64,000 nt of DNA from Malania oleifera. Taxonomy: Eukaryota > Streptophyta > Magnoliopsida > Santalales > Ximeniaceae. Position numbers and translations under genes: made by a program. Shown one piece after another: positions 1-64,000 of this stretch; the first letter of the stretch is position 1, and each line of letters starts with the position of its first letter. The stretch spans positions 1,902,001 to 1,966,000 of the forward strand of contig NC_080422.1 in the NCBI RefSeq assembly GCF_029873635.1, read 5' to 3'. The notes beneath the pieces are model-generated. The model was not told where the DNA came from. It did not search any database and saw only the letters and a list, made by a program, of their open reading frames with translations.

Positions 1-518
1 TCTTGGGATGGGTTGGGAAGAAGCTTGGGAAGAGACATGGGCTAGCCAGCCACCCGTGTGTTACCAGGCCTAATGGAGCTTCCCATGAGCCCGAAAAGCT
101 TCGATGGACACTTTCTTGAGGGAAATCTTCATTTAAAAAGGACTCGATACTCGTAGATGTACACTAAATTCAACCCCCAAAAAAAATGCAATCATGTTTT
201 GTTTAACACTAAGAAATATTTTAAATAAATCGTACCGTGCGACTGAAATGAAAGGAAAAGTAAAATCAAAAGAGAAGCAAAAACGCCATTCATCTTACGT
301 CAAATCTGAACAAATGAACTACCAGATCAGATCAATGAAATACATCCACCACTTGAAGTTATGAAACAGCAGACCACAAGATTAACAGTTTCAATTTCTA
401 TATTTTCTACTCATGAAAATTTCAACGCAATCACACGGAGAAGCCTCCGCGCGAAAAACTAAGTATTCACTCTGAAGTAAGAAGGGAAGTACAACAGTAA
501 GGCAAGCATGAGAGATTT
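1..518. other. no gene recognised; possible first intron of the minus-strand unit at 525-700
   Basis: No coding segment can be supported. On the minus strand a possible acceptor (TTTCATTTCAG, ending at 243) follows the donor-like site at 519-524, but the sequence after it does not read as a recognisable exon. Confidence 0.25.
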
Positions 519-524
519 GCTCAC

Positions 525-700
525 CATGGCTGCCGCGAAGAGGATGAGACTATCGCGCAGTAGGGTTTTCGCTCCTCTGCAAGCCCTAGTGTGTGCGAAG
601 ACGCTGATCTATGGGTTTTATAGTCAAGGCCGTGCAGTGCAAGGGCTGGGCCTTGGGTTGGGCTTTTTGACGTTCTGGGTGGGGTCTAAAACATCCCTGC
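525..700 (-). promoter_or_regulatory. putative promoter, 5' UTR and ATG-only first exon of a housekeeping-type gene
   Basis: Read on the minus strand, this stretch has GGCCCA/AGCCCA (site II-like) boxes near 640-680, TATAAAACCC near 613-622, AAACCCTA-like telo boxes near 560-570, and a GC-rich leader ending in an ATG at 527-525 that is followed at once by the donor-like GTGAGC. This combination (site II elements, telo boxes, intron directly after the ATG) is common in plant ribosomal-protein and other growth-linked genes. No downstream exon is visible in the window, so the product is unknown. The plus-strand reading frame over the same bases is taken to be a shadow of this region. Confidence 0.35.
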
Positions 701-705
701 TATGA

Positions 706-1111
706 AATTTTAGGGCAAAATTAACCAAGTTTGGGATTTATATTTTATATTTGAAAATAAATAAAATATAAAATTATGTTTAAATAGTTGTAATATAATA
801 TTAGAAATACATTTGCATTTGCTTTTCATTTTTATTTTCATTTACATTTCATTTGCATTTGTCTTCGATAATGTATATAAATATCTACTGCTCTTATATT
901 TTGACAGATATACAAGAAAATTCTCTCTCTCTCTCTCTCTCTCCTTGGGAGATAACAGATCTTCTACTTCTTCTTATTTTTCTCCAATAAAATTTATTTT
1001 TTTTACATATAAAATTTACATAAGTTTAAATTTATATTTTCAAATACATCAAGAATGTTTTTAAAGTTTAATTAGTTTAATCGGTCCATTTTAATTGTTA
1101 GCTCATAATTA

Positions 1112-1152
<41 letters not shown>

Positions 1153-1296
1153 AAATTTTAAAATTTAAACGTAATGTCACTTGTACCGTTGTACTCTTTT
1201 ATTTAGTTGATCATCTATTTAATCTCTAAGTTTTAGCAATATAATAAGATTATAGGGGACTACACTTGATTTGAATAATATTTGAATAGAGATATG
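706..1296. other. AT-rich spacer with CT and AT microsatellites
   Basis: No gene seen. It holds a (TC)n tract near 921-943 and an uninterrupted (AT)n tract near 1116-1150, and ends at the left target duplication of the copia element. Confidence 0.6.
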
Positions 1297-2475
1297 TGTT
1301 GACTCTACGAGTCCAATCCGGTTTTGATAATGACAAATCACTTGGTATTTGATATATGCATTCAGTTTGTGAACAAGTCTTATATTAAACATGCATGGAA
1401 AGATAACAAATCATGGAACCTTCAAGTAAATCTTACAAATTATGGCAAAATCCATGGAACTCAAAGAGTATGAGAATCAAGATGCAAGCGGTAAAGTTCA
1501 ATAATATCTTAAGAATAGATATTTAGAACTCATGTACTTACATTTTCATATGATTTAATTTGAGGCTCAATATATACCTAGAATGCCTTTAGGTTTCATG
1601 CATTTCATGAACATCATTAGGGGACTTTCATGGACTTAGAAATATTTTTAAAACCTTGGAAAGTGCTTTTATAAAAGAGTCAAGAAAGAAAGTAAAACAA
1701 ATTTTTAAATTAAAAAAATTGAGAAAAATGAGAATTCGGTAGCATGAACTCAACCTCAATCGCCTGAAAAATTTCTTCAGAAGCCTGAAAATTAAGTTTG
1801 GTAGCTTGAAAAATTAATGGAAAACATAGCAAGTTGGCTGAGGCACTTCGGTCGCCTGACCTTGGGAATTCAGGTGCCTAAACTGGCTACTTCAAGAGCC
1901 TGAACCTCTCTTTAGGCGCCTGACCCTATTTTCCAAGTTAAATTCTCAAAGGTTTAAGGAACTTCAGTCGCTTAGGCTTTGACCTCAGGCGCCTGAACTT
2001 TCGGGAAAACATAAAAAATTGATTTTTATTAAAAGAACTCATGAACTATTTCTTTGATCCAATAGTTGAGATCAATTCTAAGGGTAAGACACTATATATA
2101 CTGAATATCTAAACCCTAGAACAAAGTTAAAGACACACAAGAAGAGAATAACACATTTTATTGAAAGAGAATAGAGAAACTTGAGCTGATTGATATACGA
2201 TTGCCTACACTTCAACTTCTACTCATCGAGCTTGGGCAAATCAACTCAGAATCTTGAAGGGAACTCGTTTACTCATCTTGTTTTTCATTTTAGTATTGAG
2301 GTTTGATAATTGAAGTTAATATTCTCAAGAGTTTCTCATTCCATCACTTGTTATTGAATATTGTTAAAAAATTTTGATCTTAAGTGTGAACATACATATA
2401 AAAATTGTTTTTGAAAAGATCATTACTTAAGATCAAAATTTTTTAACTATTGGTTGATTGGTTTTTGATTCAAGA

Positions 2476-2539
<64 letters not shown>

Positions 2540-3647
2540 CATAAAGCTTATTATTGAAAAATCTATTTTTGATTAAGTATTAAGAGATTGATCTTGAGTA
2601 TGCATATATATATTAAATCACTTTGATAAGATTTCCACTTGAAAAGAGCTTAATTTTTTCCATTCAAAGACTCGATACTTTTAATAGTACAAATCCACTT
2701 GATTAGATATCCTTGGCGTTCTTAAATACATATATTGTTGAAGGATATTTTTTGAAATAGATTACATTGGTTTTTGATCTTTGGAATACATATCTATATA
2801 TATTTGCACATTGTAAAGGTTGTGTTGTGATTGAATATTTGAAAGAAAGCTTTGTGATTTTGATTGATTTAATATTCAAGACAAAGTTTTTATTAATAAG
2901 TTCACATCAAATGTATTTGTGCATTTTTGCAAAGTGAACTAAGAATCCTAAAATTCTCCAAAGTGCTTAAATATATCTTTATTTGGGAGATTTGATAAAA
3001 AGAGAATTGTGAGTTGAAGCATAATCATTCATAAAACGATTGTATTGTTACATTCATTCCGAGCTTCAAGTTTCATCATATGATTATGTACTAGAACTTT
3101 GAAATGTACTCACTAACTTTGTTAGAAGCAACATGGAGTGTTTTGCAGATTAAATTGTATTCAAGGTTCGGTTTGGGAACTGAGGTTGAGGAGAGAGTTG
3201 TATCTCTTGTAAGCAACAAATAAGGAGGGAGTTGTACCTCTTGTAAACAGCGAATTAGGAGGGAGTTGTACCTTTTGTAAGCAACGGTATGTAAGGTAAG
3301 CTCCGTCCCAATTTAAGGAGCAGAGATTATAGTGGAATCCTTGAGTGGGTTGCTCAAGGTAAGGACATAGGCCAGGTTGGCTGAACCTCGTAAAATCGCG
3401 GTTGCATTCTCTCTTTCCTTATCCTTTTTATTTTCCGTATCGTATTTTAATTTCCAACTTGCTTGTGTATGTTGAATAACTTTACACGCACTTAATTGGA
3501 TAAAAAGGAATTCATTGATTTAGTAATTCAAATCAGCATCAAATTCCAGTCATCAATTAGTTAAACATAAAAATAGGGATTGATTGGTAAATAAGTTTCA
3601 AAGAATTTTTAAAATACCCAATTCACCCCCCCTCTTGGGATTACACC
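1297..3647 (+). repeat. left LTR of the composite copia element, 3' end clipped
   Basis: Near-identical through most of its length to 14189-16551. U3 carries clustered GGCGCC-centred palindromes (about 1735-2005) upstream of a TATA-like CTATATATA near 2090-2098. A long (TA)n run at about 2479-2534 is much shorter in the right LTR. The last ~11 bases seen in the right copy (ATAAATCAACA) are missing, because the sequence switches to another LTR at 3648. Confidence 0.85.
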
Positions 3648-5866
3648 TGTTGGCCTTACAAGGCTTAATATCCTATTTTGATGCTAAAAAACAAGTGGAT
3701 CTTAACATGTTATGTTAAGTGATGTATTTTCAGGACTAAATGAAGAATGTAAGGTTAAAGAGTTCATGAGAGCTTGTACCTCAGATAAGGATGATTATAT
3801 CAAGCCTGAAGCATGAATTTAAAGATTAAAACTTGAAGATCATAAGAGCATTGATATTAAAGAAAAAGCTTCAAGAATGAAAGCCAAAGTGATCAACATG
3901 GAAAGCTCAAAGAAAGATGAAGCAAGCATAAAGACCTCAAGGAATTCAAGGATTGAAAATTTGAAAGAATCTAGGAAATTTCATGTAAGTACTTCAAAGA
4001 ATTTCAATATGGATGCATGAAGCTCTTAGGTTAGTGTCTTGGACCTAGATACCTTTGAACATACTTGGAAAATATTTTTATAAGGTCAAAAATTGTTTTA
4101 AAAAGGTTGGAATTAGTTTTGGAATGAAAAGCACCAAAAAGAGGATTTCTCAAATGTTGTCAATTTTTCTATATCTGCATGGATATGCATTTTTATCCAT
4201 CAAAAAATTCTTATTTTAAAATGTATTCAACATGAAAGTTTTAGGATTTTATCTTAGATTTCATTTAACACCAAGAACATTAAATTTGAAGTTATACAGA
4301 AAAAGTTATGACCAAAAGACTGAGGGTGCTCGAAGCTGACAGCATGACAGACGACTGTCAAGAACTAGACAGTCGACTGCTAGTGCACTTTGAGGCATCT
4401 ATGTGGGTTTGGATAGATGACTGCCACCTTTCTGCCCCTTTGTTTTAACTGGATAGATGACTGCCCAAAATGGACAGTCATCTGTCACGCGGCTGTTATG
4501 AATTTTCTCATAACGGTCAAATTTTTAAATGGGGTTGTTTGTGGCTCAAAACTTATGGAAACTTGGGGAATACTTCAAACCACTTAAAGATCAAGTTATA
4601 CACTTTTTAAAGTCTATAAATAAGCCTCAAAGATCATTGAATCAACACAACCAAGAATTCAAATTCTGAAAAAATTCAAAGTCTCTCTCAAATTGCTCTC
4701 AAATTCTCAAGGCTCTCTCTTGCTCTCAAGCTCACATATTGTGCACGAATTCAACTGAGTTTTAGCTGATCTTCTTCCACCAGAATTGTGCTAAAAATTC
4801 TAAATCTTTCAATCATAGAAAGAATTAATCGGTGATATTCTTCCTTGAGCTTCAAGTTAATTTCCATATTGTGATTTACTTTGAAGTATATTAGTTGTGT
4901 TGTAATTGGTATACTAACCAGCTCTTTGAGGAGCAAGTTCTTTGTACGCATCTATTTGATATTTATCTTATAGATTGACGATTCCAAGGGTTTTTTGGAT
5001 CGTTGGCTAAGTAAGGGGATATTGCTTAGAGAGGCGGGCTTTAGCCTAGTTAAAGAGTGATCGGACAAGGGGATATCGTTTGGAGAAGGCAGGCTCTAGC
5101 CTTAACCAAGGAGTGTTGTAAAGGTTTGTTCCGCCCGTTAAAGGAACAAGTTTAGTGAATCCTTTGGTGGTTTACCAAAGGTAAGGACGTAAGCTGGGTA
5201 TAAGTTGAACCTCGTAAAAATCTCCGTCTCACTCTCTCTTTCTCTACTTTTTATTTTCAGTACATATTTAAATTGCGTGGATGGTTTAAATTGAAAATCA
5301 TATATACTACGTATATTTAGGAATCAAGTAAACTTAAAGTTTTATTTTGATTTGGGTTGCGAAAACCGAAAGGGAGTACGTTTGGTTAAACCATATCTTG
5401 CGGAAACCAGATGAGAGTACGTTACTTGGTTAAACATCCCAAAGAGAAATTAACTAAGAGTTTATCTGAATTCTAAATATTTGGAAAGAGTGATTGGATT
5501 TTATATTGCACATCATATTGAAGAAGCAAATTCATTTATACAAGACTTGGTTCAAATTTGGCCAATATAAACAAACAACCATCTTGAGTTTTTATATTAC
5601 ATAAGTGTTATGTATTGGCTTGGTTGTTTGCATTCTAATTATAGTTGATTGGTTTGGTTGAATGATTGGATGTTTGTATGGTTAAGGATTAAATAAAGAA
5701 ACTAAGTTTGTGAGTGCTTAACAAATTAAACAAACAAGTCACAAATTGGTTAAAAGAAATAAAATAAGTTTAAGAATTCTAAAAAGGAATTAAAAGAAAT
5801 TTTTTAAAAGTCTAATTCACCCCCACTCTTGGGAAGCTATTCCTAATTTCAACACCTAAATCAACA
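3648..5866 (+). repeat. LTR of a second copia element (5' LTR by position)
   Basis: Starts TGTTGGCCTTACAAGGC and ends CACCTAAATCAACA, directly followed by a primer-binding site, so it acts as a 5' LTR. It is unrelated in most of its sequence to the flanking LTR. U3 holds repeats of an AGTCGACT-type word (about 4318-4495); TATAAATA is at about 4615-4622 and the leader follows. The shared tail form (CACCCCCACTCTTGGGA, then ATCAACA) places it in the same broad Sirevirus-like group. Confidence 0.8.
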
Positions 5867-5868
5867 AT

Positions 5869-5883
5869 TGGTATTAGAGTGGG
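5869..5883 (+). other. primer-binding site (initiator tRNA-Met type)
   Basis: TGGTATTAGAGTGGG starts two bases after the LTR end. It resembles the 3' end complement of plant initiator tRNA-Met (TGGTATCAGAGC) with one early mismatch. Confidence 0.75.
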
Positions 5884-5931
5884 TGTACATAGACGTAATT
5901 GTTAATTTGTAAAAAGATCACATGGATTATT

Positions 5932-7250
5932 GTGGTGTATCCCTAATTGGTGTGGAACAAATCTCTGTAAGACCTCCAATGTTTTATGATGAAAATTTCA
6001 CCGAGTGGAAAATGAAAATCACTATTTTTATCAAATCCATGGATTGAAGAACTTGGAGAGTAATTGATCAAGGAAACTTAGTTCCTATGAAAATTATTGA
6101 TAATGTTGAATCCCTAAATCTAAATATGAGCTGAATAAGAATGACATGAAATTAATGCAAATAAATTTCGGTGCTATGAACATTCTATTGCTTGGTTTAG
6201 ATACTAATGTTTTTCATGAAATCAAGTCATGTCAAAGTGCTAAGGAGATATAGGAAGAGCTCGATAGGAGATTTGGAGAGACCAAAGGAAAGAAGTCTTC
6301 TACTTGGGAAGATCCATGCTCAAATGATAAGGTAGTAGAAAACTATGGCCTAATTGCATTGGTTGATGAAGAGGTACACTCTACTCATTCTACTTCTTAT
6401 TCAAATTCTCAAAATGATTCATGCAATGACTGTGATACATCTTGTGATTCTTCTGATAGTGAATATTATGATGAATCTGATAATGATGACATGCCATCTT
6501 ATGAGGAATTACAAAAGGGATTTGCTAAGGCTCTTAAAATGCTAACAAAGATGTCCAAAAAGAAAATAATGTTGGAAAGTGAAAATAAAGACTTAGCAAA
6601 ACAGTTAGAAGATTTTCGAGAGTCACATACTTCTTGGGAAAAAGAAATGATTGAAAAGGAATTAGAAATTAAGAGATTAGAAACCAAGAATGAGACATCA
6701 CTGAAAGATTTAGAGTCAAAATTTGGTGTTGAAAAAGACAAGGACATGAAAATCATAACATTAGAAAACAAGAATGATATGATAACAAAAGAGCTGAAAG
6801 AGTTAAGATCCAAGATTTCGAGTGATAATGTAAGAGATCTTAAAATCTATGAACTTGAATGCAAAGCAAACAAAGTGATAGATGAATTGGTAAAGTTACA
6901 AGCTGTTTGCAAAGGCTTAAAGAATTTAAAAATCCAAGACCTAGAAAGAAAGATAGAGGATCAAACTAAGATCATCCATACATTTACTAAGGGAAAAGAA
7001 AAAATTGACAAGCTCTTAGGTTCTCAAAAGATGACCTTAGACAAAGAAGGTATGGGTTATAATGAAATTGAAAATAGGAGAAGAAAGAACCTATACATGG
7101 GGTAATTTGTTAGAGCGTCAAAATTCTATACTAGTGCCTCCACCGGTCCGTATGCTCACACAACTTGTGTATTATGTAAAAATAAAGGACACATTAAATT
7201 TGATTGTCCATTTAAAAGGAAAGGTGTGAAGTTCAAACAGGTTTGGTGAG
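5932..7250 (+). pseudogene. copia gag (UBN2-type) with coiled coil and CCHC knuckle, frameshifted
   Basis: Gag packages the element RNA. An ATG at 5932 opens a frame whose first part contains RPPMFYDENFTEWKMKI, the typical start of plant copia gag, but a stop follows within about 40 codons. The main surviving frame (6359-7105) is in another phase and encodes an acidic Ser/Asp-rich stretch followed by a long Lys/Glu coiled coil. After a stop the same frame continues to a CX2CX4HX4C zinc knuckle (CVLCKNKGHIKFDC, 7166-7207). The gag is therefore broken by at least one frameshift and stops. The coiled-coil insertion before the knuckle is characteristic of Sirevirus-type gag. No protease, integrase or reverse transcriptase follows. 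Confidence 0.8.
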
Positions 7251-8139
7251 TCAAAGAAAAATGAGTACCAAACAAACCCAAAAAAAAAAAACTCCTCGTT
7301 AGACTTTAGGATTGAGAATTTAGTGAAATCAGTCATATAAACAAAAGGGGGTCGTGATGACTACTAGGCTTGGGAATAGTATATGCTTAGAATGTAAATC
7401 TTAGTATGTGTATCATTATACTAAGAATCCTACGAGAAAGTTAAGTCAATCTGATTCTTTAAGTAAGATATCCAATCTAATTACCTAATGCCTTTATATT
7501 GTAATGATTGGGTGAAATGTAAACATATTGAATAGCTTGCAAATCTTGATGTATTCAAAGGGAAGGCTGAGAGATTAATTGTTATATCCTTGCAATGAGT
7601 ATCATAAAACATAACATTGAAGAATAAATTCACTTGCAAATGAATTAAACCATTGCTGTTTAACGAACAATACTTATTGCTTAACACATGCTTAAATATT
7701 AAAACCCTAAGTTAAGCAGATCATGTCTAATGCATAAGACTGAGCCTTAGGAATAAATCATAGATTAAAAATCATCTAATCCTAAACTCATTCTTGGAGG
7801 TTCAAAGGGTTAAATCAGTCATCATCCTAGTCACAATTAGTGATAAATCATAAACTCTACATCTTTCAAGTGCTTATTAAAAGATATCCCATTAAAATCG
7901 AATCAAGGCATTCTCTAAAGGAATCGAATTGTTACCTAAACATTTTTAATGAATATTCCTGTTGTGCGTAAAATGTAAAAAACCCTAAGTTTGATATGTG
8001 ATTAAGCAACATTCTCCACAAGAAATCTTTACCATACCCTAATCATATCCAGTAAAGACTCATCTATTATAGGGTAGTACCCTTGCTTAAAAATTGAATA
8101 CATACTTATAAGGTACCGTCCAATAATTGGATAATCAGA
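7251..8139 (+). other. decayed interior of a copia element, no recognisable domain
   Basis: AT-rich sequence with many stops in every frame. It lies between the gag zinc knuckle and a solo LTR and is presumed to be remains of the retroelement interior. Confidence 0.4.
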
Positions 8140-8144
8140 AATAC

Positions 8145-10401
8145 TGTTAGAATTGGTGTATTCCTAAGAGGGGGGGTGAATTGGAATTTAAAACTTTTTC
8201 ACCTAGGTTAATTTATTCAACAACAGTATATACACAACCTAGGGTCGGTCTAAACAATTTCCAAATGCGTAGATAAGTATAATGTGGAAATTAAGTCATA
8301 CACATCATTCACCCATAACATACATGTGCGGTAAGTATAAACTGTAGAAATATAAACAAACACACCATATGTTATCGGGTTTCGGCCAACTGTGCCTACG
8401 TCCCCGCCTCTAGCTCGCAAGCTGGAGGATTCCACTAATAGTTCACTTAAGGGTGGAGTGGCACCGTTTACAACCAGGTCAAATTAACACAGGGCTGACC
8501 TCAACCTTAACCAGGTCAATTAGTGGGGCTGACCTCAACCTACACGCCTTAACAGGACGATGCACCTAGCTTTCCTAACCGGGTCTAAGCCAATCCGAGA
8601 CTATTCTAGGGGTAGTCTCCCTCTTTAGGCCCGTGCCTGGATATACAACAAATGTGTATATAATCAGATGGTACAGTGATTGTGCTTTTGTGTAAAGAAG
8701 ATATGTACCCAAATGTGCGCAATAACATACACCACAATATGATTCAATATGTAAGCTCAATGTGGTCTAAATGGTTCAACTCTCAAAGGTATTTTCTATC
8801 AGTGTAATGCATACGTGAGAGTGTCAAACAAGCAATCTTTGTATCACAAGATATTCAAGAAATGAGTTCACACAAAGATGTCAAGTCTCAAGCATATCAA
8901 TAAGCAAGATATCTTAAGCATGTAAGTATTAAATTAATGTATATGCTTGGTTTGCAAAAGATGTGTAATCTTTGTATTCAGCAAATAATATATAAGTGAA
9001 AGAATATTGCAACAAAGATCACTGTCACAAAAAAAAAAATCTCTTCAAATATTTTGCAAGATAAAAGCGCAATAGATATTTGGAAGTGTTTGAAAAGTTT
9101 TTGCAACCAAAACAAATACACTCTTCTCAAGATCTTACAATGAAGATGCAAGCTTAGAAGATCTAACAAAGGAAGACTTATCAACAAAGTCTTCTTAGGA
9201 TAGACTTATCAACAAAGTCCTCTAAGAATCTTTAGGTTTTGCTTTCAAATAAAATCATGTCAAGCAAATAAAATAAGGAGAGCAAACCTTCCCAAACACA
9301 AGCTCAATCCACTTACAAATGATGTAGGCGATAATAGAAGGTAAGCTTGAGTGGTTTGAGTAAGAAAATGAGTAGTATAGGGTTTTTATTTTTCAGAGAA
9401 TTCTTCCCTAATCAAGGTGGCTAATCACCCTTAATTTTCTCAAATGAACTCATATATATAGACATCGGAGAAAATATGACCGTTGGGGACCTATTGGGTA
9501 TTATTAGGAAAGTTTAATGATGTTTAAAGCATTTTAACCATGTTTAAAAAATATCAACTGTGGTAAAAAAATTAGGGCAACCCGAGAGGTCCGGTCGACC
9601 AGAACAAGTTCGGTTTACCAAGTCTCATATGCTTCGGTTGACCATGGGAAATTTTGAATTGAGGGCTCGGTAGACCAGGAGAGGGTGATTTCCCAAATTT
9701 CCAAGGTTCGATCGACCAGGACATTTTGAACTACCTGGTTCGGTTGACCAGACCACTGGGATTTCTCCTAAGGACCCTCCAGTCGACCAGGTAGTTGGAG
9801 TACAAAAGTAGTCGGTCGACTAGATGGTCAAACTTTTGACCTCAAGGGGTTTCGGTCGACCAAGGTCTTTTGAACTACTTGGTTCGGTCGACTAGGGCCT
9901 TGGTCAACTGTTGACCTTGGCCTAGTTTCGGTCGACCAGGCCAAAATGAACTGAATGTGCTGGTTGACCGAAAGTGCACCATGTGTGCATTTCGGTCCAA
10001 TCTTGAAGCATATAAACCCTATTCAAGTGTCTAACAAACAAATGTGTATATGTGTGTGTCCTAGGGTCACTTGAGGTCTACGAAAAAGTCCGGTGTCGGT
10101 CGACCGAAGGGTACACCCTAAGGTCTTTCTAAGGTCCTTTCTCATTCATGGTTTGTTTGAGCTTACGTAGTAAATCATACGTGTGATGTGTGTGAGCTTA
10201 TTACAAACCAAATACCTACTTACTATTATAGACCAATTAAATATATTACAATGCTGAATTATAAATTGGTCTTCAAGCTTTGCTTGCTTTGTGCACATCT
10301 TGATCTTAACACTCTTAGTTTCTGCACAAAACCTCAAACACTCATTAGATACAATGAGTATTTGTCATAATCAAAACCGAGCGTGACCAATAAGGTCAAC
10401 A
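8145..10401 (-). mobile_element. solo copia-type LTR with perfect 5-bp target duplication AATAC
   Basis: The plus strand reads TGTTAGAATTGGTGTATTCC at the left end and GACCAATAAGGTCAACA at the right end, giving TG...CA termini on either strand. AATAC occurs at both 8140-8144 and 10402-10406. On the minus strand the LTR begins TGTTGACCTTATTGGTC, the usual start of this copia group, which sets its orientation. The end form (CCTCTTAGGAATACACC on the minus strand) matches the other copia LTRs here. U3 has a dense array of GGTCGACC words at about 9575-10110, with TATATATA near 9450-9460. No internal region remains, so it is a product of LTR-LTR recombination. Confidence 0.9.
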
Positions 10402-10406
10402 AATAC

Positions 10407-10575
10407 CTAAAGAGCAGCGTTACAAAATTAATATTACTCAAAATTGCTCTTTGGCCTATGTAGTTGGATATATTCACTCCCACAAAAATATTTTGAATAT
10501 TGTCCACACACAATGAATATTCTTCTGAACTTAATGATAATTAAATTGTTAAGAGTATTTGCAAAATCTCACATC
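10407..10575. other. short remnant between two solo LTRs
   Basis: No feature recognised. Presumed to be interior sequence of the host copia element. Confidence 0.4.
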
Positions 10576-10580
10576 ACAAG

Positions 10581-12431
10581 TGTCGTGCCTCGAACCCCGT
10601 AATGGGACCTAGGGGTGAAAATGTAACCTAACCTATCCCTGTATCATACAAATCATCTCAGATATAGTACAATGGATGAGGGTCCGACCCCGTGGGGTTC
10701 CTAGGCACCCTAAACACATCCAACCACAATCATATATACAGCGAAAAAAGTCATTCTATATCAACATATGCAGTACCATACCAGAGTCTATACAAGAGCA
10801 GAACATGGCTCTAACAAAACATACAAACTGGGTACCCAAATACAACTCAAAATGGTAACCTAACAAACTACAGTCCTAGCACTTACCCGAGTGCTAACGC
10901 AGTATACCGGCCACTACGCTCCCTACACCAAGACGCTAGTTCCAGTTACTCGAAGGACCTGTAAAAATGTACGTATAGCAGGGGTGAGACACTTCTCAGT
11001 AAGGAAGAACACATGTTATATCGGTGTGTGGCATTTGAGTGTTATCATGATACAACATACACGCAGTTGAATGCAATCTAGTACTAATTCACACAATGCA
11101 TACATGCATGCATACGACGGCCATTTATACGTAGCCCAGTCACAATACACACACATGATTAGTAATACATAGTTTTGTCACACTCATTGGCCCGAAGCCG
11201 GTTCGACATTCCAGCGTTGGCCCGTAGCCAACCCGCGAAGCACGGCGCCACCGGCACATGACTAGTCCTCGACTCCCATGGCATCGTACAGGCGCTAACT
11301 GGTGGATCCACACCCTTCGGCCTGATCTGCTGGAATAGGCTCACGCCCTCGGATATAGAGCCAAACACTCTTTCCTACGTGGTAAGCAATAAACACACGC
11401 CCTCAGATATAGAGCCGGACACTCTCAATACCTGGAATCATTTTGGAACCGCGTTCCTATCAGCAATTCCGCATATCACACACACATGCATGCTCATATA
11501 ACCAAACAAACCACACTCATTTGGTAATCTAAATCATGGTTTTCCAAACAAATACAGTTTAAACAAAGTCAAGGCACGGCCATCCCAATATCACAGTATA
11601 AATCACATGTATGCTCGGTTTTCAACAAAACCCGAGATTCAGCCCATCGCCCCCTTTTTCCCAAAATTGCAATAATGAAAAACCCATAGTTTTCCCTATT
11701 AGATCCCCATAAATGAGTAGCCAAAATACACACAAGATCGTGAACCACAGTTCCATCAAGTCTGATTTCGAAAAGAACCAATCTAAACATAGTTCCCCTT
11801 ACCTTAACCCCGTATAACAAATCCTGAACTCCAAGGCTCCTAAATAGCGAATCGAGTTCCAAAACGTACAAATCATAGTATAGCATATACTCACAAGACC
11901 ATCCTCTACAAAACTATTAGATCAGAAATGAAAACCGAGCCTTACCTCGATTTTTTGCCAAAACCCAAAAACCTCCGAAACGAGATTCTAATTCATAGAA
12001 GTTGTAGAGAATCCTTCCACGATCCTCGTGGTAACTTCCGTTTCCTGATTCTATCAATGATCGGTGAAGAAATCTAGAGAGAGAGAAAGAGTAGGGAGAG
12101 GTTTAGAGAGAGAGAGAGAGATAAGTTTGAGATTTCTTAATGAAGAAGTAATGAGAATTTCCTTTTATAACCCTTTGACCTGGCCCAATTTTCATCGACG
12201 AAATGGTGCCTTCATCAAGAAATCTTTCACTGGCTTCGTCGATGAATCGGTGGCCTCATCAACGAATCTGAGATCGCTGATTTTTTCGAGACCCCTCGAC
12301 TTCTCCTCGTCAACGAGTTTCTAAATTTTATCGACGACAAGAACACAGGCTTCGTCGACGAATTCGCTCTTTTACCAAAATGTCCCTCTCTTTATATATA
12401 TAAACTCATTATCACTGTTTGGGTTCTTACA
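10581..12431 (-). mobile_element. solo Ty3/gypsy-type LTR (family B) with perfect target duplication ACAAG
   Basis: The plus strand runs from TGTCGTGCCTCGAACCCCGT to GTTTGGGTTCTTACA, flanked by ACAAG at 10576-10580 and 12432-12436. The family matches the LTRs starting at 38218 and 48121. In minus orientation U3 (right end, about 12190-12365) has CGTCGACGA palindromes, TATAAAAG is at 12162-12169, a GA/CT tract at about 12075-12120, a GGTAAGGGGAA block near 11791-11805, and the CTCAGTAAGG block near 10996-11005. Confidence 0.9.
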
Positions 12432-12436
12432 ACAAG

Positions 12437-14174
12437 CTCTCAAACTTCAAGTCAAATCTATTAGAAGAGTTTGAATGTGTCAAATGACTAAGCTATATGT
12501 TATAGGTTTCAATCTATATGATAATTCAAATAGCTAGGAAACCTGTGCATTAAGATCCATAAGAAAGGAAGCAATATAGGCTTATGATTCTGAAGTAAAA
12601 TGGTTTATGATTTTTTGGGTTTCTAAGCTAAAGTTGGTAAAGTCAAGTATAAATCATTTAAAATCTTAGAAGACTCGGCTAAACTTGTGGAGAATGATTA
12701 CATGGAATAGATATAAAGGTATGAAAAGTGCAAAACTGAAGGGGAGCAAATTAACTTGAAAATTCTATAGCTCTAAAACATAAGTATAAGCACATTTAGT
12801 ATCATATTTTGTGTTTACATCTGGTATCAAATCATAAATGGTATGTGTAAATTCTTGTTTGCATATTTGATACAACATGTTAACCAAATAATTTTTTTTA
12901 TACTGAACTAAATTGGTTGCATGCTTGAAAATATTTAGGGGAGCTGAGCTCCATTCCTAGAGAAAGAGCATAAAGAACGCATGTGCATCATAGTATCACT
13001 ATAGTTGGTCAAAACATTTTAAAATGATTGCTTATATGGCTTTGAACTAGTCGTGACATTAATCTTTGATAAGTATAAGCTTTTCATTTCATCTACGCAA
13101 GTACTAAAATTCATAAGGGAAGCATCTAGAAATGATTTCCTATCTCATTATGCTTACCAATATTTCTTATGCTTAGATGTGCAGTGAACTTTCTGTGGCA
13201 TGCACTCAATTATGATGATTCTATTGAATATGCAAAATAAAAATATATTGCTTTGCCGAAAATTGCTTGAGTTAACCACATGATATTGTTTTGAAATGCA
13301 TTGATATAATGAGGATCTGTATGGTTAGTCTTTTTGGTTACAATTCTTTTTGGAATGTACTTAAAGCAAATATCTATAGAAAAACTTGTTTTGAATATCC
13401 GAAAAGATAAAAGATATATAACAGAGTAAATTTTTGGATGAAAACTGAAGCGAGAGATTTTTTTTAAATTGCATAATCCGTAATGTGTATGAGTTTAACT
13501 AAGTAAAACAGGGGAGTGTGTTTCTGAACTAAAATAAATATAGTTGCCTAGAATTATATTAGATGACAAAATTCAAGGGGAGCAACGTAACGTAAGATGT
13601 AATCACTTGGTATCACATCAATTAACTTTTAGTATTGCATTAATTCACATTTGGTATCAAATTAATCAACATTTGTTCTCATTTGATATAAGATTAGTCC
13701 ACAGTTGGTATCACATCAATCAATATTTGGTATCCTCACATAATCTTTGAAATTTATGCATTAGCAAGGGGGATAGTTGATGTCAAAAAGGGAAAGAAGA
13801 AAATTTTTAATCTGATGGTTGAACAAGCGTACAACTTTAAAATTTCAAAGGAGAGAAGAACATAAGGTTGTGTCCACTCATATCTTACTATAATACACCT
13901 TTTTATTGATGTCAAAAGGGGGAGAGAAATTGGGAGTAAAAATAATAAAAACATATCAGAAGCTGAGCAAAATTGTTATTGATGTTATGCAAAGGGTGAG
14001 ATATACAAAGGGGGAGAAACTATTGTTGATGTCATGGTTGAAACATCATGAGCATATTTTATATTTCATTATGAGCATATTTCATATTTCATTGAATATT
14101 TGATGCATTCATTGAAGGGGAACCTTGTTAGGCGTAACCCATTATATATTTTTGCCCATGCATTTGTCATCATC
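12437..14174 (+). other. 3' non-coding interior of the copia element, with degenerate repeats and polypurine-like tracts
   Basis: No coding domain. A repeat of the type TTGGTATCACATCAATYAA occurs several times at about 13607-13735. Several purine-rich tracts preceded by GTTGATGTCAAAA or similar occur near 13775-13800, 13905-13930 and 14015-14030. Multiple polypurine tracts ahead of the 3' LTR are a known trait of Sireviruses. Confidence 0.6.
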
Positions 14175-14188
14175 AAAAAGGAGGAGAT
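14175..14188 (+). other. polypurine tract of the copia element
   Basis: AAAAAGGAGGAGAT directly abuts the TGTTGACTC start of the 3' LTR, the expected position of the plus-strand primer. Confidence 0.75.
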
Positions 14189-15442
14189 TGTTGACTCTAC
14201 AAGTCCAATCCGATTTTGATAATGACAAATCACTTGATATTTGATTTGTGCATTGAGTTTGTGAACAAGACTTATATTAAGCATGCATGGAAAGATAATG
14301 AGTTATGAAAGCCTTCAAGTAAAGCTTACAAATCTTGGCAAGATCCATGGAACTCAAAGAGTATGAGAATCAAGATGCAAGCGACAAAGTTCAAGAACAT
14401 CTTGGGAATAGGTATTTAGAACTCATGTACTTACATTTTCATATGATTTAATTTGAGGCTCAACATATACCTAGAATGCTTTTAGGTTTCATGCATTTCA
14501 TGAACATCATTAGGGGACTTTCATGGACTTAGAAATATTCTTAAAACCTTGGAAAGTGCTTTTATAAAAGAGCCAATAAAGAAAGTAAAACAAATTTTTA
14601 AATTAAAAAGAAAAATTGAGAAAAGGGGCTTCGCTAGCCTGAACTCAATCTCATTTTCCTGAAGAATTTCTTTAGGAGCCTGAAAATTAAGTTCGGTAGC
14701 CTGAAGAATTAATGGGAAACACAGTAAGTTGGCCGAGGCACTTCGGTCGCCTGACCTTGGGACTTCAGGCGCCTAAACTGGCCACTTCAGGAGCCTGAAC
14801 CTCTCTTTAGGCGCCTGACCCTGTTTTCCAAGTTAATTTTTCAAAGGTTTAAGGAATTTCGGTCGCCTGGGCTTCGACCTTAGGCGCCTGAACTTGCAGG
14901 AAAATTTAAAATTTTGATTTTTATTAAAAGAACTCGCGAGCTATTTCTTTAATCCAACGGTTGAGATCAATTCTAAGGGTAAGACACTATATATACTGAA
15001 TATCTAAACCCTAGAACAAAGTTAAGACACACAAGAAGAGAATAACACATCTTATTGAAAGAGAATAGAGAAACTTGAGCTGATTGATATACGATTGCCT
15101 ACACTTCAACTTCTACTCATTGAGCTTGGGCAAATCAACTCAGAATCTCGAAGGGAACTCGTTTACTCATCTTGTTTTTCATTTCTAGTATTGAGGTTTG
15201 ATCATTCAAGTTAATATTCTCAAGAATTTCTCATTCCATCACTTGTTATTGACTATCGTTAAAAAAATTTTAATCTTGAGTGTGAACATACATATAAAAA
15301 TTGCTTTTGAAAAAATCATTACTTGAGAAAGTTTTTTAGCTATTGGTTGATTGGTTTTTGATTCAAGAGTATATATATATTGTTTATAGAGCTTATTATT
15401 GAAAAATCTATTTTTGATTAAGTATTAAGAGATTGATCTTGA

Positions 15443-15484
<42 letters not shown>

Positions 15485-16551
15485 TCACTTTGATAAGATT
15501 ACCACTTGAAAAGAGTTTTAGCTATTGATTAAATATTTTAGTTTCAAGTGATTTTTTCTATTCAAAGACTCGATACTTTTAATAGTACAAATCCACTTGA
15601 TTAGATATCCTTGGAGTTCTTAAATACATATATTGTTGAAGGATATTTTTTGAAATAGATTACATTGGTTTTTGATCTTTGGAATACATATCTATATATA
15701 TTTGCACATTGCAAAGGTTGTGTTGTGATTGAATATTTGAAAGAAAGCTTTGTGATTTTGATTGATTTAATATTCAAGACAAAGTTTTTATTAATAAGTT
15801 CACATCAAATATATTTGTGCATTTTTGCAAAGTGAACTAAGAATCCTAAAATTCTCAAAAGTGCTTAAATATATCTTTATTTGGGAGATTTGATAAAAAG
15901 AGAATTGTGAGTTGAAGCATAATCATTCATAAAACGATTGTGTCGTTACATTCATTCCGAGTTTCATGTTTCATCATATCATGTACTAGGACTTTGAAAT
16001 GTACTCACTAGCTTTGTTAGAAGCAACATTGAGTGTTTTGCAGATTAAATTGTATTTAAGGTTTGGTTTGTGAACCGAGGTTGAAGAGAGAGTTGTATCT
16101 CTTGTAAGCAGCGAATAAGGAGGGAGTTGTACCTCTTGTAAGCAGCGAATTAGGAGGGAGTTGTACCTTTTGTAAGCAGCGAATTGTAAGGGAAATTCCG
16201 TCCCAATTTAAGGAGCAAAGATTATAGTGGAATCCTTGAGTGGGTTGCTCAAGGTGAGGACGTAAGTCAGGTTGGCTGAATCTCGTAAAATAGCGGTTGC
16301 ATTCTCTCTTTCCTTATTCTTTTTATTTTCTGCATTGTATTTTAATTTCCAGTTTGCTTGTGTATGTTGAATAACTTTACACGCACTTAATTGGGTAAAA
16401 AGGAATTCATTGATTTAGTAATTCAAATCTGCATCAAGTTCCAGTCATTAATTAGTTAAACATAGAAATAGGGATTGATTGGTAAATAAGTTTCAAAATT
16501 TTTTTAAAATACCCAATTCACCCCTCTCTTGGGATTACACATAAATCAACA
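14189..16551 (+). repeat. right (3') LTR of the composite copia element
   Basis: Matches 1297-3647 closely along its length, with the main differences in microsatellite lengths and short indels. U3 carries the same GGCGCC palindromes (about 14627-14905). It ends GGGATTACACATAAATCAACA, then GTATG. Confidence 0.85.
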
Positions 16552-16556
16552 GTATG

Positions 16557-18000
16557 TATAATATAGTTCACTAAATAATTAAATGGATCAATTAAACATC
16601 ATATTACTTGGTGGTAACTCCTAATTTCCCTAAAATTTGACAATGACATAAAACTCAACACCGTTAAAATTAAAATAATTAAATATATATTTTTTCATAT
16701 AAAAATTATATTATTTTATTTGTAATTATTAAATAAACATATGCCTATAATGTTCGTTTATATGAAATGAAAGCTTTGGTTTATATAATTGTCTCTTTAA
16801 CTTTATCAAATAGTCATATTTTTTTACAATTGAGAGGACTACAATTGAAAATAACACATTCAAATATTAGATACCAATCAATTAAATTAATTCAACATTT
16901 AGATTCACTGACAAGTTCTATTTAAAATTCAAAATTAGCTAATTATATTTGAATTTAGTGTTTACCAATTAACACATAATTTTTACAAAAACACCCCTAT
17001 GTGCATCCAAAACACTCCAATTTTTTTATTTGAATTATCAAAATTAAATCTCTAGCTCTTGGAATATTATTTTGATTATAAATAGTCATTTTTGTTTTCA
17101 TAAACATATGAAGGGAAGATTCATATATAATGTCCGAAAAAATTTGCAAAATAATTAGGTCTTTTTATTAGGTTTTCAATGCCGTGAAAGTCATAACACA
17201 TACTATACCTTTGAGAGATATGTTTGTGTACCAAATGTAACGGTGTAAGCAATTGGTATGGGACATTAACTTTGTGTCCCATTATTGGGGCACTTTGCAT
17301 TTTAATTTTCTATCATGCAAGGGAAAATTGAACTTTGAAATATATTATTTTGGACCAACATTATTAGTTTGAGTTAAGAAGCCGTCTTTGAGCAACAGTA
17401 AAGTTATCGTTGTGTGACCTGAAAGTTATAGGTTTGAGATGTGAAAACGGCCTCTTGCAAAAATGTAAGTTAATGTTGCGTACTATAGACTTATCATGAT
17501 CTGTTAATTTCTCAAATTTTGTTTACATAGTAGCTTTCGAATTGTTCCTTTTTTATTCTTTAGTTTGAGTTGACCATTTTTTAAAAGGTAATTAAAAATG
17601 TTAGTATAATAATTATTTCTTTTTGACCATTGAATATTGGGTATTATCAATTATTAAAATAAAGGCGTGTTAGTAAGTGGTCATATTATTTAGTGTTGAA
17701 CATGTTTGTGTTTCGAGGATCAAGTGTGCCTACCCTCACCATAGTGCCATGAGGTGATATCCACTCTCAAAGTTAGTATTCATGTTCATGTGTATGCCGA
17801 TTGTTAATTTGATTGAATTTTTTGAGGAGGCTTAATTATTTGCATATGGTTTTTCATCCCATAATTTAGGTGCAAGCATAGAAAAGGTCTGTAACGCAAT
17901 CAAGGGCCTCCAATGATGTACTAGGAAATGATAATGTATAGGCAATAAGATGCTAAGATCACACATTCATCTTAAATCTCTTGCAGCTTCCATGTGGAAC
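16557..18000. other. AT-rich intergenic region downstream of the GH9 gene
   Basis: Scattered stops in all frames, with no repeat family or gene recognised. The 3' UTR and poly(A) site of the GH9 gene should lie at the right edge (below 18105), but no single signal stands out. Confidence 0.5.
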
Positions 18001-18104
18001 CACTGGTCTCTCTTAAATTCCAGTAGTACTCCACCGAGCTCGACATTACCTTGAAAAGGAAAAACACACACACATACATTTCAAAGATTCATTTTTGTAG
18101 CTAG

Positions 18105-23370
<5,266 letters not shown>

Positions 23371-23611
23371 ACTTTTTTGTTATGTCTGTTTAGATTTGTT
23401 TCTTATTTAGTTTTGTTTGGATTTATAGTACTGTTTTGATTAGTTGTTGATGTTGTTTTTTAAAAGACCTTTAATGTCTATTTAATCTATCATTTCTCAA
23501 TTCTTGTCTTATAACCACGGTATTCATCTGCCAAAAGTGAGTGTATATCAATAAATAATTAGAGGTGCACGCCATCCTTTCTATAAAATAAAAATAAAAT
23601 AAAAAAAAATT
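23371..23611 (+). mobile_element. LINE 3' end, fragment 1
   Basis: Same 3' untranslated sequence as at 24480-24739 and 52200-52485, including CACGGTATTC and GTATATCAATAAATAAT, then an A-rich tail near 23585-23611. No coding sequence remains. Confidence 0.7.
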
Positions 23612-24071
23612 TATATAATAATTATTTTTTAAATCTATTTATACAATTTAAATAAATTTTTATAGTTTTTTATCAAATTCAATTATAGATGTTAAATGAA
23701 ATCTGCTTCCATGACTTACTGTCTTGTTTGATTCAAATATCAGAGCGTAGCTTTTTTGACAAGTAGGCAATCTCCCTTTGGACTTTCTACTAACACAACA
23801 GGAGATTGAAACGTATGCATAAAAAATTAAGAGCAAAATCAGTAGTCCAAACGGGGTTCTTTACTCTGTTATTTTTATAATTATTTTTGTGTGGGATTCT
23901 TTCAGGGGCTTGGGCGAGAGGAGGGGAAAAGTTCAGGGTGGGGGCAGGGAGTTTGAATTCCGGGAATTGGTTTGGACTGCCGAATAATTCAGAATTTCTG
24001 GGTGTTGCCCAAACACGAGGCACTCTCGCTGAAAAATGGAGGACTTGTTTGTGTTCAACGAGAAAAATTGA

Positions 24072-24104
<33 letters not shown>

Positions 24105-24300
24105 GGTTAAAATGAAAGTCAATAATTTCAAGCTACTTTATAAGAGTTGGAGAATGAGTGTCCCAGTGTCCCCAGAGAGAGGAAATCAAGAATAAAGAAT
24201 GTTTGAGTTTTTTTGACTCCTCCCTCTTGGTAGGAGTGTAAGCATGCTCGGTGACATTTCAATTATCCACTCTCCAGTTCACAAAACATTAAAATTAGGA
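23612..24300. other. intergenic stretch with an (ATT)n microsatellite
   Basis: No gene recognised. A perfect trinucleotide (ATT)n tract spans about 24071-24103, and the poly-Asn or poly-Leu reading frames over it are artefacts. Confidence 0.6.
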
Positions 24301-24749
24301 TTGTTGGGGAAAATAATAGTGCGACTGATTTTCTCGTTAGAGAAGGAGAAATGAAAAATAATATTATCTACGAAAAATAACATCTTTTATCGCGTTTGCT
24401 GAAAGATATCCTTTGAATAAATAAATTAAGTATCACTTCTTTTCGTTATTAGTTCATTCTCTCAATTTTTGTTAGGTTGGTTTAAATTTTTTTATTTTAG
24501 TTTATTTTATTATTTTTATTTTTATTAGGCCTATTTAAATTTATTTTTTATTTAACTTTGGTTGGATTTGTAATTCTATTTTAGTTGGTTGATGGTATTG
24601 TTTTTGGGAGGACTTTAATGTCTTTTTTATCCGTAATCACCCAATGATTGTCATGTAATCATGGTATTCCTCCGTAAAAAGTGAGGGTATATCAATAAAT
24701 AATTGGAGGTGTCGCCCTCCTTTAGTTAAAAAAAAAAAAGTTGTCGGGG
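24301..24749 (+). mobile_element. LINE 3' end, fragment 2, with candidate target duplication
   Basis: Begins inside the last codons of the LINE RNase H domain (the frame reads NSATDFLVREGEM), continues through the shared 3' UTR and ends in A12 at about 24728-24739. TTGTTGGGG (24301-24309) and TTGTCGGGG (24741-24749) flank it with one mismatch, which fits a short target duplication of a heavily 5'-truncated insertion. Confidence 0.75.
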
Positions 24750-25015
24750 GAGTTATCTTAGTGTTTGGTTCAATAATGGTTGATTTGAACTCATTTCATG
24801 CTCGGTTTATGGGTCAATTTTTATAATTAATTTGTATTATGCCAACTCATTAATAGGTCAAGATTAGGCTCACTGAGTTATGTCAATGTGCTTGTGGAAG
24901 TGTTCACATAACGACTCGTTATTTGATTCATCTCATTCAGAGGTTCATCTAGAAACTCAATTGATAGTCATTCAAATTGACATTATTTTAGATGTTTAAT
25001 TTTTATGTTTTACTG

Positions 25016-27012
25016 TGTAGTGACCCGAATAATAGCATGTTAATAATAATAAGAAGGAGAGAAAATAGATACAGAAACAGAAGGAGGTCGTAGACTTTGT
25101 AGACGAACACAAGGTTTCGTCGACGAAGGTCGTAAGGATTTCGTCGATGAACACAGGGCCTCGTCGACGAGAAAATACCGAGAGAGGGTCTTAGGGCGAT
25201 CTGAATTTCATCGACGAATACATGGCCTCGTTGACGAGAAAATACCGAGAGAAGGTCTAGGGGCGGTTTGAATTTCGTCGACGAATACAAGGCTTCGTCG
25301 ACGAATTTTGTGAAGGACTCGTCGATGAGGTGACGAGTCTCATCGACAAATCCGGCAGTATAAATATGGAGAAAACTGGGATTTTTGTCATTCTCTCGCC
25401 GCTCTCTCTCTCTTTCTCTCTCTCTCCTATGACTCCCTCTCCCTTCTCTCTTCATTTCCGGCCCGACCAGTCGCCAGATCGACGATCTGAAGCTACCACG
25501 ACGCTCCTGGCAGAGTTTTCTACGCATCTATCAGAGCGGATCGTCGGGAAATTGGAGTTGGAAATCATCCCAAATTCAGGGTAAGGCCTTTTAGTCTCCT
25601 TTTGGCCTTGTGGTAGTTATAGGAATTGATACAGGTAGAAAAATATTGATGTTTAGTTCTAACAAATATGAGTTTCAGGGTGTTTTGTAGGAGGCCTTGT
25701 GGGTATCAGGCTAGAGTACAGTAGGAGCTTTTCAGAGATAAGGTAAGGGAAATATGCTATGTTAGGAAAGTTCTGAATATTATGTAGTTTATTTATTGAC
25801 GAAAATTATGTATTTTAGTATGGTGTGGCTTATGATTATGTATATGGTACGAGGATATGTTTATGAATTTAGTTTCATGATTTTACAAATTTCAGTATTA
25901 TGATTATACGCATTTCAGTACCATGATTATACGAATTCCAATACCATGATTTTACGATATTTCAGTACCATGATCTTATGAATTTCAATACCATGATAAC
26001 ACGAATTCCAGTATTACGAATATACAGTTCCATGTTATGATTATTCAGATTTCAGTACGATACGCAGTATCATGATTATTTCAGTATTTCAGAATCATGG
26101 TAAATCAAATAGACATGTATATAGAAATATATTATACGATATCAGACCTTGTTGGACTTGCAGCTACAGAGCACGGTACCGTTGCTACAGATATTATGCT
26201 ACTTTATGAGTGCAAACACCTATTTAGATATACATGGTACGGTCGACCACCTAGGCCCTAGAAGAGGTTAGGCTCTCCATTCAGATATGGGTTGAGGAGG
26301 GCAGGTTGACTGACGGAGTTCAGTGAATTATTTCTAGTTGGCCAGCTAGGGTAAATTGGCCAGCCAGGGTAAATCCAGCCTACGGGCCGCACAACCTCGT
26401 CATAAAGGGCATGTCATGACATAGATAGCCACAGGGAATAATTTCAGCTATTATTACTAACGTATGGATTTATAGAAACAGGGATCCTACTTATGTATAC
26501 TAGAAGTATTTTAAATTATAACCATAATATTGATATGTTAAGCAACAGGGAAAAGGGGTGATGTATTTTATTATGGTACTGTACTCTTGTATTCAGTTAT
26601 TCATGTTTATATGGAAACAGATTTCATGATATATACAGTAGTTTATTTGCCACACACTAGTAATAGCATATTTTTTCTTACTGAGAGTTGGCTCATCCCA
26701 GTGTTGAAACATTTTTCAAGTGATCCAGGTAGGCGAGCAGACCAGGCTCGCAAGTAGAGGGGCGTCTGTAGTGCCCTGTCAGCAAAGTGAGTACAGAGTC
26801 GGATTTTTGTATTAACCCTAGCTAGTTGAGGGTATTTTTGGAGAAGAGATGTATTTATATTTTGGGAAAATAATGATATGTATATAACTCTGGTATTATA
26901 TTGTATGGATATGTTTATTATGATTTACGCTTCTTGCTGCTTAGGTTAATGACGTAGATGGTATCTGAGTCTATATAAAAAAAAAATCATGTTAATTAAG
27001 CAGGTCGTTACA
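25016..27012 (+). mobile_element. solo Ty3/gypsy LTR (family A), 1997 bp
   Basis: Termini TGTAGTGACCCG...CAGGTCGTTACA. Flanks TACTG (25011-25015) and TACTA (27013-27017) match at four of five bases. U3 holds about nine TTCGTCGACGAA or CTCGTCGACGAG palindromes (about 25100-25350), immediately followed by TATAAATA (25359-25366). A CT-rich leader (25396-25430), GGTAAGG blocks near 25581 and 25742, a ~24-bp minisatellite built on CAGTACCATGATTATACGAA (about 25880-26100), and the CACACTAGTAATA...CTTACTGAG block (26652-26687) follow in that order. Confidence 0.9.
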
Positions 27013-27017
27013 TACTA

Positions 27018-27342
27018 CATATTTCTCTCAAATTGTCATTTTTTAGTGGAACGAAATAAGTTAAACTTAAGCTTAAATCGAGTTTCGGAGTTATACATGA
27101 ACTTTGTTTGTTTATTAGTATGACACGAGTTTGAATCATGAGTAAAGTTTGAATCACAATAATGTTAAACAAATTGAGTTAGAAAAGAACCTTGAAAACC
27201 TAATTCAAGATCGACTCAAGATTGAACATCCTTCAAAATAATTAATCCAAGCTTGATCTAGTCAATTCCATACCAGTATGAAACTCATATAAAAGTTGTA
27301 ACATCGAGAGAGTCTTTATGGGCTTCATATACATGGATGAGT
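27018..27342. other. short intergenic segment
   Basis: AT-rich with no feature recognised. It lies between a solo LTR and the start of another LTR. Confidence 0.5.
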
Positions 27343-27625
27343 TGTAGGGACCTGAACCCAGGAAATAAAGGAAAATAAAAAAAGAAAAAGAAAATAAATA
27401 AAAAGGAAGAGAAAAAGAATGGATATGGTTTGGTTCAGCACCAAACCGTCGATGATTTGACGTCATCTTAGAAAACCGTCGACGTTTAAAACTACCAAGA
27501 GCATTTTAAGTGTCAAACCGTCGACAATTTCATAAAGTTCAGGAAAATCATCGACGATTTTCTCTGGGTTGGGCTTACTTAAGTAGTAAGCAAGGTTATA
27601 ATTTTCATTTTAAAACACACACACA

Positions 27626-27682
<57 letters not shown>

Positions 27683-28755
27683 CTAAGCCTCCTGGATCAC
27701 TCTCACGTGCTCCTCGATCCTCTCTCCCTCCTCCCAGCTCATAGGTCATAGATCCTTGGCAAATTTAAGCGACTAGGGTTTCGTGTTTTTAAAGGTTTTA
27801 GGCAATTTTTCCAGGAATAGGTAAGGGGAATAAATTATGCCAGCTTTTATTTAAACTTAAACCTATTAAACTAGAGTTTATGATTCTAGAAACATTATGC
27901 TAGTTGTATTTCAAAATCCAACCGATTGAAGTTGAGTATAGGTATGAGGATTATAATATACCAGTTTAATTTGGAAATGGAACCGTTTAAAATTGAGTAT
28001 GTGGATATAGGAACATCATATGGTATTTTCTAAATTTAATATACATAAGAAATCAATGGTTTTGGTGGTTATACACGTATTTTGGGAAAACTAAGTTGAG
28101 TACAGTTGATCATCTCCATTTTCTTGCAAACTACATATTTTGAGCTAAATTAAAACGGTAGAGGTGATCATACCCTAGGTCTCATTAAAGTATACTGAGT
28201 GTTATATGATATGTTCTCCAGTCAAATTATTAGCGTATAATATGACATTTAAATGGCATAAGATTAATTCTTCATAATAAACTGGTTGTGATTACTACAG
28301 TAAATAAACTTATATGTTTGGGTGATTTGTTTTGTGGGGTTATTCATGTATTTCACAATATAATGTTGGCAGGCCTGAGGAGTTCGTTATATTACCCTTG
28401 ATATAAATTGCAATATAATGTTGGCAGGATATGATGAGTTCGTTATAGTGTCATTTATATAAAGGGGGTAAGACGTTGGCAGTGAAATGAAGAGGTCGTT
28501 TTACTGATTTACTATGAATAGGTCATTGTGAAAATGTAACAGTTGTCTATTGTGAAGTACGTGCTAAGAATGATTGGGGGGGGGGGGGAGGGGATGCTCA
28601 GTACATATAGGGAATGATGGGGAGGGATGTCCTGAGAACCACGGGAAGTGAAGCATTTGTGCATTATCCTTTGTGGGTGTGAGTAAATGTATTGTGGTTG
28701 TGGATGTGTGTATGTAGTTTTCTATGTTATGATTGATGATGTATGTGTGAGTACA
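27343..28755 (+). repeat. partial gypsy-type LTR (family E)
   Basis: Starts TGTAGGGACCTGAACCC. It has ACCGTCGACG-type words in U3 (about 27445-27560), an (AC)n(TC)n leader (27611-27679) and AGGTAAGGGGAA at about 27819-27832. An imperfect tandem repeat at about 28364-28505 is built on ATGTTGGCAG...GAGTTCGTTAT. A run of 13 G lies at 28576-28588. The 3' part with the TTACTGAG block is missing, because another LTR starts at 28756. Confidence 0.65.
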
Positions 28756-29166
28756 TGTAGAGACCCGAAAAAAATTAATTTATGAAAATAATAAAGGAAA
28801 AGAAAAGAAAGAGATGAAGGAAAAAGGAATTTTTAGCAGGGACTCGTCAACGAACTAATGGTCTTTATCAACGAATGTCCTTCTAGGTCTCATCGATGAA
28901 ATACACGTGTCTCGTTGACGAGAAGTTACCGAGAGTAGAGAATTTAAGGCTATTAAGAGTTCGTTGACAAGTACATGGGTCTCTTCGAAAAATGCACGTG
29001 GCCAGTGGTCTATAAATATGCTGAAATCAAAATTTCAGCTGGAAATTTCATTTCTCACTCCACTCTCTCTCTCTCTCTCTCTCTCTGAGTTCTGTTTCTC
29101 TCCCTTCTCTTTTCATTTTTTGGCTTGATTCTCGTCCGAATCTACAATTAGAAGTTACCACGATGA
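28756..29166 (+). repeat. gypsy LTR (family A-like), segment 1 of an interrupted copy
   Basis: Starts TGTAGAGACCCG. It has CGTCGATGA/CGTTGACGA words (about 28845-28985), CTATAAATATGC near 29020-29032 and a CT tract at about 29063-29086. It breaks at GAAGTTACCACGATGA, and the matching continuation lies at 37935 onward on the far side of the nested element. Confidence 0.85.
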
Positions 29167-30355
29167 TGTAACGACCCCGACCCACCACGTGGGTCCGGAG
29201 TGCTACTTTAGTGACATCTGTGTACCTAATACATTGTTCATCATATATAAAACACATATATGCAGCGAAAATAAAACACAAAATCCTCTAATTACATTAC
29301 CAGAGTTCTAACTATCTTTATACACAAATATATCCATTTTCACCTAACTACATCCCATAAAACTAAACAAAAATAAAATCTCTATCTACACACAACCTAC
29401 ATGAATTTACACCTCTAGCCGGACTCCTCTAGCCTACTAGACCTGATCTTTAGGATTTCCTAAAAAGATAATTTGTAAAGTAAGGGTGAAGCACAACTTA
29501 GTAAGGGAAAGACTAAGTTAACGTCAGTGTGTGGCCAACATGCATTTAGTTTACAGAAAATAATCAATTCACTAAGCAAATAAACACATTTATGAAAACA
29601 TTCTTATTTTACATTCACACACACAATTAGCCAAGGATAGGGAAGATTACCCGCCCATACAAGTAGCTTCCCTCTACTCTAGTACCATTACTGCTATTAG
29701 GGCACTCACCTTTCTCAGTAAGCCCTCAAAATTATCTTACTAATTAACTGTATTTACATAAATTAACAGATATGCATATAAGACACTCCTTGTGACAAAC
29801 ACGCCATTTACTTCCCCATGGCACGAGTTGTGCGGCCCGAAGGTTGGACTATTGTCCTAAGGGATCCACTCAGACAATAGTTATCTGTACTCTCCGCTAA
29901 CATACTCCGCGGGTCTATGCAGCTCCAACTTCTGGTCTGATTGCCCTCACCCAGGGGGTGCATTCACCTCACGTAGGCAAATCGAACAAGGCCACCCTAC
30001 ATCTCTCAGCATAGGTGTGGGCGCACACAGCCACATAACAAATCTCTAGTAACGGTACCGTGCTCACAATACACTGGTCCCCAAGGTTCCTAAAGTATAT
30101 CATGCAATTTAGATAATAGAAAATACCATTTAAAACATTACTTCACATTCCTGTTATTCCAAAACCTGGCCCCCAGCCACAAAATACAACTTGGCTCAAA
30201 GCCATTTAAACAAAACCCCTGCCTTCGGCCATCAAATCAAAGTCTTGCATTTTTCACAAGCAGTTCCAGTATTTTTCATAACAATTCCAGTATTTCTCAA
30301 ACAATTCAGTACTTAAAAATCTCAAATCCAAATATACAATAATTTATACAAATTA
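29167..30355 (-). repeat. left (3') LTR of the family C element, truncated
   Basis: Contains the TTAGTAAGGGAAAGACTAAG...GTGTGTGGCC block (29499-29537) and the CCGCCCATACAAGTAGC segment also seen near 35315 and 62713. It stops where another minus LTR begins with TGTAACGATCTC at 30356. Confidence 0.75.
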
Positions 30356-30920
30356 TGTAACGATCTCAAATTTCTTATAATTTTTTTTTTATATATATAC
30401 AGCAAACATTCCTACGCAGCGAAAACATATATCATGAAACCATTTATACATAAACTGTACAATACCAGGTTCTAGAATATACAGACCATACACAAAAATG
30501 CCACTCCAATATTATCTATCCCAAAAACATACACATCTCTGCCAAAAACTCATCCTATAACCAGGGTGACCAAACACTTTCTCTATCCGCGAGCCTGATC
30601 TGCTTGCCTATCTGGCTCACCTAAAAAATGTTAGGATAATGGGGTAAGTCAACGCTCAGTAAGTGGAAATAGCTATTACTAGTGTGTGGCAACTAAGTTA
30701 AGGATACTTTTAAAATAAAGTCTGAATTGTAATGCAATAAATCATCTATAAATCATATCTTTCAAGCATATCTTTCTTTCTTTATTTAAAACATATTGTA
30801 TCATCTGTTTTCTACTTTTTATACTAGTAATATCATACTATACTGTAAAACTGTAAATATATAAATATCTGTACTTTATCCCTGGGACTCTGTACGTCAT
30901 GATTTGCCCCTCATGACAGG
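30356..30920 (-). repeat. partial minus-strand gypsy LTR (family D)
   Basis: Begins TGTAACGATCTCAAATTTC. It has GCGAGCCTGATCTGCTTGCC and CGCTCAGTAAGTGGAAAT...GTGTGTGGC in common with the LTRs at 52743 and 59707. It ends abruptly after CCCCTCATGACAGGG, where the GC-richer tandem repeat upstream of the homeobox ORF starts. Its own U3 and TATA box are absent. Confidence 0.7.
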
Positions 30921-30921
30921 G

Positions 30922-31113
30922 TTCTCCCTCGATTTGTGCAAAACGCGTTGATCGATATCCGTGAAACGCGTCGCCCTCTCTCGGTTCTCGCGACACACAT
31001 CGTTCTCCCTCAATTTGTGCAAAATGTGTTGCTCGATATTCGTGACACGCGTCGCTCTCCCTCAATTCTCGCAATACATGTCACACTCTCTCGATTTCCA
31101 CAACACGCGGCCA
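30922..31113 (+). repeat. 81-bp tandem repeat (about 2.4 copies) rich in ACGCGT palindromes
   Basis: Copies begin at 30922, 31003 and 31084 with TTCTCCCTCRATTT or a close variant. Each full unit contains three sub-blocks ending in CGCGT-type words (AACGCGTT, AAACGCGTCG, GACACGCGTCG), several of which appear as TG/CA versions (ATGTGTTG, ACACATCG). The array ends six bases before the TATA box of the homeobox ORF. Confidence 0.85.
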
Positions 31114-31119
31114 TTCCCT

Positions 31120-31127
31120 TATAAAAA
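31120..31127 (+). promoter_or_regulatory. TATA box upstream of the homeobox ORF
   Basis: TATAAAAA lies 119 bp before the ATG at 31246. The intervening sequence is a C/T-rich, ATG-free leader, as expected for a genuine plant 5' UTR. Confidence 0.65.
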
Positions 31128-31245
31128 GGTTCTGCCCTTCTCGAACTCTAAGCATCACAACTTTCTATCATCTTGAATAATCACATTTCAGTTTGCAGTG
31201 ATTAGCTCTTCCTAACTTGTCTCTTAGTTGTCTCATTACTCAAAA

Positions 31246-31938
31246 ATGTTCTCAAATCACCCAACTCCCCAAGTTGCTGAGAGCAGCACTAGATTGTCGA
31301 TCCAAAGATGGAAACCCAGTAAGGCACAGCTGGAGATTCTAGAGGAGGCCTTCCACAGCAGTCAAGGGGAACTCCCTTCCGTGGAGCGGACTATCTTGCT
31401 TGCAGCACAACTCCGACGGTATGGTCCAATCGAGCCGAGAAATATACGCTTTTGGTTTGAGAACCATAGGCGTAGGCGGGGATCAGTTGGACAAGCCACT
31501 ATCTCAACTATTGCCCAATCAATTCTCCATATTACCTCCTTCGCCACTACCGACCCGAGCAGTGCCCCTGCCATTCTTCCAACCCTCTTCCCTATCGAGA
31601 ATATTCCTACTATGAAACTTACAACTAATATCACACCAATGAGTCATATCCCTTACAATAGCAATATCGCAGTCACCACACTAAGGGTTTCGGATAATGT
31701 TGGCCTACTTCACCATTGCAAGGAAATCCGATGCGCATTGAGACTCATATACGGGCCACCAATAACTCGGGAAGAGGGCAGCTCTTCCTCCTTCGCCGAA
31801 CAAACAGGCGTTCTCTCCCTTTTTCCAACCCAAGCTAGCGACATTATAAGAGGTCAACTCTGCCAAGAAAGAACCCAGGCGGTTAGCAGTGACACCGCTA
31901 GTACTGCGATAGATGTTAACGTTGATCTAAGGCTCTAA
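31246..31938 (+). CDS. WUSCHEL-related homeobox (WOX)-like protein, intronless and divergent
   Basis: Predicted 230-residue nuclear DNA-binding regulator of the WUS/modern WOX clade. Residues 21-79 form a homeodomain beginning RWKPSKAQLEILEEAF, with the WOX-type enlarged loops (QLRRYGPIEPRN) and a third helix NIRFWFENHRRRRG. Trp70, Phe71 and Asn73 (homeodomain 48, 49, 51) are kept, but the usual Gln50 is Glu72 and the normal NVFYWFQNHKAR core is strongly altered. A WUS-box-like TGVLSLFPTQ lies at 187-196 and an EAR-like DVNVDLRL ends the protein, so both repressor motifs survive. The ATG at 31246 is the first in the frame; upstream only a TTG would extend it. WOX genes usually have introns, and this ORF has none. 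It sits inside a nested retroelement, with a repeat array and TATA box before it and a gypsy 3' end about 280 bp after it. It could be a retrocopy, a captured gene, or a real gene invaded by elements. Confidence 0.8.
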   Translation: MFSNHPTPQVAESSTRLSIQRWKPSKAQLEILEEAFHSSQGELPSVERTILLAAQLRRYGPIEPRNIRFWFENHRRRRGSVGQATISTIAQSILHITSFATTDPSSAPAILPTLFPIENIPTMKLTTNITPMSHIPYNSNIAVTTLRVSDNVGLLHHCKEIRCALRLIYGPPITREEGSSSSFAEQTGVLSLFPTQASDIIRGQLCQERTQAVSSDTASTAIDVNVDLRL

Positions 31939-31984
31939 AGGCTAGTTCTCGTATATTTTTAATTTATAGGACATGTATAATATA

Positions 31985-32022
<38 letters not shown>

Positions 32023-32221
32023 TATAATTATCATTTTCCACATCTTCTGAATTTCTTTTCCATTTCAACCTTTATTAGACCGACGATTCACACTTCAATT
32101 TCCAAAATAAAATACTTCGCCAAATTGACCCTCAATCTATTCTAAGACTTAGTCAAATCGTTAATCAATGTACTCTTTTAAATAGCGCAACCAATTATAC
32201 AGTACTCATTTTAAATTAGCA
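31939..32221 (+). other. 3' flank of the homeobox ORF with AT microsatellite
   Basis: Contains a (TA)n-like run near 31980-32030 and AT-rich sequence without a recognisable domain. It may hold the 3' UTR of the homeobox ORF, the degraded 3' interior of a gypsy element, or both. Confidence 0.45.
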
Positions 32222-32254
32222 AATTTCGAGGACGAAATTTTTATGAGGGGAAAT
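32222..32254 (+). other. 3' end of a gypsy internal region with polypurine tract
   Basis: AATTTCGAGGACGAAATTTT followed by GAGGGGAAAT directly before TGTGATGACCC is the usual junction between the end of pol and the 3' LTR in plant Tekay/Del-type gypsy elements. It shows that the LTR at 32255 served as a 3' LTR. Confidence 0.8.
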
Positions 32255-34738
32255 TGTGATGACCCAAAAATATATATAATTAAAGTACAATAATAATAAA
32301 ATAATAAAAATGGTCATTAAGTTAATATCAATACTAAAGTGTTTTTCTGTAGGATCCTTGATTCCATGTTTGATGCCTAAGAAAGACCTTGTCTTAGCGA
32401 GTGCTCAGAGACCATTGCGGCTCAGTCGCTCCTTGGAGGTCGGCCTGGTCAAAATGGAATTTCATAGGATAAACAGGATAGACATTGTTTGTACACGTAA
32501 ATAAATATATATACATAAAATAGTGTTTTGACAGACATAATTTGTAAAAATACATAATAAGATGATAATAATATAGGTATCATATATGGGGCCCACAAGA
32601 CTATGTGGGGTCCACATGAGTTCCGGAACCATAAGACACTGTTTATATAGGTAAATAAGTACATAAAATAATATTTTGACTGATATAATTTATAGAAATA
32701 TATGATAAAATAATAATAATATAGGTATCCTATGCGGGGCCCACAAGACTGTGTGGGGCCCACATGAGTCCCGAAGCCGTATAAAGGTTTACACGAGTCT
32801 CAAAGCTATTTAGGATGCATAAAATCGTATAAGAATTATTCGAATTACGTAGGATCCATTCGGGTCTCGAAGTTGTGTGGGGCCCATAAGACCATGTGGG
32901 GCTCACATGAGTTTTCAAAATTCAAATTTAATTCTTGTTCAAAAATAAATAATAAAATAAATAAATACTAAAAATAGTTTAAAAGTAATAACAATGATAA
33001 TAATGATTAAGAAAAATAATAAATTAATAAATTAACTAATTGATTAATTAATTAAGTAAGTAGTTAATTAAAAATTCATTTAATGGGAATGGTGGCAAGC
33101 ACTCCCACATGGCCTCCATCCCCATCCCATACTCAACTCATACCTTGCCCATCCCTTGCCCATTCTTTAATTTTTAAAAATTATAATTTCACCCATCTCC
33201 CCACACTTTTATAAATTTCATTTCTTCTCCAAAATTTTCCTATAAATAGGGAGCTCTCAACCTTCATTTTTCACACCAATTTTCTAAGGAAGAGAAGAAT
33301 TAGTGAGTGAAAGAAATTATGGTGGAGAGAGAATTTTTGAGTAAGTTCTCAATCACCCACTCTTTCCGATCTCATTTCTTAGAGATAGTTACAGTGTTCG
33401 TAAGGAAGAAAGTAAGTAAATTTTGATTATGTTAGTTTTTTTTTATTTAAAATTCATACCCGAGTTTATTTTATAAGTAAATTTCAATTATGTTAATTAG
33501 TTCCACAAAATTTTCATGAGTTTATTTTTTACGCATATTTAATTATACTAGTTCTATTTTTAATATACTTGCATCTATTTTTGGGTTAAGAAATGTTCTA
33601 ATCCCCTCGGGTAAATTTTCAACATTTCTTTCTATTCAAAAATAAAATTATATATATTTTTAACACAAAAATTGTGTGGCATGAGTTTATTTCTACGTTG
33701 AATTTTTTTTGAAAATATGAGTAAAGATGAGATTTTCACGATATTATTTTAAATTGCCTAAATTATAATAAGATGATTTTAAAACCCCTTATGGCAACGA
33801 AAGTTTAAAGTTACAGATGCTCGGTACCACAGCTTAAAGTTTATACGGATTAGAGTGCCCCCACACTGTTTACAGAGTGGTTATTTATGTTAGTGGATTT
33901 CTCTTGAGTGCACACCTGGTTCTGAATCAGGACTTAATAAGGAAAATCTCACTTAAAGTTTACGTACGTTGATTTAGTTTGGTCGGTTAGCCAGCTAAGT
34001 CCAATCTTCGGACCGCACAACCCAGTCATGGGGGTAAACATGACTTACGGCAAACAGGCCTAAGGGTGGTTTTTATAATATATGTTTATACATATTTAAT
34101 TACGTGTACAAAGTCACTGATGATTTGAAGGAAAAGTGTAACTTTACGTGAAAAGTATCATTTTGGTGCTTAAATGACGATCTAAGGAAAACGTATAAGG
34201 AAAAGTATATGTACGTTTATCATTAAATGTTTATACAGTTTTAAAGTTAAAAGTTTAATTTAACAGTTATAGTATATAATTATAAAATATTACTATTGTA
34301 ATTGATAACAAAAGTTTTATGCAGAAAACTTTAAATTTATATTTATTCTAAAAGAAATTTTGAAGTTATAGTATTAAATATTGTTTTACGAAATTTTTAA
34401 AAAAAACTCATTTTGGCCACACACTAATAATAATCTTATTTACTTACTGAGCGTCGTCTCACTCCAATCATATTTTTATTTTAGATAACTCTAAAGAGCA
34501 TGTTGGAAATCAGGCTCAACAAGCATGTGGGTGGAGATAGAAAAATAAAGATTTGTTTAGAAATATTAAGTATGATGTCAGATATTTATGCTTGTGAAAT
34601 TTTTCTTCTTTTTAAATAAATGATTGTAATATGGATAATTAGTGCTCTGGTTTAATAACAATTAAGTTTATGTTGCTTCCGCTGTAAATTAGTAGTAAAA
34701 AGTTAATATCCCAGCCCCTTCGGGGTCGGGGTGTTACA
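32255..34738 (+). repeat. gypsy LTR (3' LTR by position), 2484 bp
   Basis: Termini TGTGATGACCC...GGTCGGGGTGTTACA. U3 includes a tandem duplication of about 140 bp (roughly 32503-32785) and repeated GTGGGGCCCACA-type palindromes (32588-32905). TATAAATAGG is at 33241-33250, and the CCACACACTAATAATA...CTTACTGAGCGTCG block is at 34416-34456. No same-orientation partner LTR was found upstream, so the 5' half of this element is missing. Confidence 0.8.
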
Positions 34739-37417
34739 CTTTATCCACAACACTCACAAATCGACCACGTCAACAACCCTACTACCATTCACATGACCCG
34801 ACCCGCATTGGATACAGGGTAAAAAGTCATTTCATTATTACAACCTAACAATGGAAGACAATATAATTACATTATCCAGAATACAATACCCAGAGTATCT
34901 ACACACACATATATACATCACCATCACAAACTCAAATCAACCCAACTCTAGGAGAAATTACACATCCCCTAATCCAAAACTCACCCTATGTGTCAGGGTC
35001 CCAACTCCCTATGATCACGGAGCTCTATCACCTGGTCTATCCTTATTCCCTAAAAAATTTAGATAATTCGGATGAGACACATCTCAGTAAGAAGGAATAA
35101 ATTATTTACAGTGTGTGGCCATATGAGGTTAGTTATAACATGCTTTATTTTTCAAAACAACATTTCATATGAGAAAATACACTGATATTCATATTCACAT
35201 AATCATATAGATATATAACACAAGCTTTTATTAGCTTTAAAACCATTTCTAAAGTTTATTCATTTCCAACACACATAATTACTCACGAAATTCCTGAGAA
35301 TAGGGAAGATTGTCTGCCCATACAGGTAGCTTTCCTCTGCCCTAACACGTTATGCAGCTAGGAATGGCCACATCTGATACCTATCAGGGCACTCACCTTA
35401 CTCAGTAAGCCCTTAAGCGGAGAGTTTCACTTTGCCTCAATTATTTATTTTATAAAACACACGCTCTTTCATTTTTCATAATCATTTCCCATTTTAACTC
35501 ATTACATATCTATGTATACATAAATTCACATTTATGTACTTTACATAACACATTAGATTGCATAATTCCAATTCTCAACACATTCACGATTTCCATACTG
35601 AGCATACCTCCCCAACGGCACCAATAGGAATCTCACAACACAATTTCCATACTAAGCATACCTCCCAAGCGGCATTAGTAGGAACTTCACAACACAATTT
35701 CTATACTGAGCATGCCTCCCCAACGGCATCAGTAGGAACTTCACCAATTTCCATACTGAGCATACCTCCCCAACGACATCAGTAGGAACTTCACGCACAC
35801 AATCTCCCTACTCAGCATACCTCCCCAACGTTATTAGTAGGAACTTCACACACACACACACACAGTCTCCATACTGAGCATACCTCCCCAACGACATCAG
35901 TAGGAACTTCACACACACACACACACAATCTCCATACTGAGCATACCTCCCTAATGGTATCAGTAAGAACTTCACACACACACACACATAGTCTCCATAG
36001 TAAGCATACCTCCCCAACGGCATCAGTAGGAACTTCACACACACACACAATCTCCATACTGAGCATACCTTCCCAATGGCATCAATAGGAACTTCACACA
36101 CACACACACACAGTCTCCATACTGAGCATACCTCCCTAATGACATCAGTAGGAATGGAAAACCACCCAACCGCAATTATTGTGCGGTATTGACATATCAT
36201 CAATCATATTTCAATATATCTTAATTCAATTTAATATAAATATTCTTATCATTTTCTGTGTATATTTCATCATCTCATAATAATATATATCATATTTCGC
36301 ATATTTCCACATTTCCCAAAATACTCATATTAGTAATTTGTACAAATTCATTTTTCATGCAAATAATTTCTACTCACATATAAATATCATATCAATAATT
36401 CTTTTTCAATATTTTCTTAGAAAATACACATAATTATATTTCACATTTTTCAACATATGTCATGTGCCACACAATTTTCATCTAATACTCATAATATGTT
36501 AATTTCACACTACAAAACATCCAATTTAATATTACTCAAATGCCACACAATTTATCTAATATTTATATCATAATAATTTTTAGGCAAAATACCATATGTT
36601 CATTTTCACCCATTAATTCACACAGTAATTCTAAAAATACTGTTATAATTTATTCCCCTTACCTGACTTACTGAGAGTCTCGTTAGGACCCAAATCCTAC
36701 GCCTTTGGTGCTTGAAATTCAAATCCTACAATTAACATTTTTCCTAAATTAATTAACTTATTTTCCCAAAATAATACCCATCTAACCTTTCCTAGGCTTC
36801 ATATACTTCAAATTAATATTTAAACTAATATTTAACACCCCCACTTAATTTTCTGAATTTTGCTTGTGAGTCCCAAAATTACACCCGCGGCACTCATCGA
36901 GACCCTAAATTTCAAAAATTATACTTCAACTCTAGATGCTCAATATTTTAATATTTATAAATTAATCCTAATTAATTAAAAATAAGCCCCTTAATAACCC
37001 TCGTACCTCAAATTTGAGATTTTGCCCATGACAACCCCACGAGAATTCCGTCCCACTAGACTTGTAGAGAATCATCCCTAAATTCTTGTGATGGTATTCG
37101 TTCGTCAATCGGAGTTATAATTTGTAAGAAATTAAAGAAAAAAGGAGAAATTGGCTTACCCCAAGAGATATGTCCACGCCGCTCCTACCACCGATCCGCT
37201 CTGGTAGAAATGACGACAGTGGAGAATGAAGTTCAACGGTATCTTCTGATTCTCGATTGGGCGAGAATCTGTCACGTAACTGAGGAGAGAGGGAGAAATA
37301 ATGAGAGGAGAGAGAGAGAGAGAGAGAGTTCAGGCCTCTGGATCTTCTTCTTCTTCTTTCTTTTTTGTTTTTTAATTTTTGAAACCTCCTGAAGCATTTG
37401 CTTCAGGAGGGATAAAG

Positions 37418-37482
<65 letters not shown>

Positions 37483-37934
37483 TATTTTATTAATAAAAAT
37501 AAAAATAAATTTTAATTATTATTATTTTTTGTAAATTTGATTAATTAATTAATTAAAATTTTTTTTTGGGAATCACCCCACTAATTTTGTATAACCTTTT
37601 TTGGAGTTATTACACCAACGGTATTTCTGAATTTCCGATCAGCCGAATATTGGAGACGAAATTGAGGAGAGTGGGAGAGAGGAGACAAAGGAGCCAAGCT
37701 CTATGCGCAAAATGGAAAAAAAAGGAATGGAAAGGCTTCCTGAAGGATCTTTAGGATAACTTAACATATATTATATAATATATTTTATTATAATATTATA
37801 TTATATTATATTATTTAATTAATAATAATAATTATTGAATTAATTAAATTAATTTTTTAAATTTAAATTTAAATTTTAAAATTTTTTAATAATAAATTTT
37901 AAAATTTTTTTATTTTTTATTTAGGATCATTACA
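34739..37934 (-). repeat. right (5') LTR region of the family C element
   Basis: Shares the order of blocks with the left LTR: CATCTCAGTAAGAAGG...GTGTGTGGCC (35080-35110), CTGCCCATACAGGTAGC (35312-35328) and CTCAGTAAGCCC (35402-35413). A polymorphic-looking minisatellite (35591-36150), CCCCTTACCTGACTTACTGAG (36656-36675), a GA tract (37306-37328) and an (ATA)n tract (37417-37481) follow. The outer end is ATTACA at 37934. The junction with internal sequence, where a primer-binding site would be expected, is not visible near 34739. Confidence 0.65.
35591..36150 (-). repeat. minisatellite of about ten ~55-63 bp units with internal (CA)n
   Basis: Units carry CCATACTGAGCATACCTCCC, an AACGGCATCAGTAGGAACTT-like part and a CA tail. 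The CA tail grows from none in the first four units to 6-9 dinucleotides in later ones. Overlapping reading frames (Cys/Val-rich) are repeat artefacts. Confidence 0.9.
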
Positions 37935-38217
37935 GATGATCTACGAGCAATTCTCTACAAGTTGGCTAGAGCGTATTGTTGATTTGGAGTACTTGGACAC
38001 CATTCCAAAATTAGGTTAAGTAAGGTATTTTAGGGTTTAAGTTTTTATTTGGAGTATATAGGAAATGCTAAATGAGAAATATTCTGGGAGATGAGTTGAT
38101 TGATTTGGGAAAAATGTGAATTTCAGGGTTTTGAGTTTCGAACGCCGCGGGCATAGGATTTGGGTTTTAGTGAGTCTCTCAGTAAGTCAAGTAAGTGGAA
38201 TAAATTATAACAGCTAT
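37935..38217 (+). repeat. gypsy LTR, segment 2 of the interrupted copy
   Basis: Continues the leader of the LTR begun at 28756 (GATGATCTACGAGC...ATTAGGTTAAGTAAGG...CTCAGTAAGTCAAGTAAG) directly after the family C insertion. It is cut again at 38217 by the family B element. Confidence 0.8.
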
Positions 38218-39557
38218 TGTCACGCCTCGAACCCGCAGATGGGTCCCAAGTGTGAATATAGTAACATAACCTATCTCTCTATCAATTCAAACATACATGA
38301 TACAATACAATAAGAGGGTCCAACCCCGTGGGGTACACGGATGCCCTATACACATACATATATCCATCCATACTCATCAGTTACATAGCGAAAAATGCTT
38401 CATCTATTTATACAACATACCATACCAGAATCTGTACAAAACTAGGATACACGAACCCATACAATACTAAGGTATACAATCCCATAAATACCGTACATAC
38501 TTTGGGTGTCTACAAAAACTATCACGACATCCTAGTTACAAAAATCTCATACCTAAGCAGGTACGAACAACAGCTAATGACACCCCCTCTTTTGATTGCT
38601 AGGATGCTAATTATGACTACCTGATGGACCTGAAAACATTGTACGTACATTCAGGGTGAGACACCTCTCAATAAGGAAGAAAGTAGGTTATATCAGTGTG
38701 TGGTATACCAGTGTTATTTTACGCAAAACATAACACTATACAATACGATACAGTTCGAAAACATTTTCATACAGTTCCAGTATTTTCACAAATGCATTCC
38801 AATACATACGATACCCAAAACATACGGTCAGTGTCGTCACACTAATACACAACTACACTATGAAATCCGAAGCTTCACAGCTATTACATTTCCAATACGA
38901 TGTAGCTCACACTAGTACGCAACTACTCCATGAATCCAAAGTTTCACAGTGATTACATTGCCAACACGCAACTACTCCACGAAACCCGAATTTCATAGTG
39001 ATTATATTGCCAATACCGTGTAGCTCACACCCCTCGATGACCAGCTGGGATGCGTAGTAATATTTCACACCCTCGGATATAGAGCCGGACACTCTCGCCC
39101 ACGGTTTTCACACCAATACATGGCGTAGCGTACAGTAATTAGCTGCCACATAACTGTTTCGGCGTACAATAATTAGTCCCCACTAGCCGATTTCACAAAA
39201 CCTAGAATCATTTTAGAGCTCACACTCCTATACATATCACCGTACTGTAATTAGCCGCCACATAGCTGTTTTACAAAATACATGGAACAATTACATACAA
39301 CCATATATTCCAAACTTATTTGGTTTACGGAAAATCATATCGTTTCCCAATTCAAGTATACAGTTTTATACAAATATGGATAATAGTCATCTCAATAATA
39401 CAGTTTAAAAAAAACCAACAGTTTTCCAAACAAAGTATAGATGATACCCTAAATCCCCAAATTTTCCCGAAACTGTAACCCGAAAATCCCGTATTTTTAC
39501 CCGATAGATTTCCCCAAATAAGTTACTAAAACATACAAACGATCGTAGCCTACAAGC
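38218..39557 (-). repeat. left (3') LTR of the family B element, truncated
   Basis: Aligns with the first ~1.3 kb of 48121-50173, including CACCTCTCAATAAGGAAG and the ACTACTCCATGAA minisatellite region (about 38840-39030). It breaks after CCTACAAGC, where family A gag sequence starts. Confidence 0.75.
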
Positions 39558-40072
39558 TTACTGAGAAAGTTGGAGGACTCATCTTATAAAACAACCCAAT
39601 CGAACTACCATGGCCTGCCAATGGACCACCCGCTTCCTTCGAACTCCTAACAATTTCTGCCATAACTTGCTGTGCCACACTACGTAAGACGGCATCTGAA
39701 TCACTACCCGTAGTGCCTGAGGGTCCACCACCCTCACTCCCACTAGAGTGGGCACTATTGCCACCAAGGCCCATCCTGAAAAACAAGTAACTTAAATCAA
39801 AAACTCCTTTTCTAGACATATCACTCAACTCGTATAATATATTCTCCTAATTAACTCGTCACTCCTGATCTTAACTCAAGGTTCAATCCTGCAACCTAGA
39901 TACCCAACCCGATGATAGTTTACCATGACTTTCCTGAAATCGTCACCCCAAGAAAATCACACAAACCACCACGGAAGTCTGACATCTAGACTACAAAACT
40001 AGACCTCAAATCCCCTTATCGTATACTCTGGTATTATTACTGCTGCACTCTAGAGTCTATAGAACCTAGTAT
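39558..40072 (-). pseudogene. gypsy gag N-terminus and 5' leader, fragment
   Basis: The minus frame reads MSDMSRKGVFDLSYLFF...MSPPTFSVSL and is about 90% alike by eye to 46246-46510. Only the first part of gag remains; it ends at the junction with the family B LTR. The leader continues to the primer-binding site at 40077-40089. Confidence 0.75.
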
Positions 40073-40076
40073 CCTA

Positions 40077-40089
40077 GGCTCTGATACCA
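40077..40089 (-). other. primer-binding site, initiator tRNA-Met type
   Basis: The minus strand reads TGGTATCAGAGCC, placed four bases from the end of the LTR at 40093. Confidence 0.85.
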
Positions 40090-40092
40090 AAC

Positions 40093-41774
40093 TCTAACGA
40101 CTTCAATTTATTAACATAAAATGTTACATAATAAATAGAAAAGTCAACCCGAACTTGTGGGTAACGGGGACTCCTATCAATCACAGCGGAAACCTAAGCA
40201 GCAGCAAGTATAAAATCTCAACCATCCAACCATAAAACATAATACCAGAGTTTACTACAACATCATAATACTGTATTTATTCACATTCTCATAAACATCA
40301 AAATACCTCTAGGATCAAACACAAAAATAATTTTGACCCTAGTACAAAATCTTACCCTCATAGCAGGGTAATATCACGGACTCAATGGCGGTTACGACCT
40401 GCCGGTCACTCAGGGGCTCCTGAAAAATTAATTAATGTTGGGCGTGAGACACATCTCAGTAAGGGAAAATAAACTAAATACAGTTGTGTGGTAACATGAA
40501 CATTTAATGCAATTATACATATACAATACATTTCATATTTTCGTAAACGTTCATCATATCATACTAAAAAATCACGTACTTTCATATTTTCTTATAAGTC
40601 ATATCATACATAAAACTTCTGTTATAACTGATAATATTGAAAACGTACCCAGGATGAATAGCTAGCTAATGTCATGTATTACCCCCCATGACAGGTTGTG
40701 CAGCCCTAAGGCGGGACCTGGCTAGCCGACCACTACCGAGTCAAATATGTCTGTAAGTACGATGGGCCCGCCGCACCTTGGTCCGGATTGCCAAGTGGAC
40801 GTCTACAACTCTACACTGAAAGTCACATCGACTATCCATCTCCCACCCCTTCGTGGGATGGTTAGCATAAGTTTGAACATAGATATATGATCTATATAGC
40901 TATGGTACCGAGCTCCTGAACTGAACTAAACTAACATCCGGGTTCTGATAACTTATAATATATAATCATATAGCATCTTTCATAATTGCATAAATATGGT
41001 CTTGTGCCAAATCTTTTATATATCATGGCCTTACGCCGAACATTTCATAAATTACGGCCTTACGCTGAGCATATCATAATTACGGCCTTGTGCCGAACAT
41101 ATCATAATTACAGCCTTGCGCTGAACATATCATTCTGAAAATAACTTATTTATCATGTATTTCAACATTGTAATGTATTGTACTCTTTCATAATTTCTCA
41201 AAACGTATTCCATTTGTATATTTGTCATATCATGATATTCTTCCATGTAAAATAATATTCATGCCGCACATTTGCTGTATAAAACCATACATTATGTTCT
41301 AAAATCATTGTTTCTGGCATCTCATACATATATATACATTTCAACATAGTAATAGTATTTTCTCAAACGTACATTTCCTTCGCATTATATAGATATAATG
41401 TATGCTTTTCCTGAAAATAAGTTTTCTCATAAATAACAATAATTTGCAAGAAAGCAACTGCTTTAGTTTATTCCCTTACCTGGCTACTGAGAAAGTCCCT
41501 AAAATATCCCGGTCTAACCCTCGTAGGATTTCCTGATCAATACCTTGAAACTGAAAACTCCCAGTATTAAACTTCAGTATTTCTATGTGTATATCATTTC
41601 CTATAACTACTGTAAGACCAAATTTGGCTTAAAAAGTCTTACCTCAACTTAGGAATGATTTCCAACTTGCTTTCACCAACGATCCGCTCTAGCAGATTTG
41701 GAGAGAACTTCCTTAGGAGCGTCGTGATGACTTCAGATTGTCGATTCGGCGTAAATCTGGCCCAAAATCAATGA

Positions 41775-41812
<38 letters not shown>

Positions 41813-42163
41813 TTAGCTTAATTGTGAATTTAAAACTTGAATTTTTGATATTTATAGAACAGGGGATTCGTCGACCAGCCACGTCATTCGTCGAAGAATC
41901 CTTTAATAATTTTATCGACGAAATTCAGTCCTCATCGACGAAATTCAGTCGGCTCAAAACCTCTCTTGGTCTTTCTTCATTGAGGAAATTTAGTCTTCGT
42001 CGATGAATTCTCTTAAACCCTCGTCGACGAAGCCCTGATGATTCCCCTCGGTTATTCCTTCCAAAGTGCAATGTCGTCGACGAAGTCGACTTCCTCCTTC
42101 TGTTACTGTTTCTATTTCTCTTCCTTTTTATTATTTAAATTCCATTTTATTCGAGTTGTCACA
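40093..42163 (-). repeat. family A gypsy LTR shared by two internal regions
   Basis: It has a primer-binding site and gag on its left (5' LTR role) and a polypurine tract followed by integrase on its right (3' LTR role). In minus orientation: U3 with CGTCGACGA words (about 41868-42090), TATAAATA (41849-41856), a GA tract (about 41772-41805), CCAGGTAAGGGAATAAAC (41465-41482), a CGGCCTTACGCTGA minisatellite (41025-41130), and CATCTCAGTAAGGGAAAA...GTGTGG (40452-40490). Confidence 0.85.
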
Positions 42164-42175
42164 TTCTCCCCTCCT
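42164..42175 (-). other. polypurine tract of the family A element
   Basis: The minus strand reads AGGAGGGGAGAA, then TGTGACA (LTR start). Confidence 0.8.
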
Positions 42176-42392
42176 TATTCACGTAATTTATCATTTCTTA
42201 GTAGGCAAAATGGTCTACTTATTTTATTACTCACCCTCACTTATGGCAGAGGAACACCGTGGTTACATCTTAAGTCCTGGGAGATTACATATACCAAAAG
42301 AAAATTTCCCTCGAAACTAAAAGATCACATACTAACTAAAGTATTACATGTACATGTAAAAGAAATATTACATATTTACTCACATTCCTTAA

Positions 42393-43540
42393 TCACATAT
42401 GGACTTCTTGGAATAATTGCGGATATTTCTGTCTGATTTGTTCCTCGAGTTCCCAAGAAGCTTCTTCTATCACATGATTCCTCCATAGAACTTTTACCAG
42501 AGGAATCTTTTTACTACGTAATTCATGTTCCCTTCTGTCCAGAATCTGCACCGGTACCTCCTCATAAACTAGTGAATCACTGAGCTCTATCTTACCATAG
42601 CTGATAATATGAGAAGGATCTGGGACGTATTTCCTCAACATAGATACGTGGAATACGTCATGTATTCTGGATAGTGTAGGTGGTAAAGCTAGCCTGTATG
42701 CCACCGGCCCCACTTTCTCTAAAATCTTAAATAAACCGATAAATCTAGGGCTAAGTTTACCCTTCTTACCAAACCTTATAACTCCTTTCAACGGAGCTAT
42801 CTTCAGAAATATGTGGTCACCCACATCAAACTCGAAATTCCTGCGGCAATTGTCGACATAACTCTTCTGTCGGCTCTGAGCTGCACTGATTCTTTTCCTG
42901 ATGAGTCAAACCTTATCGTACGCCTGTTGTACCATCTCTGGACCCACAACTCGTTGCTCACCAATCTCATCCCAATACAAAGGAGATCGACATCTCCTAC
43001 CGTAAAGTGCCTCAAATGGTGCTATGCCAATACTGGACTGGTAACTATTATTATACACGAACTCCACCAGTGGCATGAACTGAGTCCAGCTACCCCCAAA
43101 ATCTAATACACATGCACGAAGCATATCTTCTAGTATCTGCATCGTCCTCTTAGTCTGTCCGTCTGACTGAGGATGGAATGGTGTGCTAAACGATAACTGA
43201 GACCCTAGAGCCTCTTGCAAACTCCTCCAAACTCGTGACGTGAATCGCGAGTCTCGATCTAACACAATAGATATAGGCACCCCATAAGAATGAACTCTCT
43301 TCTAGACGTAAATCTCTGCCAATCGGTTGAGGGAATGGCTGATCTTGATAAGGAGAAAATGAGCAAACTTAGTCAATCGGTCTACTATCACCCAAATCGC
43401 ATTCTAGCCATGCGATGTCGACGGCAACCCTGAAACAAAATCTATGGCCTTCCGGCCTCTGGTGCTCAGCTTTTACCTGCTGGCACGTCAAGCACTAGGC
43501 TACATACTCGACAATCTCCCTCTTCATTCCACTCCACCAG
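42393..43540 (-). pseudogene. gypsy pol 3' part: integrase core and C-terminal/chromodomain-like region
   Basis: Integrase joins element cDNA to the host chromosome. The frame at 43280-42906 has the core signatures DRDSRFTSRVWRSLQEALG and HPQSDGQT. The frame at 42824-42393 has the GDHIFLK...GPVAYRLALPP...VFHVSMLRKY domain and a chromodomain-like tail ending WELEEQIRQKYPQLF, typical of Tekay/Del chromoviruses. Stops separate the blocks, and the N-terminal side breaks at about 43540, where a plus-strand LTR fragment abuts. Reverse transcriptase and RNase H are absent. Confidence 0.85.
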
Positions 43541-43544
43541 TAAA

Positions 43545-43547
43545 ACT

Positions 43548-43602
<55 letters not shown>

Positions 43603-45224
43603 GTCCCTCTCTCACTTCTCTCTTCGTTTTCGGGCCTGTTCCTTGTCGGATCGAAGATCGGAGGCTACCACGATGCTCCTGGCAGAGTTCTCTGCAAGTC
43701 TGCTGGAGCAGATCGTTGGGAAAACGAAGTTGGAATTCATCCCAAATTCAGGGTAAGGCCTTTTAGCCCATTTTTGGCCTTATGACAGTTATAGGAAATG
43801 ATGTAGGCAAAGAAATACTGACATTCTTTTTTGACAAATATTGTTTTCAGGGTGTTGTGTAGGAGGCCCTGCGGGTGTTAGGCCAGTAAACCATAGGGGC
43901 TTTTTAGTAGTCAGTAAGGGAAATATGCTATGTTAGGAAATTTTGAAATATTATACAGTTTATTTAATTATGAAAATTATGTATTAAAGTATAGTGTGGC
44001 TTGAGAATATGAATATAATACGGGGGTATATTTTATGAATTTTAGTACCATGATTATACGAATTTTACTACCATGATTTTATGAATTTCAGTATCATGAT
44101 TTTATGAATTTTAGTACCATGATTATATGAATCTCAATACCATGATTATATGAATTTCAGTATTATGATTATGCAGTTTTTAGTATTATGATTATGCACT
44201 TCTTAGTATCATGACGTATGAATTACAAATCAGCTATCAGATCCATGGTTAGTATCGCCTATTTAGAATCATAGTAAATCAAATAGTTGTATATAGAGAT
44301 ATAATATATAATATCAGACCCTGTTGGACTATGTGAATACAGAGCACAGTACTATTGCTACAGATATTATGTTATGTTATAAGTGCAACCACCTATTTAG
44401 ATAATACGTGATAGTAGGTCGAACACCTAAGCCCTTGACGTGGACAGGCTCCCCATCAGATATGGGTTGAGGTGGGCAGATCAAACCGATGGAGTATAGT
44501 GATTTCCTGGTTGGCCAGCCAGGGTAAATCTTACTTACTGGCCACACAACCTTGTCATAAGGGGTTAAATCAGACACCACAGATAGCTTTTGTTTTTTTT
44601 TTTTACACAAGGAAGCTGTCAGTTACTATAATATGTATAGATTTAGAATGACAGGGAACATATTATATATATAATAGAATATTGTGAATAGTAACCTTAC
44701 AATATTGGTTATTAATGCAATACATGGCAAGGGGGTGAATTTTATGATTAATACTGTAATTACTATTCAGTTATACATGTTATATGAAAATAGATTTCAT
44801 AATACTGTAACACATTTGTCACAAACTAGTAATAGTATATTTCGTCTTACTGAGCATTGACTCATCCCATTGTTGAATCATTTTTCAGGTGATCCAGGTA
44901 GGCGAGCAGAGCAGGCTTGCAGATAGAGGGGCTTTGGTAGTGCCCTGTCAGTGAAGTGAGTATTGTGGTGGATTTTGTATATCCTAGCATAGTTGAGGGT
45001 ATTCTGGGAACAAATATATGTGTATATTTTGGGAAACATGTTAGTACTCTGGTATTGTTTGGTATTGTATGGTGTTATATATATATATTTACTTATGGTT
45101 ATGTCTGTGTGATTTCTGTTTCTCGCTGCTTAGATTAATGATTGGATTTATTCCCCCATTTGGTATTAGAGCATGTTAGATTATCATAGTAAAAAAAAAA
45201 TAGTTTATTAAGCAGGTCGTTACA
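43545..45224 (+). repeat. family A LTR fragment lacking its U3, inserted or joined in pol
   Basis: Starts inside the CT leader and ends AAGCAGGTCGTTACA. It closely follows 25396-27012, including CTGGCAGAGTTCTCTGCA, GGGTAAGGCCTTTTAG, the TACCATGATTATACGAA minisatellite (about 44041-44200) and CGTCTTACTGAGCATTG (44845-44861). The palindrome array and TATA box are missing. Confidence 0.85.
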
Positions 45225-46510
45225 TCACCACTAATAGTTCAACATCTAATGATTGCGTTTCCGCCCTACATAATTTAACACATCCCCAGGATACAAACGA
45301 GTGTGTGGCACCAGAATCAAAAAGTATAATAACTTTAAATGAAAACATACTAACAGTACCTGTTACCATGTTGCCGGCCGCCTCAGCATCGCCCGACATC
45401 AAAACAAAAACCCTAGTTGTGGCCATATTCCTCTGCTAGCCTCCACGTGGCGCCTGGTAACCTCCTTGTGCAGGTCTAGGAACAGGAGCAAGAGCAGCTC
45501 AAATCTGTGTCAGACACTCCCTCATCATATGTCCTGGCTCCCCGCACCTGTAACAGACACCTCGCCCTGCACGACACTCTCCTGGGTGCCTTTTCCCACA
45601 AGTCGGGCAAATTGGAGATGGTTGTACACCTTGGAAACCGCGATTTCCGATCTCCTGTCTCTGGTCCCTATAGAAGCCACCTCTCTTCCATGAACCACGT
45701 ACAATCCCTTGCTAGGAACCAGAAGGTGTGGATATCTTCTTCTGCCTCTGCTCCTCAGCCTCCAATTGCTCACCAATCTCTGCTGTAGTGGCTCTATCCA
45801 CTAGCTCAGCAAAATCCTGCAACTTCAGAATCGATACCTACTTATAAATTTCTCTCCTCAGGCCTCTCTCAAATTGTCGTACCTTCTTCGCTTCATCTAG
45901 AATGATGTACGGGGTGAAGCGAGATAGCTTGATGAACCTCACCGTGTACTGCTGTATTGATAGCTGTCCCTACTTCAAATTCAGGAACTCCTCAATCTTA
46001 GTATCCCTGTAAGAGGCTAAAAAATACCTGTCGAAGAATATTTCTTTAAACGCTCCCACTTAATCTCCATAGGTATAGTCCTCTGCTGCCCTAAAAGTGT
46101 CACTGTTGACCACCATCTCTCGGCCTCCCCAGTCAGTCTATAGGTGGCAAACAACACCTTCTGCTCCTCTAAATACTGCAGCACTGCAAATATTTTCTCT
46201 ATCTCCTGCATCCAGTTCTTAGCAACTGCAAGATCTCTCCCTCCTGAGAAAGTTGGAGGACTCATTTTAATAAACTTCTCAATCGAACTACCATGGCCTG
46301 CCGATGGACCACCCGGTTCTTCGAACTCCTAGCAATTTCTGCCATAACCTGCTGTGCCACACTACGTAAGACGACATTTGAATCACTACCCGCACCGCCT
46401 GAGGGTCCAGCACCCTCACTCCCACTAGCGTGGGCACTATTTCCAACAAGGTCCATCCTGAAAAACAAGTAACTTAACTCAAAACCTCCTTTTCTAGACA
46501 TATCACTCAA
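45225..46510 (-). pseudogene. gypsy protease and gag, degenerate
   Basis: From the N-terminus (right): gag start [17 protein letters not shown] (46510), [18 protein letters not shown]...EAERWW (46265-46130), and a zinc knuckle CYRCGEPGHMMREC near 45513-45560 preceded by CPTCGKRHPGEC. The aspartic protease motif ILFDSGATHSFVS is near 45290-45330. Frames are broken between these blocks. Protease is followed (leftward) by the LTR fragment and then integrase, so the middle of pol is gone. Confidence 0.85.
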
Positions 46511-46687
46511 CTCATATAATATATTCTCCTAATTAACTCGTCAGTCCTGATCTTAACTCAAGGTTCAATCCTGCAACCTAGATACCCGACCCGACGATAG
46601 TTTACCATGACTTTCCTGAAATCATCACCCCAGGAAAATCACACAAACCACCACGGAAGCCCTGCATCTAGACTACAAAATATCCTA
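46511..46687 (-). other. gypsy leader with deleted primer-binding site
   Basis: Matches 39829-39995 up to GACTACAAAA, then jumps to TATCCTAG and LTR sequence. The primer-binding site and the 3' ~1.35 kb of the adjoining LTR are deleted. Confidence 0.65.
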
Positions 46688-47022
46688 GTTTGCAAGAAAG
46701 TAACTGCTTTAGTTTATTCCCTTACCTGGCTACTAAGAAAGCCCCTAAAATATCCTAGTCTAACCCCCGTAGGATTTCTTGATCAATACCCTGAAATTAA
46801 AAACTCCCAATATTAAACTTCAGTATTTCTATGTGTATATCATTTCCTATAACTACCGCAAGACCAAATTCGGCTTAAAAAGCCTTACCTCAACAGCTTA
46901 GATGAGTCCCAACATGCCTTTTTCACCCAACGGCCGCTCTGGCAGATTTGGAGAGAACTTCCCTAGGAGCGTCATGGTGACTTCGGATTGTCGATCCAGT
47001 GTAAATCTGGCCCAAAATCAAT

Positions 47023-47056
<34 letters not shown>

Positions 47057-47283
47057 CGAAGGGGGGGGGAGAGAGGAGAGAGGAGAGAGGAGAGAGTTAA
47101 CTTAATTTTTAATATTTATAGAACAAGGGATTCGTCGACGAGCCACGTCATTCATTGAAGAATGCTTTAATAATTTTGTCAACGAAACTCAGTCCTCATC
47201 GACGAAATTCCATCGGCTCAAAACCTCTCTCGGTATTTCTTCGTCGACGAAATTCAATTTTTGTCAACGAATTCTCTTAAACC
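46688..47283 (-). repeat. family A LTR fragment (R to U3), both ends missing
   Basis: Corresponds to 41445-42020 of the LTR at 40093-42163: TTCCCTTACCTGGCTACT (46718-46735), a GA tract (47026-47054), a TATA-like TATTTATAG near 47113-47121 and CGTCGACGA words (47133-47275). It ends at CTCTTAAACC, then family B gag begins. Confidence 0.8.
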
Positions 47284-48100
47284 TGACAGCATATCTTTGC
47301 ACCGTCATAGTTCCCTGCGTCAGGCCTGAGAACTCATCGGCCTTCACATCCTTAGTGGAGACGGGAAAGTATCTCTAAAAAAATACCTCTTTAAAGCGGC
47401 CCCACGTCATACTAGATGGACCAACTCTTTGCCTCTCAAGAAGACTCACCGATCGTCTCACAAAGACCTTGCCCCCCCCCCAGACAGCTGGGAAGAGTAG
47501 CGTACAAGTACCTTCTGCTTCCAGTGAAGTGGGGACTTCCAACACTCACTCTGTGATTTTCTCGAACCCAGCCTCCACCATTAGCGAATCAGGTCCTCCC
47601 GTGAAATGTAGGCGGGTGACATGGCGTGTAACCTCTCGATGGTTACACCCCGATCAGTGGAGAGCTATTTTTGCGTCTCCTAACTACTACGTGCCCAATC
47701 TGCTGGATCACCGTCTTGCCACAAACCACGAGACACAGAAAGGACCAATCGCTTGCCGTACTTATCGGAGCCCATCTCAAGTTATTATCCTTGGGCTCCA
47801 TTTTAAACAGATATAGCCATCGTAGAATTCCTATATCATAGACCGTTAACCGCAACACTAAACCTACTATGTCACTATTACTCTCACAAGTCTAAGCTGC
47901 CCCGTCCCACCAACATGAACCATCAATGTTTGCCTTGACCCTTATACAGATTCGTAATCCCAGGAAAAAACACGTAAATACCACCGACAAATCCTGGCCT
48001 AGCAATAGAACAACACCTCGACAACACTACCCCATTCCTACATCCTATACTCTGTATGTACAATCAATACTCCTGACCAGTCGACAAGACATAAAACCTG
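47284..48100 (-). pseudogene. family B gypsy gag remnant
   Basis: On the minus strand, 47410-47284 reads WGRFKEVFF, stop, RYFPVSTKDVKADEFSGL and TQGTMTVQRYA, a conserved part of plant gypsy gag. The remainder toward 48100 is decayed leader or gag with a C-run near 47472-47481. It belongs to the element whose 5' LTR is at 48121-50173. Confidence 0.7.
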
Positions 48101-48118
48101 GTTAGCTCAGTATACCAA
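48101..48118 (-). other. degenerate primer-binding site of the family B element
   Basis: The minus strand reads TTGGTATACTGAGCTAAC next to the LTR, compared with TGGTATCAGAGC in intact copies. Confidence 0.6.
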
Positions 48119-48120
48119 GC

Positions 48121-49756
48121 TGTCACCGTCCCCGAACCGCAGATGGGTCCCGGTGTGAATATAGTACCTAACCTATTCTGTATCATTCAAACATACAGAA
48201 AACAATTACAATAAGAGGGTCAACCCTGTGGGGTACAAAATGCCCCTATACACATACACATATCCATCATAATAGTAGTTACGCAGCGAAGAAGCTCTGT
48301 TTATTATAACAACATACCATACCAGAGTCAGACAAAGCTAGGAGTACACGAACCCATACAATACTAGGTATACAATCCTATAAATAATGTTACATACTCC
48401 GGGTGTCTACAAAACCATCACGGACATCCATGAGTTACAAAAAATCCTTGTACCTAATCAGGTACGACAGCAGCTAATGACACCCCCCCTTCGATTGATA
48501 GGATGCTAATTACGGCTACTGATGAGACGAAAACATTGTACGTCATTTGGGTGAGACACCTCTTAGTAAGGAAGAAAGCAGGTTTATATTAGTGTGTGGA
48601 TACCAGGGTTATTTTACGCCAAACTAGTAACACTATACAAAGCAATACAATTCAAAAAACATTTTCCATACGTCCATATGTTCCAGTATTTTTCACAAAT
48701 GCATTCCAATACATAGATACCCAAAACATACGGTTCAGTGGTACACACTACACAACTACGCTATGAAACCCGAAGCTTCACAGTGATTTACATTGCCAAA
48801 TACGATGTAGCTCACATTAGTGACGCAACTACTCACCATAAACCCAAATTTCCAACAGTGCGAACATTGCCAAACAAAATACTCCATGAAACTTGAACTT
48901 CATAGTGATTACAACACCCCTCGGTGGCTAGCCGAGATACGTAGTGATATTTCACACCCTCGGATATAGAGTCGGATACTTTCACCCATGGTTTTAACAT
49001 CGGTACATGGCACAGCGTACGGTAATTAGCCGCCACATAGCTGTTTCGACGTATGGTAATTAGTCGCCACTAGCCGATTTCACAAAACCTGGAATCATTT
49101 TGGAGCTCACACTCCTATACATATCAGCGTACGGTAATTAGCCGCCACATAGCTATTTTACAAAATGCCTGAAAGGTACATACACATATATCCACACTTA
49201 TTTGGTTACGAAAATCATATCGTTCCATTCAAGTAGATAATATTTTATACAAATATGGATAACATTCATCTCAATAATACAGTTTAAAAAAAATCAACAG
49301 TTTTCCAAACAAAGCAGAGATGATACCCGAAATCCCCAAATTTTTTCAAAAACTGTAACCCAAAAATCTCGTATTTTTACCCGATAGATTTCCCCAAATA
49401 AGTTATCAAAACATACATACTATCGTAGCCTATAAGCGTACCAATCCCGATTTCGAAAATAAACTAATATAAACAAAATCCCCTTACCTTAACCCGAATC
49501 TTAACTACGAACTCTACGGTCCCCAAAACTACGAACCGAGACTCTCAAACCTACAAACCACAATACAATACATGCTTACAATTCGTAGTAGTACACATAT
49601 TCTGAATCAGAAATGAAAATTGAGCCTTACCTCGATTTTAGCCCGAAACCCGAAAACGCTTAAAACGAGATTCCGATCCGCTGGAAACGTAGAGAATCCT
49701 TCCCTGATCCTCGTAGTAATGTTTGATTTATGAATCAAGTGACGAATGATGAAGAA

Positions 49757-49795
<39 letters not shown>

Positions 49796-50173
49796 AAGAG
49801 AGAGAGAGAGAGAGAGTTCTTCAAGTTCTAGAGAGAGAGGGAGAGGATATTTCAAGATTACTTAACTTAGAAGTAATGGAAACTGATATTTATAACCCTT
49901 GACTCGGCTACCCTCGTCAATGAATTGGCGTCCTCATCGACGAGTCTGCCATTACATTCGTCGACAAGATGGTGGCCTCGTCGACGAGCCGAGGTTCCAG
50001 ATTTTTCCCAAAATCCCTCGGGATCTCCTTGTCGAGGAGACACTGAATTTCGTCGCCGAGAATAGAAGGGACTTTGTCAACAAATTCCAACTTCGTTGAC
50101 GAAGCCTACCCAAATTACCACTTTACCCTTCTTTCCAATATTAAATCCACATACCACAGTTCGGATTCTTACA
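48121..50173 (-). repeat. right (5') LTR of the family B element
   Basis: The plus strand runs TGTCACCGTCCCCGAACCG...GGATTCTTACA, homologous to 10581-12431. In minus orientation: CGTCGACGA words in U3 (about 49912-50105), TATAAATA (49887-49894), two GA tracts (49757-49822), AGGTAAGGGGAT near 49481-49494, the CTCTTAGTAAGG block (48559-48570) and the GTAATTAGCCGCCACATAG repeats. Confidence 0.85.
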
Positions 50174-50360
50174 ACTATTTTGGAAAATGAATTGTTAATT
50201 TAAAGTATGTGAAAATGAAATATGATATTTTTCCAGTAGTTATTATGTTATAAATATTAGATGAAAATTGTGTGGCATGAGAAATATGATATAACGGTTT
50301 TATACTGAAAATGTAATTGAAAATTGGGAAATATGATTTGCGCTGAGGAAAATGAGATTA

Positions 50361-50400
<40 letters not shown>

Positions 50401-51180
50401 TATATATATAGTGAACTATTTTATACAGAAATGAAGTTATGGAAATTTAATTATGTTTTATATACATAATTGTGATGAAATGAGATTTTTTATATGGAAA
50501 TGATGAAAATGGCATACAGGATGATTTTATAGAAAAACAAAGAAATGAGATGTATATATATATGTGCAATTTACAAGGAAATAATGAAATGTGGTATATT
50601 AATATGTTTTATTAAGAAATGTTGAAATACGTGAGATATGATTAGACGACTAATGAGAATAAATGTATATACAGAAAATGATGAAATACAGTACATTGTG
50701 ATGTGCATGAAGTTTTGAATATGAAGTGTGAATACAAACTTTGAAAAACTAAATGTGCACTACTGCAATTGAGAATATTGAAATGTGCATATGGAAATTG
50801 TGGAGGAATGAATACCTGATGGACTGTTGTTTGATAGAGACACGGTAAACGATTGCTAGTACGAGTCGATAGGGGCAACCATAGTCTCATGGAGAGTGTG
50901 GCGAGATAGTCGAATGGACCTGTGAAGGGTTGTGATGCCCTCCTGAGGTTTGGACTAGGATTGGGTAGGCCATTCGAATGGGCAGTGGAGCCCAATGATG
51001 ATTGTGCCAGTTGGTAAAAGTGGTCAGGATATAGTCATCTGAAAGCCTGCCCCTGACGGCAATTTCTCTACAAAAATAGGATGGGAGACAGTGAGGAGTA
51101 GAAGTGACAATTTTGAGTGGAATGACTGGTTTTGACATTATTTATTGCCGAGAAGAATCTCAGTGTGTTTATGGAAAGTC
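50174..51180 (+). repeat. probable LTR remainder (segment 3 of the interrupted copy), decayed
   Basis: After the ACTAT flank the sequence continues in the style of a plus-strand LTR body (GTGTGGCATGAG, ATGAAAT repeats, a GC-richer block at 50820-51080). An (AT)n run lies at about 50365-50410. The 3' boundary is not clear. No coding region is supported. Confidence 0.4.
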
Positions 51181-52485
51181 TAGTTTAGATGCTTGGCAGT
51201 AGATAATAGAATTCAGGCCAAAGGAATGTCGATGGCTTCGGCTTGTGATTGCTGCGTATAGAGAAGCCAGGAAAACACTTATCACATTCTTTCTTTAGGC
51301 GAGGTGGCTTCAGAGATTTGGTGTCGGGCTAGTGTGGTGTTGGGAATTTCTTTCCAACGGTTCCTTCCCTGGAAAATAGAATTGCAACTGGTTTCCACTA
51401 TGATCAAACAATAATCATTTATTAAAGAGTCTTATTATCGGTCTGTTCCGTGTTTGACTATTAGGTGACCTGGAATCAAAGAGGCAAAGAACTGGAATGG
51501 ATAGGAGTTTATCAACTGTGTGTCGGATCAGACGTGGAGAAGTGTTTGATATTGGGTTAGTTCTTTAGCTGAGAGCTTTAATTTGTTTTGAAAATTGAAG
51601 ATATCAGATATTACGATTTTGAAAGAGTTTCGAATTCAGTATCAAGGAGTTTGCGCAAGGCCTGGAAAAATTATTTCATGGATTAAACCCCTAACAGGGT
51701 GGATAAAACTTAATTATGATGGGAGTTGTAGGGGCAATCCGGGTATTTCAGGAGGTGGAGGAATTATTCGGGACTACCATGGCATGGTGAAAGCAATTTT
51801 TTCAAGCTATTTTGGCAATGGTACGAACAATAGTGTGGAATTAAAAGTAATTCTCGAAGGAATTCGTTTATGCAAATGACTTCATCATTTTAATGTGATT
51901 ATTGAAACTGACTCGCGAATTGTTGTTAATTGGATTCGAAAAGGTAGATGTACTTTATGGTATCTTTGGAATTTTTTGGAGGACCTCGTGACGGAACTAG
52001 AAGGAGTAAACTTCATGGTGATCCATCAATATAGGAAAGGCAATAGTGCGGCTGATTTTCTCGTTAGAGAAGGAGAAATGGGAAACAATGTCATCTATGA
52101 AGAATAACATCTTTTACCACGTTCTCTAAAAGGTATTGTTTGGATGGATAGGTTGTGTCTCACTTCCTTTCGTCATTAGTTCATCTTCTCGATTTTTGTT
52201 TGGTTGGTTTAGACTTTTTGATTTTTTTTTATTTTAGTTTATTTTATTATTATTTTTTTTAATAGGCCTATTTAGATTTGTTTCTTATTTAGTTTTGTTT
52301 GGATTTGCAGTCTTGTTTCGGTTGGTTGTTGGTGTTGTTTTTGGAAGGCCTTTAATCCTTTTTTTTTTTATCTGTAATCTCTCAATGCTTATCTGGTAAC
52401 CACGGTATTCCTCTACCAAAAGAGAGGGTATATCAATAAATAAATGGAGGTGCCGCCCTCCTTTAGTAAAAAAAAAAAAAAAAAA
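51180..52485 (+). mobile_element. 5'-truncated LINE (plant L1-like) with RNase H and poly(A) tail
   Basis: Ends in a 3' UTR shared with 23371-23611 and 24480-24739, followed by A17-18 at about 52468-52485. The upstream boundary is approximate. The C-terminal RNase H domain is described separately; no reverse transcriptase is recognisable. Confidence 0.8.
51595..52107 (+). pseudogene. LINE RNase H domain (RVT_3 type) with one in-frame stop
   Basis: One phase runs through the domain: WIKLNYDGSCRGNPG (first Asp), NSVELKVILEG (Glu), IIETDSRIVVNWI (second Asp) and HQYRKGNSAADFLVREGEM (final Asp). A TGA at 51877-51879 after RLCK interrupts it where family members usually continue to LGLHH. The four acidic positions are kept, so decay is recent or mild. 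Because it lacks other host-gene structure and ends in the LINE 3' UTR and poly(A), it is a transposon domain, not a host RNase H gene. Confidence 0.85.
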
Positions 52486-52742
52486 TCTCAAGGAAGTTGG
52501 GGGTCACAATGGACCACTTAAGTCTCACTTTCCTAGACAGAATTTTCCTTAAACATGTAATTAACACAATATATCTCCTAGGACCTTTGATCTGCTCAAT
52601 TTGAGAAAATGGCTCTATCTAAGAGACTTCTCCAACCTAACTCTAATCCACGACGGGATCTAAGAACAATAATCACACACACAAGCAAAATAAGAACACA
52701 AAATAAGAACACCAAATTTACGTGGTTCGGTCTAATCTGAGC
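52486..52742. other. target sequence of the gypsy insertion, possibly an older element end
   Basis: Contains TTTACGTGGTTCGGTC, a phrase common in plant copia-type repeats, then TGAGC, the left target duplication of the element at 52743. Confidence 0.45.
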
Positions 52743-53815
52743 TGTGATGACCTGCTATTTATTCAACATTATATATATATATATATTATAATATCATCTA
52801 TCTGAAATACTACTAGTAACATCCCAGGCCTAAAGGAGCACCGGCGAATACTTTGTACATCATATAAAACTAGGCAGCGGTACATAAAACTGGGAACTGC
52901 TAAATACAATACAATACTAGAAAACTATAGAACTATGAAATATATTTACAATACAAAATACCCAGTGACGTCACTATAATCTGAAAACTATCCCAAAACA
53001 CTGTTATCTCAAAAATATCTACCCTTCCCACAAGGGCTGCTCAAGTCAACCTCTACCCGCGAGCCTGATATGCTCACCTAATTGGATCTCCTGAAAAATG
53101 ATAAGTCACTGGGATGAGACAACGCTCAGTAAGTGGAAATATGCTATTACTAGTGTGTGGTAGCTGAGTTAAATAGTTAAAATACTGAAATAATACTGTA
53201 ATATGTGAAAACTGATAAACTGTACAGAATATATCTATTTATCATGTAATCTTTAAAATATGATTGTGTATCTGAGTTTGCTATCTGAAGGTACTGCTAG
53301 TATAATAATATAAATTGCTGCTGTGTGATATATCTGTACATAGTAACTTCTGTTATACCCTGGGATCTGTATATCATGATATATCCCCTCATGATAGGGT
53401 TGTGCGGTTCGTACACTGGTTGGCCTACCAGGCAAGTCAATTTATATCTGTACATTCGTCAATCTATAATGATCTATGAAGATCCTAGCCTACTGCAATC
53501 TTTCCGGGCTGTATCAAACCTCTGTCATCGTCTAACCGGCTACCTCAAGCATGCTGGGGAGACTACAATCTCTCCTAGCACGGTTAGACGGAATCCACAT
53601 GCTATCTGAGTTATGTGGTTGCACGTGTCTGAAACTAACAACGGTACCGTGCTCTACTGTATATCTCTATTTATAATATCTACAGGGGTCTGTAACTGTG
53701 TAATACTGTATACATATATAAATATATATAATAATCTTGCTGCTTTTAACATGATTTCAAAAAACAACCATAACACTATATTTCTGAGCTATATTATCTG
53801 AGATATCTTACTGAA

Positions 53816-53846
<31 letters not shown>

Positions 53847-54687
53847 CTATCTGTATCATCTGTGCTTTCTGTCTGTACTATCTGTAATATCTATATAAAA
53901 TATCTATATATAATATTTGTATACTAAGTATATAATATCTGTATGCTCTGTATATAATATTTGTATGCTCTATAAATAATATCTATGTGCTCTGTATATG
54001 ATATCTGTATACTCTGATATTTGCTGTAGTATCTTGATGCTATCACTGTATAATTTATCTGAATAAACTGTCTGAGTGTTATGGTTTAGAAATCATGTTT
54101 TTGAGAAATACTGTAAGTCTCATTCATTTCTAATATTTTGAAATATCTGAATATCTATATATCTATAATGTTGTAAAATCTATATGTATTGTACTGTAAT
54201 AAACTCACGCCACATATTTGAATAAACGTAGTCTCATGCTCAATTTTTGTAATTCAACTATAAAAATAATATTCATAATTCTCTGCAAAATAATCTGATA
54301 TACATGCTTGTAAATTCACTTTCATAATCTTCTGTATACATATTACAAATTGCTAGCATAGCATATTTCCCCTACCTTAGATCTGAAAAGCCCCTATAAA
54401 ATTCTGGCTCTATACCCGTAGGGTTCCTAACTCAACATCCTAAAAACAATATCCCTCAGAACAAAACATTAGTATTTTCTTACCTACAACATTTTTTATA
54501 ACTACAAGGAAGGTATAATCTGAATAAAATACCTTACCTAGGATTTGGGATGAATTTCAAATCAACTTTCCCCACAATCTGCTCCGACAGACTTGCAGAG
54601 AACTTTATTAGGAGCATCGTGGCGGCCTTAGATCTTCAATCCGGTGAAAAATGGGGCTAGGATCGAAGAGAGAAAGGGAGGGGGTCG

Positions 54688-54731
<44 letters not shown>

Positions 54732-54760
54732 GTTTCAGCGCTGAAATTTGATTAAAAATC
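52743..54760 (-). repeat. 3' LTR of the gypsy element, outer U3 deleted
   Basis: Aligns to 59707-61679: CCGCGAGCCTGATATGCTC, CGCTCAGTAAGTGGAAAT...GTGTGTGG (53125-53161), a TATCTGTATGCTCTGTATAT-type ~24-bp minisatellite (about 53880-54020), AGGGGAAATATGC in reverse at 54361-54375, and a GA tract (54696-54728). It stops at ATTAAAAATC and passes straight into internal sequence (AAATGATCTACTTATTTTAT), which in the copy at 42207 lies 43 bp beyond the LTR end. Confidence 0.85.
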
Positions 54761-55440
54761 AAATGATCTACTTATTTTATTACTTACCCTCACTTATGGC
54801 GAAGGAATATCGTAGTTACATACTATGTTCTAGGAGATTACATATAAAAAAAAACTAAAACTATCTACTAACTAAATCCGTACATGTACCTGCAAAAGAA
54901 ACTTTTTTAACTTTTATTCTTTACCTGATTACCTCTATACCTCTTGGAACAATTGCGGGTATCTCTGTTTGATCTGCTCCTCGAGTTCCTAAGAAACTTC
55001 TTCTATAGCGTGATTCTTCCATAAAAAATTCACTAACTGAATTTCTTTTGTGCGTACTTCTTGTGTCTTTCTGTCTAATATCTATACTGGTACTTCTTTA
55101 TAAACTAATGAATCCTTAAGCTCTATCTCTGCATAGCTAATAATATGGGATGGGTCTAGGACGTATTTCCTCAACATAGCAACATGAAGCACGTCGTGTA
55201 TTCTGGATAAAACTGGTGGTAAAGCTAGCCTGTAGGCAACTAACCCTATTCTCTCTAATATCTCAAAAGGGCCAATATACCTAGGGCTCAACATGACCTT
55301 CTTCCCAAATCTCATAATCCCTCTCATAGGAGCTACTTTTAAAAATACCCGATCTCCCACTTTAAATTCTAACTCCCGGAGGCGAGTGTCTACATAACTT
55401 TTCTGCCGACTCTTTGCGGTACAAATTCTTTCATTAATTA
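54761..55440 (-). pseudogene. integrase C-terminal and chromodomain-like region
   Basis: The frame at 55360-55082 reads GDRVFLKVAPMRG...GLVAYRLALPPVLSRIHDVLHVAMLRKY and continues in decayed form to LEEQIRQ-like sequence near 54960-54990. This part targets integration and is typical of chromoviruses. Stops and a frameshift are present. Confidence 0.8.
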
Positions 55441-56160
55441 GTCGGACCTTGTTACAAGCCTGCTAAACAATCTTTGGACCCAAAACTCGCCTTTCGCTTA
55501 CCTCATCCCAGAAGAGAAGAGAATGACATCTCCTACCATACAGTGCCTCGTATAGAGCCATGCTGATACTAGACCGGTAGCTGTTATTATAGGAAGATTC
55601 AACTAGTGGTAGAAACTGAGTCCAGCTACCCCCAAAATCTAGCACGTAAGCACGAAGCATATCTTCTAAGGTCTGAATTGTCCTCTCAGTCTGATCATCT
55701 ATCTGGGGATGGAAAGTTGTACTAAATGCTAACTATGTACCCATAGCCTCTTGAAAGTTTTTCCAGAATCGTGAAGTAAACCGAGGATCCCAGTTTGAAA
55801 CTATAGATATTGGTACACCATGGACGCGAACTATCTCCTGAACATATATCTCTGCCAGTCTATCCATGGAATAGCCGACTTTAATAGGGATAAAATGGGC
55901 AGTCTTCGTCAAATGATCAATAACTACCCAAATTACATTCAATCCCAGCCGCACTGGTGGTAACCCCGTAACAAAATCCATAGAAACGTGGTCCCACTTC
56001 CACTCTGGATTAAACAATGGCTGCAACTGTCCTGCTAGTCTCTGGCGCTCAGCCTTAACCTTCTGGCATGTCAAACACTGCTATACAAATTCAGCAATTT
56101 CTCTTTTCATCCTACTCCACCAAAAGTACTCTCGCAAATCTATGTACATTTTAGTACTAC
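55441..56160 (-). pseudogene. integrase zinc-binding end and catalytic core
   Basis: The core is at 56074-55733 (WKWDHVSMDFVTGLP, VIDHLTKTAHFIP, SNWDPRFTSRFWKNFQEAMG), continuing at 55660-55463 (GGSWTQFLPLVE, YEALYGRRCHS). The expected first catalytic Asp (MDFVTGLP) and second (WDPRFTS) are visible. Stops break the frame at several points. Confidence 0.85.
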
Positions 56161-56910
56161 CCGGATGAATAATGTATAGGGATTTGTGAGCTTCCTCCAA
56201 TACAATTCTTCTGATCTCAGTATTTGCAGGAATATAAAGCCTGGTACGGAATTGCAAGGCTCCATCATCTGATATGCTAAACTCCCCTCCCTGACCATCC
56301 CTCACTCTAGCCATAACCTCCGCCAACTCTACATCATCACCCGAAGCTACTTTAATTTTCTCATATAAGGTAGGTTGTATAACTAGGCTGGCAACAAAAG
56401 CTTGTGGACTATCCTCTACCAACTCTATACTGAGTCTCTCCAAATCCATCAGGATCAGGTGTTGAATCTCTATGGCTGCTAGTATTGGCTCTACTGACTT
56501 CCTCCTCAGAGCATCTGCCACTACATTCGCTTTTCCTAGGTAGTAACTAATAGTACAGTCATAATCTTTGATAAGTTCTAACCACCTTCTTTGTCTCATG
56601 TTCAATTCTCCCTGGGTGAAGAAATATTTCAAACTCTTGTGATCCGTAAAGATTTCGCATTTCCCACCATACAGATAATGCCTCTAGATTTTAAGAGGGT
56701 ACACCACTGCAGCTAACTCCAAATCATGCACAGGGTAATTCTTCCCATATTCTTTAAACTGTCTAGAAGTATATGCAATGACTTTGTCATGCTGCATCAA
56801 TACGTACCCAAGGCCCTTTAGGGATGCATCACTGTAAATCACAAACCCATCCTCTCTAGAAGGAATAGCAAATACTGGGGCTGTGACCAACCTCTGCTTC
56901 AACTCCTGGA
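56161..56910 (-). pseudogene. RNase H and start of integrase (H2C2-like)
   Basis: The frame at 56902-56684 carries [18 protein letters not shown] and [16 protein letters not shown], and the frame at 56632-56081 carries [34 protein letters not shown] and the [17 protein letters not shown] segment of the integrase N-terminus. A short break near 56640-56690 separates the two frames. Confidence 0.85.
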
Positions 56911-56949
56911 AGCTCCGCTCACAGTCATCAGTTCATTCAAACCTTACAT

Positions 56950-57640
56950 TTTTCCTCGTAAGTCGCGTCAACGAACCTGATAAACTGAAAAAACCTCTAC
57001 GAAGCGTCGGTAATAGCCTGCTAATCCCAGAAAACTCCGAACCTCTTGAACATTTCTAGGCCTCATCCAATTTACCACTACCTCTATCTTACTCGAATCG
57101 ACAGATACACCTGCCTCAGAGATCACGTGACCGAGAAAAGAAACTTGTTTCAGCCGGAATTCACATTTCTTGAACTTCGCATATAACTTTCTCTCTCTCA
57201 ATGTCTGCAATACCAGCCTCAAATGATGCTCGTGCTCCTTAAAGCTCCTCGAGTAGACCAGTATATCATCAATAAATACAACTGCGAACTAGTCTAAATA
57301 CTGATGGAACACTTGGTTCATTAAATCCATAAATACCACTGGTGCGTTAGTAAACCCAAATGGCATCACCAAGAACTCGTAATGCCCATATCTCATACAA
57401 AATGCCATTTTCGAGATGTCCTTTACCCTTACTTTTACCTGATGGTAACCCGACCGTAGGTCGATTTTAGAATAAACCTGGGCCCCTTGGAGCTGATCAA
57501 ATAAATCGTCGATCTTGGGAAAAGGATATTTATTCTTAACTGTTAGTTAATTTAGCTCCCTATAATCTATACACATCCTTATGGTCCTATTTTCTTTTTC
57601 ACAAATAAGACTGGTGCTCCCCAAGGTGACACGCTGGGCC
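56950..57640 (-). pseudogene. reverse transcriptase, catalytic half
   Basis: The frame at 57222-56968 shows [36 protein letters not shown] and [15 protein letters not shown]. Upstream, in decayed frames, are the FIDD-type active-site segment near 57255-57275 and a conserved [15 protein letters not shown] block near 57505-57535. Stops and frameshifts separate the blocks. Confidence 0.8.
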
Positions 57641-58049
57641 TGATGAATCCCTTATCCAGTAATTCTTGCAATTGATCCTTCTGTTCTTTTAACTCAGCTG
57701 GGGCCATCCGATACGGAGCTTTATATACTAGTGCTGATCTCGGTAGAAGATCCACAGTAAACTCAACTTCATGGTCTGGTGGCAAATCAGGTAATTCCTC
57801 TGGGAATACATCTAAGAATTCTCTAACTATAGGAACATCAGCTTGTTTCAGTTTTTCTTTCGGTGATTCCTTAATGTAAGCAACAACTCCCTGGCAACCT
57901 TCTTGGATTAATTTTCTCACCTGAACAGCTGACGCAAGCTGTGGCGAAGAAAGTACCCGCGAACTAAGAAATCTATATTCTGACTCGCCTGGAGGTCTGA
58001 AAATCACTTCTTTCAAATGACAGTCAATACTAGCATGATTATCTGCCAA
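57579..58049 (-). pseudogene. reverse transcriptase N-terminal part and protease linker
   Basis: One frame: REFLDVFPEELPDLPPDHEV, PYRMAPAELKEQKDQLQELL, GFIRPSVSPWGAPVLFVKKK, the usual start of plant gypsy reverse transcriptase. The frame is lost after the last block. Confidence 0.85.
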
Positions 58050-58189
58050 CTAGTCCATACCCAAAATTATATCAAATCCTTGCATATCTAATATCACCAA
58101 ATCAGCTGGCAATATCTTTCCTTGAATAGTTACTGGAAATCTTCTGAATACCCTTCTACATCTCACCACTGACCCAGTCGGCGTAGCTA

Positions 58190-58420
58190 CAGCTTACCCA
58201 ATATCCAATAACTGTGCCTCATACCCCGTTAATTTAGCATATACCGCAAAAACAAAAGAGTGGGTGGCACCTGTATCAAATAAAACAATAGCTATAAATG
58301 AGAAAGCAATAAGGGTAGCTGTAACTACGTCTCCAGCTGCATCGATGTCACCCGGCGTCAACGCGCACACTCTCATCGGTGCCGTATTCCTCTGCTGTCC
58401 TCCACGAGGCACCTAATAAC
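58190..58420 (-). pseudogene. gypsy aspartic protease
   Basis: IAIVLFDTGATHSFVFAVY contains the DTGA active site, preceded by RVCALTPGDIDAAGDVVT as in related elements. It matches the protease at 45225-45426. Confidence 0.8.
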
Positions 58421-58439
58421 CACCCCGGTATGGTCTAGG

Positions 58440-59400
58440 AGCTGGTGCCTGAGCTGGCAATCCCTGACACGATCACAATCGGTGCCCGGGTCTCCTGCAT
58501 CTGTAGCAGATGTCCTTACCCATCCTACATTCACCTAGATGTTTGCGGCCACATCTAGGATAGGTAGGAGCAGCCCGTCCACCTTGAAAACCACCTCGGC
58601 CCATCATCTGTACCTGACCACCTCCATAGCGATCTCCTCTCTATAGCCCTTGGCTAGAGTTTGCTTGTAAATCCTGAGGCGCAGACCTTTTCCTCTGACC
58701 CTAAGTTACTGCACCTCTCTGCATACTACTCTCAATGATAGTAGATCTATCCACTACCTCAGCAAACGTTTGAGCTCGAAAGCCAATAACTTGCTCAAAA
58801 AAATTTTGTCTCAGGCCTTCTTTGAACTTTTTGGCTTTCTTTTCTTCATCTGGTGCTAAATGTGGGGCGAAACGTGATAACTCAATAAATCTAGCAGCAT
58901 ACTTGGATGCCGTCATCTGCCCCTGAGCCAAATGCAAGAATTTGGCTGCCTTCGAGCTCCAAACGATAGTAGGGAAATATCGCTCGAAGAATAACTTCTT
59001 GAACCGACTTCAAGATACTAGCACTAGATTTGGCCTCTACTCCTCAATCAAACGTGCTGACCTCCACCACCGTTTTGCCTCTCCCGTCAACTTAAATGAC
59101 GCAAACGCCACTTTCTGCTCATCTATACATACCAGTACTGCTAAAATCTCCTCGACATCCTGAACCCAATTCTCAGCTGCAATTGGGTCAAGTCCTCCAG
59201 AAAAAGAAGGAGGCCTCATCCACGTAAACTGCTCGATCATGCAGCCATGCTCTCCTCCGCTCCTGGCCATCTCAGCCATCACCTGCTCGGTGATGCTGCA
59301 CAGTACGACACTGTATCTCCACCTCTCATACTGAAGGGTCCTGATCTGTCACCTCCAGCATCTGTAGCACTACTACCTCGATCCATCTTGAAAATGCACA
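58440..59400 (-). pseudogene. gypsy gag with stop in the zinc knuckle
   Basis: The capsid-like part is at 59282-59037 (MRPPSFSGGLDPIAAENWVQ, EAKRWWRSARL) and 58937-58701 (TASKYAARFIELSRFAPHLA, FKEGLRQNFFEQVIGF). The knuckle near 58490-58535 reads CYRCRRPGHRL, stop, SC, so a nonsense change lies between the His and the last Cys. Confidence 0.8.
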
Positions 59401-59685
59401 AAACACTATTTTAAAAATCCTATACAGATCTACTTTACTTCATCCAACTAAAACCTCAAATTCACTGTCAACTATTTCCCTTGTTCCTACCCCAAAATCC
59501 AATCCTATGACCCAAACATACAACTCGTTGATAGTTTACTATGATTTTCCTAAAATCGTCACCCCAGGAAAAACACAAAAACCACCACGATAATCCTGTA
59601 TTCAGACCATAGAACAAATCCTCAAATTCTTTTCCTATTTTCTGGTATTGAACCCACTGCATTCTCAAGTATATAGAACCTAGCA

Positions 59686-59703
59686 ACCTAGGTTCTGATA
59701 CCA
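59686..59703 (-). other. primer-binding site, initiator tRNA-Met type
   Basis: The minus strand reads TGGTATCAGAACCTAGGT three bases inside the 5' LTR end. Confidence 0.85.
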
Positions 59704-59706
59704 AAC

Positions 59707-60173
59707 TATAACGACCTGCTATTTATTCAACAATTTTTTTATATTATGATATCATCTTTCTGAAATACTACTAGTAACATCCCAGGCCCAAAGGAATGTT
59801 GGGGAATACTCTGTACATTATACAAAACTAGGCAGCAGTACATAAAACTGGGAACTGCTAAATACAATACAATACCAGAAATCTATAAAACTCTGAAATA
59901 TATTTACAATACAAAATACCTAGTGACGTCACTATAATCTGAAAACTATCCCAAAACACTATTATCTCAAAAATACCTACCCTTCCCACAAGGGCAGCTC
60001 AAGTCAACCTCTACCTGCGAGCCTGATCTACTCACCTAACTGGATCTCTTGAAAAATGATAAGTCATTGGGATGAGACAACGCTCAGTAAGTGGAAATAT
60101 GCTATTATTAGTGTGTGGCGGCTGAGTTAAATAGTTAAAATACTGAAATATAAGAAAACTGATAAACTGTACA

Positions 60174-60215
<42 letters not shown>

Positions 60216-61876
60216 TGTAATCTTTAAAATATGACTGTGTATCTGAGTTTGCTATCTAAAGGTACTGCTAGTATAATAATATAAATTGTTGTTGTGTGAT
60301 ATATCTGTACATAGGAACTTTTGCTATACCCTGGGATCTGTATATCATGATATAACCCCTCATGATAAGGTTATGTGGCCCGTAGGCTGGACTTACACTG
60401 GTTGGCCTACCAGGCAAGTCAATCTATATCTGTACATCCGCCAATCTGTAATGATCTATGAAGATCCTAGCTTACTGCAATCTCTCCGGGCTGTATCAAA
60501 GCTCTGTCATCGTCTAATAGGCTACCTCAAACCAGCATGCTGGGGAGACTACAATCTCTCCTAGCACGGTTAGACGGAATCCACATGTTATCTAAGTCAT
60601 GTGGTTGCACATGTCTGAAACTAGCAACGGTACCATGCTCTACTGTATATCTCTGTCTATAATATCCACATGGGTCTATAACTGTGTAATACTGTATACA
60701 TATATATTTATATATAATAATCTTGCCACTTTTAACATGATTTCAAAAACAACCATAACACTATATTTCTGAGCTATATTACCTAAGATATCTTACTGAA
60801 ATATATTTATATATATATTATCTATCTGTATCATCTGTGCTTTCTGTCTGTACTATCTGTAATATCTGTATAAAATATCTACATATAATATATGTATACT
60901 CTGTATATAATATCTGTATGCTCTGTATATAATATTTGTATGCTCTGTATATAATATCTGTGTGCTCTATATATAATATTTGTATACTCTATATATCTGT
61001 TGTAGCATGTTGATGCTATCACTGTATAATCTGTCTGAATAAACTGTCTGAGTGTTATGGTTTAGAAATCATGTTTTATGAGAAATATTGTAAGTCTCAT
61101 TCATTTCTAATATTCTGAAATATCTGAATATTTGTATATCTGTAATGCTGTAAAATCTATATGTATTGTACTGTAATAAACTCATGCCACACATTTGAAT
61201 AAACATAGTCTCATGCTCAATTTCTGTAATTCAGTTATAAAAATAATATTCATAATTCTCTGCAAAATAATCTGATATACATGCTTGTAAATACACTTTC
61301 ATAATCTTCAATATACATATTAAAAATTGTTAGCATAGCATATTTCCCTTACCTTAAATCTAAAAAGCCCCAATAAAATTCTGCCTCTATACCTGCAGGG
61401 TTCCTAATTAACATCTTGAAAACAATATCCCCCAAAACAAAACATCAGTATTTCCTTACCTACAACATTTCTTATAACTACATGGAAGGCATAATCTGAA
61501 CAAATCAACTTTCCTCACGATCTGCTCCGACAAACTTGCAGAGAACTTTTCCAGGAGCGTCGTGGCGGCCTTAGATCTTCAATCCGGCGAAAAATGGGGC
61601 CAGGATCGAAGAGAGAAAGGGAGGGGGTCGTAGGAGAAAGAGAGAGAAGGGTTTCTGCGCTGAAATTTGATTAAAAATCTAAATTTCAGCTATTTATAAG
61701 GCTGGATTCGTCGATGAGACACATCACCTCATCGACGAGTTTCAGTCTGCTTTAAACCCTCTTTCGGTATCTTCTCGTTGGCGAGATGGGTCTTCGTCGA
61801 CGAGATTCTGAAGAGCCCTGGTCAACGAAACCCCTGTGTTCGTCAATGAGTCCTGTAAAATTCTTGGGTTATTACA
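59707..61876 (-). repeat. 5' LTR of the gypsy element, full length 2170 bp
   Basis: The minus strand begins TGTAATAACCCAAGAATTTT and ends GCAGGTCGTTATA. The array of TCGTCGACGA/CTCATCGACGAG words is at about 61708-61855, TATAAATA at 61691-61698, a short GA tract near 61636-61648, AAGGTAAGGGAAATATGC (reverse) at 61341-61358, a ~24-bp TATCTGTATGCTCTGTATAT minisatellite (about 60850-61000) and CGCTCAGTAAGTGG at 60081-60094. A (TA)n run lies at about 60178-60213. Confidence 0.9.
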
Positions 61877-61881
61877 TGAGC

Positions 61882-61939
61882 TATGTCCACGAAGCACACC
61901 GAATATACTATAACTTGAGAGAAAAATGAAAGGAGGAGA
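61882..61939. other. short target remnant between element and next LTR
   Basis: Continuation of the sequence interrupted at 52742. No feature recognised. Confidence 0.4.
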
Positions 61940-64000
61940 TGTAATGCCCCAACCCTCTACGTGGGCTCGGAGTGCTACTAATCCACTCATTTACCTGATA
62001 ATCTACATTCTAATATCATGTATGCAGCGAAAAACATAATTATAATCTTCCAACAAATATAATACCAAAGTTTTCTAAATCTATCTACATACCATAATAA
62101 ACCATGCATCCACCTGTATTCCCATATATACACATATCTCCCAAAAATATTCAGTATTCACAATACCAGTATGTTTCACAACTATTCATAATATCTAGAA
62201 GACTTATAACATAAAACATAAAACATAAAATATTTGCATTCCCAAAAACATCATTAAAATGTTTATATCCTTTTTTTTCTTATTTCTCCCAAAAATACTA
62301 TAGAACCTCGAGCTCTCTAAGCTCGATCTCAAGGAGGACCTGAAAAAAAAAATACTTATATTCGGGTGAGACACATCTTAGTAAGGGAAGAAATAATATA
62401 TTAAAATAGTATGTGGCTAACATGAGTTTATATGACAAACACTTCCATAAACACTGAAATCATTCTATGAACCTAATCAAACACATGCAAAAGTTTAAAC
62501 CACGAGATTACCTAAGGATATGGGTGATTACCCATCTATACAAATAGCACCCCTCTGCTCTGATACTTAGCTAAGCAGCCCGAAAGTCACTACTGAAGCA
62601 TACCAGAGCACTCACCTTACTCAGTAAGCCCTCAAGTATTATATTAACCTCGTACTCACACAATTCAAACAAAATTTTATCAGTGAAGGCCCTAAGGATA
62701 GGGAAATCTACCCACCCATACAAGTAGGTTCCCTCTGCCTTAGTACGTTATGCAGCTACTGCCACATCTGAAGTTACTAGTGCACTCACCTTACTCAGCA
62801 AGCGCTCAGGTGAAGAGTACACCTCGCCCAATCGTAATATGTTCTAATAGCATAAATACTTCTAATAACATATTACATTATTCTTTTTGCCATTATTCAA
62901 TCATTCACATCCATTCTTGTTCATAACTTAAACATAACATTACATTTCACTTTAAGTGACTCTTTCCATTCATATCGTTCAAGTTTCACATTTCATTTGT
63001 TTATCATTTCATTGCCATTACATTGCATTTTCCTTTCTTTCCTTCGTATTACAGCTGGTCTTTAGCCATCATCAGTTAGTTTACAGCTCCTTTTAGTTGT
63101 TATCAGTTAGTCTACACAGAAGTGTGCTAGAATCTGCTAACATGACTGTCTTTCAGCTGTCTTACATTTACATGGTTGCATTTAACATACACAAGCAACA
63201 TAATCCATATCATATTTTATTCTCAATGCTTTACTTACTTAACCTACATCGCATACATTTAACATATATTTGCATAGAATTTATATTTACTCATGCCACA
63301 CAATTTAACAGTAAAATTCATACATATTTCTGTAAAATAGGCCAACTCACATTTAACATTTATATGTTGAAAATATATTTCATTTCTTACATAATTCCCC
63401 AGAAATTACTTTTCACTTTCATTCGTTTACTTTTACATATACATAGCTATATAAGTAGTCCTAAGCTTAAAAAACATAATTTTACATGGTTGACATTTTA
63501 TAATTCACACCAAAACATACATATAATGTAACGTAATTTGTTACCTTTAATTTCATAAAATCTGATTTAATATATAATTTCTTCTTATCTTGTTTCTTGA
63601 ACTACGCCAACAAGGACCTCGAAAAATTCTTACGACGCTCACCCAAACCCTAAATCAAAAATCCTAATTCTATTAAATTAATTCTAAATAAAATACTATT
63701 TTAATATTTCCTAAGCACTTAAATACCAAATAAACAGTTATACCCTCAAATATAACCAAATTGCCAAATTTCTCAAATCCAACTCTCGCTTTGGAGTAGG
63801 ACCTAAAAAATCCCAATTGAAAATTTACTCATGTTAAAATGACGACGATCACGACTAGGATCCCATGGTGGTGTCTGATTGTCGATTTAACAACAGATTT
63901 AATGAGAAATTGAGAAACTAAAGGAAGGTTGCCTTACCCCAGGAATGGTGCCTACACCGCTCTCACGACAAATATGCTCTAGTAGAAATGTCAGTGGTGG
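61940..64000 (-). repeat. partial gypsy-type LTR (family C) running off the window
   Basis: Starts TGTAATGCCCCAACCC. It shares CGTGGGCTCGGAGTGCTACT with 29190, and ACACATCTTAGTAAGGGAAG (62370-62389), CCACCCATACAAGTAGG (62711-62727) and CTCAGCAAGCGC (62795-62806) with the other family C copies. Its minisatellite region is short. The U3, TATA box and outer end lie beyond 64000. Reading frames such as the one over 63097-63531 are not supported as genes. Confidence 0.75.

Follow-up and report, generated by a model that had tools for sequence, protein, structure and literature searches.

The intronless WOX-like open reading frame at positions 31246..31938 of the window (the whole analysed stretch of Malania oleifera DNA, 64,000 nucleotides) was found to belong to a 5'-truncated copy of a multicopy LTR retrotransposon family. 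A WOX-derived coding unit with a TATA-box-like sequence has spread to at least 150 well-matching places in the Malania genome, and most of the sampled frames are open. Among the explanations considered, we lean towards an element-encoded, WOX-derived regulator that is kept by selection on the element. An earlier note on the same DNA had favoured a neofunctionalised or captured WOX gene over a simple dead copy. Capture was supported, with a multicopy retrotransposon family as the unit concerned. A single neofunctionalised locus was contradicted by the dispersal of the copies within LTR elements and by the nature of the window copy, a 5'-truncated insertion. The following features were assigned to this copy, all on the forward strand:

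30916..31077, forward strand: two direct repeats of ~81 bp upstream of the TATA box (repeat family D10; second copy 83% identical)
30921..34738, forward strand: 5'-truncated copy of the WOX-carrying LTR retrotransposon (collinear with the copies L033x and L034x)
31120..31129, forward strand: TATA-box-like TATAAAAAGG, 126 nt upstream of the ATG
31246..31938, forward strand: intronless WOX-like open reading frame, 230 aa (Pfam, PDB search, genome matches)
31303..31485, forward strand: WOX-type homeodomain, residues 20-80 (Pfam, PDB search, WUS homeodomain profile)
31435..31479, forward strand: recognition helix 3, residues 64-78, PRNIRFWFENHRRRR, with homeodomain position 50 occupied by Glu (from the alignment with WUS and STF; helix limits set by homology)
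31810..31833, forward strand: WUS-box-like VLSLFPTQ (window sequence; exactly VLSLFPTQ in 66 of 90 copies)
31909..31935, forward strand: C-terminal EAR-like IDVNVDLRL (window sequence)
32225..32250, forward strand: remnant FEDEIFMRG and purine-rich tract before the LTR (sequence reading)
32255..34738, forward strand: 3' LTR, TGTGATGACCC...GTGTTACA, 2484 bp (comparison with L033x and L034x)

Structure and copy number of the element family

The window copy matched the whole copies L033x and L034x at 93.2 and 91.9% identity, respectively, and collinearly from 30921 to 34738. No further 5' element match (5' LTR, primer site, or first part of the internal region) was found within the window. Copies L031-L034 had common sequence far beyond the WOX frame. 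In L033x and L034x, the LTRs are 2.42-2.51 kb long, begin with TGTGATGA and end with TTACA. These paired TG...CA LTRs were 94.0% (L033x) and 94.8% (L034x) identical within a copy, with 68 substitutions in ~2,420 and 101 in ~2,490 aligned bases, respectively. At a substitution rate of 7e-9 per site per year, this divergence would correspond, as a rough guess, to about 2-3 million years. The 5-bp flanks of L033x (GAGTC/AAGTC) were equal at four of five bases; for L034x none were recognisable.

A primer site, TTTGGTATCAGAGC, which we take to be an initiator-methionine tRNA match, was present directly after the LTR in L031, L032, L033x, and L034x, and a purine-rich tract, GAGGGGAGA, precedes the 3' LTR in L033x and L034x. 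The order of parts in L033x was LTR, primer site, ~2 kb of internal sequence including ~80-bp repeats, TATA box, WOX frame, pol-like remnant, and 3' LTR. The FEDEIFMRG remnant of the window copy presumably resembles the last part of pol from a Ty3 element. By inspection, no gag- or pol-like frames were found among frames of at least 90 codons in L031-L034 or of at least 40 codons in the internal region of L033x, and the element was therefore filed as non-autonomous. The internal region of L033 also holds a reversed tRNA-like stretch (GGACTCGAACCCGCGATC...GGCCACCCACCC), probably a SINE; a like stretch occurs in L031.

The TATA-box-like TATAAAAAGG was retained in 29 of 30 copies, including that in the window (L003 reads TAGAAAAAGG), and would act as a promoter. 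TGA, TGAA, TGAT, and TAAT were not enriched in the LTR, promoter, or internal region. In the repeat/promoter stretch of L033x, TGA was low (z -3.2), CACGTG occurred twice vs. 0.2 expected, and TTAATG[GC] once vs. 0.0 expected; an excess of GA/CT in L033x stemmed from a simple-repeat run. With no site enrichment, self-regulation was unsupported.

A search of the window's own assembly (Malania oleifera, 1.494 Gb) with the window protein yielded 1,025 candidates. All 150 scored places matched over nearly the whole length, at 84-100% identity, and copies across the genome number well over a hundred. Ninety copies were fetched, comprising the top 30 and 60 of the other 120 scored places, hand-picked down the protein-ranked list. 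An internal stop was absent from 68 of these, the ATG was kept in 85, and 62 were intact from the ATG to the normal end; the protein ranking favours open frames, and the scarcity of frameshifts is partly due to this ascertainment. One copy carried a 1-nt insertion near its end and one a 9-nt deletion, and protein length in full copies was ~227-240 residues. A homeodomain-only search, which was less biased towards open frames, gave 649 candidates; among the best 150 of these, 19 were WOX-type loci of the host and 131 were rows of the element type. Within these 131 rows, 92 combined a stop-free homeodomain with a frame that was open over 230 aa or more. Among the first 11 element-type rows (L117-L127), frameshifts were present in L121 and L123, a stop inside the homeodomain in L127, and an early end of the frame in L117; L119 and L122 were open through to the EAR-like end.

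A tandem arrangement was seen for some copies, with units repeating every 5.3-5.8 kb. In two arrays compared, the tandem units were 99.69 and 99.85% alike. Arrays were located in the Malania assembly at C7:96280977/96286743, C6:84607005/84612594, C1:68237773/68243402/68249037, C4:124242635/124248334, C2:95942015/95947380, C1:29240819/29246200, and C8:100636723/100642066. Two arrays were read, both of them LTR-internal-LTR-internal tandems.

Homeodomain, recognition helix, and relationship to WOX proteins

The mechanically delimited reading frame (31228-31938) starts at an upstream TTG. Sequence, Pfam, and PDB search bore out the uninterrupted 230-residue frame with a homeodomain, a WUS-box-like motif, and an EAR-like end that had been described in the earlier note. 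The Pfam Homeodomain model matched residues 20-77 of the window protein (E=3.3e-9). In a search of the PDB (177,635 distinct sequences, E up to 1), STENOFOLIA (2e-10) and WUSCHEL (5.8e-10), both of the WOX family (chains 6wig and 6ry3, respectively), were the sole matches. The window homeodomain aligned to the WUS homeodomain without gaps, and the window protein scored 43.5 bits with a WUS homeodomain profile made from the homeodomain pieces of 112 proteins holding WFQNHKARER (out of 120 listed). With a full-length WUS profile, the WUS box was matched as well, in collinear order but weakly (c-Evalue 0.014). At this box, the host loci L098-L102 read TLxLFPxx; the element retains LxLFP, with the first Thr replaced by Val. 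The EAR-like end most commonly reads IDVDVDLRL (70 of 90 copies). Relative to the LxLxL pattern, the element ends in VDLRL, with the first Leu replaced by Val, and the host WOX5-like locus L102 has LDLRL. A structure prediction of the window protein (12 sequences, pLDDT 34.6) was too poor to display helix 3.

A search of 5.8 billion proteins (E<=0.001), which depends on shared exact words and has ordinary WOX proteins out of its reach, returned as its sole match LOC131144967 of Malania oleifera (70% over 68%). This locus is annotated by NCBI as an 'uncharacterized protein', in a model without the WUS-box and EAR-like ends. From its sequence, LOC131144967 is a putative older relative of the element-borne WOX frame, and gene counts and WOX surveys of the Malania genome may include element genes of this kind.

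Helix 3 of the window copy reads NIRFWFENHRRRRG, as first described, and Asn51 is present. In an alignment of 90 element copies, homeodomain position 50 was Glu in 89 and Lys in one, and the WOX signature WFQN reads WFEN. In the host, Gln was found at position 50 in 18 of 19 WOX-type loci, with a stop there in L107. The His of 'ENH' in the window copy represents a minority state (Arg in 77 copies, His in 7, and Cys in 6). Four positions of WUS were changed in most copies: F85 to Arg (86/90), Y86 to Phe (84/90), A93 to Arg (82/90), and E95 to Arg (83/90). The end of helix 3 is arginine-rich in the element. Arg5, Asn51, and Arg55 (R38, N90, and R94 of WUS), which correspond to R21, N73, and R77 of the element, were kept in 89, 90, and 88 of the 90 copies, respectively. 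The Arg-Trp pair of the N-terminal arm (WUS R38-W39) was also present, with Arg21 in 89 and Trp22 in all 90 copies.

Passages in published work on WUS and STENOFOLIA describe R38, N90, and R94 as the main base readers and the role of Gln50 in WUS as less clearly defined (PMC7203112; PMC8329861). Asn51 and Arg55 are called strictly conserved across WOX members in part of one of these papers (PMC8329861), and an Arg adjoining Trp in the N-terminal arm is presented in part of the other as a peculiarity of WUS (PMC7203112). Because R21, N73, and R77 are kept and other helix positions are changed, reading of the TGA core may be retained, with altered readout of flanking bases and altered backbone contacts. 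The claim that DNA-binding specificity had changed would on this basis hold in part: replacement of Gln50 by Glu in nearly all copies argues for it, whereas conservation of the main base readers argues against it.

Six element homeodomains were 24-44% identical to those of 14 host WOX loci and Arabidopsis WUS, with averages of 31-40% when taken for each host sequence. In a tree of WOX-type sequences (these 14 host loci, Arabidopsis WUS, and the six element rows, without other plant homeodomain classes), the element rows formed a single clade with 100% support on a long branch (1.2 per site). The nodes that place this clade within WOX were supported at 36-67%. Because of these low values and the absence of Gln50, the element protein was filed as WOX-derived and not as a WOX member. 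When one whole element copy was used as query, the best DNA match to the 19 host loci had an E value of 0.039. A recent, decaying retrocopy of a host WOX gene, which would have spoken against the earlier reading, was ruled out by the homeodomain identities, the long branch, and this DNA comparison; the WOX capture appears to be either old or fast-evolving.

A WUS/WOX5-type donor would be favoured by the WUS-like loop length (equal to that of WUS in five of six element rows, and one residue shorter in L119), in combination with the WUS-box-like and EAR-like motifs. In the host WUS gene (L101), the homeodomain is not in the same frame as the WUS box, a pattern to be expected if an intron separates them. 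A cluster of WUS-like host loci was observed at C1:44656763-44686209 (L103, L104, L106, L107, and L109), ~0.9 Mb from L101, and further such loci lie elsewhere (L105 on C435; L108 at C13:48345875). Several of the loci L103-L109 contain stops, and they have in common an altered helix 3, with GTNVLYWFQN in most. This group has the appearance of a tandem WUS duplication that is decaying or diverging.

Selection on the WOX frame and alternative explanations

Selection was assessed within the family, from variants among the 90 copies, with the mutation spectrum of the single-copy variants themselves as the neutral yardstick. Single-copy variants (N:S:stop, 146:54:10) gave a neutral-looking omega of ~1.05, and variants in 2-4 copies (100:34:3) a value of ~1.15. 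Variants found in at least 5 of the 90 copies (55:48:3) showed an omega of ~0.44-0.45, and the comparison of variants in fewer than 5 vs. at least 5 copies was significant (Fisher p=1.5e-4). When the open reading frame was read in its wrong frames, N/S rose from 1.77 to 2.19 (p=0.40) and from 2.12 to 3.85 (p=0.04). The signal in shared variants came from C>T/G>A changes (0.41, p=6e-5), whereas all other changes gave 0.70 for shared vs. 0.92 for single-copy variants (p=0.54). Most shared variants were homoplasic, and those that fitted the tree perfectly (14N:10S) gave an omega of 0.54 (p=0.15). In the 30-copy set, N/S in the true frame went from 1.98 to 1.09 (p=0.09). Three made-up frames were also read in the non-coding sequence upstream in this set; one of them dropped from 2.30 to 1.29 (p=0.16), and the other two did not drop.

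Codon models with kappa gave an omega of 0.755 for 83 unique copies over the whole tree and of 0.726 for 12 old and young copies; by this measure, constraint was weak overall. Nei-Gojobori estimates for the 30 pairs that included an old copy were 0.31-0.57; this method takes no account of the high transition bias and gives values that are too low. In the 30-copy set, which carries a ranking bias, mean divergence was 4.5% in the open reading frame, 9.0% upstream, and 8.7% downstream, with 1 (in-frame), 15, and 44 gap runs, respectively. Four old copies (L117, L119, L122, and L127) differed from L012 by 14-17.5% in the open reading frame. Their indels in this frame were exclusively of 3, 6, 9, and 30 nt, and each had 2-4 indels upstream. 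These results indicated, with moderate confidence, that the WOX frame was maintained during the evolution of the family and that it drifts once a copy has been inserted. The claim that the frame had been kept open could thus be upheld to a moderate degree for the family, on the shared-variant omega and the in-frame indels of old copies. It did not extend to individual copies, whose private changes look neutral, and the codon-model values, the strict tree-fitting count, and the drop in a made-up upstream frame ran contrary to it.

The same data can be read as passenger capture, in which a WOX-derived stretch was trapped and amplified in a non-autonomous LTR element, its protein is useless to that element, and the frame is open merely because most copies are young and source copies were intact by chance. 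We consider this possible, if not probable. It fits the young burst evident from the near-identical tandem units, the neutral-looking single-copy changes with stops at about the neutral rate, the codon-model omega of 0.73-0.76, and the non-significant result of the strict count. Since one made-up upstream frame dropped in a similar way, our confidence in a selected regulator was lowered and that in a passenger raised. In-frame indels in all four old copies, the lack of any drop in the wrong-frame control within the open reading frame, and retention of the DNA-reading residues in 88-90 of 90 copies are harder to reconcile with a useless protein.

Two further explanations concern the nature of the locus and of the domain. 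An intronless, WOX-like frame with a rewritten helix 3 would also be expected of a single host WOX retrogene with a new function that lies among retroelements by chance, but the dispersed copies have the same flanking LTR, TATA, and 3' structure and the frame in the window does not stand out from theirs, which makes this account highly improbable. As the main reading it was ruled out by copy number; what is left of it is a possible domestication of one copy. That the homeodomain is of another class and merely resembles WOX is unlikely, even though the identity to host WOX sequences and Arabidopsis WUS is low in the six element rows, the placing nodes are poorly supported, and WFQN reads WFEN. 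The PDB matches were solely WOX chains, the alignment to the WUS homeodomain is ungapped, the WUS-box-like and EAR-like motifs stand in the expected order, and the Arg-Trp pair of the N-terminal arm is the feature described, in the passage cited above, as peculiar to WUS (PMC7203112).

Known systems and a possible role in meristems

Plant LTR retrotransposons are known to capture genes. In the titles and abstracts searched, no WUSCHEL, WOX, or homeodomain gene within, or captured by, an LTR retrotransposon was found. Among the nearest known systems are Ty3/Gypsy elements of Phalaenopsis that carry an AlkB-type m6A demethylase, which also represent a plant LTR lineage with an extra host-type reading frame and whose AlkB-type protein is described as active in vitro in a part of the publication (PMC9289625). 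According to the same part, those elements are 25 kb long, were identified through their reverse transcriptase, and code for an enzyme that modifies RNA (PMC9289625); in contrast, the Malania copies examined have neither gag nor pol, and the protein they encode has a homeodomain. In Aegilops tauschii, the LTR elements mentioned there similarly hold the DNA-binding domain of a plant transcription factor, which is a B3 domain and not, as in Malania, a homeodomain (PMC9289625). Maize Bs1 is likewise an LTR retroelement with host coding pieces, described in a passage of PMC13317346 as segments of three genes, none of full length; unlike Bs1, the Malania element has a single WOX-like coding unit, which includes the domain and the repressor-like motifs and is open in many copies. 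Compared with WUSCHEL and STENOFOLIA, the element protein has the homeodomain type, N-terminal Arg-Trp, Asn51, Arg55, LxLFP box, and EAR-like end in common, and differs by the replacement of Gln50 by Glu, the arginine-rich end of helix 3, the lack of introns, and its location in an element; its homeodomain also stands apart from the host WOX genes compared, at the identities given above.

A screen of 121 angiosperm genomes is reported, in its section on extra domains, to have found 15 extra LTR-retrotransposon domains under its filter, including PMD, G-patch, AIR1, B3, and AlkB-type domains (PMC9289625). That section does not name a homeodomain or WOX, and neither 'homeo' nor 'WUS' appears anywhere in the main text (PMC9289625). 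Because the screen, as described there, began from reverse transcriptase, elements without it would have been missed (PMC9289625).

For the favoured explanation, an element-encoded regulator under selection, the following course of events can be proposed. In the Malania lineage, the ancestor of a non-autonomous LTR retrotransposon would have acquired a WOX coding sequence without introns, probably from a WUSCHEL-clade donor, and multiplied, presumably via the enzymes of an autonomous Ty3-type relative. The internal unit (TATA box, short leader, and WOX frame) looks like a transcription unit of its own that would yield an mRNA. The WOX-derived protein would then be made, enter the nucleus, and bind TGA-core WOX sites through the kept Arg5, Asn51, and Arg55, and its C-terminal motifs would recruit or titrate a TOPLESS-type corepressor. 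In meristem cells, it could compete with or mimic host WUS/WOX5, and as the meristem cell lineage gives rise to germ cells, new insertions could be inherited.

As background from a part of PMC7560203, meristem stem cells of Arabidopsis yield germ cells and show transient TE expression. WUS is stated, in a passage of PMC10589665 citing Wu et al. (2020), to help keep RNA viruses out of stem cells. It may therefore be suggested, as a doubtful but conceivable extension of the favoured explanation, that the element uses a WUSCHEL-derived homeodomain factor on host meristem control, by which copies would be made in germ-line-forming cells; the factor might mimic, compete with, or repress WUS/WOX targets and perhaps weaken the stem-cell shield. 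The family would offer a way to test whether a retrotransposon can exploit a transcription factor of stem cells to gain access to the germ line.

Several other features were observed in the window. A coiled-coil-like reading frame lies at 6359-7105, and the stretch 6727-7261 is found again, at 72%, next to the element copy L033 and is therefore part of another dispersed repeat. A piece of retroelement polyprotein at 56081-56632 on the reverse strand, with an integrase zinc-binding domain (2.1e-10), belongs to a separate element, and the frame at 57579-58049 had no Pfam match. The C-terminal part of a glycosyl hydrolase of family 9 was detected at 18105-18575 on the reverse strand (Pfam 1.3e-44), and 35587-36167 is occupied by a minisatellite with ten copies of ~57 bp at a spacing of 50-63 bp.
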